Under the pieces are notes generated by a model, which was given only the letters and a program-made list of their open reading frames with translations, had not been told where the DNA came from and ran no database searches. Made by a program: the position numbers and the translations under genes. From NCBI RefSeq assembly GCF_015207505.1, contig NZ_JADEWT010000027.1:1-60742 (forward strand): 60,742 nucleotides of DNA, read 5' to 3'. Within the stretch, counting starts at the first letter, position 1, and each line of letters starts with the position of its first letter. Source of the stretch: Tychonema sp. LEGE 06208. GTDB lineage: Bacteria; Cyanobacteriota; Cyanobacteriia; Cyanobacteriales; Microcoleaceae. This document shows, piece by piece, positions 1 to 60,742 of the stretch.

Positions 1-1
1 T

Positions 2-15
2 TGTATAAGAGACAG
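2..15 (+). other. Nextera transposon-end (adapter) remnant
   Basis: The 14 bases TGTATAAGAGACAG are identical to the 3' part of the 19-bp Tn5 mosaic end used in Nextera library adapters, and a G-run follows. The match sits at the extreme left edge, as expected for untrimmed adapter at a contig end. It should not be read as biology. Confidence 0.93.
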
Positions 16-832
16 GGGGGGGAGAAGGAAGTGGGAGGGCAGCGGCTGTTGGCGCTGTTGGGGCGGAACTGGTTGTGCCTCCCCAGCGGGCGATCGAGGC
101 CTGCAGCCAAGCTTTGTCTAAATTTGACGAACCGTCGGTACCCCAGCGCCAACCGAGATAGGTAGCGCGATCGGTGGCGATCGCCGCCGAGGAACCGGAA
201 CTATTTTTCCAAGTCGCGACTGTTTGACTGTTGGCGTCGGCGGGAATCAGGACACCGCCTAGAACTGAGGCGTTTTGTTGTTGGGCCGGCATCCAATTGC
301 TAGAAGTATTGCAGGCGATATCCCGACAGCGCGCGCGCGGTTCTGGTACCGCCCGCTGGGTTAACGGAAAAGCCCAATAGGCCCCAAGGAGCGATCGTAA
401 AGATTGGCGCACCAAAGCCGGGGAACTGCGCCCTACAGGGCCAGAAGCAATCAAACGGCCTCCCTGGGATGCCCAAGCTTCTAAAACTTTAATTTGCGCC
501 GGGGTCAAAGTTTCTATGTTGGGCAAAAACAGGACGTTAACGCCTGCTAAATCCGCCGTACTTTTGATTTCTTCGAGATTAATTGGTTTGTAAGCAATGC
601 CGCTTTCCCAGAGGCGCGTGGTAATTTTCACCCAGTCAGGAGAATTTTCGGAACTGCGAACAACGCCCAGAACTACTTCGGCGAAACTGGGTGAGGGAAA
701 TAGAATGAATGTATTTAGTAATGTACTCGCTAGGGTTCCAATCAAGACTCTTTGCAAGAAGGTGAAAAGGCGATTCTTTTGAGCCTGAGAGCTATTTTCA
801 GGCGTTTGATCGGTTTTTTTGAGCTGTTGCAT
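16..832 (-). CDS. N-terminal part of a secreted protein, probably GHL10-type glycosyl hydrolase
   Basis: An open frame starts at an ATG (832-830) and runs off the left edge, so the C-terminus is missing. The product begins MQQLKKTDQTPENSS, has a hydrophobic segment (RVLIGTLASTLLNTFILF) and a likely signal-peptidase site PSFA|E, so it is exported. The following ~200 residues look like the Rossmann-like N-terminal domain (DWVKITTRLWESGIAYKPI, LAGVNVLFLPNIETL, LEAWASQGGRLIASGP) that precedes the catalytic domain in cyanobacterial family-10-like glycosylhydrolases (DUF187/GHL10). The visible part ends in a Pro/Ala-rich linker (SAPTAPTAAALPLPSPP). The catalytic part is not in the window, so the enzyme assignment is recall of the family and not proven. 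The last few codons at the left edge may be adapter-derived. Confidence 0.6.
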
Positions 833-1102
833 TGACACGAGAATTACCCACCACACCGCTTAATAAAATTTCAATAACAATTTAGATCGATCGATCCGCA
901 CCATACAATTTTTTCTTCTGTCGTGCAACGTGCGATCGCGAAAATAGACGATCGCCCGCTGAGGATGAGAGCGCATTCGATCGCAAATTTTATCCGATAC
1001 TCAGATTGGGTGCGATCGAACCTTCACTACTGAATTGCAGTTTCATTTACCGGGAATCCAGCGGTATGAATGCGGACTAAAGTCCTCACGCTCGAACCTT
1101 TA
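833..1102. other. Intergenic region with duplicated helicase 3' tail
   Basis: This stretch separates two minus-strand genes. It contains a 30-bp perfect copy (1029-1058) of the 3' end of the downstream helicase gene (1105-1134), and a short 'gcggactaaagtcc' palindrome-type repeat at 1071-1086 that belongs to a family seen elsewhere in the window. No open frame is convincing. Confidence 0.6.
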
Positions 1103-1134
1103 TTACTGAATTGCAGTTTCATTTACCGGGAATC
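1029..1134. repeat. Direct repeat duplicating the end of the helicase gene
   Basis: Positions 1029-1058 and 1105-1134 are identical over 30 bp, and similarity continues outward (tcgaacctt then ca/ta then ctac/ttac). Read on the minus strand, both copies encode the helicase C-terminus FPVNETAIQ followed by a stop, TAA in the genic copy and TAG in the outer copy. A 46-bp spacer with a 'gcggactaaagtcc' repeat lies between them. Confidence 0.85.
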
Positions 1135-3844
1135 GATCGATCAACTGCATCGCCCGACAAGCATTCCTCCGCAAAGAATCCGAAACGTGAGGAACATGAG
1201 GAATCTGAGACAAGAAATCCAAAGTCCGGCGCAAAATTCGCACCACATCTCCTTCATCCAAACTCGTATGACTAATCAGTTCCAGCCATTCCACACCCAG
1301 AGCCCACTGTTCCACCAAAGTCACTAAATCCCGTTCCAGCCAAATCGGGATCGCAGCTTCGTGGCGGTACTGCACTTGAAACAACCGGCGGCGCAGGCCT
1401 TTTTGCAGATTGTCCAAAGGTGCCAAAACTTCCGGCGACAGCGAGTAATGAGTCCAACTGTCGGGCCTGGAAACTTCTGTAACCAAGGCCGCGCAAGCAG
1501 CAGCGAGGTGGTGGGGGTCGAGTTCGTCAAACTCTGAAGACATCAGGGACAAACCCAGCCACAGTTCGTTATCGCCGCGAATGGCGGCACAGGCTTGGCC
1601 CAAAACTGTGGGTACTAATCTGTCGGAGGAGTCGTCTCGGTTTCCATCTGCCGAAATTACTCTTTCCAAACAGCCGAAGTTTAGCAAGATGTCAATTAAG
1701 TTGAGAAATTGCTCCCAATAGCGAGCTCGCTGCTTTTCTAAGTCTTGTTCGCTTTTGCGGATTTCTTTTTTCAATTCTTCCCGGCGGCGCTGGCGTTTGA
1801 GCAAAGTACCGGGATTCCCCCATTCTAGAACTGGGTGAATTTCTAGTCGATCTTCTAGGGCTGCGATTTTCTGCAGTTGCTCGATCGCCTCTGGGCTCGG
1901 TTCCGGTGCGGGCAATTCTGGGATCGATCGGGCAATTGCCACGGTTTCTTCGGTTCCCAAGCGACACTGGCCGAGTCTCAGAGTCAGTTCTGCCGGGGGG
2001 GTCAAGGTATCTGCGACAGTCAAGCGAGGTAGTTGGGCGTGGAGGGTGGCGACATCGCTAATGGCGACGATGTACCAGCGGTTGTCTTTACCCAAGCACA
2101 CCAAGTTTGGTGCTTGGCCCGAACCTGCGATTTTGGCAACTAAGATGGCGGGTACGGGGGTTGCGTGCGATCGTTTGGCTGTCGGAACGTGCTTGCCTTT
2201 GAGACTCAGAACCGTGCCGAGCACTGCAAAAGACACGGCTACGGACATCTCCTTAATGCGCGCTTCTTCTGCTTGCTGCAATAAAATTTTGAGCAAACGT
2301 TTGTCTTCTTTGAGTCTTCCCTGCAATTTTTCGTAATCGGCGAGTTGTTTTTCTAGGTAAGAGACATTACCTCCGGCCGCCAGGGATTTGTCGATCGCCA
2401 CTAATTCTGTTTCCAGTCGGTCTAATTCTGCTTGCTGCGGCTGCAAGTACAAGGTAGACAGGTATTGACCGAAACTGCGCTCTACTAACTCTTGAGCTTC
2501 ATCGATCGTGTGAGTTTGCAGCAAATTCAGCACCATGCCGTAGCTGGGCGTAAACTGACTGGCGAGGGGGTCGGCTTTGGCTGTTGCCAAATAAGAGGCT
2601 TCTTTTGCACCTTCAAAGCGCGTCTGAACTGCGACAACGTGCCCCAGTTCGTCCATCCCGCGGCGACCGGCCCGACCGGCCATTTGCAGGAATTCTGAAG
2701 CGTTTAGCAGTCGGTGTCCCTTGTCGGTGCGCTTGGACAAGGTGGAAATGACTGTGGTGCGGGCGGGCATATTAATGCCGGCTGCGAGGGTTTCGGTGGC
2801 AAATACGACTTTAATCAAACCTCTGCCAAAGAGTTCTTCTACTAAGCCTTTCCAAGCGGGTAAAATGCCTGCGTGGTGGGCTGCGATGCCTTTTAAAAGT
2901 GCTTCTTTTTGACCGAAGCGTTCTGCTTCTGGGTTTCGCTGTAAAAAATCGTCAATGATGCGTTTGAGTTCGGCTGTTTCGGCTTCGTTAACCAGGGATA
3001 AATTTCCGACTTCTGCGACTGCTTGGTCGCACCCGCGACGGCTGAAGATGAAGTAGATTGCTGGTAGCATATCTCGATCGTCCAACCGGCACAAAACATC
3101 GGTCAAACTGGGAGTGGGAATGCTGCCTCTTTCTGCTTTTTGCTGCTTCTTTTTGGGGACTAACCGCGGATTAGCTCTTTTGCCGGTTTCGTCTAGCAGG
3201 GGAAATATGCCTTTTTGATTGGCAAAGTGGAATTGCAGGGGTACTGGTCGAAAGTCTGAGTAGACTAGCTCTGTGGGCCCGTGAACTTTGTTAATCCAGT
3301 CTGTGAGTTGGTCGCTATTGGCGACGGTGGCTGAGAGGGCGAGCAGTTGAATTTCGCCGGAACAGTAAATGATCGATTCTTCCCAGACTGTACCGCGCTG
3401 GCGATCGTTCATGTAGTGACATTCGTCGAGCACTACGGTTTCGACTCCGGTGAGGGAAGCGCCGACTGCTCCGATCGGCGTACCGTAGAGCATATTCCGA
3501 AATATTTCCGTAGTCATCACCAAAATCGGCGCATCTCGATTGACGGAGATGTCGCCCGTGAGCAAACCTACGCTGTCGTCTCCAAATTGCCTGCGGAAGT
3601 CGCGCAGCTTTTGGTTGGAGAGAGCTTTTAGGGGAGTGGTGTAGAACACGCGCCGCCCCCGGAAAAGTGCTTGATGGATGGCGTATTCGCCGATTAACGT
3701 TTTCCCCGAGCCTGTGGGAGCGCACACCACAACGGATTTACCTGCATCGAGGGCGGCGATCGCCTCTCTCTGAAAGTTATCTAGCTCGAATGGAAATATG
3801 GTCTTCAGATCCAGCTCTGGGCGGTTCTGGGAATTATCTGGCAC
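1103..3844 (-). CDS. Ski2/Mtr4-like DEAD/DEAH-box RNA helicase (DSHCT family)
   Basis: The product (913 aa) is a superfamily-2 helicase expected to unwind RNA using ATP. The N-terminal RecA domain has a Q-motif-like start (FELDNFQREAIAAL), Walker A APTGSGKT (about residues 42-49), the DExH box DECHYMND and motif III SAT. The second RecA domain holds VVFATETLAAGINMPARTTV and motif VI QMAGRAGRRG. The remainder fits the winged-helix, arch-like coiled-coil (long charged helices near 'RRREELKKEIRKSEQDLEKQRARYWEQ') and C-terminal DSHCT region of Ski2-like proteins. Cyanobacteria and plant plastids (ISE2) have homologues linked to rRNA or mRNA processing, so that role is inferred. The gene is monocistronic on the minus strand, and the start ATG at 3844 gives the family's usual acidic N-terminus. 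Its 3' end is duplicated just downstream. Confidence 0.9.
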   Translation of the reverse strand: MPDNSQNRPELDLKTIFPFELDNFQREAIAALDAGKSVVVCAPTGSGKTLIGEYAIHQALFRGRRVFYTTPLKALSNQKLRDFRRQFGDDSVGLLTGDISVNRDAPILVMTTEIFRNMLYGTPIGAVGASLTGVETVVLDECHYMNDRQRGTVWEESIIYCSGEIQLLALSATVANSDQLTDWINKVHGPTELVYSDFRPVPLQFHFANQKGIFPLLDETGKRANPRLVPKKKQQKAERGSIPTPSLTDVLCRLDDRDMLPAIYFIFSRRGCDQAVAEVGNLSLVNEAETAELKRIIDDFLQRNPEAERFGQKEALLKGIAAHHAGILPAWKGLVEELFGRGLIKVVFATETLAAGINMPARTTVISTLSKRTDKGHRLLNASEFLQMAGRAGRRGMDELGHVVAVQTRFEGAKEASYLATAKADPLASQFTPSYGMVLNLLQTHTIDEAQELVERSFGQYLSTLYLQPQQAELDRLETELVAIDKSLAAGGNVSYLEKQLADYEKLQGRLKEDKRLLKILLQQAEEARIKEMSVAVSFAVLGTVLSLKGKHVPTAKRSHATPVPAILVAKIAGSGQAPNLVCLGKDNRWYIVAISDVATLHAQLPRLTVADTLTPPAELTLRLGQCRLGTEETVAIARSIPELPAPEPSPEAIEQLQKIAALEDRLEIHPVLEWGNPGTLLKRQRRREELKKEIRKSEQDLEKQRARYWEQFLNLIDILLNFGCLERVISADGNRDDSSDRLVPTVLGQACAAIRGDNELWLGLSLMSSEFDELDPHHLAAACAALVTEVSRPDSWTHYSLSPEVLAPLDNLQKGLRRRLFQVQYRHEAAIPIWLERDLVTLVEQWALGVEWLELISHTSLDEGDVVRILRRTLDFLSQIPHVPHVSDSLRRNACRAMQLIDRFPVNETAIQ

Positions 3845-4306
3845 AAGGATTATTCTGAGGTTGCAGGGTAATTATGCTTAAATCTTGCTGAAAGCAAGGC
3901 AGCAGAGGACTGTATTGATTTTAAACCTTTGTCAGCCGATCGGAACTCGGAGGAAGTAAGGGAGTGGGTGATTCGGGCTTTTATACTTAGTGCCTCAAAA
4001 ATCTAGTATAGCGATCGAACCAGGTTTGCAGTCTGGACTGCTGTTTTTTTTTCGATCGTGTCCGATCGATTAACCGCACGCACGCGCAGGTTAATCGATC
4101 GGACTTCAGTCCGCACTACTAACCATGTTTGTTATGGTAATCTACCGGACACGATCTAACCTGATATTTCTTGACCTACCTTTACCCCACACGATCGCCG
4201 ATAAATTCCAAATTTTGGGGAGATTTTTCCTAGAAGGGCGGGTTTATTTAGATTGTCATTAAGCTGCCTAAATTAGGGTTAACCCTCCCCTACAATATCA
4301 GTCAAT
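3845..4306. other. Intergenic region with inverted and interspersed repeats
   Basis: About 460 bp upstream of the helicase gene. It holds a T-rich run (4043-4052), a perfect 16-bp inverted repeat (separate entry), and a copy of the interspersed 'ggacttcagtccgcactac' palindrome at 4101-4120. No convincing open frame is present. Confidence 0.5.
4060..4104. repeat. Perfect 16-bp inverted repeat (hairpin)
   Basis: GTCCGATCGATTAACC at 4060-4075 is perfectly complementary to 4089-4104, with a 13-nt CG-rich loop (gcacgcacgcgca). Its right arm runs straight into the interspersed 'acttcagtccgc' repeat. It could fold as a long hairpin in RNA or cruciform DNA. There is no adjacent T-tract on the side expected for either gene's terminator. 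Confidence 0.75.
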
Positions 4307-6373
4307 TTATGGTTGAATGAAAATACCGATCGCATTATGGACTCTCGCAGCAGTAGACGGCGGGCGATCGAGCAAACTCCCTCCCAAATACAAACTCGTC
4401 GAACTTCCCCCATCCAAATTTAAAGCCTCCACAGCACCCATTTGCTGCAATATCTGCGCCAGTTCCGCAAAATTTGGGCCCGCCCCGCCCGCGCGATTGT
4501 GCACCGCTACAATCAGCAAATTCCCCGCAGCAGTTCGCCCGATCGCACTCCGAATCGCCGTCTGTCGAACATAGGCATCGCTAAACCCTTCCGCCTTAGC
4601 ATCCAAAACAACTCGACTGTTTTTTACCAACACCGGCCCGCCGCCTAGAATGTAAGGAAAACGGTTAAAATCTGCCGGAATTGTGTTAGTTTCCAAACGC
4701 AATAAAGTACCAGCAGTTAATTGAGAAGCAGGGGAAAAATTGGAACGCCAAGCCAAAACATAACCGTTTGCTGGAATCGGGAAATTTGTTGTTCCCTGGG
4801 TGCCTCCGGGAGATTGGCTGACAACTCTATCGCCCGCCACTGTCACAACTATTTCATTATCAGAAAACGGAGTATAAGTTTTTCCCCAATCAAGATTGTA
4901 GCGACCGATTCCTGATGTCACGTAGGCACTATTTAACTGTGAAACAGACAAACGTTGATTTGCAGGAGTTATCAAAGTTTCTTGCAAAGTCAAACGATCG
5001 ATCGCAAATTCGCCCCGATCGTTCCAAGCGATCGCCCCCCGATTCAAAATTGGCCCGGAAAGCCATTTATTTTCCCGCCGAATCGCGCCTAAAGCTAATC
5101 GATTGATCCGATTGAAAAATCCGGCATTAATTGCAGCCGCAGTTCCCGAAAGTTCTGCTGTTTGCAATAGAGGTGCAGTACCTAGATCTGTCGGCGGATT
5201 GCTCAAAAGCGGTCTAATTTTGACACCGGATTGGCGGGGATTAATTTCTAACCCAACTACGGGAAAACGAGCGGTTCCTAAATTTTGATATTGCTGCCGC
5301 CACCGCACGCCCGGAGCCCAAAGAATGTTTTTTTCTACTAGGGAATCCGGGCGAATGTCGATAACTAATCGATTGGGATTTCCTAAACTGAAAACTTGCG
5401 GCCGCCAACCTAATGGAATTTGTACCTTGACTTTGGTTTGATTCCCCGCAGGTTCGATTTTTAACGATCGCACTTGTTTGCTGGTTGCAAAAGCGCGATC
5501 GATCAAAGTGCGATCGATCTTGGCATCGATCGCGATCGACCATTCTTGAGTAGCGATCGGTGCAGAGGGCGCTAGCGGCTGCGAGAGCGCGGGTTTAGTC
5601 GGGTCGTCTGGTGTTTCGAGGTTTCGGGCTGGGGGCGCGGTCTGCTGCGGTATAGCGGGCTTTGTGGGGTCGTCGGGAGTGTCTCGCGGTGGGGTTGTTG
5701 GGGACGGGCTCGGTGTATCGACGAAGTTGACTTGCCACGGGGCGGGGCGATCGAGATCGATCGCTGTGCGATCGCCCCATTCTCTCGCTGCTTGCCGAAT
5801 GCCGGTAATATTCGCAGTTGGAGAAGTAATTTTTAGAACATTGCCCTCTGCAGATATCTGCCAGCCTGCAAGTTTAGCCAAATCTGTAACATCTAAGTAA
5901 CGATACGGGCCTGTTGCCCTGGCTGTCAAACTTTTAGCATCGGTGAAAGATACCGAAAACCACTGCACCGGTTGTTTGGTACTGTCGGCGGTGTTGAGCA
6001 AATCCACTCCCGCACTCTGCATCAAGCCCACATCAGCAATCCAAGTTCGGAAATTTGCCGAAGTGCTGTTTGTTGGCTGCACAGTCCAAGCTAAGGGCAG
6101 AATCCGGCCGTTGAGAGACACTTGGCGGCCTTGTTTAATTCTGGCAACTGGCGGTATAGATTGAGTCAAATTGACCTCCGTGAATTCACGATTCAGGAAG
6201 AAGGAAGAGGGCAATAAATTTTGTAATGGATTGGAGGAAAAATTAGAAGTTCTCCCACTCGAAGCCTCTTGCGCTCTTCCGGGTTGATTCCAAAGCAAAG
6301 ACTGGGCGATCGCCAGTACAGGTAATATCGAGACTGACAATATTGAACGCCCATAAGACAAATTACATTTCAT
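4307..6373 (-). CDS. Secreted phosphodiester glycosidase family (NAGPA-like) protein
   Basis: The start chosen is the internal ATG at 6373 (MKCNLSYGRSILSVSIL). The longer start at 6391 lies inside an interspersed repeat also present near 19960. A signal peptide (SILSVSILPVLAIAQSLLW...GRAQ) implies export. The middle region is Pro/Thr-rich with two similar segments (TPDDPTKPAIPQQ, TPDDPTKPALSQP). A beta-rich AMIN-like stretch follows (VRSLKIEPAGNQTKVKVQIPLG...RLVIDIRP). The C-terminal ~300 residues carry the hallmarks of the phosphodiester glycosidase fold (PF09992): INAGFF, ILGGGPVLV, RSAIGRTAAGNLLIVAV and NLDGGSSTSLYL. Family members act on extracellular or envelope glycans, and the substrate cannot be told from sequence. 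Neighbouring minus-strand genes are not obviously functionally linked. Confidence 0.85.
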   Translation of the reverse strand: MKCNLSYGRSILSVSILPVLAIAQSLLWNQPGRAQEASSGRTSNFSSNPLQNLLPSSFFLNREFTEVNLTQSIPPVARIKQGRQVSLNGRILPLAWTVQPTNSTSANFRTWIADVGLMQSAGVDLLNTADSTKQPVQWFSVSFTDAKSLTARATGPYRYLDVTDLAKLAGWQISAEGNVLKITSPTANITGIRQAAREWGDRTAIDLDRPAPWQVNFVDTPSPSPTTPPRDTPDDPTKPAIPQQTAPPARNLETPDDPTKPALSQPLAPSAPIATQEWSIAIDAKIDRTLIDRAFATSKQVRSLKIEPAGNQTKVKVQIPLGWRPQVFSLGNPNRLVIDIRPDSLVEKNILWAPGVRWRQQYQNLGTARFPVVGLEINPRQSGVKIRPLLSNPPTDLGTAPLLQTAELSGTAAAINAGFFNRINRLALGAIRRENKWLSGPILNRGAIAWNDRGEFAIDRLTLQETLITPANQRLSVSQLNSAYVTSGIGRYNLDWGKTYTPFSDNEIVVTVAGDRVVSQSPGGTQGTTNFPIPANGYVLAWRSNFSPASQLTAGTLLRLETNTIPADFNRFPYILGGGPVLVKNSRVVLDAKAEGFSDAYVRQTAIRSAIGRTAAGNLLIVAVHNRAGGAGPNFAELAQILQQMGAVEALNLDGGSSTSLYLGGSLLDRPPSTAARVHNAIGIFIQP

Positions 6374-6446
6374 ATCAAATCCTCTCTTCATCGGAATAGT
6401 AAATTCACTGTTGACTGTTGACTGTTGACTGTTGACTGTTAACCGT
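6374..6446. repeat. Interspersed repeat and TTGACTG heptamer array
   Basis: The sequence 'atcaaatcctctcttcatcggaat' recurs at 19961 and partly at 29693-29780. It is followed by consecutive ttgactg heptamers (about 6410-6440), a short STRR-type tandem heptamer repeat as known from filamentous cyanobacteria. Confidence 0.75.
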
Positions 6447-6515
6447 TAACATCATAAAGAGTGCAACCGGAATTCATATCACAACTTACAACTCACAATT
6501 TAAATCCTAAACGAA

Positions 6516-6612
6516 TATAGCAATCCTAAATCATTTGTGAATTTCTTACTCCCTCTCCTTAGCAAGGGGTGGGGTGGGGTAAAAAGTTTAAGACTCATTT
6601 AAGATTGCTATA
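6516..6612. mobile_element. 97-bp MITE with IS630-type terminal inverted repeats
   Basis: The left end tatagcaatcctaaat and right end atttaagattgctata are inverted repeats of 16 bp with one mismatch, bounded by TA. The same 16-20 bp terminus bounds the defective IS630-type element at 18433-19690. The interior has no coding capacity and contains a G-rich tract (aggggtggggtggggt). This fits a non-autonomous element mobilised by the related transposase. Confidence 0.75.
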
Positions 6613-6691
6613 GGTATCTAGAAACCCGGAATATCCCTATGTTTCTTCTTACTAAACGGCGCTAATTGCGTTAAACTCTAGCACGAACTGC

Positions 6692-9600
6692 TCATACCGG
6701 AATAGAAATCACAAACTCCGAACCCTGCCCCAATGAGGAATTAACGAGTAATATACCTCCATGTTTTTCCACAACAATTTGGTGGGCGATCGACAATCCC
6801 AATCCAGTTCCTTGACCCACAGCCTTAGTTGTAAATAAATGGTTAAAGATGTTTTCCTTGACTTCCTTTGACATCCCCACTCCATTATCCTTAATCCGAA
6901 TCAAAACCTGATTTTTATCTTCGCTCAGAACAGTTTGAACCGTCATTTGATTAGGTAAGGCTTTAATTTCATTAAAACTGCGCCCCTTATTTGACTCCTC
7001 CAGAGCATCAATGGCATTGGCCAGCACATTCATAAATACCTGGTTCAACTGTCCGGGAAAGCATTTTACTAGGGGCAAGTTACCATACTCTTTCACAACT
7101 TCAATAGCCGGGCGGAACTCGCTCGCTTTTAAACGGTGCTTAAGAATCAAGAGAGTGCTGTCGAGTCCGTCGTGAATGTTGAAAGGAACCGGGCGATCGC
7201 TATCCGCCCTCGAAAACGTTCTCAAACTCGTACTGATATTACGAATGCGATCGACTCCCTCATTCATTGAGCTAATCAATTTCGGCAAATCTTCTCGCAA
7301 ATACTCCAAGTCCATCTCCTCAATTTCTGCTTCAATTTCCACTCCCGGAGCCGGAAATTTTTCTTGATACAAATCAATCAAATTGAATAAATCCCCCACG
7401 TATTCTTGGGCGGGTTGCAAATTGCCGGCGATAAAGCCTACGGGATTGTTAATTTCGTGGGCTACCCCTGCGACTAAATTTCCGAGAGCAGACATCTTCT
7501 CACCCTGCACCAATTGCAGTTGCATCTGTTTGAGATCGTGAAGATAAAGCTCTAGTTTTTGGGCATATTCCTGGGATTGCTGATACAATTGGGCGTTCTG
7601 TAAGGAAATTGCAGCTTGGGAGCAGAGGATGTTGAGGAGGGTGACGCGATCGCGCGTGAATACTCCTGTTGCTAGATTATTTTCTAGATACAAAATCCCC
7701 ATCATCTTACCTTGATAAAGGATGGGAGTGCAGAGGATACTCTTAGATTGCTGTTGGATAATATGGGGGTCAGATGCAAATCTTGGTTGAGTGCTACCAT
7801 TATCGAAAACTAGGGTTTCTTTTGTACGTTTAACGTAGTTGATTAGGGTTAGAGGAATTACTTCGCTCTCCTCAACCGGAATAGATTGCAGAAGGCAGTC
7901 TTGACGGTTTGTGCAGTGGACGTTTATCTTCCAGTTTCCCTCTTCATTCAAAATTAATGCTCCGGTTTGTGCTCCGGCATTCTTCACCACCACTTGCATC
8001 AGGGTAGTGAGCAATTGATCGAGTTGAATTTCGCTAGATAGAGCTTGAGAAGCCTTGATAACTGTCGGCAAATCTACTAACCCCCAACTGCTCGTGCTAC
8101 CGATAAGTGTTTTATTCGTGTTAGATAGGGATGATTCACTATTGCTGGATGTATGAATTGTTTCGCTTGGATACTGGCGACTTCGCTCCTGTTGCAGGAT
8201 CGGAGCAAGCAATTGGGGATAGCGCTGTTCTAGATAATCAATCTTTGCTTTGGCTCCCCACTTTGCATAGGCATAGTAAGCATCAATTAAATAGGGTTTT
8301 GCGAGTTTTTCTTTCCCCCATTCCAAGTAGAATTTAGCTGCGAGTTCGTTAGCTAGTGCTTCTTCGTTGATGTACTCGTTTTCTTGGGCAAGGGCGATCG
8401 CCTTGTCATACATCTCAATTGCTGCGATTTTTTCACCTAAAACCCGATGCCGTTCTGCCTCCACTAGATAGAATTTGTGCAGATAATTCATTGGGGCATG
8501 ATGCGCCCATTTTTGCATTTTTTCTTGATTAGCTTGTACTCTGTCGAGAATGCCCTGTTGCTCTGACTGTGAAGCATCGGCATATACTGCCAACTGCACT
8601 AAAGAATCGTAAAAATAGAACAGAGGAACAAAGGGCAATCCTACCAGTACGTCTAAATACTTCTCTGCTATAGCAGTATTCTCAATCGCTTCTGAGTAAT
8701 TTTCAAACCAGTAACTCAGTAAAAGTTTGTTCCAATATATGTAGGCAACTCCCACTTTGTCCTTCGCTTGCTGGTGGAGTGGCAACCCGATCTGCTCATC
8801 CCAGACTTCACCCTTTAGAAGACAGGGATTTTCACTTTTACCGAGCATATTTAAGGTAGCCTGCCAATAGATTTCTAGATAATTAAGGGCTGTTTCTTGC
8901 TTGATTTTATGAATAGCATCTTTATTTCTTGCTATCTCTCTTTCAACGACAGCCAATTCTTTGCCGCTAAAGTAAGCAAAATAGGAAGACGCTAATAGAC
9001 CATAGCTCCCATATTCTAAATCTCCCGTCTCCATTCCGGTAGAGTAAGCTGACACCAAAGGTTCTAAGGTTTCTCTCAGATGCTCTTTCCAATGCCGGAT
9101 CAATACATTTACTATGACAACTGTCTTGGCTTTGATTTCTTGAGCATTTAACTTTGACACAAGATTTAAAGCCAATTGACCGAACTGATAACCTGAATCA
9201 ATATCTCCCACAACTCCGCAAAGCAGAAGACCATAATTGGCATAAGCAAAGGGAGATACGGAAGCATTACCATATTGGACGGATAAATTTACTTGTTTGC
9301 ATACCGTCAAAGGCAGCAGTTCTGGCGCAGCAATGTATGCAGCAGCAAAGATACTTGATAAAAGTCTCATGGCTGCTAATTTATAGGGCTCGGACATTTG
9401 AGGCAGGTCAATTAAATCCTCAATTCGCCAATCCTTCACCATTGCCGCAGTGTCGGAGAGTGCTTGTCCAATGTCTGACGGAGTTGGCTGTTGCGGAAAC
9501 TCCACCCCCAACAGCTTTAGAACTTGTAGCCCCGTATTAACTGCTTCTAACAGCCTGTTCTGCCCCATGTAAGCTTGCATCTGGACTTCATACACTTTAA

Positions 9601-12166
9601 TTTTGTCCAGCAGCGAGGTAGCGCGATCTTGGACTAGATCGACGAGTTTCTGCATTCCTTCAATATGACCGCTCAAAAAAGCTGCTTCTGCTCCTTCTGA
9701 GTACAGTAATAATGTCAGTTCGTATTGATTGTGCCAGCTATTTGCTCTCAGTAATTCCCTACCAATTTTGAAGTATTCAACCGCACCCGAATAGGCAGTA
9801 GCAGCTTTAGCTTTCTTTCCAGCGACCAGATTCAATCGTGCTAATTGCTCCCGTTCTGCCTCTTGGGTAATTAGCTCAAATCCCACATTTAAGTGGTTGA
9901 CAATATCAAATATTCTTTCTTCTTGTTCAACTTCTGGCGTATTGTTTAATAACAGTTGACCGATTTTTAAGTGAGTCGATCGCTTTTGGTCATCGGGAAT
10001 CAGGGAATAGGCTGCTTGTTGAACGCGATCGTGTAAAAACTTGTATTTGGGTAATTGGTCGTGGGTAATTGATAATTGGTCAAATTCCTTCCCGTTCCCG
10101 ATTACTAATTCGCTATTCCCCTCTGCTTGATAAAACTTGTAAACCTCGCTAACAGGTAAAATTAGTCCTTCTTGTAGTGCCTTCCATAGAGCTGTTGCGG
10201 TTTCTACTGGCGAATTTTCATCAACAATTGCTAAGGTCGCCAAATCGAACTGATTGCCAATACAAGCAGCTAACTTTAAAACGAACTGTGTCCTGGTTGG
10301 CAACTTTCGCAACTGAAGTGCCATGAATTCTACTACATCATCTGTTAGTGCCAAGGTTCGCACTATGGCAATATCGCACTGCCAATACCGAGCTGCAAAA
10401 TTAAATTCAATTAGCCCATCTTCATGCAAAGATTTGAGGAATTGTGTGCTGAAGAATGGATTGCCTAGAGTTTTCTGATAAACGAGTTCTGTCAAAGGCA
10501 GAGCCAACGCTGTAGAACAAGCTAGAGTATCGGCAACTAAACAATTTACGTCGGCTCGATCGAGGGGAGCTAAGGTAATAGTATTCACCTTGGCTTCAGT
10601 TTTTTGAATATCTGCTAACGTCAGCATCAATGGATGCGCTGGAAATACTTCGTTATCGCGATAAGCTCCTATTAATAAGAGATAGCGGTGCTCGGTAGCA
10701 CTCATCAGCAGTTGAATTAATTTTAACGATGCTGAGTCTGCCCATTGCAAATCGTCCAAGAAAATCACTAAAGGATGTTCTTTTGTTGTGAATAATTGAA
10801 TGAATTTTTCAAACAACAAATTAAAGCGATTTTGACCGGCACTGCCAGAAAGTTCGGGGACTGGCGCTTGTTGTCCGATAATCCGTTCTAGTTCGGGAAT
10901 TACTTCAACGATTACCTGAGCGCTATCGCCCAAAGCTGCCAAAATCTCCGATTTCCATTGTTCAACTTTAGCATCTGTTTCCGATAGCATTTGTCCCATT
11001 AAATCGCGAAAAGCTTGGACAAATGCACTAAAGGGTAGGGTGCGTTGGAATTGGTCGAATTTACCTTTTATAAAGTAGCCTCGTTGTCTGACAATTGGTT
11101 TGTGCACTTCGTTGACGACGGCGGTTTTGCCAATGCCGGAGAAACCGGCAACCAGGATCATTTCGGTGCTGCCGCCGCTCACGCGCTCGAAGGCGGATAG
11201 CAGGGAGAATACTTCGCTTTCTCTACCATATAATTTTTCGGGGATGATGAAGCGATCGCACAAATCTCGTTGCCCTATACTAAAGTTAGTCAGCTCCCCT
11301 GTCTCTTGCCACTGAGATAAACAAGTTTCCAAATCGTACTTTAGTCCGATCGCACTTTGATAGCGAGCTTCAGCATTCTTCGCCATCAGTTTGCTAACAA
11401 TCTCAGACAGCACCAATGGAACGTTCTGGTTGACTATTGAGGCTGGGATAGGCTGCTTGGCAAGGTGACAGTGTACCAAATCCATTGGATCGTCTGTTTG
11501 GAATGGTAACTTTCCTGTTAGTAATTCGTAGAATGTGACTCCTAGCGAGTAGAAATCTGTGCGGTAATCAATGCCCCGATTCATCCGCCCAGTTTGTTCT
11601 GGAGATATGTAGGGTAAAGTGCCTTCGAGGACGTTGGGATTGTGAATTTCTTGGGTTTCGCGAGGTAGCAGTGAGGCGATGCTGAAGTCAATCAGCTTGA
11701 TTTCTTTGCTGGTGGGGTTAATTAGAATGTTGGCGGGTTTGAGGTCTTTATGGATGACGTGGTGGCGATAAAGTCCATCAAGCGAGTTGGCAATTTGAAT
11801 CGCAATCGGAAGAAACTCGTTAACGGGTAAGCCTTCTACAGGTTCCTTGCTAGCTGCTGCTAGACTAGCGAGGTAGCTACTTAAGGAAATTCCCCCAAAG
11901 TCTTCCATCACCAGAGCATAGTGGTTATGGTAAGTCTCCAGACTATATGCCTTAACACTGCCAGGAATCTCTAAGTTTTTAGCAATGATGTACTGGTTGC
12001 GGAAGTGAACGAGTTCATTGAAGCGGGGAAAGTCATTTCGCAGCATTTTGATCGCGACGGGCTGCCCATTGGAACACCGAAAGCCACGATAAACTAGAGT
12101 GCGATTTCCTGCGTATATTTGCTCATTAATGTGATATCCGAGAAAAAGATTTGTGATATTAGTCAT
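6692..12166 (-). CDS. Ser/Thr kinase - AAA ATPase - GAF - histidine kinase fusion
   Basis: The product (1824 aa) is a cytoplasmic signalling giant. Residues 1-290 are a eukaryotic-type kinase domain with VAIK (K40), the catalytic loop HKDLKPAN (139-146) and SPEQTGRMNRGIDYRTDFYSLG. The DFG motif reads DFS (160-162). Residues ~310-600 form an AAA/STAND-like ATPase with Walker A GFSGIGKT (341-348) and a Walker-B-like LVIFLDDLQWAD. A long helical, TPR-like region follows, then a GAF domain (~1370-1530), a dimerisation helix with phospho-acceptor H1570 (AHEINNPVGF) and a HATPase domain with the N box (NVLANAIDAL), DNGVGM and GTGLGLS. No receiver or transmembrane segment is visible. The architecture is well known in cyanobacteria, where such proteins answer nutrient or stress cues, but the signal here is unknown. 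It is apparently monocistronic. Confidence 0.93.
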   Translation of the reverse strand: MTNITNLFLGYHINEQIYAGNRTLVYRGFRCSNGQPVAIKMLRNDFPRFNELVHFRNQYIIAKNLEIPGSVKAYSLETYHNHYALVMEDFGGISLSSYLASLAAASKEPVEGLPVNEFLPIAIQIANSLDGLYRHHVIHKDLKPANILINPTSKEIKLIDFSIASLLPRETQEIHNPNVLEGTLPYISPEQTGRMNRGIDYRTDFYSLGVTFYELLTGKLPFQTDDPMDLVHCHLAKQPIPASIVNQNVPLVLSEIVSKLMAKNAEARYQSAIGLKYDLETCLSQWQETGELTNFSIGQRDLCDRFIIPEKLYGRESEVFSLLSAFERVSGGSTEMILVAGFSGIGKTAVVNEVHKPIVRQRGYFIKGKFDQFQRTLPFSAFVQAFRDLMGQMLSETDAKVEQWKSEILAALGDSAQVIVEVIPELERIIGQQAPVPELSGSAGQNRFNLLFEKFIQLFTTKEHPLVIFLDDLQWADSASLKLIQLLMSATEHRYLLLIGAYRDNEVFPAHPLMLTLADIQKTEAKVNTITLAPLDRADVNCLVADTLACSTALALPLTELVYQKTLGNPFFSTQFLKSLHEDGLIEFNFAARYWQCDIAIVRTLALTDDVVEFMALQLRKLPTRTQFVLKLAACIGNQFDLATLAIVDENSPVETATALWKALQEGLILPVSEVYKFYQAEGNSELVIGNGKEFDQLSITHDQLPKYKFLHDRVQQAAYSLIPDDQKRSTHLKIGQLLLNNTPEVEQEERIFDIVNHLNVGFELITQEAEREQLARLNLVAGKKAKAATAYSGAVEYFKIGRELLRANSWHNQYELTLLLYSEGAEAAFLSGHIEGMQKLVDLVQDRATSLLDKIKVYEVQMQAYMGQNRLLEAVNTGLQVLKLLGVEFPQQPTPSDIGQALSDTAAMVKDWRIEDLIDLPQMSEPYKLAAMRLLSSIFAAAYIAAPELLPLTVCKQVNLSVQYGNASVSPFAYANYGLLLCGVVGDIDSGYQFGQLALNLVSKLNAQEIKAKTVVIVNVLIRHWKEHLRETLEPLVSAYSTGMETGDLEYGSYGLLASSYFAYFSGKELAVVEREIARNKDAIHKIKQETALNYLEIYWQATLNMLGKSENPCLLKGEVWDEQIGLPLHQQAKDKVGVAYIYWNKLLLSYWFENYSEAIENTAIAEKYLDVLVGLPFVPLFYFYDSLVQLAVYADASQSEQQGILDRVQANQEKMQKWAHHAPMNYLHKFYLVEAERHRVLGEKIAAIEMYDKAIALAQENEYINEEALANELAAKFYLEWGKEKLAKPYLIDAYYAYAKWGAKAKIDYLEQRYPQLLAPILQQERSRQYPSETIHTSSNSESSLSNTNKTLIGSTSSWGLVDLPTVIKASQALSSEIQLDQLLTTLMQVVVKNAGAQTGALILNEEGNWKINVHCTNRQDCLLQSIPVEESEVIPLTLINYVKRTKETLVFDNGSTQPRFASDPHIIQQQSKSILCTPILYQGKMMGILYLENNLATGVFTRDRVTLLNILCSQAAISLQNAQLYQQSQEYAQKLELYLHDLKQMQLQLVQGEKMSALGNLVAGVAHEINNPVGFIAGNLQPAQEYVGDLFNLIDLYQEKFPAPGVEIEAEIEEMDLEYLREDLPKLISSMNEGVDRIRNISTSLRTFSRADSDRPVPFNIHDGLDSTLLILKHRLKASEFRPAIEVVKEYGNLPLVKCFPGQLNQVFMNVLANAIDALEESNKGRSFNEIKALPNQMTVQTVLSEDKNQVLIRIKDNGVGMSKEVKENIFNHLFTTKAVGQGTGLGLSIAHQIVVEKHGGILLVNSSLGQGSEFVISIPV

Positions 12167-13287
12167 ACCTACGTATTCCTACTGCTTTTGTTAAGCCTGA
12201 AGCTTCTTAGATTTAATATCTAATATTGTGGCTCTATCTGGCGCGATATTCATTGAATTACATTTTTCTTAACATATTTGCGACAGCAAATTATGAAATA
12301 ATGATTTTCCAAGCGAGACTTGAATGTTTTATGTGATATTTGTTTATCATGTAGTTGCAGGCAATTAAAAACAACTTAGACAACGCTGATTTGACGAGAT
12401 CAATTCAGAGAATAGGAGCTTAATAACTTAGTTAATATGCATGGTATAATTAGGGGAGGATTCTTGAAACTTTCGTCCCTAAAGAGATTGAGATTGTTGA
12501 TTCAAAAAGGCGGCGCTGGCTTGACCAGATACTCCACAAGATGTCAGAAATCCTGGAAATAGCTTTCATTGATGAGTAACAAAAGTTTGTGGGTAAAAAA
12601 ATACAAATTAGATTTATGGACAACTGCCAACCTTTTTCGGCAAGACATCTTAGCCTAGGTTCTGAGCGATCGCTGACAAGACTTGCGCGCAAACTCTGAC
12701 TTTGATGGGTGAAATTGTATCAATTTTTTGATAGACTTAATGTTAGCGACCTGAAAGTTGACTCCAAAATAAGACAGATTTCACCAGTTGTGAACCACGC
12801 TGCTAGATTGCACCTACCGACTGAGCGGGCAGGTGGCTTTTGTGTCTGCGGGCGCTGACGAAAGCAACTCAACAGCGCAGTCAGCAAAATAACGCTAAAG
12901 TTACTATCTACCTGATTCCGCTGCAAGGCTACCCTTGCGGACTCAGGGAAAAAACACCCAAAAAACCCGCGCTAGCGCAGCTATCCGGTAGGGAATTGCC
13001 TGCAATGTCTGTAGTTGCATGCAGGGCGGCGATCGCCCAAAGAATCACTGCTTTTTCACAGCAGGGTATTCTAGGAGACATCTCCGAGGCGATGCGAGCG
13101 ACATAATTTAAAATTGGCAAACAGGGTTTCAGTCCTCAGTGCAGGCAGCATCGACGTAAATTTTGATCAAATCAGCTTGCTATGTGCTGTTTTAAGGTTT
13201 ACTAAGATCCCACCACTCGGCAGCATTCTCTCTCCGAGCTATAAAAACAAATCAACCACACAATCACCGAAATAACTTTCAATCAAC
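12167..13287. other. 1.1-kb intergenic region with a possible gene fragment
   Basis: Most of this stretch shows no convincing gene. On the plus strand, 12454-12582 is open and ends in a stop; it encodes about 42 residues rich in charged helix (ILETFVPKEIEIVDS, RRRWLDQILHKMSEILEIAF) without a good start. It resembles the end of a decayed gene. The last ~150 bp before 13288 form the leader of the glutamate synthase gene, with a TATAAA-like hexamer near 13240. Confidence 0.4.
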
Positions 13288-16200
13288 ATGGGTAATACGA
13301 TCGATCCAAACAGAAACGTGCATCAGACTCAGCGAGGAACTCCATTCGCCGGCCAAAGCTGGTTAGTGGAAGAAAGAGATGCCTGCGGTGTGGGTTTTAT
13401 TGCCAACCAAAACGGTGCAGCTACTCACTCCTTAATTCAAAAAGCTCTGCCAGCCTTAACTTGTCTGGAACACCGCGGCGGTTGCAGCGCCGACTCTGAT
13501 TCCGGCGACGGTGCGGGTTTGATGACCGCGATTCCTTGGGAATTGCTGGATACTTGGTTTGCCGAACAGGGAATTGTGCCTCCCGCACGGGAAAACTGCG
13601 GCGTGGGAATGCTGTTTTTGTCTCAAGATAAATTTCAAGCGACTATAGCGCGGCAGGTGGTTGAGGAAATTTTGATGCAGCGCGGGCTGATACTTTTGGG
13701 ATGGCGCAAAGTTCCCATTGTACCCTCGGTTTTGGGCCCGCAAGCGCTAGAAAATCAGCCTCAAATCGAACAAGTAATTGTCAGTTCACCGGACTTAACC
13801 GGAGACGAACTCGATCGGCAGTTATTTTTGACCCGCCGCACGATCGGACACGCCCTATCAAATCGCCCCAACTTCACCCGCCGAGAATTTTATACTTGCT
13901 CTTTCTCTTGCCGCACGATCGTCTATAAAGGCATGGTGCGATCGGCTGTACTGGCAGAATTTTACCCAGACCTGAAAAATCCCGCTTATAAAAGCTCCTT
14001 CGCCGTCTATCACCGCCGCTTCAGCACCAACACCATGCCCCGCTGGCACCTCGCCCAACCCATGCGCTTGCTGGGACACAACGGCGAAATTAACACGCTC
14101 TTGGGCAATATTACCTGGATGAAGGCGCGACAAGCCAATTTATCTCACCCGAATTGGAGTCAAGCTGATATCGACACGTTTAACCCAATCGTCAATCCCG
14201 AAAGTAGCGATTCGGCCAACTTGGACAACGTGATGGAATTGTTGGTGCACTCCGGCCGTACCCCCCTAGAATCCCTGACAATTCTGGTGCCGGAAGCTTA
14301 CAAAAATCAGCCGGATTTGGCTCCCTATCCCGAAATTGTAGATTTTTACGAATATTACAGCGGCATTCAAGAACCTTGGGACGGCCCGGCCTTGCTGGTA
14401 TTCAGCGACGGCAAACAAGTAGGTGCTACGCTCGATCGCAACGGTTTGCGTCCGGCCCGCTACTGCATTACTAAAGACGGTTTGGTAATTGTCGCCTCCG
14501 AAGCCGGAGTTGTCGATATTCCCGAAGCAGATATTGTCGAAAAAGGCCGTTTGGGGCCAGGACAAATGATTGCAGTTGACCTGCAAACCCACGAAATTCT
14601 CAAAAATTGGCAGCTAAAACAGCGCATTGCTAAGCGCCACCCCTACGGCGAATGGCTGAAACAAAACCGCGAAACCTTGGAACCGCAGCCTTTTGCGGAA
14701 ACGGCAACCCTGGAACCGCAAACACTCTTAGCAACCCAAACTGCTTTTGGCTACACCGCCGAAGATTTGGATATGGTGATTGTGGAGATGGCGAGTTCTG
14801 GGAAGGAACCGACTTTCTGCATGGGCGATGACGCTCCTTTGGCCGTACTCTCAGAAAAGCCTCAGTTGCTGTACAACTATTTCAAACAGCGGTTCGCTCA
14901 AGTGACAAATCCGCCGATCGACCCCCTGCGCGAAGGGATGGTGATGTCACTCACAATGAATGTGGGCTTGCGGGGCAATTTATTGCAAACAATCCCGGAA
15001 AATGCCAAGCTGCTAAAAATTGATTCCCCGGTACTCAACGACGCTGAACTGTGTTTCTTGAAAGACCAACAGTCTTTCCCCGCGACAGAATTGTCCACTC
15101 TTTACAAAATCGCTGCAGGGCCCGGAGGTTTGAAAAATGCAGTGGAGCAACTTTGTCAAGAGGCGGCTGAAGCGGTGCGCGAGGGTTCGAGAATTCTGAT
15201 TTTGAGCGATCGAGCATCGAAGGAAAAAGGCGCATCTGCTGTGGGTGTGAGTGCTGAATGTACTTATATTCCGCCGTTGCTGGCAGTTGGTGCGGTTCAC
15301 CACCACTTAATTAGCGTTGGGCTGCGGATGCAAACTTCGCTAGTTGTCGATACCGCCCAATGTTGGAGCACTCACCACTTCGCTTGTTTGATGGGTTACG
15401 GTGCGGTGGCTATTTGCCCTTACTTGGCGTTGGAAAGCGTGCGCGGTTGGTGGTTTGACACCAAAACTCAAAACTTGATGCAGCACGGCAAAGTTCCCAA
15501 AATTACCGTCACTGAAGCTCAAGCTAGATACCGCACAGCGGTGGAAAATGGCTTGCTGAAGATTTTGTCGAAAATGGGGATTTCGCTGCTGTCTAGCTAT
15601 CAGGGGGCGCAAATCTTTGAGGCGATCGGCATTGGCGGTGATTTGCTCGATTTGGGCTTCAAAGGCACGGTTTCCCGCATCGGCGGTTTGAGTGTGGCGG
15701 AACTGGCTAACGAGGTGATGTCTTTCCACAGTCAGGCTTTCCCGGAATTGATTCTGAAAAAGCTGGAAAATTACGGCTTTGTGCAGTACCGCCGGGGCGG
15801 CGAATATCACATGAACAGCCCGGAAATGGCTAAGGCTTTGCACAGGGCTGTGACTACTTTTAAGGCTCAGACCAACAGTAATGGCAACGGGGCTGCCTCA
15901 AAAATGACACCAATTGGTGACAAAAATCCTGAAACTGCCACCGAAGCAAAAATGACACCAATTGGTGACAAAAATCCTGAAACTGCCACCGAAGCAAAAA
16001 TGACACCAATTGGTGACAAAAATGCCGAAGCAAAAATGACACCAATTGGTGACAAAAATCCTGAAACTGCCACCGAAGCAAAAATGACACCAATTGGTGA
16101 CAAAAATGCCGAAGCAAAAATGACACCAATTGGTGACAAAAATCCTGAAACTGCCACCGAAGCAAAAATGACACCAATTGGTGACAAAAATGCCGAAGCA

Positions 16201-18363
16201 AAAATGACACCAATTGGTGACAAAAATTCGGAAACTGCCACCGAAGCAAAAATGACACCAATTGGTGACAAAAATCCTGAAACCGCCTACGACCATTACG
16301 AGGTTTACAAGCAACAGCTAGAAAACCGCCCGGTAACGGCTTTGCGGGATTTGCTGGATTTTGTGAGCGATCGCCCTGCCATTCCCATTGAAGAAGTAGA
16401 ATCTGTAGCAGATATTGCCCGTCGCTTCGCCACCGGCGGAATGTCCCTCGGCGCTTTGTCCCCGGAAGCCCACGAAACACTGGCCATTGCGATGAACCGC
16501 ATCGGCGGCAAATCTAACTCCGGCGAAGGTGGCGAAGATCCGATTCGATACAATGTGCTGAACGATGTGAGCGCGGCGGGTTTCTCACAAACCCTACCTC
16601 ACTTAAAAGGTTTGCAAAACGGCGATACAGCCTGTTCGTCAATCAAACAGGTAGCTTCCGGGCGTTTCGGTGTAACTCCCGAGTACCTGATGAGCGCCCA
16701 ACAAATCGAAATTAAAGTCGCACAAGGTGCGAAACCGGGTGAAGGCGGTCAATTACCAGGGCCGAAAGTGAGCGAGTACATTGCCTATTTACGCCGATCA
16801 AAACCAGGTGTCACTTTGATTTCGCCTCCTCCTCACCACGACATTTATTCGATCGAGGATTTGGCGCAGTTAATTTTTGACTTGCACCAAATCAATCCAA
16901 AAGCTGGAGTTTCGGTGAAGTTGGTGTCGGAAGTCGGCATCGGGACTGTAGCCGCTGGTGTGGCGAAGGCAAATGCTGATGTGATTCAAATTTCCGGTCA
17001 CGATGGCGGTACCGGTGCGTCTCCACTTAGTTCGATCAAGCACGCGGGTTCTCCGTGGGAACTCGGTTTGACTGAAGTTCACCGGGTGTTGATGGAAAAC
17101 AAGTTGCGCGATCGAGTTTTGCTGCGGGTTGACGGTGGCTTTAAAACGGGCTGGGACGTGATTGTCGGCGCTTTGATGGGCGGCGAAGAGTACGGTTTCG
17201 GCACGGTGGCAATGATTGCTGAAGGCTGTATTATGGCTCGCGTTTGCCACATGAATAGTTGTCCCGTGGGCGTAACAACTCAACAGGAACATTTGCGGAA
17301 ACGGTTCCCTGGAACGCCGGAGCACGTGGTTAATTTCTTCTATTTCGTAGCACAAGAAGTGCGGAGTTTGTTGGCGAAATTAGGTTATAAGTCGATCGCA
17401 GATATTATCGGCCGCGCGGATTTGCTGACAATGCGCGAAGGGGTGCAACTAACTAAAACTCAAGCGATTAATTTGGATTGTTTGATGAAGTTACCGGATA
17501 CTAAGGGCGATCGATCTTTCTTGATTCACGGCGATGTACACACCAACGGGCCAGTGTTGGATGACGATTTGCTCGCGGATGCTGAAATTCAAAGCGCGAT
17601 CGCCAATCAAACCAGTGTTAGCAAGAGTGTAAAATTGGTGAATACCGATCGCACTGTGGGAGCACGTTTATCAGGTGCGATCGCCAAGCAATACGGTGAC
17701 ACCGGCTTTAGCGGTGAGATCGTCCTCAACTGCACGGGTAGCGCGGGCCAAAGCTTCGGCGCGTTCAATTTGCCGGGAATGACGCTGGTGCTGTCAGGCC
17801 AAGCTAACGACTATGTTGGTAAGGGGATGCACGGTGGCGAAATTGCGATCGCACCGCCGGCTGGTGCGACGTATGATGCTTCGGAAAATGCGATCGTCGG
17901 TAACACTTGTTTGTACGGCGCAACGGGGGGAACTCTGTTGGCTGCGGGTAAAGCGGGCGAACGGTTTGCGGTGCGTAACTCGATGGCGAAAGCAGTCATT
18001 GAGGGTGCCGGCGATCACTGCTGCGAGTACATGACTGGCGGCGTTATTGTCGTGTTAGGAAAAGTCGGCCGCAACGTCGGCGCTGGAATGACTGGCGGTT
18101 TGGGTTATTTCCTCGATGAAGATGGGACTTTCCCGGCTCACGTCAACGGGGAGATTGTGAAGATGCAGCGGGTTTCTACGGCTGCTGGGGAGGCGCAATT
18201 GAAGGAGTTGATTGAGATGCAGCGCGATCGAACCGGCAGCAAAAAAGCCGCGAAGATTCTCGCAAATTGGTCGGAATATTTACCTAAATTCTGGCAAGTT
18301 GTGCCGCCGAGTGAAGCAAATTCACCCGAAGCTTCGGAACAAAAGATTGCTGTGGAAGTGTAA
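13288..18363 (+). CDS. gltS: Ferredoxin-dependent glutamate synthase with repeat insert
   Basis: The enzyme makes two glutamates from glutamine and 2-oxoglutarate with electrons from reduced ferredoxin, the second step of GS-GOGAT ammonium assimilation. The class-II amidotransferase nucleophile is C33 ([11 protein letters not shown]), so the first 32 residues are a propeptide. The central domain and the FMN/2-oxoglutarate domain ([34 protein letters not shown]) follow. The [3Fe-4S] cysteines lie in [17 protein letters not shown]. The C-terminal beta-helix holds the Gly-rich GGLGYF region. Length is 1691 aa, about 130-150 longer than usual (~1530-1560). The excess is a tandem repeat of KMTPIGDKN units at residues 872-996, in the linker just before the FMN domain. 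No NADPH-binding small subunit gene is nearby, in line with ferredoxin dependence. Confidence 0.96.
15901..16287 (+). repeat. Coding minisatellite (9 x KMTPIGDKN) inside gltS
   Basis: Nine copies of a 27-bp core encoding KMTPIGDKN are joined by spacers PETATEA/SETATEA (48-bp units) or AEA (36-bp units), in the order 48-48-36-48-36-48-36-48 and a final partial unit. All units are multiples of 3, so the frame is kept. The core contains the 12-bp perfect palindrome CACCAATTGGTG. Units are nearly identical, which points to recent expansion or homogenisation. Confidence 0.95.
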
Positions 18364-18387
18364 TTTTGCAGTTGCTTAAATAGATGA

Positions 18388-18414
18388 GGGGCGACGCGAG
18401 TTGCCCCTTTTTTT
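18388..18414 (+). terminator. Rho-independent terminator of gltS
   Basis: Stem GGGGCGAC / GTTGCCCC (one G:U pair) with a 4-nt loop, followed by seven T, starting 25 bp after the gltS stop codon. Confidence 0.85.
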
Positions 18415-18559
18415 GGATTCCTCCTTACTTACTATAGCAATCCTAAATCATTTTCTAGGTATAGGTGTACTGATAGATTTTGGGGAAATCAAATTTATGT
18501 TCCTTTTTGAAAAACTCAAACAACAATTTAATTATCTTAAAAGACTTACATAAATACCA

Positions 18560-19545
18560 ATACTTTCGTAAAAAAAAAATTAGCTTGTAACCAAATATCT
18601 TCAACCGGATTCAGTTCGGGAGCATTGGGAGCAAATAAAATACCAGTGATGGACTAATCATCAGGTTATTTCTCACGATTAACTTCTGAACAATAATCTC
18701 TAAATTCTCCATATCTATGATAAATAGCTATATCCCAAATCAAGATAATTTTCCGCAATGAGTATTTATTTGGTAAGTCTTTTTTTTATGAATTCAACTG
18801 TTGATTTTAAATCCCCCGATTTATAAACTTTAACATGGAATTTTTGGGTTTGATAATGAGCGTGCACCAAAATAAGTTTGTCTATTTTTTTGATTGGTAA
18901 TTGGGACTTCAATTCTTAGATAGGAGCGACCCCAAGCTTAGCCATTAATATCGCCATGAAGTAGATGACATTCATCTAAAAAAAAATACTATTATTTCTC
19001 TAAATTCTATGCCAAACTTGTTTTTGGCTCAAATATTGTTAATTTATTCCCTCTTTTTTTACCAGTTCGGGTTCAGATTTGGGATGGATTTTCTGAGTTT
19101 TTTTCCAGACGATCTTCGCCAGAGATAAAAGTTCATAATAGCTCTGTTTAGATTTATGGCTGACACCAAATTCTCGCTCTAAATAAGTAACTCCCTCATC
19201 AAAATCCCAATATTCTTTATTCTTTAGCCCTTCGATTACTTCAGTTTTGTGTAGAGATGTTAAAGCTCCTTTTGACCCTTTATGCCCTAGTCTGATTCCT
19301 GCGATGCCTTTGGTTTTAAATTGTTTTTTCCAATAACCAATAAAAATTTTACTTACACGCCATATTTTGCTAATTTCATGGTAGAGCTTACCTTTGATAG
19401 CCATCCTTACAGCTATTGCTCGCTTGAGTTCTCTGACAGTTCGATCGCTTTTAATGAAAGATTCTAACGCCGCTCTTTCTTTTTCTATATCTTTCTGTGG
19501 CAGTTGTAAGTTATTAATCTTTTTATTGTCACAATCAATTATTGC
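18560..19545 (-). pseudogene. IS630-type DDE transposase pseudogene
   Basis: The N-terminal part is open from about 19540 through 19039 (ERAALESFIKSDRTVREL, MAIKGKLYHEISKIWRVSK, GIAGIRLGHKGSKGAL, EREFGVSHKSKQSYYELL) and gives the winged helix-turn-helix half, ending at a TAA. The DDE half follows in other frames with stops: DECHLLHGDINGxAWGRSY around the first catalytic Asp, then RQTYFGA, and near 18600 FAPNAPELNPVEDIWLQAN, the signature around the last catalytic residue. At least three stops or frameshifts separate these blocks, so it is inactive. Confidence 0.88.
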
Positions 19546-19552
19546 ATATAAT

Positions 19553-19651
19553 TATAGCGGTTCTCACAAAAGTGAGGTATGCCCTAGGCCCACGGAAGCC
19601 ACGGAGGCCTATCCCGAATAGTACCTCATATGAGAGAAAAGAAAAGCTATA
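19553..19651. mobile_element. MITE-like element, family B (copy in IS630 remnant)
   Basis: 99 bp bounded by tatagcggttct and gaaaagctata, with an interior of GAGGTATGCCCTAGGCC...GGCCTATCCC...TAGTACCTC. Related copies lie at 24124-24217 and 39151-39241. No coding capacity. Confidence 0.7.
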
Positions 19652-19692
19652 TATCATAATAAGTGTAGATAATGATTTAGGATTGCTATAGT

Positions 19693-20094
19693 CTTAAACA
19701 TTATCAGCGCCCAAACGAACCAAAGTCTTTTGATGTAAGGGTTTTAGGCTTATTCAGCAAGCCCTATTTACTCGCTACCCCTTGACAGATCAAGACAGTA
19801 TCTACAAAATGCTAATAACTAATGACCAATGACTACCCTTCGACTTCGCGAGCGGCTAAAATGACCACCCTTCGACTTGCTTCGGCTCCCTTCGGCTTCG
19901 CTCTTCGGGCAAGACGCTGGCTCACAAGTCGCTCTTCGGGCAAGATGACTGATGACTGATATCAAATCCTCTCTTCATCGGAATGATTCAGATATATATT
20001 CTCGGACTCTGTGTACTCTGTGTTCTAGCGCCGGTTAAATCACCTGACGATCCAACCGGAAACGATATGATGACTTCTTCTATAACATTCGCAA
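19693..20094. other. Intergenic region of low-complexity and interspersed repeats
   Basis: It contains short imperfect repeats: 'taatgaccaatgact' heptamer-like runs, 'cttcgacttcgcgagc' / 'cttcggcttcgctcttcgggcaag' segments at 19848-19945, and the interspersed 'atatcaaatcctctcttc' repeat at 19959-20040 that also occurs upstream of the phosphodiester glycosidase gene. No gene is visible. Confidence 0.55.
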
Positions 20095-20103
20095 TTGACA
20101 ACC

Positions 20104-20565
20104 ATGCAAACTAACGAAAACACCGTCAAAATTGCCCTCGCGCCGGGGACTTTGCGCCGCGTTCACCATATCGCTTTAAACGTGCGGGACATGAAAGCTT
20201 CCCGCTACTTTTACGGTACAATTCTCGGTTTGCACGAACTCACAGGTGCAGAAATTCCCGCAAGTTTAACAGAAATGGTAGCAGCGGGTAAAGTGGCTAA
20301 TTTCATCACCCCAGACGGGACTGTAATTGACTTATTTTGGCAGCCAGATTTGGAACCGCCAAACCCAAACCCGGAGAAAGCTTTTACTCGCGCCAACCAC
20401 TTGGCTTTTGATATCGATCGCGATTTGTTCGATCGCGCGATCGAAGTGCTAAAATCTAATCAAATTGCGATCGACAGCGGCCCCGTCACGCGCGCTACAG
20501 GACGCGGCATTTACTTTTACGATCCCGACGGATTTATCATCGAAATCCGCTGCGATGCAGATTAA
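20104..20565 (+). CDS. VOC (glyoxalase/dioxygenase-fold) protein
   Basis: A compact single-domain vicinal-oxygen-chelate protein (153 aa from the ATG at 20104; an upstream in-frame TTG at 20095 is less likely). The two beta-alpha-beta-beta-beta modules are visible: HHIALNVRDMKASRYFYGTILGL with a candidate metal-ligand His, then NHLAFDIDRDLFDRAIEVL, ending in YFYDPDGFIIEIRCDAD with the typical terminal Glu ligand. Such proteins coordinate a divalent metal and act as glyoxalases, dioxygenases or drug-binding proteins; the substrate is unknown. It converges on the histidine kinase gene downstream, with only 26 bp between stop codons. Confidence 0.85.
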   Translation: MQTNENTVKIALAPGTLRRVHHIALNVRDMKASRYFYGTILGLHELTGAEIPASLTEMVAAGKVANFITPDGTVIDLFWQPDLEPPNPNPEKAFTRANHLAFDIDRDLFDRAIEVLKSNQIAIDSGPVTRATGRGIYFYDPDGFIIEIRCDAD

Positions 20566-20591
20566 ACGGTCGCTATCTGGTTTGCGGTGCG

Positions 20592-23213
20592 CTATCCACG
20601 CCCTACATTTACTAGATTTAAAGTTGTGTCACTTCCCTCTTTGCTAACAGGTTGCTTCGGCCAAGTAAATCTAAAAATTGCTCCTTCACCTTCCGCAGAT
20701 TCCAGCGAAATAGTGCCACCTTGGCCTTCCACAATCTTCTTCACCAGCGACAAACCAATGCCAGTATTTTCAACTTTATCGCGAGCTTCCAAGGTCTGAA
20801 AAATCACAAAAACTTTATCGTGATATTGAGCAGCAATCCCCGGCCCGTTATCGGCTACTGAAAATTCATAAAAATCATCTAACTCTGTAACGGATATATT
20901 TACATGACCTGATTCAGCTCGATTGTGCTTGATAGCGTTGCTAATTAAATTAGCAAAAACCTGCTGCAACAGCAATTTTTCGGCGACAAAAGTTGGCATT
21001 CCCGGTTCAACTTTTACCTCAAATCCCGCCGGCGGTGCCAAGGAATCAATAATTTCTGCTAATAAAATCTCAACTTTTACGGTTTCTGAAGGTACTTGAA
21101 TGCGCCCGACGCGGGAATATTGCAGCAGTCCCTCAATCAATCCTTCCATCCTGTGAACTCTGCCGCGCAGCAGGTTCATTTGGTGCAGAGTATCCTCTGT
21201 CATGGACTCGCTGAGGTCTTCTTCTATCCAACTGCTGAGATTGGCGATCGCCCTGAGCGGCGCTTTCAAATCGTGAGAAACCACATAAGCAAACTGGTCT
21301 AATTCTTGATTCCGCTTTCTCAAAACACTCGTCATTTGAGCCAGCGACTGCGCCGTCCAACTCAACTCTCTAGCGCGCAACTTAAGAGATTCCTCAGCTT
21401 GTTTGCGTTCCCTAATATCCTCTATCACACACATCAAAAATTGACTGCCATTTTGTTCTCGCAGCAGCGAAACCGTCAAGTTTGTCCACACCAACTCTCT
21501 GTCTGGGCGGACAAAGCGCTTTTCTACACAGTAATTATCAATTTCTCCTGCTAACAATTGGCGCAAAAATCCTAATTCCTTTGCTAAATCTTCCGGAAAA
21601 GTAATCTTTTGAAATTTTTTCTCCATCAATTCTTGGCGACTGTAGCCCAAAATTTCGCAAAGTTTTTGGTTGACCAACATAAATTTGCCTTCTACACTGG
21701 TTTGGGCCATGCCGACTGCCGCTTGTTCAAAAGTATGACGAAACCGGAGGGCACTTTCAGCCAAGGCAATTTCTGAACGTTTGCGATCGCTAATATCGTT
21801 GCTGATTTCCAAAATTGCCACCGGTTGATCTTGCTCGTCGTGCTGCAAAGTCCACCTGCTGGCCACCGTTATTTTTGTGCCGTCTTGCTTGGTTCGCACC
21901 ATTTCTCCTTGCCAAGAACCATGCTCAAAAAGCATTTTTTGGATTTGCTCAAAAGGCTGCTTCCATTCAGTTTGCAAAAGATCGTGAATATTTTTGCCTG
22001 TTGCTTCCGACTTCCGCCATCCGTAGAGAAACTTCGCCCCCAAATTCCAATAATAAATCTCCCCTTTCAAGTCTAGTACCGCGATCGTATCGTTCGCCAA
22101 ATCCAGCATTTGCGATTGCTTGCGGAGAGTTTCTTCAGTTTGTTTTCTTCCTCTGATATCGCGGCAAATCGCAATAAACAAGTGTTGATTTTTCAGACGC
22201 ATTTCGCTGATAGCCAACTCCATCGGAAACTTAATTCCGTCGCTGCGAAGTCCCATTGTTTCTTGCTGGTAAGTTGTCAGCTTAGCATTAGGATTTAATG
22301 TGAAATATTCGATCGAATAATCTCCGGCGCTGCAGTGCGGTTGCGGTTGAGCTATCAGCCGGCGGAGGTTCGAGCCAATTGCGCGATCGGCACTTTTGCC
22401 AAAAATCTTTTCGGCTGCCGTATTAAAAGACTCAATATTTCCCCGTTCATCCAAAGTAATGATCGCGTCAGCCGCATTATCTACCACAGCTTGAATGCGA
22501 GTTTTGCTTTCTTCTAAGCCAGCTTCCCGCTTCTTCAATTCCTTCTCTAAACTATCAAATAAATACCAGCAAGCCACGGCACCCAAACAGCCGACAAGCA
22601 AACCACCTATTTGCAGGAAATTAGTTAAATCTCTCAACTCCCGTATTTGCCGCTCTTGAGCGTTCTGGTAAGCTTTGTTTGCTTCACCAAACGTATCAAT
22701 TTTGTCGCGCAGCTTATCCATCTTCAATTTGCCTATACCGAACACCTGATTTATTTCTGGCGACGGCACTCTTGTTGCCGAACTGTCGAGCTGCTTTAAA
22801 GTGTTTTGCAAGAAATTGATGTGTTGTTCGGTAATTTTTTTAATTTCTGCAAATTCCTGAGCTTGCGGTTGATTTTTCCCCACCATCAACTTGAGTTTAG
22901 CTAACAGCGGAGGCAATTTTTTTTTTGCTTCTAAATATGGTTCTAGAAATTCGGGGCGCTTCGTTAACCCGTAACCGCGAATTCCGGTTTCTGCATCCAC
23001 CATCGCTGTTAACAAGCGGTTAGCTTCCTGAAGTATTTCCTTATTAGTATTTGCTTGATTTCTGAGCTGTATGGCACTCTCGCGGAGTCCTGAAATTGCG
23101 ATTAGCGAGGCAAACATACCAATCAGGGGGATAGCAACGATGACTGTTCCCCGCTGGCGAATTGGTCGGTTTGTCCATATCAGTTGGACTAAGCGATCGA
23201 GCAAATACTTCAC
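20592..23213 (-). CDS. Membrane sensor histidine kinase (CHASE3-PAS x3-HisKA-HATPase)
   Basis: The product (873 aa, GTG start) has a first transmembrane helix (GTVIVAIPLIGMFASLIAIS) followed by a CHASE3-like four-helix periplasmic domain (RLLTAMVDAETGIRGYGLTKRPEFLEPYLEAKKKL) and a second transmembrane helix (FLQIGGLLVGCLGAVACWYLF). Three PAS/PAC modules follow (AAEKIFGKSADRAIG; DLKGEIYYWNLGAKFLYGW; KFMLVNQKLCEILGYSRQELM). The phosphoacceptor is H647 in VVSHDLKAPLRAIANL, a phytochrome-type HisKA. HATPase motifs are NLISNAIKHN, DNGPGIA and TGIGLSLVKK. No receiver is attached, and a partner response regulator is not encoded nearby. The stimulus is unknown. Confidence 0.93.
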   Translation of the reverse strand: MKYLLDRLVQLIWTNRPIRQRGTVIVAIPLIGMFASLIAISGLRESAIQLRNQANTNKEILQEANRLLTAMVDAETGIRGYGLTKRPEFLEPYLEAKKKLPPLLAKLKLMVGKNQPQAQEFAEIKKITEQHINFLQNTLKQLDSSATRVPSPEINQVFGIGKLKMDKLRDKIDTFGEANKAYQNAQERQIRELRDLTNFLQIGGLLVGCLGAVACWYLFDSLEKELKKREAGLEESKTRIQAVVDNAADAIITLDERGNIESFNTAAEKIFGKSADRAIGSNLRRLIAQPQPHCSAGDYSIEYFTLNPNAKLTTYQQETMGLRSDGIKFPMELAISEMRLKNQHLFIAICRDIRGRKQTEETLRKQSQMLDLANDTIAVLDLKGEIYYWNLGAKFLYGWRKSEATGKNIHDLLQTEWKQPFEQIQKMLFEHGSWQGEMVRTKQDGTKITVASRWTLQHDEQDQPVAILEISNDISDRKRSEIALAESALRFRHTFEQAAVGMAQTSVEGKFMLVNQKLCEILGYSRQELMEKKFQKITFPEDLAKELGFLRQLLAGEIDNYCVEKRFVRPDRELVWTNLTVSLLREQNGSQFLMCVIEDIRERKQAEESLKLRARELSWTAQSLAQMTSVLRKRNQELDQFAYVVSHDLKAPLRAIANLSSWIEEDLSESMTEDTLHQMNLLRGRVHRMEGLIEGLLQYSRVGRIQVPSETVKVEILLAEIIDSLAPPAGFEVKVEPGMPTFVAEKLLLQQVFANLISNAIKHNRAESGHVNISVTELDDFYEFSVADNGPGIAAQYHDKVFVIFQTLEARDKVENTGIGLSLVKKIVEGQGGTISLESAEGEGAIFRFTWPKQPVSKEGSDTTLNLVNVGRG

Positions 23214-23344
23214 GGATCTTCAAGGAGAAAGTTTGCTGGCAGTATATCGCTTTTTGGCAATTTATGCTATTGATTAAGTTGGTTTTTTTGTTGGGCGCGA
23301 GGCCGGGCGTAACCGTGGAAACTAGATCCGGCCCGGCGCGATGG

Positions 23345-23623
23345 CTATCTGCTGAGAGTGACAACAGATTTTTTAGCCAGCTTTTTGAACGGAGGCAATG
23401 AGAAGGAAAGGCGTTTGTTCGGCAACGATATTGTAGGCGAAACAGGAATTGTTGTTTCTGCTTTACCTGCGTTTTCGCTTTCGGCTTTTGCTTTCCAACT
23501 AGAGTCTGTTGCGGAAGGGTTCTCAACTGTTGCGATTACAGTAGTCCACCTGCCTGTAGCGGGATCGCGATGACAAGTGAAAGGATTTGTGTTTAGCGGT
23601 TGACTGCAAGGTTTAATCGACAT
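23345..23623 (-). CDS. Small conserved cyanobacterial protein of unknown function
   Basis: The start ATG at 23623 is chosen because of a strong Shine-Dalgarno (AAAGGAG, 10 bp upstream), giving 92 aa. The N-terminus MSIKPCSQPLNTNPFTCHRDPATGRWTTV resembles a short conserved motif (NTNPFxxYRDPxTGRW) that I recall from small hypothetical proteins of cyanobacteria. The rest is Ser/Lys/Ala-rich and looks disordered. No function can be assigned. It ends 131 bp upstream of the histidine kinase gene on the same strand. Confidence 0.55.
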   Translation of the reverse strand: MSIKPCSQPLNTNPFTCHRDPATGRWTTVIATVENPSATDSSWKAKAESENAGKAETTIPVSPTISLPNKRLSFSLPPFKKLAKKSVVTLSR

Positions 23624-24049
23624 ATAGATGCACTCCTTTGATTCTGATAACTTGCGCGCTGTTGAAGGCGGCATTGCTATGAAGCCTGTAGAGGCTGCTG
23701 TTGGAAGGCCCTTCGGATTCGGTAAAAGACACCTATGGTGTTTCTGCCTCCTTAAGCCTGTGAGAATTCCTGATTTCCTGTTAACTTTTGCCTTCTAGTG
23801 GTTAGCGACCCTAGCATTATTTTTATCAAATTGTCTTTCTACAAGCAATCCCCCCTCAATCTGATTGAGGTGCGACTTTTGAATAATGCAGCGAGGCGCT
23901 AGATCCGGGCGACGGCACAAGTCTAGGATAATAAGATATTCTAAGCTGGGAACAAATATTATTGTGTGATGAGCAACAGAGGTCGATCGCGATCGGTGTC
24001 ACAATTAACAGATTATGATCCTTAGGGATAGGTCTTTAGGAATAGCTCA

Positions 24050-24127
24050 TATAGCCTGTCTCAAAAAGCTCAGGATTTTAGATTTTAGATTTTAGAGTGA
24101 TGCCTCATTTTTGTGAGAACTGCTATA
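24050..24127. mobile_element. MITE-like element with TTTTAGA heptamer core
   Basis: 78 bp. The left end tatagcctgtctcaaaaagctcagg is an imperfect inverted match of the right end cctcatttttgtgagaactgctata. The core is a tandem 'attttag' heptamer run. A one-ended relative lies at 56173-56230. It shares its last TATA with the next element. Confidence 0.6.
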
Positions 24128-24217
24128 GCCTTTCGAACTCTCATAGAAGGTACTATGCGGTATAGGGCATAGGGCCTAGGGCACAGGGCATACCTCACGT
24201 TTTTGAGAAAGGCTATA
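24124..24217. mobile_element. MITE-like element, family B
   Basis: 94 bp with a perfect 11-bp terminal inverted repeat, tatagcctttc / gaaaggctata. The interior (aggtactatgcggtataggg ... ggcatacctcac) matches the copy at 39151-39241 closely and the inverted copy at 19553-19651. Confidence 0.72.
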
Positions 24218-24329
24218 CATTAAGTGCGATCGATGACCACAACAAAAACGGTTCGTAGTGCGGACTTTATTGATTGCATTCAATCCACCGGACATGATAT
24301 TATTAGGAGTTTGTCATTGAGAATCGGTT

Positions 24330-24451
24330 GACTAATGACTAATGACCAATGACTAATGACCAATGACCAATGACCAATGACCAATGACCAATGACCAATA
24401 ACCAATAACCAATAACCAATAACCAATAACCAATAACTAATAACTAATGAC
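24330..24451. repeat. STRR heptamer array (TGACCAA/TAACCAA type)
   Basis: About 17 consecutive heptamers alternating TGACTAA, TGACCAA and TAACCAA. The array overlaps the last codons of the minus-strand kinase gene: its TAG stop (24444-24446) and the final Ser-His codons lie in the repeat. Confidence 0.88.
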
Positions 24452-26594
24452 TAATCTCAACTTGTGCCTTTAATTTAACAGTAAAAGTAGAGCCGACATC
24501 CAACTGACTATCAAGACTAATATCGCCGCCCATCATCTGACAAAACAAGCGGCTAATCGTCAATCCCAAACCGGTGCCGCCGTACTTGCGAGTAGTCGAA
24601 GCATCGCCTTGCACAAAAGGTTGAAACAAACTCTGCTGCTGCCCGACCGACATTCCAATGCCGGTATCAGATACCTGTAAATAAACCCAATTGCTGCCGC
24701 CTGCTGGTTCCCTAGTCGCGCTCAGCAGCACCGTCCCGCCTTCGGTAAACTTCAAGGCATTCGAGAGCAAATTGAAGAGAATTTGCCGGACTTTAGTTAA
24801 ATCTGCGTACATAATTCCCAAATTCGGAGAGTAAGAAACCTGCAATTGATTGTGATTTTTTTCCACTAAAGGGTGCAAAGTTGCAACGACTTCTTCTATT
24901 AAATTGCCGATATCAAATTCTTCTAAATAAAGCTCCATCCGACCTGCTTCTATCTTAGACAGATCGAGAATGTCGTTGATTAAAGTCAGCAAGTGTTTGC
25001 CTGCGTTACGAATTTTTTGGGTATCGGGAATGATGTTTTTTAGTCCTGATTCGAGTGCTTCTTCTTGTAGCATTTCGCTGTAACCGATAATGGCGTTGAG
25101 CGGTGTTCGCAACTCGTGGCTCATATTGGCTAAAAAAGTGCTTTTAGCTCTGGAAGCTGCTTCAGCTTTGTGTAAGGCTTCTTGCAAGGCTATTTCGGCT
25201 CTTTTGCGCTCGGCAATTTCGATGCGGAGCAGTTTGTTGGCGGCGGTGAGTTGAGCGGTGCGCTGATCGACGGTCATTTCTAGCTGGGCTTTGGCTTTGG
25301 AAAGTGCTTCCTGAGCGCGCTGGCGTTCAAATCCTTCGATCGCCAGCGCGACCAAATTTGCTAAAGAATCGGCGAAGGTGCGTTCCTCCAGAGCCCACTG
25401 GCGGGGCGCGCCGTGTTCCAAGGAGAGGATGCCTACGATCTGACCGCCGAGCCTGATTGCTACATTTAATATAGATGAGTTTGGTTTGTTGGGATTCGGT
25501 AGCGCGGGGGAGTGTTGGGCTACCGGAGATGAGTGGCACAAATTTGTGGCGATCGAGTTTGAAGTGTTGGGCGCAGTTTTTAATGCTTTGTCCTCAGCTA
25601 AGTTTTCGCCCGGTGTGTCGCCTTCGACATCATCTAAGATTGATGAAAGTTGTAAATCGCTTGTCGCCGATAGGGGCTGGCGGCTCAAATGATTCTCGCT
25701 GGTGCGATCGTACAGGTCGAGACAAACTAATCTGAGGTTGGAGATTTTAAATTTAGAATGATTGACCAAATCTGGGTTTTCTTCTCGGGCGGCGGTTTCT
25801 GGATCGAGTGATTCTGTTTGGCTGCGGGCGATCGCTCGGTTGATAAAATTTAGCTGGGGTTCGATCGAATAGCGACTGCCAAATCTGAGATGGTTGTAAA
25901 GCCAGACGCTGACTTTTTCCACCTCCAAAGTACGGGCTGCAGCCTCGGTAATTTCGCGAATTCCCACATTCAGCGCACCGCTGTTGAAAGTCCTCTGCCG
26001 GCCTAGCTGCAACAAAGCCAGACTCTGGCGGCGGAGACGCTTTTCGCTCTCTTTGAGGGTTTGTTCTGCTTCCTTGCGCTGGGTGAGGTCGTACAAGGCG
26101 CACAATGCTGTCTGTTGACCGTTAAACAGCAGGGACTCAACGGAGATTGTGGCCCAGAAGGGAGTACCGTCTGACTTTTTGCAGTGGAGTTCGTAGTTTT
26201 GGAGGTATCCGTTTTTGGCGAGGGCTTCTAGTACCTTTGGGCGATCGTCCGGGTTTAAATAAAAGTCTGGGGTGCTGCAGCCGATCAATTTTTCTAGGGG
26301 TATGTTCAGCAGAGAAGCCAGTTGAGAATTCGCATACATAATTAAGCCGTCACCGAGGCGAGAAACCAATACCGGAACGGGAGTTGCTGAGGCGATCGCC
26401 CGAAACTGCTCTTCGCTCGATCGCAGCGCCACATCAGCTTTAGAGAGCAAGTGAGCGTCCATCGTGTCCGAATGTTCGGTAGTAGTCTCCAGCAAAATTT
26501 CTAGGTCAGCTTTTTCGCGCTTCAAGTTTTCAAGTTCCGCACTCAGCCGCTGAACGTCCAAAAGTAGCTGTTCTCTCGATGGTTCTTCCTGCAT
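24444..26594 (-). CDS. Soluble PAS-GAF histidine kinase
   Basis: The start is taken at the ATG 26594 (MQEEPSREQLLLDVQRLSAEL, 716 aa); the TTG four codons earlier lacks support. An N-terminal coiled coil (~1-55) is followed by a PAS/PAC domain (FRAIASATPVPVLVSRLGDGLIMYANSQLASLLNIPLEKLIG). A GAF-like domain is split by a low-complexity Ser/Pro/Asn-rich insert (DVEGDTPGENLAEDKALK...NPNKPNSS). A second coiled coil precedes HisKA with H493 (FLANMSHELRTPLNAIIGYSEML), then HATPase with NLLSNALKFT, DTGIGM and GGTGLGLTISRLF. No transmembrane segment or receiver is present, so it is a cytosolic sensor of unknown signal. The C-terminus VEISH plus stop lies in a heptamer array. Confidence 0.92.
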   Translation of the reverse strand: MQEEPSREQLLLDVQRLSAELENLKREKADLEILLETTTEHSDTMDAHLLSKADVALRSSEEQFRAIASATPVPVLVSRLGDGLIMYANSQLASLLNIPLEKLIGCSTPDFYLNPDDRPKVLEALAKNGYLQNYELHCKKSDGTPFWATISVESLLFNGQQTALCALYDLTQRKEAEQTLKESEKRLRRQSLALLQLGRQRTFNSGALNVGIREITEAAARTLEVEKVSVWLYNHLRFGSRYSIEPQLNFINRAIARSQTESLDPETAAREENPDLVNHSKFKISNLRLVCLDLYDRTSENHLSRQPLSATSDLQLSSILDDVEGDTPGENLAEDKALKTAPNTSNSIATNLCHSSPVAQHSPALPNPNKPNSSILNVAIRLGGQIVGILSLEHGAPRQWALEERTFADSLANLVALAIEGFERQRAQEALSKAKAQLEMTVDQRTAQLTAANKLLRIEIAERKRAEIALQEALHKAEAASRAKSTFLANMSHELRTPLNAIIGYSEMLQEEALESGLKNIIPDTQKIRNAGKHLLTLINDILDLSKIEAGRMELYLEEFDIGNLIEEVVATLHPLVEKNHNQLQVSYSPNLGIMYADLTKVRQILFNLLSNALKFTEGGTVLLSATREPAGGSNWVYLQVSDTGIGMSVGQQQSLFQPFVQGDASTTRKYGGTGLGLTISRLFCQMMGGDISLDSQLDVGSTFTVKLKAQVEISH

Positions 26595-26739
26595 GGCAAT
26601 TGACAATTGGTATTTTTTAGTTGGGTCGGAAGTTTTTTAAGGTTCGGGGCTAGCTTAACTATGACTTACGAGCCTTCACTTGAGTCTCCCGATCTCGGTT
26701 CTCGGACTTGGGGTGGGACTCACATAGAGCTTGGGCGAT

Positions 26740-27088
26740 TTAGTATTTTAATTGTAAGTGCAAGGAAGGGATCGGCCGCTGTAAATTTTTCAGGATTTTT
26801 CCCCGCCAGGGTATTTGTTTAGAGCCTTTTAGGGTTATTTGAATATTTTTTTGCTGGCGCACTTCGATCGCAAATTTTGAGAGGATGTTAATTCCCGAAC
26901 TATTTAAGAATTCTGGCTTTCGTAAGTCTAAAGCAATCGTGTTTGGCGAGGAGTCAGCAACGAACTCGAGCAGCACGGGCGATCGGCGCGTATTCTTGGG
27001 CCTGTTTGAGCCGGAACGAGCCGCAGCAGGTGATTGTTTGGGCAGCGCGATCGTACTCAATGCTATAATCTTTAACCTGAATCTCCAT
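26740..27088 (-). pseudogene. STAS-domain anti-sigma antagonist (slr1659-like), frameshifted
   Basis: Two overlapping frames encode one STAS protein. Frame 1 starts at ATG 27088 (MEIQVKDYSIEYDRAAQTITCCGSFRLKQAQEYAPI) and stops at 26954. Frame 2 continues VLLEFVADSSPNTIALDLRKPEFLNSSGINILSKF...IQITLKGSKQIPWRGKILKNLQ to 26740. Removing one base in the 'gggcgatcgg' stretch (about 26977-26984) would give a continuous ~115-aa protein. In the Synechocystis slr1659 family the conserved Ser of LNSSGIN is the phosphorylation site of a partner-switching system. No partner kinase or phosphatase gene is next door. Either this is a real inactivation or a sequencing error at a contig with modest coverage. 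Confidence 0.8.
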
Positions 27089-27424
27089 ACTCAGTTGCCC
27101 GTTGTGAACGGTCAAGAAGTTGTGGCTGCGGTAGCCAGCCACCCGTGCGTCAGGCTGGAGCGATCGAATTTCTGCCTAAATGTTGCCCAATGCCTTGGTT
27201 GGTGTAATTTGCACTGCATCTACTGCCAACTCTACCATTGTGGCAGGGCATTTATGAGTTATTTTGCGATCGATCTGTTGCAAGTTGTGGAAGTTGACGA
27301 GACCAGCTTTTGCTGAAATTCCGAGTTATCAATTCAGTTTGTTTTTTCGCTTTGCTATTGACAAAATCCCCAAAATGTGAGAGAAATTTCACATCTAGCA
27401 CCTCAGTGAGTTGGAGAATATTTA
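27089..27424. other. Intergenic region upstream of cynS, possible decayed frame
   Basis: The minus-strand frame of the STAS gene stays open upstream with one TAG near 27177 (ITPTKALGNI*AEIRSLQPDARVAGYRSHNFLTVHNGQLS). It has no clear start and no recognised family. The rest is the leader of cynS. Confidence 0.35.
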
Positions 27425-27868
27425 ATGGCAATTTCTGAAATTACAGAAAAGCTTTTGGCTGCTAAAAAAGCTAAGGGAATTAGTTTGGCCCAATTGGAAA
27501 AACTTTTGGATCGCGACGAAGTTTGGATTGCTGCGGTTATTTACCGTCAAGCTACGGCATCGATCGATGAAGCAGAGAAAATTGCCTCAGCCTTGGGACT
27601 GTCGGGCGAGATGGCTGCGCTGCTGACCGAACCTCCGTTAAAAGGTTCTTTGGATGCTGCTGTTCCGGTAGACCCGTTGATTTATCGCTTCTATGAAATC
27701 ATGCAGGTGTACGGAATGCCGCTCAAAGCAGTAATCCACGAAAAATTTGGTGACGGGATTATGAGCGCGATCGACTTTACTATGGATGTCGAGAAAGAAG
27801 CAGACCCAAAAGGCGATCGAGTAAAAATAATTATGTCAGGCAAATTTTTGCCCTACAAAAAATGGTAA
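27425..27868 (+). CDS. cynS: Cyanate hydratase (cyanase)
   Basis: Catalyses bicarbonate-dependent decomposition of cyanate to ammonia and CO2, giving nitrogen from cyanate and detoxifying it. The 147-aa product has the N-terminal helical HTH-like domain ([25 protein letters not shown]) and the C-terminal dimer-forming domain that makes the decamer active site. The catalytic residues match the E. coli trio as R88 and E91 ([14 protein letters not shown]) and S114 (IMSAIDF). The C-terminus GKFLPYKKW is typical. No cynA-type transporter genes flank it, so substrate probably comes from internal carbamoyl phosphate decay or another uptake system. The leader may hold N-control sites, but I see no clean GTA-N8-TAC NtcA box. 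Confidence 0.97.
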
Positions 27869-28248
27869 GCCCGTGCCGCTTTGCCCGAAAGTGAAAATTT
27901 AAAATTTAAAATATGGTCGCAGGGCTGACGACTAATGACCGTGCCTCAAAAGTGCTAACTTAGAAATAGAGACCGCGAAGCTTGACCAGGCAAAAATTGA
28001 GACAAGCCCCTGACTTAACTCGTGTATATCCCCAAGTTTTAGACCAAGGTTCAACTTCAAAAATTTATTTGTGGAGTAAATCTCAAATCTCAAATCTCAA
28101 ACTCGTACCCTCGCGAAGCCGAAGTATCTCAAATCGACAGACTGGCTTGGGTGTTCTTTCGGGAAATTTTTCTAGGGCAAAGATATCGCTCCCGCCGCAA
28201 CTTCCCCAGTCAAAACAAGCAACCGCAACCGTAAAGTAAGAGGCAAAT
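27869..28248. other. Leader region of clpX
   Basis: 380 bp between cynS and clpX with short 'aaatctc' heptamer-like repeats (28077-28098). A weak open frame is not convincing. Nothing else is recognised. Confidence 0.4.
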
Positions 28249-29628
28249 ATGTCAAAGTATGACTCCAATCTCAGATGCTCCTTTTGCGGCAAGTCGCAGG
28301 AGTACGTCCGCAAGTTAATAGCTGGGCCCGGCGTGTACATTTGCGATGAATGCGTGGAACTGTGCAATGAAATTTTAGAGGAAGAATTTTTTGACTCTAG
28401 CAAAACAATTGGTCAACAGATTCCTCAATCAGAGGTGCGAGAGTCTCAGGGACAAGGAACGCGACGCCCGAGTCGATCGAACAAATCTAAAATTGTCTTA
28501 GCCCAAATTCCCAAACCCACAGACATTAAACAGCATTTAGACAACCACGTCATCGGCCAGCACTCAGCCAAAAAAGTCCTTTCTGTCGCAGTTTACAACC
28601 ATTACAAGCGCTTGAGCGCCGACCAAGCCAAAGACAGCGGCAAATCTTCCCCCGACGGCGATGTCGAACTGCAAAAATCCAACATCCTGCTAGTCGGGCC
28701 CACAGGTTGCGGTAAAACTTTGTTAGCGCAGAGTTTGGCGCAAATGCTCGAAGTTCCTTTTGCGGTAGCCGACGCAACGACGCTGACAGAAGCTGGATAT
28801 GTCGGCGACGATGTAGAAAATATCTTGCTGCGACTGTTGCAAATGTCGGATTTTGATGTCGAATCAGCACAGCGCGGGATTATTTATATTGACGAAATTG
28901 ACAAGATTGCTCGCAAAAGCGAAAACACTTCGATTACCAGAGATGTATCGGGAGAAGGAGTGCAGCAAGCGCTGCTGAAAATGTTGGAAGGAACGGTGGT
29001 TAATGTTCCCCCGCAAGGCGGCCGCAAACATCCTTACCAAGATTTTATTCAAGTTGACACGAGCAAGATTCTATTTATTTGCGGCGGTGCTTTTGTCGGT
29101 TTGGAAAAAATAGTCGATCAGCGTTTGGGTAAAAAATCCTTGGGCTTTATTCAGCCAAATGAAAGTGACAGCAACTCGACAATGGCTGCGAAGGATAAGC
29201 GGGCTGTTGATATTTTGCAACAGGTACAGCCGGACGATTTAGTTAAGTTTGGTTTGATTCCTGAGTTTGTCGGGCGGATTCCGGTGGTGACGGTGATTTC
29301 GCCGCTGGATGAAGCGGCTTTGATGCAGATTTTGACCGAGCCCCGGAATGCGCTGGTGAAGCAGTATCAAAAGCTGTTGAAGATGGACAGTGTGGAGTTG
29401 GAATTTGAGCCGGATGCGCTGCGGGCGATCGCCCAGGAGGCCTACCGCCGCAAAACCGGCGCGAGAGCTCTCCGCAGCATTTTAGAGGAGTTAATGCTGG
29501 ATGTGATGTACGAGTTGCCTTCTCGCAAGGATGTTGCCAACTGTACGATTACCAAGGAAATGGTCGAGAAGCGATCGACTGCGGAATTGCTGTGGCATCC
29601 CGCATGGCGGAAGCACGAAACTGCATAA
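28249..29628 (+). CDS. clpX: ATP-dependent Clp protease ATP-binding subunit ClpX
   Basis: Hexameric AAA+ unfoldase that feeds substrates into ClpP. The N-terminal zinc-binding domain has C10, C13, C32 and C35 (LRCSFCGKS...[10 protein letters not shown]). The AAA+ core shows Walker A GPTGCGKT, pore loop GYVG, Walker [12 protein letters not shown], the RKH loop [10 protein letters not shown] and the IGF-type ClpP contact as LGF in KKSLGFI. The sensor-2/small domain ends in [25 protein letters not shown]. The 459 aa include a Ser/Arg-rich linker after the zinc domain ([19 protein letters not shown]), as in other cyanobacteria. No clpP or tig gene precedes it; its upstream neighbour is cynS, so the usual tig-clpP-clpX order is not kept here. 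Start ATG has a GTAAGAGG leader. Confidence 0.97.
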
Positions 29629-29635
29629 TTTGAAG

Positions 29636-29661
29636 GGTGGGCAATGCCCACCTTGTTTTTT
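29636..29661 (+). terminator. Rho-independent terminator of clpX
   Basis: Stem GGTGGGC / GCCCACC with an AAT loop, then TTG and six T, 8 bp after the clpX stop. Confidence 0.85.
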
Positions 29662-29676
29662 AAGGTAATATAAATC

Positions 29677-29782
29677 ATACCAAATCAATTAGCATCGGAA
29701 TTATCGATCTCTTTCTTCTCTTCCTCTGCGTTCTCTGTGGCCTCTGCGGTTAAATCATTCCGATGCAACAATTGATATCACT
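29677..29782. repeat. Interspersed repeat with inverted ends (cggaatgatttaaccgc type)
   Basis: The left end caaatcaattagcatcggaat is an imperfect inverted match of the right end attccgatgcaacaattgatatc. The interior 'tctgcgttctctgtggcctctgcggttaaatc' resembles 19985-20042 (tctgtgtactctgtgttctagcgccggttaaatc). It has no coding capacity and looks like a further MITE-type family. Confidence 0.6.
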
Positions 29783-29805
29783 CGACGATTGAAATCGCTT
29801 CATAC

Positions 29806-30582
29806 TTATTTCTGACTCAATATTTCCAAAAACTCCTGCACAACTAAATCGGGTTGTTGGCTGCATCGGGTAGAATCGTAATGCTTGATAAGACTGATGC
29901 CGGAATCTATTAAAAGCCCGCACATTTCATCTTCTGTTGCGTTTCGATCGGATGATTCGCTGTCAATTTTCAGCATTCCTAGCTTGTTTTGGTGAAATAT
30001 CAGAAAGTCAGCTTCTTGGTTTTGTCTCCCTTCCGGTGTGGCGAGTCGGAGTTGGGAGTTGGGGATGAAGAGTGTGGAAGTGCGATCGAGAATTTCGGCT
30101 ATTTTCACTTGTGCGTCGCAGTGAAAACAAAAACCGTTCCAGTCAATTTCTTTATTTGAGTTAGATAATTCAGTTTCATTATTAGAAGTTATTTTATCTA
30201 AATCAGCTTGAACATAATCAGCTTCATTCAAGTTTGCGAATAATCTAGCCCCGCTGAGATTTGCACCGCTGAGATTTGCACCGCTGAGGTTAACTTCGAT
30301 GGTCAGATTGCGCTGTAAATTCACTTGACTTCGCCGTAGATATCGCTTTAATACAGATTTAAGATTATCTTTTTTAACTTTTTCGTCTAGTGCTTTTGAA
30401 AGTAGTTTCCACAGTTTAGCACCAGCATCTTTGATATAATCGTATTCATAGCCTGCGGTTTTAGCAATTTCTATATAAGACTGCCCTTCCCAGGATTGAC
30501 GAAACACTATTTCTTGAACTTTGTTGAGGCGATCGTAGTTGAGGGCTGTTTCTGCGATCGTGATGGCTTCGTCAACAGTCAT
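29806..30582 (-). CDS. vMAP-N / pentapeptide / PD-(D/E)XK-like modular protein
   Basis: 258 aa, ATG at 30582 preceded by AAGGGA. Residues 1-85 (MTVDEAITIAETALNYDRLNKVQEIVFRQSWEGQSYIEIAKTAG) are the helix-turn-helix-like N-terminal domain found on many cyanobacterial vWA-MoxR-associated (vMAP), WD40 and STAND proteins. Residues ~96-130 hold pentapeptide repeats (VNLSG ANLSG ANLSG ARLFA). Residues ~148-258 (FCFHCDAQVKIAEILDRTSTLFIPNSQLRL...GRQNQEADFLIFHQNKLGMLKID...HYDSTRCSQQPDLVVQEFLEILSQ) match, by recall, a C-terminal nuclease-like domain whose usual core is PDFLV...GILEVD. Here the Glu of the second motif is replaced (LKID), so catalysis is doubtful. The domain mix suggests a conflict or signalling effector. 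It is divergent from the next gene. Confidence 0.7.
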   Translation of the reverse strand: MTVDEAITIAETALNYDRLNKVQEIVFRQSWEGQSYIEIAKTAGYEYDYIKDAGAKLWKLLSKALDEKVKKDNLKSVLKRYLRRSQVNLQRNLTIEVNLSGANLSGANLSGARLFANLNEADYVQADLDKITSNNETELSNSNKEIDWNGFCFHCDAQVKIAEILDRTSTLFIPNSQLRLATPEGRQNQEADFLIFHQNKLGMLKIDSESSDRNATEDEMCGLLIDSGISLIKHYDSTRCSQQPDLVVQEFLEILSQK

Positions 30583-30741
30583 GTGTGAAAGTCCCTTACT
30601 AGCGGAGCGTTAAGGTAGGCTTAGTATAGATTGTACCGCAACAGGGAGCTAATCTTACTTTTTTATTACTATTTTATTACTTTTTATTACTGTTGAAGCT
30701 GCTATTAAGTCGTTATAGTTTAAAAAACTAAGGAATTTTAT

Positions 30742-31179
30742 ATGGAACCTGTAACATTGACAGCCGGGGCGATCGCAACTTTGGTATTAATCAAAGCCAC
30801 GGAGACAGCTACAGAGAAGGCTACTGAACAGCTAGGCAAGCTAGTTGTTGAAAAAGGCCATAATTTGCTATCATTGCTTAAAAGGGAGTCGCCAAGTACA
30901 GCAACGGCTATAGAACTATCTCAACAGCAGCCCTTAGATTATAGAAAAGCTGTTCTTGAGTTAGAAGCAGCCACGAACCCGGAAGTCGCTAAAGCAGTCG
31001 AGGAAGTAGATACAGCAGTAGGTAAAGATGCAAAACTGGCCTCAGCCGTTAAAGCTTTGACGAATGCACTTCAATCTCAGCCACCAAGTGTCCAGAATTA
31101 TGGGAAGATAGCAGAGGAAATCAAAGAAATTAAAGCTCTTATTCAGGGGAATGTTTATGGTGACATTAACATCGTCTGA
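30742..31179 (+). CDS. Small helical protein, possible Bell-like effector with amyloid-like tail
   Basis: 145 aa, ATG 30742 with an AAGGA leader. The N-terminus MEPVTLTAGAIATLVLIKATETATEKATEQL is a hydrophobic/amphipathic helix. Two or more further helices follow (LGKLVVEKGHNLLSLLKRE; YRKAVLELEAATNPEVAKAVEEV; AKLASAVKALTNALQSQ). The C-terminus is a short Gly/Asn-rich beta-like tail (IQGNVYGDINIV). This layout (a four-helix, membrane-seeking N-terminal domain plus a short C-terminal amyloid-like motif) is what has been described for bacterial Bell domain proteins paired with NLR receptors. Similarity is by layout, not by proven homology. It could also be a plain conserved hypothetical. Likely co-transcribed with the next gene (51 bp gap). 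Confidence 0.45.
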   Translation: MEPVTLTAGAIATLVLIKATETATEKATEQLGKLVVEKGHNLLSLLKRESPSTATAIELSQQQPLDYRKAVLELEAATNPEVAKAVEEVDTAVGKDAKLASAVKALTNALQSQPPSVQNYGKIAEEIKEIKALIQGNVYGDINIV

Positions 31180-31230
31180 CCAAAGTCGCCCAATGGTGGG
31201 AAAAAAATTAATAAGCTAGGTAATGGTGCA

Positions 31231-32166
31231 ATGAGGGAATCGGGTCTATTTGCTTTATTTGGTTTTCTGGGAGTAATTATTATACCAATACTAATAGTAG
31301 GCTTGCAATATCGTTATTATCCTCCAACAGAAACACCACGACTTCCTCCTCCTACGCAAAATGAGGGGACTAAAAACGAAGTTATAACCTCAACTCCAGC
31401 GGCAGATTCATTACCGCCAGTTTCGTCACCGCTCACTCCACCTAAAACACCTGATATTGACAAAAAACCTTTCGTAGAACCCAAAATATCCAGAAATCCA
31501 AATATTGGCATTTTAAAAGAAAGTCGCATTTTTAGCGATCGGCTCACATCCAAAAACCCCGAAAGAACTTACTTTTTCACTATAGATAAGTCAAGCAATG
31601 TCAGTCTTTACTTAGATCAAGTAACTAACCAAGTTGGAATGTGGCTTTATGTTGACACAAATGGTAATAAAATTATAGATTCTGGAGAGCAGATAGATAG
31701 TACCTCGGCTTATAGTAATTCTACCGGAACAATTAGTAGAACTTTAGGGCCAGACAACTATATTGCTACTGTTAAATTTCAAGGTAGCAATACTGACTAT
31801 AACTTTCAAATTGTTAACGATACAAATGATGCAACTAATGTTAAATCATTGCAAGAACGTAAGACTTTTACTGATACTCTTTCTTTGACTCGTAAAAATC
31901 GCCAAAAATATTACTTATTTAGTTTGGAAAGTACCAGTAGTGTCAATATAATTTTAGATCAAGTAACTAACCAAGTTGGAATCTGGCTATATGTTGATAC
32001 AAATGGTAATGGAGTTATAGATCCTGGAGAACAGATAGATAGTGCTTCGGCTTATATCAATTCAGCCGGAACAATTCAGAAAAACTTAGGTAAGGATGAC
32101 TATATTCTTCAGGTTCGAGAAACAGGAGGGAACACAAAATATACTTTAACTATGACTTCTCAATAG
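31231..32166 (+). CDS. Membrane-anchored protein with two PPC-like beta domains
   Basis: 311 aa. One N-terminal transmembrane helix (GLFALFGFLGVIIIPILIVGLQY) is followed by a Pro/Thr-rich linker and two homologous ~100-residue beta domains. Each starts with a (I/T)F(S/T)D(R/T)L motif and carries VTNQVG(M/I)WLYVDTNGN, then a D-x-G-E-Q-I-D segment and a final beta strand. This is the pattern of bacterial pre-peptidase C-terminal (PPC) domains, with an EF-hand-like Asp/Asn loop (DTNGNGVIDPGEQID) that may bind calcium. The two copies are highly similar at the DNA level around 'gatcaagtaactaaccaagt', so the duplication is recent. No protease domain is present. It may act as an envelope binding module; partners are unknown. 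Confidence 0.6.
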   Translation: MRESGLFALFGFLGVIIIPILIVGLQYRYYPPTETPRLPPPTQNEGTKNEVITSTPAADSLPPVSSPLTPPKTPDIDKKPFVEPKISRNPNIGILKESRIFSDRLTSKNPERTYFFTIDKSSNVSLYLDQVTNQVGMWLYVDTNGNKIIDSGEQIDSTSAYSNSTGTISRTLGPDNYIATVKFQGSNTDYNFQIVNDTNDATNVKSLQERKTFTDTLSLTRKNRQKYYLFSLESTSSVNIILDQVTNQVGIWLYVDTNGNGVIDPGEQIDSASAYINSAGTIQKNLGKDDYILQVRETGGNTKYTLTMTSQ

Positions 32167-32342
32167 TTAATAAAAAATTGTCCCTATGATTATTTCTTAG
32201 TGTCCGAAAACTTTCCTAAAAATTATCAAATTTCATAATGCTTCCGGGATTTTACTTGTTCTCCCAGTCTCGCGTTGCGCGGACTTTGTTTGTGTAGACG
32301 CGATTTCCAATCGCCCCGAAATTAGTGGTTTTAATATCACCC

Positions 32343-32969
32343 TCACTCCTCAGATTTAGACTCAGATTCAAAATCCACGCGGTCGTAAATATCACCCAAC
32401 CGCATCTCAAACTCCACACAACTCAATTGTAATACCGTATCAGCACCATCATACTCAGACAAAATCCACTTATTATCATCCGTCTTGCAAAAATGTTCAA
32501 CGTGCATCTCGTATTGATCGATCAAAACATACTCTCGAAAACTAGGAATAGAACGGAAAAGCTTAAACTTGCCGCCCCTGTCATAATCCTCCGTCGATGG
32601 CGATAAAACCTCAGCCACCATCACCGCATTAGTAATCGTATCTTTCCTGCCCTCAGCAAACTCCAATTTCCCCGCCACCAACATTACATCAGGATAAGTA
32701 TAAACCCGCTTCGACGGTATCCACAAACGCAAATCGTTGATAAATACTCGATACGGTTGTCCTTTCGTAGCAAAATTTAGTGTACCGCTCAAATTAAGAG
32801 CTATTTGATTGTGATTTGGTGTTCCGCCTGTCATAGGGATTATCCTGCCATCCTGATATTCACTTCTAAATTCTGCGGCTTCTTCCAGTTTTAAATACTC
32901 TTCAGGAGAGTAATAAGTATGTACTTTTTCCTCAACTACTTGTTCGCGGATTTCTGTTAATGCGGTCAT
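32343..32969 (-). CDS. Uma2-family (DUF820) PD-(D/E)XK nuclease-like protein
   Basis: 208 aa. The family hallmarks are YYSPEEYLKLEEAAEFRSEYQDGRIIPMTGGTPNHNQIALNL at the N-terminus and the active-site block YPDVMLVAG...MVAEVLSPSTEDYDRGGKFKLFRSIPSFREYVLID, which has the D, E and K-type positions of the restriction-endonuclease fold. Uma2 genes are extremely numerous in filamentous cyanobacteria. Their function is not established, although links to mobile DNA and toxin-like activity have been suggested. No antitoxin partner adjoins it. Confidence 0.92.
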   Translation of the reverse strand: MTALTEIREQVVEEKVHTYYSPEEYLKLEEAAEFRSEYQDGRIIPMTGGTPNHNQIALNLSGTLNFATKGQPYRVFINDLRLWIPSKRVYTYPDVMLVAGKLEFAEGRKDTITNAVMVAEVLSPSTEDYDRGGKFKLFRSIPSFREYVLIDQYEMHVEHFCKTDDNKWILSEYDGADTVLQLSCVEFEMRLGDIYDRVDFESESKSEE

Positions 32970-33141
32970 CGTATATCCTCGGACGATCGTACTTACAATT
33001 ATACAGGAATTTAATCCTTAAAAAATTGGAATGTCAGGACTAAAATCCTTGCTAAGAACGGGGTTGATTTATGTGTGTAGATATTAAAACTTGCTTTTAC
33101 CAAGATAACTTTTTTGGAAAAGGGCGCCAAGTGCGGTATGA

Positions 33142-33275
<134 letters not shown>

Positions 33276-33307
33276 AACTCACTTTTGAACGCATCTGCGA
33301 CGTACGG

Positions 33308-33718
33308 ATGATGGATGGAATTAATGCGGCTGTACGCACAAAGCACAGTCTGTTTGTTTGTACTGCTTGCGCTAGTATTTGGAAAGACGGCAAGCGCGAA
33401 GGCAAAAGCGGCGGCCAACAATTTATGGAAGATTTATCGAAACTTGCTAAAGATTGGGAGTTTTGCGATCGATTTGAGATTCAAGAGGTTGAGTGCATGA
33501 GTGCTTGCAGCCACTCTTGTGCGGTGTCTTTTGCTGCTGTGGGAAAGTACACTTATCTATTTGGTGATTTGCCTGCAAATGAGCCGGAAAGCATCGAGGC
33601 TGTACTGGAATGCGCGGGTCAATACTATGCTAAAGCGGATGGTTTGTTGCCTTGGTCAGAGCGTCCTCAAGCTCTGAAAAAAGGCGTTTTGGCTAAAATT
33701 CCGCCGCTGCCTAATTAG
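33308..33718 (+). CDS. DUF1636 ferredoxin-like metal-binding protein
   Basis: 136 aa. Five cysteines are placed as C18-x2-C21 (LFVCTACASIW) and C63-x3-C67-x3-C71 (VECMSACSHSCAV), followed by VGKYTYLFGDLP. This matches the DUF1636 (COG5469) family, thought to be a thioredoxin-fold ferredoxin-like protein that binds an Fe-S cluster or metal. Family members are commonly found beside cobalamin genes. Here the gene is directly behind a B12 riboswitch and ahead of a CobW GTPase, which supports a role in cobalamin or cobalt/zinc metabolism. The start is uncertain: two ATGs stand in tandem (33308, 33311) with no strong Shine-Dalgarno, and LFVC could be reached from a later start. Confidence 0.85.
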   Translation: MMDGINAAVRTKHSLFVCTACASIWKDGKREGKSGGQQFMEDLSKLAKDWEFCDRFEIQEVECMSACSHSCAVSFAAVGKYTYLFGDLPANEPESIEAVLECAGQYYAKADGLLPWSERPQALKKGVLAKIPPLPN

Positions 33719-33756
33719 AAATAAAATGAGGCGATAAGTTCTCGTTTTTACTCAAA

Positions 33757-33798
33757 GTCTAGATCCCCCTAAATCGCCCTTAAGAAGGGAGACTTTGA
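33757..33798. repeat. 42-bp interspersed repeat, inverted relative to 36165-36206
   Basis: This segment (gtctagatccccctaaatc...) is the reverse complement of 36165-36206 with two mismatches. It contains the 'cccttaagaaggg' palindrome and is a common cyanobacterial intergenic repeat type. It falls between the DUF1636 and CobW genes. Confidence 0.85.
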
Positions 33799-33906
33799 GT
33801 GTTTCGAGTTCCTTCCTGTTTAAAACAGACTTTGAACTCTCTTCCCCCTTTTTTAAGGAGAGTGAGGGGAGGTTTGGATCGTAATTCTCAACCTAAAAAT
33901 AATTCA

Positions 33907-34941
33907 ATGCACAAAATTCCTGTTACGGTGATCACTGGTTTTCTCGGTAGCGGCAAAACTACCTTAATTCGCCATTTGTTGCAAAACAATCAAGGCCGCC
34001 GCATTGCTGTTCTGGTTAATGAATTTGGCGAAATCGGAATTGACGGAGAGTTGCTGCGCGATTGCCAAGTTTGCGATGAAGAAGAAACTGTCAGCAGCAA
34101 TATTGTTGAACTGACAAATGGTTGTCTTTGTTGCACTGTTCAAGAGGAATTCTTGCCGACTATGCAAGAGTTGTTGAAGCGCAAAGATCAGATTGATTGT
34201 ATTTTAATTGAGACTTCTGGCCTCGCACTTCCTAAGCCTTTGATTCAAGCTTTTCGCTGGCCGGAAATTCGCACGGGTGCTACTGTAGATGGTGTGGTTG
34301 CTGTTGTTGATTGCGAAGCTATTGCTAGCGGTAATTTTGTCGGTGATATCGATGCTTTGATGGCGCAGCGGCTGGCTGATGATAGTTTGGATCACGAAAC
34401 TCCGATCGAGGAATTGTTTGAAGACCAGTTGGCCTGTGCTGATATGGTACTGTTAACGAAGGTCGATCGCGTGGATGCGGAAACTCAACAGAAAGTTCAA
34501 ACCTGGTTGCAGCAAGAGTTGCGCCCGAGTGTAAAAATTGTTGTGTCTAAGGGTGGCGAAATTAACCCTGATGTGCTGTTGGGATTTAATGCGGCGGTTG
34601 AGGATGATTTGGAGTCCCGCCCGAGTCACCACGACACGGAGGAGGAACACGAGCACGATGATGATATTAACTCGACTTTCTTTATTGCCGATCGCGAATT
34701 TGAACCGCAAGCTTTGGTGAAAAAGCTGAAAGCCTTGATGCAGCAGGAAGAAATCTATCGGATTAAGGGGTTTGTGGCGGTTCCCAAGAAGCCGATGCGG
34801 ATGGTGTTGCAAGGTGTGGGCGATCGTATAGAATATTTTTACGATCGCCCTTGGCAACCTTCCGAAGTCCGTCAAACCAAATTAGTGCTGATCGGAAGAG
34901 AGTTGGAGCGCGATCGAATTGCAGCTATAATTAGCAGTTAA
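33907..34941 (+). CDS. cobW: CobW-family (COG0523) metallochaperone GTPase
   Basis: 344 aa from ATG 33907 (MHKIPVTVITGFLGSGKTTLIRHLL). An upstream GTG at 33799 would add 36 residues translated from a repeat, so it is rejected. Motifs: P-loop GFLGSGKT (11-18), the metal-binding CxCC motif NGCLCC (71-76), the NKxD-like LTKVD, and a His/Asp/Glu-rich segment HHDTEEEHEHDDD typical of metal-handling members. The CobW C-terminal domain (GFVAVPKKPMRMVLQGVGDRIEYF) is intact. COG0523 proteins deliver Zn2+ or Co2+ to client enzymes using GTP. The B12 riboswitch upstream suggests cobalt/cobalamin, whereas the nearby Znu and SmtB genes point to zinc, so the metal is not settled. Confidence 0.92.
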   Translation: MHKIPVTVITGFLGSGKTTLIRHLLQNNQGRRIAVLVNEFGEIGIDGELLRDCQVCDEEETVSSNIVELTNGCLCCTVQEEFLPTMQELLKRKDQIDCILIETSGLALPKPLIQAFRWPEIRTGATVDGVVAVVDCEAIASGNFVGDIDALMAQRLADDSLDHETPIEELFEDQLACADMVLLTKVDRVDAETQQKVQTWLQQELRPSVKIVVSKGGEINPDVLLGFNAAVEDDLESRPSHHDTEEEHEHDDDINSTFFIADREFEPQALVKKLKALMQQEEIYRIKGFVAVPKKPMRMVLQGVGDRIEYFYDRPWQPSEVRQTKLVLIGRELERDRIAAIISS

Positions 34942-35248
34942 TTATCCGAAATTATTAGTCATACCGCGTGCGCTCGGCCCCACTACAAACGGTTCGCAGT
35001 GCGGATTTCAGTCCGCTTTAGGCTGTGGACACTGACAGAAGCACGCGCTAACAACTTCGATGGCGGTTAATAATAATCGCCCGCGATATCAGCATCAACA
35101 ACGATTCGATCCAAACACAAACAATTGAAAATTTAGTCTTGACAAAATGCTAGATTACGATAACATTTTAGTCAAGGACTGAATTCCTCACTACTAACCC
35201 ATTTTATCGCAGGTTTGCTGCACTATCCTTAAAGGGCGATCGACAATT
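34942..35248. other. Intergenic region with palindromic repeat and promoter
   Basis: It contains the interspersed repeat 'ggttcgcagtgcggatttcagtccgc' (34991-35016) and a candidate promoter for the CADD gene. No gene. Confidence 0.5.
35139..35166 (+). promoter_or_regulatory. Candidate sigma-70-type promoter for the CADD-like gene
   Basis: TTGACA (35139-35144), 16-bp spacer, TAACAT (35161-35166), about 80 bp upstream of the start codon. Based on sequence alone. Confidence 0.5.
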
Positions 35249-35929
35249 ATGAACAAACAGCAATTTCTCGAACAACTCAACAGCATTCTCGACCAAAACC
35301 ACCTGCTGAAACACCCATTCTACCAAATGTGGAACGAAGGCAAACTAGACATCGCCATGCTGCAAGAATATGCACAAGAATACTACCTGCAAGTCCACAA
35401 CTTCCCCACCTACGTCAGCGCTACCCACGCCGCCTGCGACGACATCAAAATTCGTCAAATGCTCCTCGAAAACCTGATAGAAGAAGAGAGAGGCGCAGCA
35501 AATCACCCCGAACTGTGGCTGCGCTTTGCCGAAGGTTTGGGTTTAGACAGAAATGCAGTTCTCGAACGCGAACACTTAGAAAAAACCACCGAATCCGTCC
35601 GCATTCTCAAAGACTTAGCCCGCAGTGAATCTCCCGCCAAAGGTTTAGCAGCCCTTTACGCTTACGAAGCACAAATCCCCGAAGTTTCCACAACCAAAAT
35701 CGCTGGTTTAAAGGAATTTTACGGCATCAATTCACAAGCAGCTTTATCTTTCTTTCAAGTTCACGAAAAAGCCGACGAGTTCCACTCCGAAGCCACTCGC
35801 GAAGCTTTGTTACAGGTTTGTGAAACTGAAGAAGCACAACAGGAAGCACTTTTAGCTGCTGAGAAAGCAACTTCTGCTCTTAATTTACTGCTGGATGGGG
35901 TTTATGAAACCTATTGTCAAGCTAAGTAA
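35249..35929 (+). CDS. CADD-family (heme-oxygenase-fold) di-iron enzyme
   Basis: 226 aa, all-helical. Likely metal ligands follow the CADD/PqqC pattern: E and H in NLIEEERGAANHPELW, E in YEAQIPEVS, and H-x3-D-x2-H in FFQVHEKADEFHSEA. A Tyr in KHPFYQMW and Lys residues after the second Glu (STTKIAGLKEFYG) stand where Chlamydia CADD has the Tyr and Lys consumed in self-sacrificing p-aminobenzoate synthesis. The protein may therefore be a single-turnover pABA synthase or a related oxygenase in folate metabolism. This is inference from the family. It is monocistronic with a likely promoter upstream, and a heptamer repeat (ttgacag) begins 8 bp after its stop. Confidence 0.82.
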   Translation: MNKQQFLEQLNSILDQNHLLKHPFYQMWNEGKLDIAMLQEYAQEYYLQVHNFPTYVSATHAACDDIKIRQMLLENLIEEERGAANHPELWLRFAEGLGLDRNAVLEREHLEKTTESVRILKDLARSESPAKGLAALYAYEAQIPEVSTTKIAGLKEFYGINSQAALSFFQVHEKADEFHSEATREALLQVCETEEAQQEALLAAEKATSALNLLLDGVYETYCQAK

Positions 35930-36253
35930 GCTTCAGTTGACTGTTGACAGTTGACAGTTGCTTTCTGGTAAAAAACGCATATTTGCAGGGCGGGTTGAAA
36001 AGCATTGGTGTCAACTTACTGTCAAACGTAGTAATAACTTTCTTGTTTGACGACTGGCCCAGATCTCCCCTTAGCTTGCCCCCTACTCGACCCCTACTCC
36101 CCTTAAAAAGGGGGGAACCGGAAAATATCAAAGTTCTCCTTCAAAAGGAGAGAACCGGATAGGATCAAAGTCCCCCTTCTTAAGGGGGATTTAGGGGGAT
36201 CTAGACTCAGCTAGCAGCGAGATTTATCAAAATGTTTACACTGAATAGGACTA
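35930..36253. other. Repeat-filled intergenic region
   Basis: It holds a short TTGACWG heptamer run right after the CADD stop (35936-35960), several C-rich 'ccccttaaaaagggggg' palindromes (36098-36116), 'ctccttcaaaaggag' (36136-36150), and the 42-bp repeat copy 36165-36206. No gene. Confidence 0.65.
36165..36206. repeat. 42-bp interspersed repeat, inverted copy of 33757-33798
   Basis: Reverse complement of 33757-33798 with two mismatches. It contains the palindrome 'cccccttcttaaggggg'. The two copies bracket the CobW and CADD genes in inverted orientation. Confidence 0.85.
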
Positions 36254-37090
36254 TTATCCTCTCTTTCTTGTCAAAATTCCTTGACTGGGACTGAACAGCA
36301 AAGCTACTAAAAATAACCCAAACACAACTAATACAATTGCCGCACCAGACGGCATATTCAAATAATAGCTAAAATACATTCCAGCCACGCTAGCTACAAT
36401 TCCAATAAGCGCTCCCAATCCCATCATTAAATGTAACTCTTTTACCAACAAATACGCCGTAATTCCCGGCCCGATTAATAGCGAAATTACTAACAGCGCC
36501 CCCACAGTTTGCAAACTCGCCACAATTGTCAGCGTAATTGCCGAAATCATTCCCAGGTAAATCCAGTTTACCGGCAAACCTGACGCTTGCGCTCCCAAAG
36601 GGTCAAAAGTATAGAATAGCAGTTCTTTGTAAAAGATTTTAACCGCCGCCAAAATTATCAAAGTTATGATAAAAGTCTGCTGTACGTCAGCGGGTGCAAC
36701 TGACAAGATATTCCCGAACAAAAACCCGTCTAAGTCTAATTTGGTTGTCCGCAATAGGCTAATCAGCGTGACGCTAATTGCTAGAAATGTAGACAATATT
36801 AATGCCATAATTGCATCAATTTTTATGCGCGATTGCGATTGAATCCACGCCATGATTACCGCGCTGATAATTCCTGAGATAAATGCGCCGATGGAAATAT
36901 TGAAGCCCAAGGAAAATGCAACGGGCAATCCTGCTAATACTGAATGGGCAATCATGTCTACCATCATTCCCATTTGTTGTACAATTAAGTAGGAGCCGAC
37001 TACGGCGCAGAGTATTCCTAGCAAAATGCCGACGGCGATCGCATTTCGCATGAACTCGAATTTGAGCGGCTCAATTAGTATGTTTAACAT
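36254..37090 (-). CDS. znuB: Zinc (or manganese) ABC transporter permease, ZnuB family
   Basis: 278 aa with about eight hydrophobic transmembrane segments (AIAVGILLGILCAVVGSYLIVQQMGMMVDMIAHSVLAGLPVAF...SGAAIVLVVFGLFLVALLF). It is the ABC-3 type permease that, as a dimer, passes a divalent metal through the inner membrane. MMVDMIAHSVLAG is the conserved family motif. It lies 127 bp downstream of the ATPase gene on the same strand, the gap being filled by a short repeat (gaagaaggaa...). Zinc is preferred over manganese because the partner binding protein has a His-rich loop. Confidence 0.92.
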   Translation of the reverse strand: MLNILIEPLKFEFMRNAIAVGILLGILCAVVGSYLIVQQMGMMVDMIAHSVLAGLPVAFSLGFNISIGAFISGIISAVIMAWIQSQSRIKIDAIMALILSTFLAISVTLISLLRTTKLDLDGFLFGNILSVAPADVQQTFIITLIILAAVKIFYKELLFYTFDPLGAQASGLPVNWIYLGMISAITLTIVASLQTVGALLVISLLIGPGITAYLLVKELHLMMGLGALIGIVASVAGMYFSYYLNMPSGAAIVLVVFGLFLVALLFSPSQGILTRKRG

Positions 37091-37217
37091 TTATAGAAGA
37101 AGGAAGTTCGGCAACGGATTTAACGGATGATGGAAGATGATTGAACCGCGAAGACGCTTTAGGCGAAGCCGCGCGTCAGCGCTAGGACACGAAGGAAGAA
37201 GGAACTTCCCCTTTGTC

Positions 37218-37937
37218 TCACGCTGCAACTAAGCTGAAATCGTATCCATAGGCTTTTTGAATATTGGTTGCGGTGAGGACTTCCCGGCTGGTTCCAGCGG
37301 CAATTAATCGTTTGTTGAGTAACAATAAATTATCGTATTGTTTTAAGGTTTCTCCTAAATCGTGGCTGATTACTAGCAAGGTTTTATTTTCGGCTTTGAG
37401 TTCGGCAAAAATATCGAAAATAATTTCTTCTGTTGCTTTGTCGATCGCATTAAATGGTTCGTCGAAGAAGAATAAATCGGCTTGTTGGGCGATCGCCCTT
37501 GCTAAGAAAATCCGCTGCTGCTGTCCCCCGGAGAGTTCGCCAATTTGCCGCGATCGCAAATCCCACATTCCCACCCGCAGCAAAGCAGTTTTCACCAATT
37601 CCTGCGACTGCTTCGAGAAACTGCGAAACCAACCAGTCTGGACAGTCCGCGCCATCATCACCGCATTTTGCACAGTAATCGGATAATCCCAGTCAATTTG
37701 CGATCGCTGCGGCACATAAGCCACCCGCGACAACTGTTCCTTCAACAACCGCCCCTGATATTTTACCAAACCCCGACAGGTCGGGATCAATCCCAGCATC
37801 GCTTTCACCATCGTGCTTTTCCCCGCGCCGTTGGGGCCGAACACCCCCGTTAATTGTCCGGGTTCTAACTGGAAATTCACGCTGTTGAGGGCCGAAATTC
37901 CTCGATAATTCACAGCCAAATCTTGCACTTCTAACAT
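37218..37937 (-). CDS. znuC: Zinc ABC transporter ATP-binding protein, ZnuC family
   Basis: 239 aa. Walker A GPNGAGKST, Q-loop YVPQRSQIDWDYP, signature LSGGQQQRIFLARAIAQ, Walker B DLFFFDEP and switch His (VISHDLGETL). YVPQRSQIDWDYPITV is characteristic of manganese/zinc-iron chelate ABC ATPases. It energises the ZnuB permease. It is transcribed away from znuA across a shared 89-bp promoter region that contains a Zur-like box, so the three genes are probably controlled together by zinc. Confidence 0.93.
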   Translation of the reverse strand: MLEVQDLAVNYRGISALNSVNFQLEPGQLTGVFGPNGAGKSTMVKAMLGLIPTCRGLVKYQGRLLKEQLSRVAYVPQRSQIDWDYPITVQNAVMMARTVQTGWFRSFSKQSQELVKTALLRVGMWDLRSRQIGELSGGQQQRIFLARAIAQQADLFFFDEPFNAIDKATEEIIFDIFAELKAENKTLLVISHDLGETLKQYDNLLLLNKRLIAAGTSREVLTATNIQKAYGYDFSLVAA

Positions 37938-37997
37938 AATTCCAGATTTTGAGAACGATTCTTGTTCGTAGCTACTAGAATAGGATAACTCTAAAAG

Positions 37998-38014
37998 TAA
38001 TAACGATTATCATT
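37998..38014. promoter_or_regulatory. Candidate Zur operator between znuC and znuA
   Basis: TAATAACGATTATCATT is close to the Fur/Zur-type 7-1-7 palindrome TGATAATNATTATCA. It lies 13 bp upstream of the znuA start and within the divergent promoter region. A weaker AT-rich match (gagaacgattcttgttc) is at 37951-37967. Confidence 0.6.
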
Positions 38015-38026
38015 CCAGAGGTAAAA

Positions 38027-39049
38027 ATGTTACAAAGATTGACCGGAAAAACCCCCAGATTCTGCGGTGCGGCGGTTTTGGCAATGGGTTTCGGGCTGGT
38101 TGGGTGCAGTTTGGGCCCCCAAGCCAGCAATTCCACGCCCCAAAGTAAGGGCTCCAACTTGCCGAAAGTCGTCGCCACCACTGGCGTTATCTGCGATATA
38201 ACGAAGGAAATAGCCCAAAGTTCGATCGACACCACCTGTCTAATTAAGCCCGGAGAAGACCCCCACGCCTACCAAACCAAGCCAGAAGACCGCAAAGCCA
38301 TTGAAACGGGCAATTTGCTTTTATACGGTGGCTACAACCACGAACCAAGCATCATTAAATTAATTAAATCCAGCAGCAATCTCGCACCCAAAATCGCCGT
38401 ACACGAACTCGCCGTTCCCAAACCGCTAATGGGCGAACACGAACACGAACCGGGGGAAGAAAAAGCAGAACAAAAATCCCCAGCCACCGACGAAAAAGTC
38501 CCCGACCCTCACGTTTGGCACAATCCTCAAAATGGCATCCGCATGGTAGCAATAATTCGCGACGAATTGATCAAAGTTTCCCCAAAAAATGCTCAACTTT
38601 ACACCACAAATGCCGCCAAACTAACAAATGATTTAATAAAAATAGATACTTGGATTAAAGCACAAATTGCGACAATTCCGGCCAACCAACGCAAATTAGT
38701 CACAACTCACGATGCACTGAGTTACTATGCCAATGCTTACGGCTTAGAAATTGCTGGAGCTTTGCAAGGAGTGACCACAGAAGAACAGCCCGCAGCAGCA
38801 AGAATCGCGGAATTATCATCAGAAATTAAGACTGCAGGAGTGCCAACAATTTTTGTAGAAACCACAACTAATCCCAAGTTAATGGAGACTGTAGCGAGGG
38901 AAGCCCATGTCAAAATTTCCGACAAAGAACTTTATAGCGACGAGTTAGGAGGCCCCGGCACCGGTGCTGATACCTACGAAGGAATGCTAAAAACTAATAC
39001 TTGTGCAATTACTTCTGGACTCGGCGGCAATTGTACTTTGCTCCCCTAG
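38027..39049 (+). CDS. znuA: Zinc-binding lipoprotein of the Znu ABC transporter (ZnuA family)
   Basis: 340 aa. Lipoprotein signal with lipobox LVGC (C27). The cluster A-I solute-binding fold shows GVICDITKEIAQ...CLIKPGEDPHAYQTKPEDRKAI with a metal His, then the charged His-rich loop (GEHEHEPGEEKAEQKS), DPHVWHNPQNG with the second His, KLVTTHDALSYYANAYGL with the third, and the C-terminal VETTTNPKLMETVAREA...YSDELGGPGTGADTYEGML. The mobile His/Glu-rich loop favours Zn2+. It captures metal in the periplasm for ZnuBC. It starts 13 bp after the Zur-like box. Confidence 0.94.
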   Translation: MLQRLTGKTPRFCGAAVLAMGFGLVGCSLGPQASNSTPQSKGSNLPKVVATTGVICDITKEIAQSSIDTTCLIKPGEDPHAYQTKPEDRKAIETGNLLLYGGYNHEPSIIKLIKSSSNLAPKIAVHELAVPKPLMGEHEHEPGEEKAEQKSPATDEKVPDPHVWHNPQNGIRMVAIIRDELIKVSPKNAQLYTTNAAKLTNDLIKIDTWIKAQIATIPANQRKLVTTHDALSYYANAYGLEIAGALQGVTTEEQPAAARIAELSSEIKTAGVPTIFVETTTNPKLMETVAREAHVKISDKELYSDELGGPGTGADTYEGMLKTNTCAITSGLGGNCTLLP

Positions 39050-39385
39050 GGCGTGCATCGCGCACCACAAACTTGCTGAGCAAGCAATTACATTTACTGT
39101 CATTGCGAGGTTGGTGAAACACAGGGAAGCAATCGCAGAATTTATCGATATATAGCCTTTCTGTGCTCTGGTATGAGGTACTATGCGGCATAGGGCATAG
39201 GCCTCCGTGGGCATACCTCACAATGCTTGATAACCGCTATAGCTTAAAATTGTTGGTGTGCAGTGCAAGCCCTACGGTTAAGCTACGTGCGCCCGAAAGC
39301 TCCCTACATTTGCTGAGTGCACAGCAAAACGCAGCTATCGCAATCGCAGGGGTTTTCGATTGCACTTGCTGCATCTGCGGTGAAT
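39050..39385. other. Intergenic region with REP-like and MITE-like repeats
   Basis: It contains a 'cattgcgagg...gaagcaatcgcag' REP-like repeat (39101-39138) of a type widespread in bacteria, and a family-B MITE-like element (39151-39241). No convincing gene. Confidence 0.55.
39151..39241. mobile_element. MITE-like element, family B
   Basis: 91 bp bounded by tatagcctttct and ataaccgctata. The core (gaggtactatgcggcatagg...ggcatacctcaca) is nearly identical to that at 24124-24217 and inverted at 19553-19651. The family ends in TA, as IS630-type MITEs do. Confidence 0.72.
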
Positions 39386-39649
39386 TTAAGGCGAGTTTTC
39401 CTCATCATCGCTAGTGGGGGGGTTTTGGCCAATTCCCAATTGCTTCTTAGAGGATTTTAAGTTTTTCCAAAGAGCCTTAATATCTTTATAAGCTTTCTCC
39501 GCGCTAATCTTTCCTCCTGTTTCCAGCGAGCAAATATAAGTTATTTTCTGAGCAAACTCCTGCAAGTTGGCATTAAATGCCAAGTTTTCTGGCGTAAAAT
39601 CACCGTAGTAGCGATTGCGAGGATGTAAAAAATCTTCCCGCTCTTTCAT
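39386..39649 (-). CDS. Small conserved cyanobacterial protein of unknown function
   Basis: 87 aa, ATG 39649 with a strong Shine-Dalgarno (AGGAGG, 7 bp upstream). The sequence MKEREDFLHPRNRYYGDFTPENLAFNANLQEFAQKITYICSLETGGKISAEKAYKDIKALWKNLKSSKK matches a family I recall from many cyanobacteria (charged, helical, with the invariant 'LAFNANLQEFA..V.YICNLETGGKIS' core). It is cytosolic, with no membrane segment. Function unknown. Confidence 0.85.
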   Translation of the reverse strand: MKEREDFLHPRNRYYGDFTPENLAFNANLQEFAQKITYICSLETGGKISAEKAYKDIKALWKNLKSSKKQLGIGQNPPTSDDEENSP

Positions 39650-39921
39650 AGGCCCCTCCTAATTCAAATTTTGGTTCTGTCTCTGCTATTAATAGCAGTC
39701 TTTGCACTTAGTATCGCGACGCTAACTTACTCTTATTGTATTCCGCTGGCAACAATTTTGCTTTTTCGCTTTGTACTTAGCCGGTCAAGGGAATTTTAAC
39801 CTTTAATTACCCGTATTTTAACCTTAAGTTAACCTAAAAGCACAAAAATTGGGAAATGCGCTGTTCGCATCTCCCTTGAGATATATTTTACGGTTAGTGA
39901 ACCTATTCTGAACCGAAATAT
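39650..39921. other. Intergenic region downstream of bmtA
   Basis: AT-rich. It holds the bmtA terminator (39845-39875) and short TTAACCT repeats (39797-39835: 'tttaaccttt', 'ttttaacctt', 'gttaaccta'). Confidence 0.5.
39843..39875 (-). terminator. Rho-independent terminator of the metallothionein gene
   Basis: Read on the minus strand: GGGAGATGCG, loop AACAG, CGCATTTCCC, then AATTTTTG. The stem is 10 bp with one G:U-type mismatch. It starts 46 bp after the metallothionein stop codon. Confidence 0.78.
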
Positions 39922-40089
39922 TTATTTGTGGCACTCGCAGCCTGTGTGGCCGCAGCCCTTGCCGTTAGGATGCCCGTCAGCACAAGCACTGCAACAATAG
40001 TGCTTGCCGCTTTTTTCGACGGCTTCTGTGAGGGTGACAACGCACAAACAAGAAGGACAGGCGCATTTCATTTGGTTGACGGTGGTCAT
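39922..40089 (-). CDS. bmtA: SmtA-type bacterial metallothionein
   Basis: 55 aa: MTTVNQMKCACPSCLCVVTL, then TEAVEKSGKHYCCSACADGH and PNGKGCGHTGCECHK. Ten Cys and four His; the pattern KCACPSCLC ... YCCSACADGH ... GCGHTGCECHK aligns along its whole length with Synechococcus SmtA, which folds around a Zn4Cys9His2 cluster. It sequesters excess zinc (also cadmium) in the cytosol. An additional Cys (YCCSAC rather than YCSEAC) is present. It is divergent from the SmtB/ZiaR-type repressor gene, with the operator between them, and is followed by its own terminator. Start ATG 40089 is preceded by GAGAAAGTAAA. Confidence 0.95.
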   Translation of the reverse strand: MTTVNQMKCACPSCLCVVTLTEAVEKSGKHYCCSACADGHPNGKGCGHTGCECHK

Positions 40090-40130
40090 TTTACTTTCTC
40101 TTGGTGGGTTTGTTTCGCTCTACTAATATG

Positions 40131-40144
40131 TGAACATATATTCA
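40131..40144. promoter_or_regulatory. SmtB-type operator
   Basis: TGAACATATATTCA is a 6-2-6 inverted repeat of the type bound by SmtB/ZiaR in smt and zia promoters. It lies 42 bp from the bmtA start and 59 bp from the repressor start, in the shared promoter region. Zinc binding to the repressor should release it and induce bmtA. Confidence 0.85.
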
Positions 40145-40202
40145 GATTTATGTCAAGGAAAGGTCAAAGTTTTGTAACAAAAGGTAAGCGAATAGCGCTA
40201 AT

Positions 40203-40646
40203 ATGAAAATGAGAATTAAAACCAGCCGGGGAAAGATGTCACCGAAGTCTGCTGTTAACGGAGCGATCGCTCAGCCCGATCGAAAAAATGATACACCAAT
40301 GTGCGATCGCCCGCATATAGTTGACAACGTCCGGGCTGGAGAAATGCAAACACAGGTGCTCAACACGGCAAAAGCTCAGCGCATGGCAGAGTTTTTCAGT
40401 CTTTTGGGAGATGCGAACCGGCTGCGGCTGGTGTCGGTGTTGGCAAATCAAGAATTGTGCGTGTGCGACTTGGCGGCGGCTTTGAGTATGAGCGAATCAG
40501 CGGTATCGCACCAGTTGCGGGCGTTGCGGGCGTTGCGGTTGGTAAGTTATCGCAAAGTTGGGAGACAAGTTTTTTATAGTTTACTCGATCGCCACGTTTT
40601 AGAACTGTATCGAGCAGTCGCCGAACATTTGGACGAAGAATCTTAA
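40203..40646 (+). CDS. smtB: ArsR/SmtB-family zinc-responsive repressor (ZiaR-like)
   Basis: 147 aa. Winged-helix core MAEFFSLLGDANRLRLVSVL...ELCVCDLAAALSMSESAVSHQLRALRALRLVSYRKVGRQVFYSL. The recognition helix SESAVSHQLRALR is nearly identical to SmtB. The alpha-5 zinc site is complete: D129, H131, H142 and E145, with the SmtB spacing (2-11-3). It also has the alpha-3 Cys pair C86-V-C88 and an N-terminal C34/H38 (PMCDRPH) as in ZiaR/CadC types, so it may bind metal at both sites. The N-terminus is longer than SmtB's, and the true start could be one of the ATGs at codons 1, 3 or 12. It is divergent from bmtA. The stop codon abuts a 333-bp heptamer array. Confidence 0.93.
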   Translation: MKMRIKTSRGKMSPKSAVNGAIAQPDRKNDTPMCDRPHIVDNVRAGEMQTQVLNTAKAQRMAEFFSLLGDANRLRLVSVLANQELCVCDLAAALSMSESAVSHQLRALRALRLVSYRKVGRQVFYSLLDRHVLELYRAVAEHLDEES

Positions 40647-40979
40647 TTAGTCAGTAGTCAGTAGTCAGTAGTCAGTAGTCAGTAGTCAGTAGTCAGTAGT
40701 CAGTAGTCATTAGTCATTAGTCAGTAGTCAGTAGTCAGTAGTCAGTAGTCAGTAGTCATTAGTCAGTAGTCAGTAGTCAGTAGTCATTAGTCAGTAGTCA
40801 TTAGTCATTAGTCAGTAGTCAGTAGTCAGTAGTCAGTAGTCAGTAGTCAGTAGTCAGTAGTCATTAGTCAGTAGTCAGTAGTCAGTAGTCATTAGTCATT
40901 AGTCATTAGTCATTAGTCAGTAGTCAGTAGTCAGTAGTCAGTAGTCAGTAGTCAGTAGTCATTAGTCAGTAGTCATTAG
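40647..40979. repeat. 333-bp STRR heptamer array (TAGTCAG/TAGTCAT)
   Basis: About 47 head-to-tail heptamers, mostly TAGTCAG with interspersed TAGTCAT, starting on the base after the smtB stop codon. The order of the two variants looks irregular. This is a long example of the short tandemly repeated repetitive sequences of filamentous cyanobacteria. It is not a CRISPR: the unit is 7 bp with no spacers. Confidence 0.95.
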
Positions 40980-41133
40980 GAATTCTTGTCGGGGCGGATT
41001 TTGTAGGGACGAGTTCACAGATATCTTTGATGCACATCGAAAATACTTATAAACTCGCCCTCCCCAACCAAAGATTTATCTAAGCGATTATGTTTAAAAC
41101 GGCCCCGACTAGAAACCAGGGCTGATCCCGATC

Positions 41134-41334
41134 TTATGCTTCGACAACAGTGTGACCGCAAGCAACTACAGCCTGTTTAATAGACTCTTCCGAGGCTTTG
41201 GCATCCACGGTGACAGTCTTGGCTGCTATATCTACATCGATTTTAGCATCGGATTCAACTGTTTTGATGGCTTCGGTAATAGTGGTTCCGCAGCCGGCAC
41301 AGACGATGGAGGGAACATGAAGTTTGAGTGGCAT
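41134..41334 (-). CDS. atx1: Atx1-like heavy-metal (copper) chaperone
   Basis: 66 aa, a single HMA domain. The metal-binding loop is VCAGCG (C12 and C15). The fold order is LKLHVPSIVCAGCGTTITEAIKTV, KIDVDIAAKTVTVDA and EESIKQAVVACGHTVVEA, the last with the His in loop 5 (CGH) typical of cyanobacterial Atx1. Such proteins carry Cu(I) to the P-type ATPases CtaA and PacS; the loop His distinguishes them from other chaperones. No ATPase gene is adjacent. It belongs with the surrounding zinc genes only by location. Confidence 0.92.
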   Translation of the reverse strand: MPLKLHVPSIVCAGCGTTITEAIKTVESDAKIDVDIAAKTVTVDAKASEESIKQAVVACGHTVVEA

Positions 41335-41524
41335 AATTAAACCAGATATTGTAGATTGCAGGATTTATTCTGCTTTTATTTTAACCTGATTTCGGTGGGC
41401 TTTCATAATATTTGTTGAAAGTTTAGCTGCGGGTAGAGAGTCAGGCATTACTTTTTGCTGTCTCAGCAGTGGGCTTTCGGTGCAATTCCGGCTGGGGTTG
41501 AAAACCCCGGTCGGATTGATGATT

Positions 41525-42289
41525 TTAGTCCCAGCCGAAGTCTCGATCGCACAATTGAGCTAATCTCTGATTGTGCGATCGATAATACGCCTTCAATTGC
41601 TCGTATACTTTCTCGTCCACGGGCGAATATTGGGTAGCATTGTGTTTTTGGTAGGCTTTGAGTTGGTGCGGCGGCAAGCCTAGAAATTCTAACACGCTGT
41701 TGTACGTGACTGCGGGATTGGTATATAAATCTTCGCTTTTGAGGATTAAAAGTTGTTCTTTAGGAAATAGTTTCATCCAAGCAGGGAGTTGGTCGGCGTA
41801 GATGCCGCGGCTTAAATAAGAGTGGTGTTGGTGTTCGTAACTAAAGTAAGTTGGGTCGGCTAGGAGTTTTTCTAGTTCGCCTTTTAGTCTTTCGGGTTCT
41901 AGGGCGATCGCCTCTTCAAAAGATAGCGATTCGTATTGAATTTTGATATAGTAATAGTAGTGGGAAATTGCGCGGTCTACAGGGTTTCTCAGCAATACTA
42001 TTAATTTGACTTCTGGACATAAGTCGTAAATTCGCTGGGGAACGTGGGGGTGAAAAATGTAATAGGGGCTGGCTTCTCCGGTGATTTTGTGTCCGCGTTC
42101 TGCTGCTGTGGGAAATTGGGAGTAATACCATTCTGGGCCTTTGTCGAATTGGAGGTCGAAATAATGTATTTCTTTGACGGCGGCGGGGGCGATTTGGGGA
42201 TGTTGGGTGAGACCGGCGTAGAGGGATGTTGTGCCGCCTTTTTGAGCGCCAATGATGATGAAATGTGGGGGATTTGGGGTTGGTTTCAC
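41525..42289 (-). CDS. PAPS-dependent sulfotransferase
   Basis: 254 aa. 5'-phosphosulfate loop HFIIIGAQKGGTTSLYAGLTQHP and 3'-phosphate motif LRNPVDRAISHYYYYIK; the C-terminal region (ILKSEDLYTNPAVTYNSVLEFLGLP, YSPVDEKVYEQLKAYYRSHNQRLAQL) follows the heparan-sulfate-type sulfotransferase family. It transfers sulfate from PAPS to a carbohydrate or small molecule. Its place directly upstream of (and divergent from) the hps pseudopilin genes makes a role in sulfating secreted polysaccharide an attractive, unproven idea. ATG 42289 gives a compact N-terminus. Catalytic His/Lys cannot be fixed by eye. Confidence 0.88.
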   Translation of the reverse strand: MKPTPNPPHFIIIGAQKGGTTSLYAGLTQHPQIAPAAVKEIHYFDLQFDKGPEWYYSQFPTAAERGHKITGEASPYYIFHPHVPQRIYDLCPEVKLIVLLRNPVDRAISHYYYYIKIQYESLSFEEAIALEPERLKGELEKLLADPTYFSYEHQHHSYLSRGIYADQLPAWMKLFPKEQLLILKSEDLYTNPAVTYNSVLEFLGLPPHQLKAYQKHNATQYSPVDEKVYEQLKAYYRSHNQRLAQLCDRDFGWD

Positions 42290-42860
42290 AGTTGTTGAAT
42301 TTTTGTAGTTCTTAATAATCGATCGCCATTTTAATACCCAGCGTAAAAAATTGTTGCTGCCCTAGGGTCGATCGACCTCCTAGGGACTGGCCACCGCGCC
42401 CGAAGCCTGTCAACTTAACTCGAAAATTAACCCGAAAAACCGCAAACCGTCGGGGAATTAATTCCCTGCCGGACTTGCCGGACTGCGGATTTGACGAAGT
42501 TGTTAATAAACCGTATTTTATCAAATGCGCCCCAGCGATGAATTGGAAACGATCGCGATCGCACTTCAACAGCGATCGAAATCACTTTAGGGCTGAACGC
42601 TGACAATAGGATAGAACTAGACTAGAGTGGAGTTACCCAGCCCAAATCCTTGCGGAGCAAATCTTTGGGAAAAAAATATATTGCCTGCGAGTTCGATCGC
42701 CCGTTTGTCGCTTTTATTTTTTCGCTAAAGTGCACATTTTGTAAATTTCTGCAAGGGTTGATATGGATGTTGTGGAAATTGGGAACAATAAAGGTGGGAT
42801 CGTACTGTTGAGCAGTATCTACCGGCAATACCATCTCTGAAATTATTCAGGAAGGCGTCA
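42290..42860. other. Divergent promoter region of the sulfotransferase and hpsA
   Basis: 570 bp with HIP1-like sites and no supported gene. The last ~100 bp form the hpsA leader (ggaaggcg 9 bp before its ATG). Confidence 0.4.
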
Positions 42861-45800
42861 ATGTTTAAAAGCAAATTATCCAAAGTTATCGTAGTGCTGT
42901 TGCGGCGGATTGCTGGTGTTACCAGATCCGGGGCGAAACGGCTGATGAGAGCAATGCTGCAAGCCCTCATGGCTATGAGCCGCCGGGCAAAACTGCCGGT
43001 GGCTGGTTTTGTGTTGCCGACGGTGACGATGGTGTTGCTGGTAGTGATCTTGTTGACGGTGGCGATTACTCTGCGATCGTTCGATCGGGCAAATACGGCC
43101 CGTAACGTGCGCGTGAACCAGCAGGTGCTGGCGGCCGCGACTCCCGCGATCGATCGGGCAAAAGCCAAAATTGAATATATGCTGCTGGAAGACCCGCAAA
43201 GGCCGACGGCAACCCCATCCGATGATGAAATGTACCGGATTATGTCGTCGGCTTCTGGGCAGGATCTTTATACATTCGGGGGTGAAGAGCGACTGACAGT
43301 TAAGTACGATCTCGACGGGAATGGTACACCCGCTCCCTTTGACCCTGCGAACCTAAATGCCCTCACAGACGAACAGATCAATACTGCTTGGAGATATCGC
43401 GTCGATACCGATAAAGACGGCATAGAGGATACTTATACAATCTACGGGATATTCTTTCGCTCTCCAACACGTGACCGTGACAACAATTTCACAAGAGCGA
43501 GAAAGCCGTTAGAAGCAAGAACACCTCCAATGTCGATCGGCTCGCTCAAAAAAGGGTGCGAGGCGGCGGCTGGTACTAGCGCTAGTTTGGTCGGAGACTC
43601 TGGTTGGTACAAAATAGATGGCAGGCTCAAAAAAAGCTTTTTTGTTTACACGGTCAATGTGCCGATAGCGGGACAATTCAAAGGCACTCCCAGCGTTTCC
43701 GCTCTAGAATACCAGCAAGACCAAAGCCGCATTCCCCTTAGCAATAATGCGGTGGTGTATGAAGATGATTTGGAAATATCTCCCGGCCCCTCGTTAAATC
43801 TCAACGGGCGGATGATGACAAATAGTAATCTGGTCGTGACGGTTACTAGGTCATCAGGAGAAAAATTAGAGTTATATCAAGTTAGCAGCAAAGATTCCTG
43901 TTTCTACGAAGAAGAAAACAGCAAAATAATTGTTGGCGGCAATGTAGTTAACGGGTGGTCGGGAAGTAATGACTTAAAAGTTCCTGTCCAAGTACACCTG
44001 TTCAAAAAAGGTGATAGTTCAGATTATCCAAAAATAAACCTAACCATTAGTGACCAGAATCGATCTACAAGCAATAACCCTTTAGACGTAATCTATAACA
44101 ACCAAGCTTTCGCCGATCGCATCGCGGCATTAGTAAGTGAACGGATCGGACCAGTCGGGAGTGAAACCAGTCCCCTTACCGATCCAATTTCAGTCCAAAA
44201 CGCCCAACTAACAATCGCAGGCTCTCCCGGACAAACACGGAAACAAGCGCTGGAAGAGTATTTTAAGCTGAGAACTAGGAAAGTTCCCTTTGCTGAAATA
44301 AAAATTGATGAGAAGGGAACTAAAGGCGAGACTACGACTTTGGAGGTTAATTCAGGGGAGGGTCTACGACCCCTAACTAAATGGGCCAAGCCAGAAGATG
44401 CCACAACCAAGTTAAGTCTCAAAGACACTCAACTAGAAGCAAAAAACCCTGAGCCTCCACCTGAAGAAGAAACATACATCGGCGATCGAGTAGTGGCGGG
44501 TAACAACTTGCCTTCCCTACTTTGGGACAACACCAAAAACCAATTTGTCAGCGCGTCGCAACCATTAGGAAAGTGGACTGATACCAATACTATTGCCCGC
44601 ACACGATCGTCCCAGGTGACTAAGTTCTCTGACGTCGGGGCCACAGACCGCAACGGTTTTTGGGAAAAAGCATCAGCCCAAATACCTAAAACTCCCCTTG
44701 ACGGTATAGGTGGTCTGCGGATAATTACCAGTGCAGGAGTGTACGATCGCACAACTTCTTTTCTGCCACCGCCTAGCTGGATAAAGAGTGATGGTACTCG
44801 GGTAAGCGGACCCGCAAAGATCGGCGATCCGTTGACTTCCAGCAATACTTACGACGACCCAGAAACTACGGGGGCGGGGGCTGTAGAGCAATACCCCGTC
44901 GTCTGGCCGGACTCCATGCCGATGTCACCGCTGGGACCGGGATCGAAAGTATATGACAATGTTGCAGGCAAATGGATTAACTGGCGAACAGCGACAATGC
45001 CTAGTGTTCCACCCGAAGTAGTCGCAGACGAAAACGGTAATGGGCTAACACCGGCAGCAACTCCGTCAGCCATTGACCCCAGCACGCCCCAGTTTGCCAA
45101 AGGCGATTTGCGGATGCGAGCATCGGCAGTTTATCACTATGCAAACAGCGGCTACAAGCAAGGTGACACTCCTAAACAAACCCCATTTGCCTGCGTCAGC
45201 AGTTACTACGACCCCAGTACGGCACTGACAGCGAGAAATATAACTGCAGTGGCTGATGTCAGTGGAGATCTAGCACTTCCTGCAGCAACCCGCCCTACAA
45301 GTACAAAAATCGGCTCTCACAACGGCATAGTTTACAACTTCCCAGGACGACCAACGCTTGCAGGACCTCTCCCAGTCACTAACGGCTTGTTGACCGGTGG
45401 CGACCCAATTTATACCGCGCAAGCCAACTACGTCTTCCCTGACGGTAGGTTTGCCAACAAGCCTTTGAGAGAGGCGCTGCTAAAAGCTGAAGCCGATCGC
45501 AATTTGGCGCACTTAGCAGCGATCGACTCTACGGCTTGCGCTTTGAATATTTTGAAGACGCCTGGTGCTAGCACTGCAATTCCTGCTGGGGCTATTCAAG
45601 AAGTAGCATTTTTGAATGGTAGAGAAATCAAGGCAATAGACGCGGACAATACCACCACAACGGTAAATGAAGAGTTTACGCTCAGCAGTCCCTTGCCTGT
45701 TACTACTCCACCCACTGCCCCCGCTGCAATATTGAGAGGGAATTACAACCTGCCGCTCGAAGAACGGCAGCCCCTAGAAGTTCGAGCAACCCAGTTGAAT

Positions 45801-47771
45801 ATACAGGCTCTGCGGCAGAAAGAATTTACTGGAACTAACGGGCCAGCGCCGGCAAAAGAGTATTTACTGCCAAACAGCGGGATTATTTATGCCAGTCGGG
45901 ATGACGCGCTGCCCGATCGAAGTGCTCGAAGTGCTGATGAAAATAGCGATAAATTAGTCAGTCCCACAGATTCTCTGCTCGACCCCACCCGCAAGCCCAA
46001 CGGAATTTTACTCATCAACGGTCAATCGCTATTCCGCGACATAGCAGGCCCGGTAAGGCCAACTACTGTGGCAGACGTGGTTAGGGAAAAAGGTCTGACT
46101 TTGGTATCAAATTTGCCAGTTTATATCAAAGGAGAATTTAACAAACACAACCAACAAGAGTTCAAAAACGACACGATACCACTAGATTGGAGTAAGTTTT
46201 ACTCAAAAAATAATGAGCGTGGCGCTCTCAATCCTAATTTTGCTTGTCGTGCAGGCGACCCCAGACTTAAGGATTGTACCACTGGTGATAATTGGCGTCC
46301 CGCCACGGTACTAGCAGATGCTATAACCCTGCTCTCAAAAGACTACCGCTTTGGCTTCCGCAACGAAGGGGATTTTGATCTCAGAAATAATGCGGGCGCT
46401 GCTGCTGTAAAACCTAGGAGAGAACAAGGTTTTTATCACAACAATTTTGTTACTAACGGTCTCACTAGCGGAGCATTCTTAAGTGACGGCAAATTGTTCT
46501 CTGGTACGGGTACAGCACTCATAGATTCTGCCTATGCAACTCCCCAGTTGAATAGTTCTTACTTCAACAACTTTGTCACCCCTGTTCAACGGCGCGGAAA
46601 TTTCCCAGAGTATTTGATGGAAACTTGCATAAAACTGCCGGTTTCTGAATGTACCGAGGCCGACTGGTTCGTCGATCCGTTTACGCCGGTCTCCGCCACA
46701 CAGACAGGGCGAAAAGTTTCTGATGTAATTGGCTCGACACCCACATACAATCCAACTACCCGTTCAAGTACCTATAAAGCTGGCACAACAGCCGATCCTC
46801 CGATTCCAGAATTACAGCGATTCCCCCGTCGCGTTGCATTCCCAAGAACTGCTGGCAATTTGGATGGAGGGGAAACTCCACGACCTTACGGCATTGATGG
46901 CACAACAGTCAGTTCTACTACTCCTGCGACATCAAAAGCTAATTCTCTGTGGTTCGCCACAACAGCAACAGCAACTGATACTTCTGTAAATTACGATAAG
47001 GATCGATTACCGTTTGTGGTCAACAGAAATTTGAAGGAGTGGAATGGTAAAGATTTGCCAGCTTTATTAGCAACTGCCACCTACCAGCCGCTGCTGATGC
47101 CAGTCTTACAGCTCCAAACGGTGGGACCGGCGATAGGCAAGCCAGATCTACCCGATGGTGGTACGGTAGTCAAAAAAACTGGGTGGCTACCGAGAGCTGA
47201 ATCGACAAGTTTCCATCTGATCGTAGGATCGGGGGACAGTCCTTCCCGAGCTCTGGATGCTGCTAATACCACCGGTGAGTCCAACGGTGGTCTACAAAAT
47301 TTGCCCCGCTTTTTGGAAAGCTGGCAAATCGATGATAAGGATAGTTCAACCGACATCAAGGGTTCTTTTGTCCAACTAAATCGTAGCGCCTACAGCACGG
47401 CTCCTTATCAGCCAATTCTGCCGACGACACCACTAAAAAGTTTGTTTGAGCGACCAACGACTCCACCAATTGCTTACACCGCTCCCGACAAAACATATAG
47501 AACTGATAATGTAGGAGGTCGCGTTCCCTATTTATTCCCACCACAACGGGATTGGGGTTTCGATGTAGGCTTGCTATCTCAGCCACCTGACTTGTTTAGC
47601 CAAAGATTTACCACTCCTCCCAAACAGACTCAGCCAAATGAGTATTTCCGGGAAGTAGGTCGCGATGACGAGTGGGTAAAAACTTTGATGTGTGCTGAAG
47701 TTGCATCCCCCCCTAGTACCAAGGCTGTAGATCCTCCTTTCAGACCAACTGATTGTCCTTTTCCCGCCTGA
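42861..47771 (+). CDS. hpsA: Hormogonium polysaccharide secretion pseudopilin HpsA
   Basis: A very large pseudopilin-like protein (1636 aa). The basic N-terminus (MFKSKLSKVIVVLLRRIAGV...RRAKLPVAGF) precedes a hydrophobic helix VLPTVTMVLLVVILLTVAITLRSFDRANTARNVRVNQQVLAAATPAIDRAKAKIEYML, the characteristic HpsA signature in which the helix is type-IV-pilin-like. The remaining ~1,500 residues are an extracytoplasmic beta-rich, Pro/Thr/Asn-rich region without recognisable catalytic motif. It has a few cysteine pairs and Ca-loop-like DADGDG-type stretches (DTDKDGIED). In Nostoc punctiforme HpsA is needed for hormogonium polysaccharide export and gliding. It leads an apparent operon with hpsB and hpsC (gaps of 32 and 65 bp). 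Confidence 0.92.
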   Translation: MFKSKLSKVIVVLLRRIAGVTRSGAKRLMRAMLQALMAMSRRAKLPVAGFVLPTVTMVLLVVILLTVAITLRSFDRANTARNVRVNQQVLAAATPAIDRAKAKIEYMLLEDPQRPTATPSDDEMYRIMSSASGQDLYTFGGEERLTVKYDLDGNGTPAPFDPANLNALTDEQINTAWRYRVDTDKDGIEDTYTIYGIFFRSPTRDRDNNFTRARKPLEARTPPMSIGSLKKGCEAAAGTSASLVGDSGWYKIDGRLKKSFFVYTVNVPIAGQFKGTPSVSALEYQQDQSRIPLSNNAVVYEDDLEISPGPSLNLNGRMMTNSNLVVTVTRSSGEKLELYQVSSKDSCFYEEENSKIIVGGNVVNGWSGSNDLKVPVQVHLFKKGDSSDYPKINLTISDQNRSTSNNPLDVIYNNQAFADRIAALVSERIGPVGSETSPLTDPISVQNAQLTIAGSPGQTRKQALEEYFKLRTRKVPFAEIKIDEKGTKGETTTLEVNSGEGLRPLTKWAKPEDATTKLSLKDTQLEAKNPEPPPEEETYIGDRVVAGNNLPSLLWDNTKNQFVSASQPLGKWTDTNTIARTRSSQVTKFSDVGATDRNGFWEKASAQIPKTPLDGIGGLRIITSAGVYDRTTSFLPPPSWIKSDGTRVSGPAKIGDPLTSSNTYDDPETTGAGAVEQYPVVWPDSMPMSPLGPGSKVYDNVAGKWINWRTATMPSVPPEVVADENGNGLTPAATPSAIDPSTPQFAKGDLRMRASAVYHYANSGYKQGDTPKQTPFACVSSYYDPSTALTARNITAVADVSGDLALPAATRPTSTKIGSHNGIVYNFPGRPTLAGPLPVTNGLLTGGDPIYTAQANYVFPDGRFANKPLREALLKAEADRNLAHLAAIDSTACALNILKTPGASTAIPAGAIQEVAFLNGREIKAIDADNTTTTVNEEFTLSSPLPVTTPPTAPAAILRGNYNLPLEERQPLEVRATQLNIQALRQKEFTGTNGPAPAKEYLLPNSGIIYASRDDALPDRSARSADENSDKLVSPTDSLLDPTRKPNGILLINGQSLFRDIAGPVRPTTVADVVREKGLTLVSNLPVYIKGEFNKHNQQEFKNDTIPLDWSKFYSKNNERGALNPNFACRAGDPRLKDCTTGDNWRPATVLADAITLLSKDYRFGFRNEGDFDLRNNAGAAAVKPRREQGFYHNNFVTNGLTSGAFLSDGKLFSGTGTALIDSAYATPQLNSSYFNNFVTPVQRRGNFPEYLMETCIKLPVSECTEADWFVDPFTPVSATQTGRKVSDVIGSTPTYNPTTRSSTYKAGTTADPPIPELQRFPRRVAFPRTAGNLDGGETPRPYGIDGTTVSSTTPATSKANSLWFATTATATDTSVNYDKDRLPFVVNRNLKEWNGKDLPALLATATYQPLLMPVLQLQTVGPAIGKPDLPDGGTVVKKTGWLPRAESTSFHLIVGSGDSPSRALDAANTTGESNGGLQNLPRFLESWQIDDKDSSTDIKGSFVQLNRSAYSTAPYQPILPTTPLKSLFERPTTPPIAYTAPDKTYRTDNVGGRVPYLFPPQRDWGFDVGLLSQPPDLFSQRFTTPPKQTQPNEYFREVGRDDEWVKTLMCAEVASPPSTKAVDPPFRPTDCPFPA

Positions 47772-47803
47772 ATTTCCGTCGCGCAATTACTGGAGTCCTA
47801 CTT

Positions 47804-48415
47804 ATGACTAAGCCCAAACAACAGCAAAATTTATCCCAGTCCCGAGACGGTGGCTACACGATTATCGAGTCATTGGTAGCGATGATTGTAGTATCGGTGC
47901 TGATGATCGCGATCGCCCCCGTGATGGCCTTCTCAGTAGCGACTCGCGTACAAGCGCGGCGCGTGGAACTGGCCACACAGGCGGCGAGGGCTTACATCGA
48001 CGCTCTGAGGACGGGAGCGATTAAACCGACAGATGGGGAGTTTCCCGCAGCAGATCCTGCTGTTCCTCCTGCTATTCCTGCTGCTCCTGGATCTGTTGCC
48101 AATTTGTACTGCGTTGACTTGGATGAAAATCCTGGTTGTACTGGCAACAAAGATTTTCGTGTTCAGGGTGTGCGGCAATCATCTGTTGTAAGTGCTACTA
48201 ATCTAGATGCGAAAAAAGTGGGCTACGGTTTGATTGTGCGGGTTTACAGAGCCGATGCTACTGGCACTTTGACACCTACAGGTCAATCTATAGTTGGAGC
48301 GGGACTTGGAAATCCCAAGGCACCCTTAGTAGTAATGAGTACAGAAATTCCTCCTGCCCCAGAAGGCGGGGCTTCATCCTATCGATCCATTTGTACTCGA
48401 ACCGGGGGCTGTTAA
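47804..48415 (+). CDS. hpsB: Hormogonium polysaccharide secretion pseudopilin HpsB
   Basis: 203 aa from ATG 47804 (leader TGGAG). The class-III-like pre-pilin N-terminus has the prepilin peptidase site in RDGG|YTIIESLVAMIVVSVLMIAIAPVMAF, with Glu at mature position +5, the pilin hallmark. The C-terminal part (VELATQAARAYIDALRTGAIKPT; CVDLDENPGCTGNKDFRVQG; SICTRTGGC) has paired cysteines typical of HpsB. It probably assembles with HpsA and HpsC in the pilus-like polysaccharide secretion machinery. Confidence 0.92.
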   Translation: MTKPKQQQNLSQSRDGGYTIIESLVAMIVVSVLMIAIAPVMAFSVATRVQARRVELATQAARAYIDALRTGAIKPTDGEFPAADPAVPPAIPAAPGSVANLYCVDLDENPGCTGNKDFRVQGVRQSSVVSATNLDAKKVGYGLIVRVYRADATGTLTPTGQSIVGAGLGNPKAPLVVMSTEIPPAPEGGASSYRSICTRTGGC

Positions 48416-48480
48416 TAACACTCGCAGGAACTTCGATCAAATTAAAATCGCTCCCCCATTTGACAAAGGAAACAGTCAAA

Positions 48481-49578
48481 ATGAAAATTTTACTCAGGTT
48501 GCTTCTCAAAAATCAGCACCCGCGAAACCGTTCCGGGCAAGCTCAAACAGACAAGGGTATGACTCTGGTTGAGCTATTGGTGGGAGCGATTATGGCATTT
48601 TTAATCATCACCCCCATGCTCGCCTTTGTAGTCGATATGTTGAATACCGACAGGAGGGAACAAGTAAAGTCAAATACTGAGCAAGACATTCAGGCCGCCG
48701 TTGATTTCATCGCCCAAGATTTGAGCCAAGCTATTTATATTTACGATAATAATCCCGCTACTGTCAGCACTGCCACCACTACCGCTACAGGTATCCCTGC
48801 ACTTTTAGCGGGAAATTTTATCCCCCCCCCAGACGCAACTAAAGCTCCAATTTTAGTATTCTGGAAACGGCAACTGATTAAAAATGCGGTTCCTGTTAAT
48901 GCCACGTTGACTCCTAAACCAAGTGATTGTAAACCAGGCGAACTAGCGGGTAAAGCAGGTGAGTGCAATGATACTTACGTACTATCATTAGTCGCTTACT
49001 ACCAGTTGAAAGACCAGCAAAATACCTGGTGCCAGCCTTCAGGAGGCACCTGTCCTACCCGTATTGCTCGCTATGAAATTAGGGATGGAGTTAAAAACCC
49101 AAACCCAAGTTCCTCCGATCCCGCCAATCCTTATTACACTGTTGATCCAACAGAAGCCGCAGCACCAAATAAAGCTTTTAATAAAGAATTTGACATTAGC
49201 AAGCCAACAGAAAAAGTGACGATGGGAAGTACACAATTTATCAATCCTGAAGTATTAGTTAATTACATCGACCACAGCCCCAAGCAACTTGATGTTGCGG
49301 AGTGTAAAAATGCTCTCGGCACTCCCAAAATTCAAATAGGGTTAGCCGCACCGACAGATGTTCCAGAAGACACTCTAAAAGTAACCGACTCAGCCTCAAC
49401 AACTATCACCAATAGCTTTTACGCTTGTGTTGATAATGCGAGAAACTTAGCCAGAGTAACTATCAGAGGAAATAGCCTCCGCCGCCTTCAAACCGATGCT
49501 GGTTATGATGCTAAGAAAGCGGCCTATTTCCCAACAGTAAGCGTGCAAGTACAAGGTCTAGGTGCGCGAGGAAAGTAA
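48481..49578 (+). CDS. hpsC: Hormogonium polysaccharide secretion pseudopilin HpsC
   Basis: 365 aa from ATG 48481 (AAAGGA leader). Prepilin motif DKG|MTLVELLVGAIMAFLIITPMLAFVVDML with Glu at +5. The extended helix VKSNTEQDIQAAVDFIAQDLSQAIYIYDN is followed by a beta-rich domain (LVFWKRQLI, YVLSLVAYYQLKDQQNTW, TRIARYEIRDG). It belongs to the HpsC/PilW-like group and is encoded in line with hpsA and hpsB. Confidence 0.9.
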   Translation: MKILLRLLLKNQHPRNRSGQAQTDKGMTLVELLVGAIMAFLIITPMLAFVVDMLNTDRREQVKSNTEQDIQAAVDFIAQDLSQAIYIYDNNPATVSTATTTATGIPALLAGNFIPPPDATKAPILVFWKRQLIKNAVPVNATLTPKPSDCKPGELAGKAGECNDTYVLSLVAYYQLKDQQNTWCQPSGGTCPTRIARYEIRDGVKNPNPSSSDPANPYYTVDPTEAAAPNKAFNKEFDISKPTEKVTMGSTQFINPEVLVNYIDHSPKQLDVAECKNALGTPKIQIGLAAPTDVPEDTLKVTDSASTTITNSFYACVDNARNLARVTIRGNSLRRLQTDAGYDAKKAAYFPTVSVQVQGLGARGK

Positions 49579-49638
49579 CTGATGGCTGAAACACATTTCC
49601 GAATCGCCCTCAGCCGATCGCCCAAACAGGAGAAAACT

Positions 49639-50253
49639 ATGAAAACCCCACCAATATTATTAAAATATTTGCATAACTTAACCGCCAAAGCCCGCCCAAA
49701 TTTCCACAAAACTGCATCCAAAAAGAACGATGCAGGATTCACCCTTATAGAAGTGCTGATCATAGTCCTGATTTTAGGTATATTTGCTTCGATCGCCGCC
49801 CCAAGCTGGCTGGGATTCATCAACAGACAAAGAGTCCGCACAGTCAACGATCGAGTCTTCCAAACCCTGCGAAGCGCACAAAGCGATGCTAAGCGAACTA
49901 AGAGTGATCGAGTAATTACATTCCTTCCTACTGACCCGCCAACAGCGACAATTAACACAGTTCCAGCCCCAACCACTCCTCTACAAACAGTGACTTTCGA
50001 CGCTGGAGGCGAAATTAAAGCCGGACAAGTTAAACTCACGCACAATGCAGTTAGCCTAACCCCTGCCAACTCGATTGTTTTTAACTACCAGGGAAATGTG
50101 AATGAACTTCCCCCGGATCCAGTAGATACAACTAATAAACGATTAGTAGTGACAGTTTCTGCTGTTAACGGCGGTGGTAAGCAATGTGCAATAGTCGAAA
50201 CTCTCATAGGAGGGATGAGAACTGCTGAAGGGGCTGAGTGCACGACGCCCTAG
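49639..50253 (+). CDS. GspH/FimT-type pseudopilin of the hps cluster
   Basis: 204 aa from ATG 49639 (CAGGAGA leader). Prepilin signal DAG|FTLIEVLIIVLILGIFASIAAPSWLGFINRQRVRTVNDRVFQTLRSAQSDAKR is a full GspH/FimT N-terminus with Glu +5. The C-terminal region (VTFDAGGEIKAGQVKLTHNAVSL; CAIVETLIGGMRTAEGAEC) is the beta-sandwich part with a Cys pair. It is likely a minor pseudopilin priming assembly and is co-transcribed with hpsABC. It may correspond to hpsD, but I cannot prove the name. Confidence 0.88.
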   Translation: MKTPPILLKYLHNLTAKARPNFHKTASKKNDAGFTLIEVLIIVLILGIFASIAAPSWLGFINRQRVRTVNDRVFQTLRSAQSDAKRTKSDRVITFLPTDPPTATINTVPAPTTPLQTVTFDAGGEIKAGQVKLTHNAVSLTPANSIVFNYQGNVNELPPDPVDTTNKRLVVTVSAVNGGGKQCAIVETLIGGMRTAEGAECTTP

Positions 50254-50294
50254 TTTTTAATAAATTTCATCGTTCATGAGGATATGTCTAATAC

Positions 50295-51380
50295 ATGAGA
50301 ATCGCTAATCATATGATCGATCTCCCTTTAGTAGCATTTATAATTTTTTTATTGGTAATTATTGTTGTCACAAAGAAACGCCTTAAAAATGACGAGTTCT
50401 ACACATTAGTTATTAGCATACTACTATCTTTTCTATTAGCAGAAGGAGTTTGTAGATTGTTAAATATAGGCGATTCTAGGGTAGTTATATGGAAGGAGGA
50501 ACTTGCTCAAGGAGAAATATATGCCTATAAACCCAACCGAAAGTTATTATATACTTACCCAGACAATCCTCGAAGATATTTTAACGAAAAGAATGAAGTA
50601 TCAGGAACCATAAATGCCAAAGGATTTCGCGGCAAAGATCTAGAATTTGATAAACCTAATGGTATCACCAGGATAGCATTCCTCGGTGATTCTTTTACCC
50701 TTGGGATTGGTGTAAAAGATAACGATACCTTGCCAGTAAGTTTTGAACGCGCAATACAATCCAAACATCCTAAAACACAGGTTCTAAATTTTGGAATTTC
50801 AGGAACATCCACGAAAGAACAAATCAAGTTGCTTGAGGAATATGTAATAAAATTCCAACCAGACGTAGTAGTAATCGTAGTATTTTTGAATGATGCAGAC
50901 AGAACAGGAACAGTTAACTTTATGTCTAGACCAAAGGTACTAGCTCAAGTTAGAAATAATTCGTTTTTTATCAACGCTTTGATCGGTAGCATTGAAAAAC
51001 CTATTCTATATCAGCAGATGATTCGTCATTACCAAGATGGTTATTTAGAAAATAGCCCCGGTTGGCAAACAATGAAAACTGCGCTCAGGACAGGAAAAAC
51101 GCTATCCGAAAAACAGAATTTTCAGCTTGTAGTTACAATATACCCGGTACTCTTTAAACTAGATAATAGTTATCCATTTACGCATATTCACAAAACAATA
51201 GAAGACTATTGTGCTTCTTTAAAAATTCCGTTTTTGGATTTATTTAATGGATTCGTTGGTCAAAATGATTCCAAGCTTTGGGTACACAAAACCGATCAAC
51301 ATCCCAATGAAGTAGCAAATAAAATTGCTGCCGAAGAATTATCAAAATTCTTTGATAGCAACAACTTGATTAAAAAGTAG
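50295..51380 (+). CDS. Membrane-anchored SGNH/GDSL-type hydrolase
   Basis: 361 aa. Two N-terminal transmembrane helices (LPLVAFIIFLLVIIVVT; EFYTLVISILLSFLLAEGVCRLL) precede an SGNH domain: block I IAFLGDSFTLGIGV with nucleophile S133, block II Gly in FGISGTSTKEQIKLL, block III Asn in VVFLNDADRTG, and a Ser-His-Asp end (TDQHPNEVANKIAAEEL). SGNH proteins of this layout often remove or add acetyl groups on exported polysaccharide, which would fit the hps genes on both sides. The gene is visibly more AT-rich than its pseudopilin neighbours, so it may have been acquired separately. Start ATG 50295. Confidence 0.78.
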   Translation: MRIANHMIDLPLVAFIIFLLVIIVVTKKRLKNDEFYTLVISILLSFLLAEGVCRLLNIGDSRVVIWKEELAQGEIYAYKPNRKLLYTYPDNPRRYFNEKNEVSGTINAKGFRGKDLEFDKPNGITRIAFLGDSFTLGIGVKDNDTLPVSFERAIQSKHPKTQVLNFGISGTSTKEQIKLLEEYVIKFQPDVVVIVVFLNDADRTGTVNFMSRPKVLAQVRNNSFFINALIGSIEKPILYQQMIRHYQDGYLENSPGWQTMKTALRTGKTLSEKQNFQLVVTIYPVLFKLDNSYPFTHIHKTIEDYCASLKIPFLDLFNGFVGQNDSKLWVHKTDQHPNEVANKIAAEELSKFFDSNNLIKK

Positions 51381-51745
51381 TCAACCAAGTGCGCTCGAAG
51401 TATTGACGTCATTTCCATAGAGGCCTTGGTAAGGGGCGATCGCTATTTTAGCGCCTGCCCTAGATCGGCGGGGGGTTCAAAACCCCCGGCTGATAGCGTA
51501 AGTCCTCTCTAAGAGGACTTTAGAGGCGATAGGGGCGATACCAGGCTACCACCTTCTTCAGTCGGTTTCAACCGACTTCTGCTATGAGACGGGGGTTTAA
51601 ACCCCCTGCGGGCGATCGGGTCGATGCCAATTATGTAAATTTTATTTAAGCGCCCTATACATTAACCAAACTCAAGAACTAAAATAAATAAAAAATAGCG
51701 CCTCCTAGCTATTTTTTTGAGCTAAATATCAAGGAGTGCATTGAC
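51381..51745. other. Intergenic region with palindromic repeats and a terminator
   Basis: It contains hairpin-forming repeats of common cyanobacterial type: 'ggggggttcaaaacccccgg' (51470-51490), 'aagtcctctctaagaggactt' (51500-51520), 'agtcggtttcaaccgact' (51560-51577) and 'gggggtttaaaccccc' (51591-51606), then a terminator before the next gene. Confidence 0.7.
51692..51718 (+). terminator. Terminator or attenuator before the second pseudopilin gene
   Basis: AAAATAGC ... GCTATTTTTTT hairpin followed by a T-run, 28 bp upstream of the GTG start of the next gene. It may end the hps/SGNH transcript or attenuate read-through. Confidence 0.65.
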
Positions 51746-52387
51746 GTGTCAATACATAAAACGCTCAAAGGCAGAACCGCTGCATCTGCCGCAGGTTTTA
51801 CAATGATTGAAATGTTGATAATTATAGCAATAGTGGGGATATTTTGTGCGATCGTCACCCCCTCTTGGCTAATGTTCATCAACAACCACCGTTTGAATGT
51901 ATCAGTCGATCGGGCTTATTGGGCAATGGAATTAGCCCAAAGCAACGCCAAACGCGACAAAATAGCATGGCAAACCAGCTTCAAAGAAGTAGTAGGAAAA
52001 AACGTACAAGTAGCAATCCACCCAGCCGATATTACCCCAGCCCAACTACCAGCCCACCAATGGAAAAACCTAGAACATCAAATTCAAATACATACAGCTA
52101 TAAACGACAAAGGAGGATATGAGACAACACTGCTCAAAGTAGATGAAAACAACAAACCCACAGACAAGGGAACAATCCGGCGGGTCACGTTCAACTTCCG
52201 AGGTTGCGCCGTTTATAAGGGTAGCGACGAATGCGGCCAAACAAGCCTAGAAGCAAAAGGGAGACTAACACTATTCCATCCCGATTTAAAAAATAGCGAA
52301 CGCTGCGTCATCGTCTCTACACTTTTAGGACATCAACGCATCTCCCAAAGACAACGCACAGCTCAAGACAAAAGATATTGCTACTGA
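51746..52387 (+). CDS. GspH/FimT-type pseudopilin (second copy)
   Basis: 213 aa with a GTG start at 51746, decided by the AAGGAG 10 bp upstream. Prepilin signal SAAG|FTMIEMLIIIAIVGIFCAIVTPSWLMFINNHRLNVSVDRAYWAMELAQSNAKRDKIAW is closely similar to the pseudopilin gene at 49639 (both GF T.IE.LII..I.GIF..I..PSWL.FIN..R), so the two are paralogues. The C-terminal half is diverged (FNFRGCAVYKGSDECGQTSLEAKGRLTLFHPDLKNSERCVIVSTLLGHQR) and has paired Cys. It is followed within 30 bp by a tandem repeat array. Confidence 0.88.
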   Translation: MSIHKTLKGRTAASAAGFTMIEMLIIIAIVGIFCAIVTPSWLMFINNHRLNVSVDRAYWAMELAQSNAKRDKIAWQTSFKEVVGKNVQVAIHPADITPAQLPAHQWKNLEHQIQIHTAINDKGGYETTLLKVDENNKPTDKGTIRRVTFNFRGCAVYKGSDECGQTSLEAKGRLTLFHPDLKNSERCVIVSTLLGHQRISQRQRTAQDKRYCY

Positions 52388-52415
52388 GCTCTAGGGTGCG
52401 TCAGGGAAAACGATA

Positions 52416-54298
52416 TTACCCACAGTCAGGAGACGGCAGTACCGTGTCCCTACAAATGGGGCGATCGATCATTTTGTGGTAGGGAAACGGCATTGCCGTG
52501 TCCTCCATCGCCCCACCGGGCGATCGTTATATTCGATCGCCCGATCGATTTTACCCATTACCCAAAATCAGGAGACGGCAGTGCCGTGTCCGTACAAATT
52601 GGGTGATAGTTACATTCCATCGGGCGATCTATGATTGTGAGGTAGGGAAACGGCATTGCCGTGTCCTCCATCGCCCCATCGGGCGATCGTTATATTCGAT
52701 CGGGCGATCGGGCAATTCGATCATCCAATCCGGTTAATTTCACCCATTACCCAAAATCAGGAGACGGCAGTGCCGTGTCCCTACAAATGGGGCGATAGTT
52801 ACATTCCATCGGGCGATCGATCATTTTGGGGTAGGGAAACGGCATTGCCGTGTCCTCCATCGCCCCACCGGGCGATCGTTATATTCGATGGGGCGATCGA
52901 TTTTACCCATTACCCAAAATCAGGAGACGGCAGTGCCGTGTCCCTACAAATGGGGCGATAGTTACATTCCATCGGGCGATCGATCATTTTGGGGTAGGGA
53001 AACGGCATTGCCGTGTCCTCCATCGCCCCACCGGGCGATCGTTATATTCGATGGGGCGATCGATTTTACCCATTACCCAAAATCAGGAGACGGCAGTGCC
53101 GTGTCCCTACAAATGGGGCGATAGTTACATTCCATCGGGCGATCGATCATTTTGGGGTAGGGAAACGGCATTGCCGTGTCCTCCATCGCCCCACCGGGCG
53201 ATCGTTATATTCGATGGGGCGATCGATTTTACCCATTACCCAAAATCAGGAGACGGCAGTGCCGTGTCCCTACAAATTGGGTGATAGTTACATTCCATCG
53301 GGCGATCAATAATTGTGGGGTAGGGAAACGGCATTGCCGTGTCCTCCATCGCCCCACCGGGCGATCGTTATATTCGATGGGGCGATCGGGCAATTCGATC
53401 GGGCGATCGGGTTAATTTCACCCATTACCCAAAATCAGGAGACGGCAGTGCCGTGTCCCTACAAATTGGGTGATAGTTACATTCCATCGGGCGATCGATC
53501 ATTTTGGGGTAGGGAAACGGCATTGCCGTGTCCTCCATCGCCCCACCGGGCGATCGTTATATTCGATCGGGCAATTCGATCGGGCGATCGGGTTAATTTC
53601 ACCCATTACCCAAAATCAGGAGACGGCAGTGCCGTGTCCCTACAAATTGGGTGATAGTTACATTCCATCGGGCGATCGATCATTTTGTGGTAGGGAAACG
53701 GCATTGCCGTGTCCTCCATCGCCCCATCGGGCGATCGTTATATTTGATCGCCAGATCGATTTTACCCATTACCCAAAATCAGGAGACGGCAGTGCCGTGT
53801 CCCTACAAATTGGGTGATAGTTACATTCCATCGGGCGATCGATCATTTTGGGGTAGGGAAACGGCATTGCCGTGTCCTCCATCGCCCCATCGGGCGATCG
53901 TTATATTCGATCGCCCGATCGATTTTACCCATTACCCAAAATCAGGAGACGGCAGTGCCGTGTCCCTACAAATTGGGTGATAGTTACATTCCATCGGGCG
54001 ATCGATCATTTTGTGGTAGGGAAACGGCATTGCCGTGTCCTCCATCGCCCCACCGGGCGATGGTTATATTCGATCGGGCGATCGATTTTACCCATTACCC
54101 AAAATCAGGAGACGGCAGTGCCGTGTCCCTACAAATTGGGTGATAGTTACATTCCATCGGGTACGATTTTACCCGTTACCCGAAATCAGGACACGGCGCC
54201 GTGCCGTTTCCCTACAAATTGGGTGATGGTTACATTCGATCGCGCAATCAATTATTACCCGTTACCCGAAATCAGGACACGGCACTGCCGTTTCCCTA
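52416..54298. repeat. 1.9-kb array of ~163-bp tandem repeats with inverted GCCGT hairpins
   Basis: About 11 full units plus two degenerate ones. The anchor 'caggagacggcagtgccgtg' recurs near 52425, 52570, 52760, 52922, 53085, 53248, 53438, 53620, 53783, 53946 and 54109, most intervals being 163 bp (some longer by ~20-28 bp). Each unit has two imperfectly inverted hairpins (acggcagtgccgt and acggcattgccgt), a 'tccctac/gtaggga' pair, and several GGGCGATCG (HIP1-like) sites. Because 163 is not a multiple of 3, all three frames drift. There is no sign of codon conservation, so the short open frames here are artefacts. The array ends on the ftsI stop codon. Confidence 0.95.
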
Positions 54299-56173
54299 CT
54301 TAGTCGGCGCAATCTTCTCAATATTAATCAGCGCCTCCATCACCGACTCCACAATCGGCGCCGCCACCACACCCCCCGAACCGCCCTTGGGCTCATCAAT
54401 CACCGCCAGCACCACATACTTAGGAGCTTCCACAGGCATGATCCCCACAAAGCTAGTAATAATCGCCTTGTGAGAATAACCCCCCCCAGCATTAGCTTTT
54501 TGAGCCGTGCCCGTTTTCCCAGCAATCCGATAGCCGGGAATTTGTGCAGCTTTCCCCGTACCGCCATCCACCACAGTTTCCATCATTTCCAAAACCTGCT
54601 TAGTCGTTTCCGGCGAAAACACTTGCTTCGGAACAGCCCTCGGAAGCTTCCAAAAAGCTTGACCGTCGCGATCGAAAAGTCCCCGCACAACATGAGGAGT
54701 TACCAACTTACCACCGTTGGCCAAAGCTCCGTTAAGCTGCACCAACTGTATCGGAGTAATCGAAAAACCCTGACCAAAAGCAGTAGTAGCAACTTCCACC
54801 GGAGAATTAATAAATTGCTCTCGATTTTTAAGCTGACTCGTTACTTCAAAAGGCAAATCACTTCCTGCAGTTTGTCCCAGTCCAAGTTTTTCTAAAGCTT
54901 GATAGTAAAGAGAAGGTTTCATGCTTCTCATTACGTGCACCATCCCCACATTACTCGAATGTTTCAAAATATCTGTCACCGTAGAACGCCCGCGAGCGCC
55001 TGCTTGTTGGTAATCGGAATTTTGGATAGTCCAGCCATCAATATAAATCCGACCTTCGTCGTTAAATACAGTGTTAGGTTTGACCGCACCAGCTTCTAGG
55101 GCGATCGCCACATTAATCGCTTTAAAAGTCGAACCAGGCTCGTAAACATCAGTTACAGCCCAATTTTTATAGCGCGACAAATCGAAATTAAAATATTGAT
55201 TTGGGTCATAGGTAGGTTCCGCTACCATTGACAACAATTCCCCGTTGCGGGCATCCATCACAATCACCGCCCCCCGCTTCGCCCCGTATTCCTTCATTTT
55301 GTCCTTGAGAGCAATCCGCGCCGCCCGCTGCAAGCGACTGTCGATCGTCAGTTGCAACTTCAAATCATCTAGCTGCACAAAACCAGCCGTCAGCCGATCG
55401 GGCACCCAATGTCCGTCGATCGACTTGCTAAATTGAATCGACGGCATCGATCGTTCCAGCAAATTCTGCTGACTGTACTCTACCCCAGCTTGTCCCTTCC
55501 GTTCCCCATCCACATAACCCAAAACATCCGCCGCCAACTCCTGCTGCGGGTAAAAACGCTGCTGCTGTCGCACCAACTCCAGCCCATCCACGGGAGTATG
55601 TTTAATTTGCATCCGCCCCACGCGATCGGCCACCTCTTGAGCCAGAGAATCGGCAATTGTAATACCCGTTTCGCCCAGATTAAACCGGCGCAGCAGTTCA
55701 GTTTCCGGCGTATTGCCCGGATTTCGTTCGATCGGCAGCATCGGAGCCAAGGTAGCGGCAACTTCAGCCTTTGTATGGTTGAACAGCTTCGGGTGAGCGT
55801 AGAGCGTGTACACCTGTCTGTCGATCGCCAAAACATTGCCCGCGCCGTCAACAATCGGGCGTCTCGGCACAAACGGCTTAGACTTGAGAGTTTGCTGCTG
55901 CTCGGCCTGTTTCCGCAGCGCCGGAGCCCGCGTCACCTGCAAATAAAACAAATTCACAGCCAACCCCAGCCCCCCCAGCATCAACACCGCCCACACAGCC
56001 CACAAGCGAAACTTGCTGCGTTTTAAACGCTCTAGGGGTGGCCGAGGCTGCCTGCTAGCAGTAGCAGAAACTCTAGGTTTGGCTGGTTGGCCCCACCAAG
56101 TGCCATCCCTCGACGCTTTTGGACGTTTAAAGTTCGGCGATCTGTAGCGGTCAAAACGGGGATCGTAGCTCAT
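54296..56173 (-). CDS. ftsI: Peptidoglycan transpeptidase FtsI (class B PBP, PBP3-like)
   Basis: 625 aa. A cytoplasmic tail and one transmembrane helix (LWAVWAVLMLGGLGLAVNLFYLQV) are followed by the pedestal domain (IVDGAGNVLAIDRQVYTLYAHP) and the transpeptidase domain. Active-site motifs: SxxK in EPGSTFKAI, SxN in HSSNVGMV, and KTGT in RIAGKTGTAQK. It cross-links septal peptidoglycan in the divisome together with FtsW. The stop codon TAG (54296-54298) is part of the last 'ccctac' of the tandem repeat array, and its start codon (56171-56173) touches a MITE-like end that supplies GAAAGG as Shine-Dalgarno. The gene is therefore bounded by repeats on both sides. It lies 264 bp downstream of the FtsL-like gene. 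Confidence 0.95.
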   Translation of the reverse strand: MSYDPRFDRYRSPNFKRPKASRDGTWWGQPAKPRVSATASRQPRPPLERLKRSKFRLWAVWAVLMLGGLGLAVNLFYLQVTRAPALRKQAEQQQTLKSKPFVPRRPIVDGAGNVLAIDRQVYTLYAHPKLFNHTKAEVAATLAPMLPIERNPGNTPETELLRRFNLGETGITIADSLAQEVADRVGRMQIKHTPVDGLELVRQQQRFYPQQELAADVLGYVDGERKGQAGVEYSQQNLLERSMPSIQFSKSIDGHWVPDRLTAGFVQLDDLKLQLTIDSRLQRAARIALKDKMKEYGAKRGAVIVMDARNGELLSMVAEPTYDPNQYFNFDLSRYKNWAVTDVYEPGSTFKAINVAIALEAGAVKPNTVFNDEGRIYIDGWTIQNSDYQQAGARGRSTVTDILKHSSNVGMVHVMRSMKPSLYYQALEKLGLGQTAGSDLPFEVTSQLKNREQFINSPVEVATTAFGQGFSITPIQLVQLNGALANGGKLVTPHVVRGLFDRDGQAFWKLPRAVPKQVFSPETTKQVLEMMETVVDGGTGKAAQIPGYRIAGKTGTAQKANAGGGYSHKAIITSFVGIMPVEAPKYVVLAVIDEPKGGSGGVVAAPIVESVMEALINIEKIAPTK

Positions 56174-56231
56174 ATAGCCTTTCTCAAAAAGGTGAGGAGT
56201 TGAGATTTTAGATTTTAGATTTTAGATTTTA
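56173..56231. repeat. MITE-like end with ATTTTAG heptamer run
   Basis: tatagcctttctcaaaaaggtgagg is nearly identical to the left end of the element at 24050-24127, and is followed by five 'attttag' heptamers. A matching right end is not clear. It adjoins the ftsI start codon. Confidence 0.62.
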
Positions 56232-56437
56232 GATTCTTCCACTTCACGAGGGAACAAGTTTGAGTAAAAAGCATTTTTTATTATAGTGCGAGCTTCCCCG
56301 CTCGCGTATTGTACTCGATCGGGGGAAGACGCTCATAGGAGAGCTCGAACTAGAAACCTGTTTTCTGGAAACGTTGCTATTGTGCTGTTTCAGGGGTGCT
56401 TCCTTTAACCGACACATCTGCAATGCCAAGATCGACC

Positions 56438-57019
56438 TCAATAGCCCAGTGGCGTTTCCTCGCCCGATCGATCCTTGATAGCCGGTTCTTCAGAATTTGG
56501 TGCCACCACACCGGGCGATCGGCGATCGGGAACCGGTTGCAAGAAAATCGTATCCGCAGGCTTCTGCGGCATCAAACCAGTTTCTGGGTTTTGGGCTTCC
56601 TTAGCAAGTTGGTGTTTCAACACTTCGCTAGCAGCAGTCAACTGCTGTTCGCGGAGTCGCAAAGTTTCCAGCTTTTGATACTCCTGACTCCACCGCTGCT
56701 CGCTGTAGACAGTCAAACCGTAGAGACTCAGAGCACCCCCTAAAAGCAGAAGCGCAACCGCTGACGAGGCGCGCTCCACCCGCAAAAGAGACCGGAGCCA
56801 CATCGGCTGCCGCTGACGGTCGGGCATCACTTTCAGCACCGATGCTTCGGCGCGAGGCCGTGGCTGTGCCTCGGCGACCTCGTAGTTGGGCAATTGCGGC
56901 CCTGTCTTTGCCCGTCTAGCTCTAGCAATAGAAGTAACTTTGCTGTTGGGTTTCTCTGGGGCGGGCTTGTTGGTCGATCGAGAGCGGCGAGAATCCACGG
57001 ATCTAATAGCAGCGGTCAT
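56438..57019 (-). CDS. Putative FtsL-like divisome membrane protein
   Basis: 193 aa from ATG 57019 (MTAAIRSVDSRRSRS); a GTG at 57112 would extend it by 31 residues. A basic, low-complexity cytoplasmic N-terminus (KPAPEKPNSKVTSIARARRAKTG) precedes one transmembrane helix (SAVALLLLGGALSLYGLTVY) and a short periplasmic coiled coil (QEYQKLETLRLREQQLTAASEVLKHQLAKEA). A Pro-rich tail ends with PLGY. This topology, and the position just upstream of ftsI on the same strand, matches FtsL, which is poorly conserved in sequence. Assignment rests on layout and neighbourhood. Confidence 0.65.
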   Translation of the reverse strand: MTAAIRSVDSRRSRSTNKPAPEKPNSKVTSIARARRAKTGPQLPNYEVAEAQPRPRAEASVLKVMPDRQRQPMWLRSLLRVERASSAVALLLLGGALSLYGLTVYSEQRWSQEYQKLETLRLREQQLTAASEVLKHQLAKEAQNPETGLMPQKPADTIFLQPVPDRRSPGVVAPNSEEPAIKDRSGEETPLGY

Positions 57020-57398
57020 AGAGTTCACCAATACGTAAAGTTGGTCAGTTTCAGCTTTATTAAGGCTAGGAGTTTTTTTTGTTGTCGATCGTGGGCGAGT
57101 GCCAATTGGCACAATCTCGAATCGATCTGTTATCGAAAAATTTGGTTTAAAACCTCCCCCTTGTTAGGGGAACTTTTAATTTATAACTTATTCAGTTTCA
57201 GTTTACCGCTGTCTCTTGCCGGAGGCAACAGCAAAAGCCTGTGGATCTTCAACTAGACAGCAGGAGTCGGGCCCTCTAACTGTACTCCGTTGAGTGCCGG
57301 GAGGAATGCGCGCGAGGCCTGACTGCCGAGCAAATCTTTGATTCCTGTTGCAATATTAGTTTTCACCAGATACGATAACACCAGAGTTTGTGAAGAAA

Positions 57399-58631
57399 AT
57401 GTCCCAAGTGATAACCGCCAAGCTAAAACTCAAACTGACAGCCGAGCAAAAAGCTTTGGTGTCTCAGACTACTTTAGCCTACCGAGATGCCTTGAATTAC
57501 ACTTCACAAGTTGCTTTTGACGCAGGCAAAACCAGCAATGGTGCTAAGCTGCAAAAAGCGGTCTACAACGAATTGCGGGTGAGATTTGGGCTGGGAGCCC
57601 AAATGGCTTGCAACGTACCCAGACAAGTTTCTGGAACCTACAAAACTCTGTGGACTAAGGTAAAACAATCTAACGATGCTATTGCTTCATGCTACACTAA
57701 GAGACGGTATAAAGGGTTAGACAAAGCCCCCAAATATATATCTCGAACTTGTACCCTAAATTATCAGCGCGACTACTCTTTTAAAACCGAAAGGCGAGTT
57801 AGTATTATTACTCTCCAGGGCCGAATAGTAGTTTTGTATGATGGCTACAACAAGCATTTAGACTTAATTGCCAATGGCGCAAGGATTGGAGCAGCTAAAA
57901 TTGTCTATCAGCGTTCCTCCAAAATATATTACCTGATGGTAAGTATTGAAGTAGAAACACCTGAAATTAGCCCACTGAAAATAACGAGAGTCTCTGGTGT
58001 TGACGTGGGTATGCGCTACTTAGCGGTGGAAACAGACTTACAAAATAAGTCTAAATTCTACTCAGGGAAGGAAGTTAGACACAAAGCTAACCGCTACCAC
58101 AAAGCACGGATGACTCTTCAGCGTAAAGACACTCGTTCAGCGAAGCGAAGATTAATCGCTTTGTCTGGGAGAGAGAGACGGTTTATCGCTGATGTGAACC
58201 ACCAAATCAGTAAAAATATTGCCAAACCTAACACCCTGATTGGACTAGAGAACCTCACCGGAATCCGGGACAGGACTAGGACAAAATCGGGTAACAAGGC
58301 AAGCAAAAAGAGGCGAGTAGCTAATCGAAACAAAGCTAAATGGTCATACTCCGAATTGCACGGGTATATCGACTACAAAGCCCATCTAAATGGTTCGTTA
58401 GCAACGAAAGTTCCGGCTCATTACACGTCGAAAAGTTGTCCTAAATGTGGACATACTTCGGATGGCAATAGGCCGAAAAAAGGACTATTGTTCCGTTGCG
58501 AATGTTGCAGTCATGAGTTACACGCTGATTTGATTGGTGCGCGAAATATTGCAATGAGAGCGTTGCTTGTCCGGCAAGACTGGACGAGTACGGGGAGCTT
58601 GTCAGCATCCTTGCGATGTATCGAGCGGTGA
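57399..58631 (+). CDS. tnpB: TnpB RNA-guided nuclease (IS200/IS605 family)
   Basis: 410 aa from ATG 57399. It has the full set of TnpB parts: an N-terminal OrfB HTH/WED region (KLKLKLTAEQKALVSQTTLAYRDALNYTSQVAF), the split RuvC domain with D202 (GVDVGMRYLAV), E284 (IGLENLTGIRD) and D377 (HADLIGARNIAMRA), and a C4 zinc ribbon (CPKCG...CECC). All catalytic residues are kept, so it is predicted to be an active omega-RNA-guided DNA nuclease and ancestor-type relative of Cas12. There is no tnpA next to it, so the copy is either immobile or moved in trans. The guide omega-RNA should overlap the 3' end and run to the right end, near the hairpin agcggtactccgct (58697-58710). Confidence 0.93.
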   Translation: MSQVITAKLKLKLTAEQKALVSQTTLAYRDALNYTSQVAFDAGKTSNGAKLQKAVYNELRVRFGLGAQMACNVPRQVSGTYKTLWTKVKQSNDAIASCYTKRRYKGLDKAPKYISRTCTLNYQRDYSFKTERRVSIITLQGRIVVLYDGYNKHLDLIANGARIGAAKIVYQRSSKIYYLMVSIEVETPEISPLKITRVSGVDVGMRYLAVETDLQNKSKFYSGKEVRHKANRYHKARMTLQRKDTRSAKRRLIALSGRERRFIADVNHQISKNIAKPNTLIGLENLTGIRDRTRTKSGNKASKKRRVANRNKAKWSYSELHGYIDYKAHLNGSLATKVPAHYTSKSCPKCGHTSDGNRPKKGLLFRCECCSHELHADLIGARNIAMRALLVRQDWTSTGSLSASLRCIER

Positions 58632-59299
58632 AACCAAAGCTGAGATTCTTTCTAGATTCTCGGAATTGCGGTGGAGTTCAGATACAAGCCCACATTATAG
58701 CGGTACTCCGCTTGGTGATGGGTAGTTGACTATTTCGGAACTATAACAATCTGTCGATCGATTTAAATAACTGCTTCCCAGACTCTTTTGGGGAGCCAAT
58801 ATCACTCTTGAAGAGCCTCGCTTGGTACAAGGTAGGCTCTTCCTCGCCTGTGGGCCATGCTTGCCCTCGAACTGGTAACGAGTCAATAATTTAGGATTGC
58901 CATAGCATTTCGTACCGTGGGGCAGGCGGGAACCTTAAAAGCCTCTGGAGACATCGACACTCTCCATTGACTCAGGAAATTCCTCGCCGGCATCGCCGAG
59001 TCGCCGAAAGAGGAAACCCAGAGAGCGATCTTGCGAATCTCCGTGCCTTTAGCGATCGTGATGATGTCAATAAACATACCTGATCAACCAACTAACCCAG
59101 CCTGCGATCGGTCACTTTGACTTGAGAATTTGCAAAAAAAAAATAAATCTTTGCCGGTTCCCCAGAATCTATGTGAAATTAATTAACAAATGCAGTATTG
59201 TAATCAACGAGCGAATCGTCGATCTATTCGTGCCAGCATTGTTTCTCAAGTACACTATTCCCTTCCTTGCGATGGGTTTTGAATGTTTAAGGAGTGTTT
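58632..59299. other. Intergenic region with tnpB right-end hairpin and IS630-like terminus
   Basis: It contains the likely tnpB right-end hairpin AGCGGTACTCCGCT (58697-58710), a 9-bp perfect hairpin at 58810-58842, and a decayed IS630/MITE terminus 'aataatttaggattgccata' (58886-58904) without an evident partner. Short open frames here have no recognisable family. Confidence 0.5.
58810..58842. repeat. 9-bp perfect hairpin (GAAGAGCCT)
   Basis: GAAGAGCCT (58810-58818) pairs perfectly with AGGCTCTTC (58834-58842), and the loop contains the inner palindrome CTTGGTACAAG. No T-tract follows. Possibly part of a structured RNA or a decayed repeat. Confidence 0.6.
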
Positions 59300-59506
59300 A
59301 TGAACAAGGGATTAATTCGTTTGACTTTGGTAGTGGGCTTGGCAGCAGCCCTCGGAGCCTGTGGCGGTGAAACCACCACTACTCCTACTCCCGGCGGTAC
59401 TGACACCACTACTACTCCTCCTCCTGTTACTTCTCCAGTACCGAAGGAATCTCCAAAAGCTACTCCAGGCGCTGGTGCAACAGTTGCCCCTAAAAAGTCT
59501 CCCTAA
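59300..59506 (+). CDS. Small Thr/Pro-rich lipoprotein
   Basis: 68 aa from ATG 59300 (AAGGAG 6 bp upstream, strong). The type-II signal sequence NKGLIRLTLVVGLAAALGAC ends in a lipobox (LGAC), so the mature protein is a lipid-anchored 48-residue tail GGETTTTPTPGGTDTTTTPPPVTSPVPKESPKATPGAGATVAPKKSP. The tail is disordered and may span the envelope or be glycosylated. No function assigned. Confidence 0.8.
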   Translation: MNKGLIRLTLVVGLAAALGACGGETTTTPTPGGTDTTTTPPPVTSPVPKESPKATPGAGATVAPKKSP

Positions 59507-59624
59507 CTATAGCTATATCGGAGTCTAGGCCCAACCAGCCTAGCCTGCGGGTGAAAAAGGTTTGCTCCTCGCATTTTTTCATCTCCTCAGTCTAGGCCTC
59601 AAGTTGGGTGTTAATTTTTGTGTG

Positions 59625-60296
59625 ATGCTTTTACTACAGTTCAGTACCTCCCCTTACTGTCGCAAAGTCCGCTTAGCGCTCGGTTACAAGGGCATTCCCT
59701 TTCAAGTCGAAAATTTGACTCCAGGCCTCCACGTTTTGAAACTCAAGCCTCTGACGGGGGGTTTGAGGACAGTGCCGGTACTGTTGCCTCAACTCGAAGG
59801 TCAACCCTCGGCGATCGCCGACTCTACACAAATTTTGCACTCGATCGAGTCTCGCTTTCCATCGCCGCCGCTGTTACCCGCAGACGAGAGTTTGCAACTA
59901 GAGGCTTGGACGATCGAAGACTGGCTCGATGAAAGCATCGGCATCGCTACTCGATTTGTTTACTACGAGTTTCGCGCCGGTGCGGGCAAACAAATTGACC
60001 CCTCTGTTTTAAGCCAATTAGTAATTCAATTGGCGCGCCGCCAGTTCGGTATTAACCCAGCCTCAGCAAAACTCGCCCAATTGCGGCTGAGTGCTGCTTT
60101 AGATTTTTTGCACCTGTGCTGGCAGGATGGTGCTTATTTGGTAGGCGATTCCTTGAGCGTGGCAGATATTACTGCTGCCGCCCTGCTGAGTCCTTTAGCT
60201 TTGATTCCTCAATACCGCACTGACTATCCTTGGCTGTTCGATCGCATTGCCCAAATCCACGAACTTTGCGGCGAAACCCTGCCTCCAGGATTTTAA
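59625..60296 (+). CDS. Glutathione S-transferase family protein
   Basis: 223 aa from ATG 59625 (MLLLQFSTSPYCRKVRLALGYKGIPFQVENL). N-terminal thioredoxin-like GST domain with the SPYC motif at the glutathione site (thiol transferase/omega-like) and VPVL...IADSTQILHSIESRFP for gamma-glutamyl binding. All-helical C-terminal domain with DYWLDES-like ('IEDWLDESIGIATRFVYYEF') and the usual YLVGDSLSVADITAAALLSPL N-capping box. Substrate unknown. No linked detoxification gene. Confidence 0.9.
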   Translation: MLLLQFSTSPYCRKVRLALGYKGIPFQVENLTPGLHVLKLKPLTGGLRTVPVLLPQLEGQPSAIADSTQILHSIESRFPSPPLLPADESLQLEAWTIEDWLDESIGIATRFVYYEFRAGAGKQIDPSVLSQLVIQLARRQFGINPASAKLAQLRLSAALDFLHLCWQDGAYLVGDSLSVADITAAALLSPLALIPQYRTDYPWLFDRIAQIHELCGETLPPGF

Positions 60297-60403
60297 AATC
60301 TACCTGTCGGGCGATCGCCCGTGCCTAAAAATTCCACTTATCTTAGCAGGCGGGAAGACCCCCGCTCTATCTGTACCCAGATGAGCGACGGGATGAAAGC
60401 CGC

Positions 60404-60438
60404 GTATATTTAGTAGACTCAATACCTACTAAATATAC
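60404..60438. repeat. 13-bp perfect inverted repeat upstream of tnpB fragment
   Basis: GTATATTTAGTAG (60404-60416) and its exact complement (60426-60438) with a 9-nt loop. It may be the left-end hairpin of an IS200/IS605 element whose truncated tnpB starts 46 bp downstream. Confidence 0.72.
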
Positions 60439-60484
60439 ATTTACTGGAATACTTATTGCAAGTAAATCCTGTTATAATAACTCT

Positions 60485-60634
60485 ATGCTAAGCATGACTT
60501 ACCACTATCGCATATATCCAAATGCCACCCAACAGGAAAAACTGTCTGGGTGGATGGAAACGTGCAGAGTGGCTTATAACTATGCGTTAGCAGAGTTCAA
60601 AGACTGGTGTAATAGCAGGGTAAACGCATCTTAA
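60485..60634 (+). pseudogene. Truncated TnpB N-terminus
   Basis: 49 codons encode MLSMTYHYRIYPNATQQEKL and SGWMETCRVAYNYALAEFKDWCNSRVN, a typical OrfB/TnpB N-terminal domain (IS200/IS605). It ends at a TAA, and what follows does not continue the family, so this is a fragment of a second tnpB. It is not closely related to the intact gene at 57399. Confidence 0.85.
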
Positions 60635-60742
60635 TTTCAACCTAAAACATGATAAGATGAAGTATTGGGCTAAATCAAGTGCGTAATTAGGTGCGATGGA
60701 TGGCAAAAGGGTTTACTTCGACTTTAACTGCCCAACAAAAAA

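Follow-up and report, generated by a model that had tools for sequence, protein, structure and literature searches.

An in-frame array of palindromic repeats in the ferredoxin-dependent glutamate synthase of a cyanobacterium and its possible relation to a gene family with a coding palindrome

Introduction

How does a central enzyme come to carry nine identical repeats in its reading frame, and is it the peptide or the DNA that is kept? The window, a stretch of 60,742 nucleotides analyzed here at its full length (genome G000), encodes a ferredoxin-dependent glutamate synthase (Fd-GOGAT, gltS) of 1691 aa at 13288..18363 on the forward strand. An earlier note on this DNA had described an in-frame minisatellite of nearly identical copies in the gene and had suggested a recent change in copy number, seeding by a palindromic interspersed repeat and an effect on channelling between the active sites of the enzyme. 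We followed the array within the gene, across the genus and at other loci.

Results

The gene contained the Pfam domains GATase_2, Glu_syn_central, Glu_synthase and GXGXG in the order that defines Fd-GOGAT, and its best solved relative was the Synechocystis enzyme (1llw). Glu_syn_central covered residues 483-782 and Glu_synthase, the FMN part, began at residue 999. The complete array (15901..16287, forward strand; residues 872-1000) fell within the linker that joins the central domain to the FMN domain; therefore, it lies just ahead of the FMN domain, where the earlier note had placed it. The core of the repeat was 27 bp long (AAAATGACACCAATTGGTGACAAAAAT), encoded KMTPIGDKN and was identical in all nine copies. 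The perfect palindrome noticed within it, CACCAATTGGTG, occurred nine times in the window, against a mean of 0.01 expected, and nine copies were reached in none of 100 shuffles. Copy 1 (15901..15927) stood directly after GGGGCTGCCTCA, as in the single-copy genome G028, and was followed by copy 2 (15949..15975). Copies 3 (15997..16023), 5 (16081..16107) and 7 (16165..16191) each preceded a 9-bp spacer, after which came copies 4 (16033..16059), 6 (16117..16143) and 8 (16201..16227), respectively. Copy 8 was followed by a variant spacer, TCGGAAACTGCCACCGAAGCA, and copy 9 (16249..16275) by CCTGAAACCGCC (PETA) and the conserved YDHYEVYK; all copies were on the forward strand. The core-to-core spacings were 48, 48, 36, 48, 36, 48, 36 and 48 bp, as expected from the units of 36 or 48 bp reported before; five of the eight spacers measured 21 bp (one of them the variant, starting TCG) and three measured 9 bp. 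The result of Tandem Repeats Finder was consistent with this nine-core array, and the reading frame was not interrupted anywhere across it. The linker was 435 bp long, whereas in G016, a relative with an empty site, it measured 51 bp; the gain of 128 residues falls within the 125-130 estimated previously. The copy number of nine is not certain because the draft assembly consists of 232 contigs. An AlphaFold model of residues 470-1200 built with 19 sequences was poor (mean pLDDT 48, pTM 0.46), and in it the array scored 22-29 and had no secondary structure; a model of this quality is given no weight.

We compared 29 genomes of the genus, 25 of which had a readable linker; loci whose linker was missed by one search pattern were left out of the count. 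The palindromic element was present in 16 of the 25 linkers, in more than one copy in two, and absent from nine; the linkers of G004, G016, G019 and G023 were empty. A single insert measured 30 bp and the core 27 bp. The only multi-copy linkers were those of G000 and G024, the latter with two complete copies and the beginning of a third, cut off where the contig ends, and the nearest relative by gltS (G021, 95% DNA identity) had a single copy with different arms. These observations support the proposed recent change in copy number. In an alignment of 24 proteins, internal length variation was confined to residues 858-999 and the vicinity of residue 644; the latter is a second length-variable loop (about residues 643-659; 15214..15264, forward strand), short here and repeat-bearing in relatives. 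Another repeat, CCCTTCGACTACGCTCAGG, was found in the same linker in G025 and G026, and its counts ranged from 0 to 321 per genome (reversed control, 0). In Microcoleus Fd-GOGAT, repeat families enter the linker that joins the central and FMN domains. On the gltS tree, the element required at least seven gains or losses, indicating that its history is not simple. The linkers of the genus ranged from 17 to 145 residues, and we found no evidence for the suggested effect on channelling between the amidotransferase and synthase sites.

The arms of the palindrome were then compared between species. When eight distinct types of the element were aligned, 91.1% of cells were paired and the covariation score was 0.429, compared with 0.085 after shuffling; none of 500 shuffles reached 0.429, and slid controls scored far lower than the real element alignment. 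In a separate run, 81 of 500 shuffles reached the measure of pairs changed on both sides and none reached the covariation score. There were many arm types, and palindromy was not perfect in every case, as in the type GACACC/GTGAC. Residues 3, 5 and 7 of the nonapeptide changed along with the arms; that is, the repeat residues were not kept between species as they would be in a protein repeat with a conserved structure. Because the arms change together between species and so alter the protein on both sides, it is the DNA palindrome that is kept and not the peptide. The palindromy of the element is kept or restored, and its arms covary in the DNA, not in the protein. This could occur through template switching between the arms or through renewal by copying from another locus.

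Copies were also found outside gltS. The element pattern matched 63 times in 20 of the 29 genomes and, by contig position, in three regions only: the Fd-GOGAT linker, the 3' side of the transaldolase gene (tal) and the dnaJ-tusA region. A fourth, related copy lay inside the ORF adjoining tal. In G000, a 31-mer of the gltS element recurred with 31/31 identity in a 92-bp tandem array past tal, with the same single palindrome mismatch (A opposite A), and G001 and G028 also carried one element type at both gltS and tal. Thus, the idea of seeding by a palindromic interspersed repeat held insofar as an exact copy recurs in the genome; wide dispersal was not seen. TGAGCGCAATTGCGCTCA was found in 19 of the 29 genomes, most often near tal and dnaJ-tusA, with two unassigned places in G003. 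A looser pattern was tried in search of genome-wide dispersal and was abandoned; it yielded few additional sites, and in many genomes the reversed control gave similar numbers, so the extra matches are noise. For the heptamer-like pattern GAAGGAAGAAGG, the reversed control was of no use because the reverse is nearly the same repeat.

The tal-side array, immediately upstream of the ORF, was a decayed copy of part of that ORF. The 3' flank of the tal unit was identical to the ORF at 23 of 32 positions, a value equalled in none of 10000 shuffles, and in relatives the identity was 23/30 (G016), 21/30 (G028) and 16/30 (G026). The gltS and tal copies of G000 ended in GTGAC, and its ORF and dnaJ-tusA copies in GTGTC. 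Under permutations that ignore phylogeny, arms agreed within a genome between the ORF and tal in 9/18 genomes (0/5000 permutations), between the ORF and dnaJ-tusA in 10/19 (p 0.0018), between gltS and tal in 6/10 having both (identical 16-mer arms; p 0.0008), between gltS and dnaJ-tusA in 3/12 (p 0.015) and between gltS and the ORF in only 1/11 (p 0.48). For these tests, first matches were entered by hand as the ORF copies of G016, G026 and G028, and the tal side was represented by no more than the first 330 bases 3' of the gene.

The ORF next to tal contained a covarying palindrome at a fixed place within its coding sequence; in its gene family, that place comes right after a predicted helix-turn-helix (HTH) and ahead of a conserved PTNERQxRPL stretch. 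We examined 18 of 98 matching plasmid records; 15 of the 18 homologues had a palindrome at that place, mostly of another sequence, and three (L295, L299 and L307) had none. In codon-shuffle controls (30 per gene), 12 of the 15 genes were reached by no shuffle, L290 by 1/30, and L291 and L303 by 2/30 each. The palindromes were duplicated in frame in the plasmid genes L292, L305 and L306. No Pfam or PHROGs family above the cut-off confirmed DNA binding by the ORF protein; none of the phage records matched the HTH-type domain, and a scan of IMG/VR gave 17 pattern matches, none of them confirmed. An operator role was considered by seeking extra palindrome copies around 22 loci, allowing up to three mismatches, and was set aside. 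At the plasmid loci, extra copies fell only inside the gene (in L292, L305 and L306, plus one three-mismatch match in L302); therefore, upstream sites are not general. L277 and L278 showed one further copy on the tal side.

Discussion

We consider it likely, with a probability of roughly 0.7, that one insert was amplified in tandem and in frame to give the array: a palindromic segment related to that of the ORF would have entered the tolerant Fd-GOGAT linker in frame and then been amplified here by slippage. The insert may derive from the palindrome segment of the ORF or from its copies; the arm agreement of gltS with the ORF and with dnaJ-tusA (1/11 and 3/12) and the differing ends of the copies in G000 count against this reading, and a direct transfer from the ORF is only a possibility. 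One open reading frame through the insert and a linker tolerant of extra residues would have allowed it to persist, and slippage at the hairpin could then have produced nine copies. A duplication of this kind would be expected to yield the 48-bp unit (9-bp upstream flank, 27-bp core and 12-bp downstream flank), and the 36-bp unit would be the same without the downstream flank. The repeat peptide may form a disordered spacer that has little function or none, and the array is probably functionless.

Tentatively, the source may be a gene family of cyanobacterial plasmids and chromosomes, with one member on a Streptomyces plasmid, that carries a self-complementary and repeatedly rewritten coding palindrome with copies in its own leader, at dnaJ-tusA and within the linker of Fd-GOGAT; in this case, the heritable part would be the palindrome. 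It is conceivable, as part of the same tentative proposal, that the palindrome is a site recognized by the encoded protein itself or a minute mobile hairpin with the gene as its home, with the Fd-GOGAT array as an amplified off-site copy. Among open-access papers, we found no parallel for a coding palindrome that is fixed in place while its sequence turns over. This gene family is a more novel lead than the Fd-GOGAT array.

Alternatively, a DNA-binding protein, possibly the product of the HTH-type ORF, could recognize the palindromes, and the gltS array could be a cluster of such sites. If sites co-evolve with the protein, the copies at several loci of one genome should agree, as was found for ORF-tal, ORF-dnaJ/tusA and gltS-tal; the tal arrays are directly upstream of the ORF, and partition genes are known to have sites of this kind within or close to them (parS and sopC, bound by a cognate ParB-like protein). 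However, copying accounts for the agreement equally well, the ORF and gltS hardly agree, no family assignment confirmed DNA binding, and the 15 palindrome-bearing plasmid homologues had no extra copy in about 600 bp upstream of the gene. We regard this explanation as unlikely. That the gltS palindrome arose and persists alone through template switching between its arms, resembling tal by convergence on an A-rich ACCAATTGGT-type palindrome, is quite improbable. Such switching is reported to homogenize inverted-repeat arms in yeast coding DNA (PMC8604942), and many arm types exist; however, convergence would have to explain 31 identical bases with the same mismatch in G000 and one type shared by gltS and tal in both G001 and G028.

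Selection might instead act on the peptide, with the repeat serving as a long spacer or binding segment by which Fd-GOGAT is tuned through domain movement, channelling or partner docking. The frame is preserved through nine copies and the array sits at a domain boundary, but an essential enzyme requires an open frame without stops anyway, relatives manage with 17 to 66 residues and very different inserts, and single-copy species alter the peptide on both sides while keeping the DNA palindrome; selection of the peptide is very unlikely. An assembly artefact in the array or its copy number is hardly credible. In its favor, this is a short-read style draft of 232 contigs, the G024 contig ends within its array, that of G027 starts just past the linker and G006 contigs end in tal arrays. 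Against it, the array has an internal order given by its two types of spacer and the single variant, tandem copies occur in a second species (G024), and G011, G018 and G020, whose assemblies have one to six contigs, carry either a single copy or another insert at this place.

Amplification of one palindromic insert is our preferred reading. Within one genus, empty, single-copy and nine-copy linkers can be compared directly, and they show how a palindrome in the DNA adds more than 120 residues to a central enzyme. Since the arms covary although they are translated, it becomes testable whether mutation alone or selection lets palindromes spread and keeps them perfect, and whether such inserts carry a cost for an essential enzyme.

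Several known systems resemble the element. REP repeats of the GTAG and CGTC families are short palindromes that sometimes lie within ORFs, cyanobacteria included (PMC3733652); they number hundreds of copies, whereas the Fd-GOGAT element has few loci and, by inspection, ends in AAAAATG and CAAAAAT without either tag. Homogenization of arms by template switching likewise leaves inverted repeats perfect while several residues change (PMC8604942; PMC8794818); those cases are inferences for yeast genes and RNA hairpins, whereas here one element type spans a bacterial genus and several loci. PARCEL repeats are in-frame tandem repeats whose coding DNA has dyad symmetry with a varied palindrome sequence (PMC2996958). 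Their repeats are amphipathic, 25 residues long and found in ORFs to which no function has been assigned, many of them membrane-targeted, in contrast to the 12- or 16-residue units found here in a soluble housekeeping enzyme. Similar in behavior are the Rickettsia palindromic elements, palindromic DNA found in frame in housekeeping genes and at the same place in orthologues; they lie in exposed regions, and hot spots for several element types have been discussed (PMC3767692). An in-frame palindromic insert with an empty site in relatives was also found here (16/25 filled; four empty linkers as named above). The Rickettsia elements measure 100-150 bp and are frequent in the genome (PMC3767692), whereas the present element has a core of 27-30 bp, is found at three or four loci in a cyanobacterium, is tandemly amplified, and gave 63 matches in 20 of 29 genomes, confined to three regions. 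The Fd-GOGAT element behaves like a Rickettsia palindromic element but is not one of them.

A nine-copy array in the Fd-GOGAT linker

The window genome (6.5 Mb, 232 contigs) belongs to a Microcoleus-type genus, and among named relatives its Fd-GOGAT was closest to Microcoleus records. Another member of the genus, G011, carries a stretch identical to a plasmid of Oscillatoria nigro-viridis PCC 7112. All four Fd-GOGAT domains of Pfam were present in the ORF at 13288-18363, the best PDB match of which was the Synechocystis enzyme 1llw. The array lies in the linker, after Glu_syn_central (to 782) and before Glu_synthase (from 999), and consists of nine identical 27-bp cores with spacers of 21 bp or 9 bp; CACCAATTGGTG occurred 9 times against 0.01 expected. 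The 48-bp unit can be read as 9 bp of upstream flank, the 27-bp core and 12 bp of downstream flank, and the 36-bp unit, the sole kind in G024, was without the downstream flank. An antisense ORF of 206 aa (15860-16480, - strand) spans the array; it is open because the repeat keeps the frame open and is probably not a gene.

The linker and its element across the genus

Among the 29 genus genomes, the linker was readable in 25 (all but G003, G009, G015 and G027). The element was found in 16 of these, including an altered form in G020 and G022, and was absent from nine. The linker site was empty in G016, G019 and G023; G004 held a GAAGGAA-type insert in an otherwise empty site, G002, G012 and G018 held this insert together with a GCG..GGGGACG..CGC hairpin, and the hairpin GCGAGCGGGGACGCTCGC occurred in G007 and G008. 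More than one copy was found only in the window genome and in G024, which has two whole copies 36 bp apart and a third that is truncated where the contig ends. With 95% DNA identity over gltS (SH-aLRT 100), G021 was the nearest relative; it carried a single copy with different arms. On the gltS tree, the minimum number of changes was seven for presence of the element, nine for the GAAGGAA insert and nine for arm types.

Across 24 aligned genus proteins, internal length differences occurred only near residue 644 and in the linker. The comparable stretch measured 61 to 189 residues in Microcoleus versus 48 to 61 in those other cyanobacteria in which the search pattern caught the linker. The site near residue 644 is a second insertion-tolerant loop (15214-15264 in the window, and the corresponding loop in relatives), with a variable stretch of 3 to 67 residues in the 24 proteins. 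It also accepts repeats (KEEGRRKKEEGR, SSATDFVADVADV; PEPFDYAQDK in G026), among them repeat families that were found in the main linker too.

Seven arm pairs were scored in a gap-free alignment of eight distinct gltS elements. Standard pairs made up 91.1% of the cells, with both-side changes in four arm pairs. The covariation score was 0.429 versus a shuffled mean of 0.085, none of 500 shuffles reached it, and sliding the partner lowered it to 0.000-0.158. The arm changes altered the peptide (TPIGD, RPMGL, TPMGV, EPIGS, RPIGL, SPIGD). The window element type is stop-free in one of three forward frames, the same frame used in Fd-GOGAT. The kept feature of the element is the DNA palindrome, not the peptide.

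The element at tal and dnaJ-tusA

A strict pattern for the element gave 63 matches in 20 of 29 genomes; the reversed control gave none. The matches were assigned, by contig and position rather than by inspection of each, to gltS, to the region 3' of tal (transaldolase), or to that between dnaJ and tusA. The window genome has arrays at the latter two (tal, 92 bp x 3.9; dnaJ-tusA, 73 bp), and its gltS and tal elements were identical at 31/31 bases. IS605 OrfB (TnpB)-type ORFs were also seen in palindrome-rich regions 3' of tal in G014, G021 and G008 and at dnaJ-tusA in G014 (L259). Pfam confirmed both G014 ORFs, HTH_OrfB_IS605 was the sole matching Pfam domain in G008, and the G021 ORF was assigned by likeness alone.

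The tal array sits between tal and a 277-aa ORF. The tal unit aligned to this ORF over 48 columns, with 23/32 identical bases in the 3' flank (0/10000 shuffles as good); in relatives, the values were 23/30 (G016), 21/30 (G028) and 16/30 (G026; p 0.0007). The tal unit is therefore a degenerate duplicate of a segment of the neighbouring ORF.

A coding palindrome in an HTH-type gene family

The ORF itself carries a coding palindrome, located after ENL and before the KIPTKENQVRPL stretch, in all 20 genus genomes covering the site (18 whole ORFs, a broken ORF in G022 and a fragment in G008), in seven types. Its cells were 98.2% paired and the covariation score was 0.571 versus 0.124 (0/500 shuffles), but 81/500 shuffles had as many pairs with changes in both arms. 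In more distant paralogues of the genus, the equivalent position is occupied by GTGCGCCATGGCGCAC at four loci and by GGAACC-AAT-GGTTCC at one. By inspecting the sequence, we predict a helix-turn-helix before the palindrome; for the ORF, neither Pfam nor PHROGs gave a match above cut-off.

The HTH-type domain occurred in 98 plasmid records, including 30 Nostoc and 19 Streptomyces, and in no phage records. Of 18 plasmid homologues fetched, 15 had a perfect palindrome at the same place (arms 8 to 15 bp, loop 0 to 3), which was the longest of its ORF in all 15 and comprised 14 distinct sequences; it was absent in three. In L292, three copies that differ by no more than two mismatches follow each other in 30-bp steps, and L305 and L306 have two copies each (39 bp). 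The family comprises loci L263-L281, L282, L284-L289 and L290-L307. In L289 (G004), the domain is fused behind what we take to be helicase-like and ASCH-like domains.

Agreement of palindromes within genomes

Agreement was defined as an identical 16-mer at two loci of one genome, with permutation tests that ignore phylogeny. It was found for ORF and tal in 9/18 genomes (0/5000 permutations), ORF and dnaJ-tusA in 10/19 (p 0.0018), gltS and tal in 6/10 (p 0.0008), dnaJ-tusA and tal in 7/19 (p 0.011), and dnaJ-tusA and gltS in 3/12 (p 0.015), and for ORF and gltS in only 1/11 (p 0.48). Such sharing favours either copying or one factor that recognises these sites, and it points to tal, not the ORF, as the partner of the gltS element.

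Other features of the window

Heptamer arrays were found at 6407-6440 (ACTGTTG x4.9), 24329-24455 (TGACCAA x18), 40648-40979 (TAGTCAG x47) and 56203-56235 (AGATTTT x4.7). Many copies of ~163-bp repeats with inner palindromes (e.g. GACGGCAGTGCCGTGTCC) occupy 52548-54299 and extend up to the 3' terminus of a gene for a penicillin-binding protein. Pfam at E 1e-8 gave no match for the 1636-aa ORF at 42861-47771.

Discussion

The hypervariable linker, the single-copy palindromic insert, its covarying arms, the element shared with tal and the nine identical copies are established steps. The gltS insert may have derived from the tal/ORF segment, amplification would have been caused by slippage at the hairpin, and the array may be without function; the 48-bp unit is what would be expected if the single-copy form had been duplicated in tandem.

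Searches of open-access literature found no earlier description of this Fd-GOGAT array and none of the gene family that bears the palindrome. Defining features of Rickettsia palindromic elements and of PARCELs are missing in the gltS array; however, it resembles the former as an in-frame palindromic insert and, according to passages of PMC2996958, the latter as a tandem palindromic coding repeat. For Rickettsia palindromic elements, insertion hot spots have been discussed (PMC3767692). A case of doubly constrained palindromes in coding DNA has been described from Nematomorpha mitochondria (PMC6649704).
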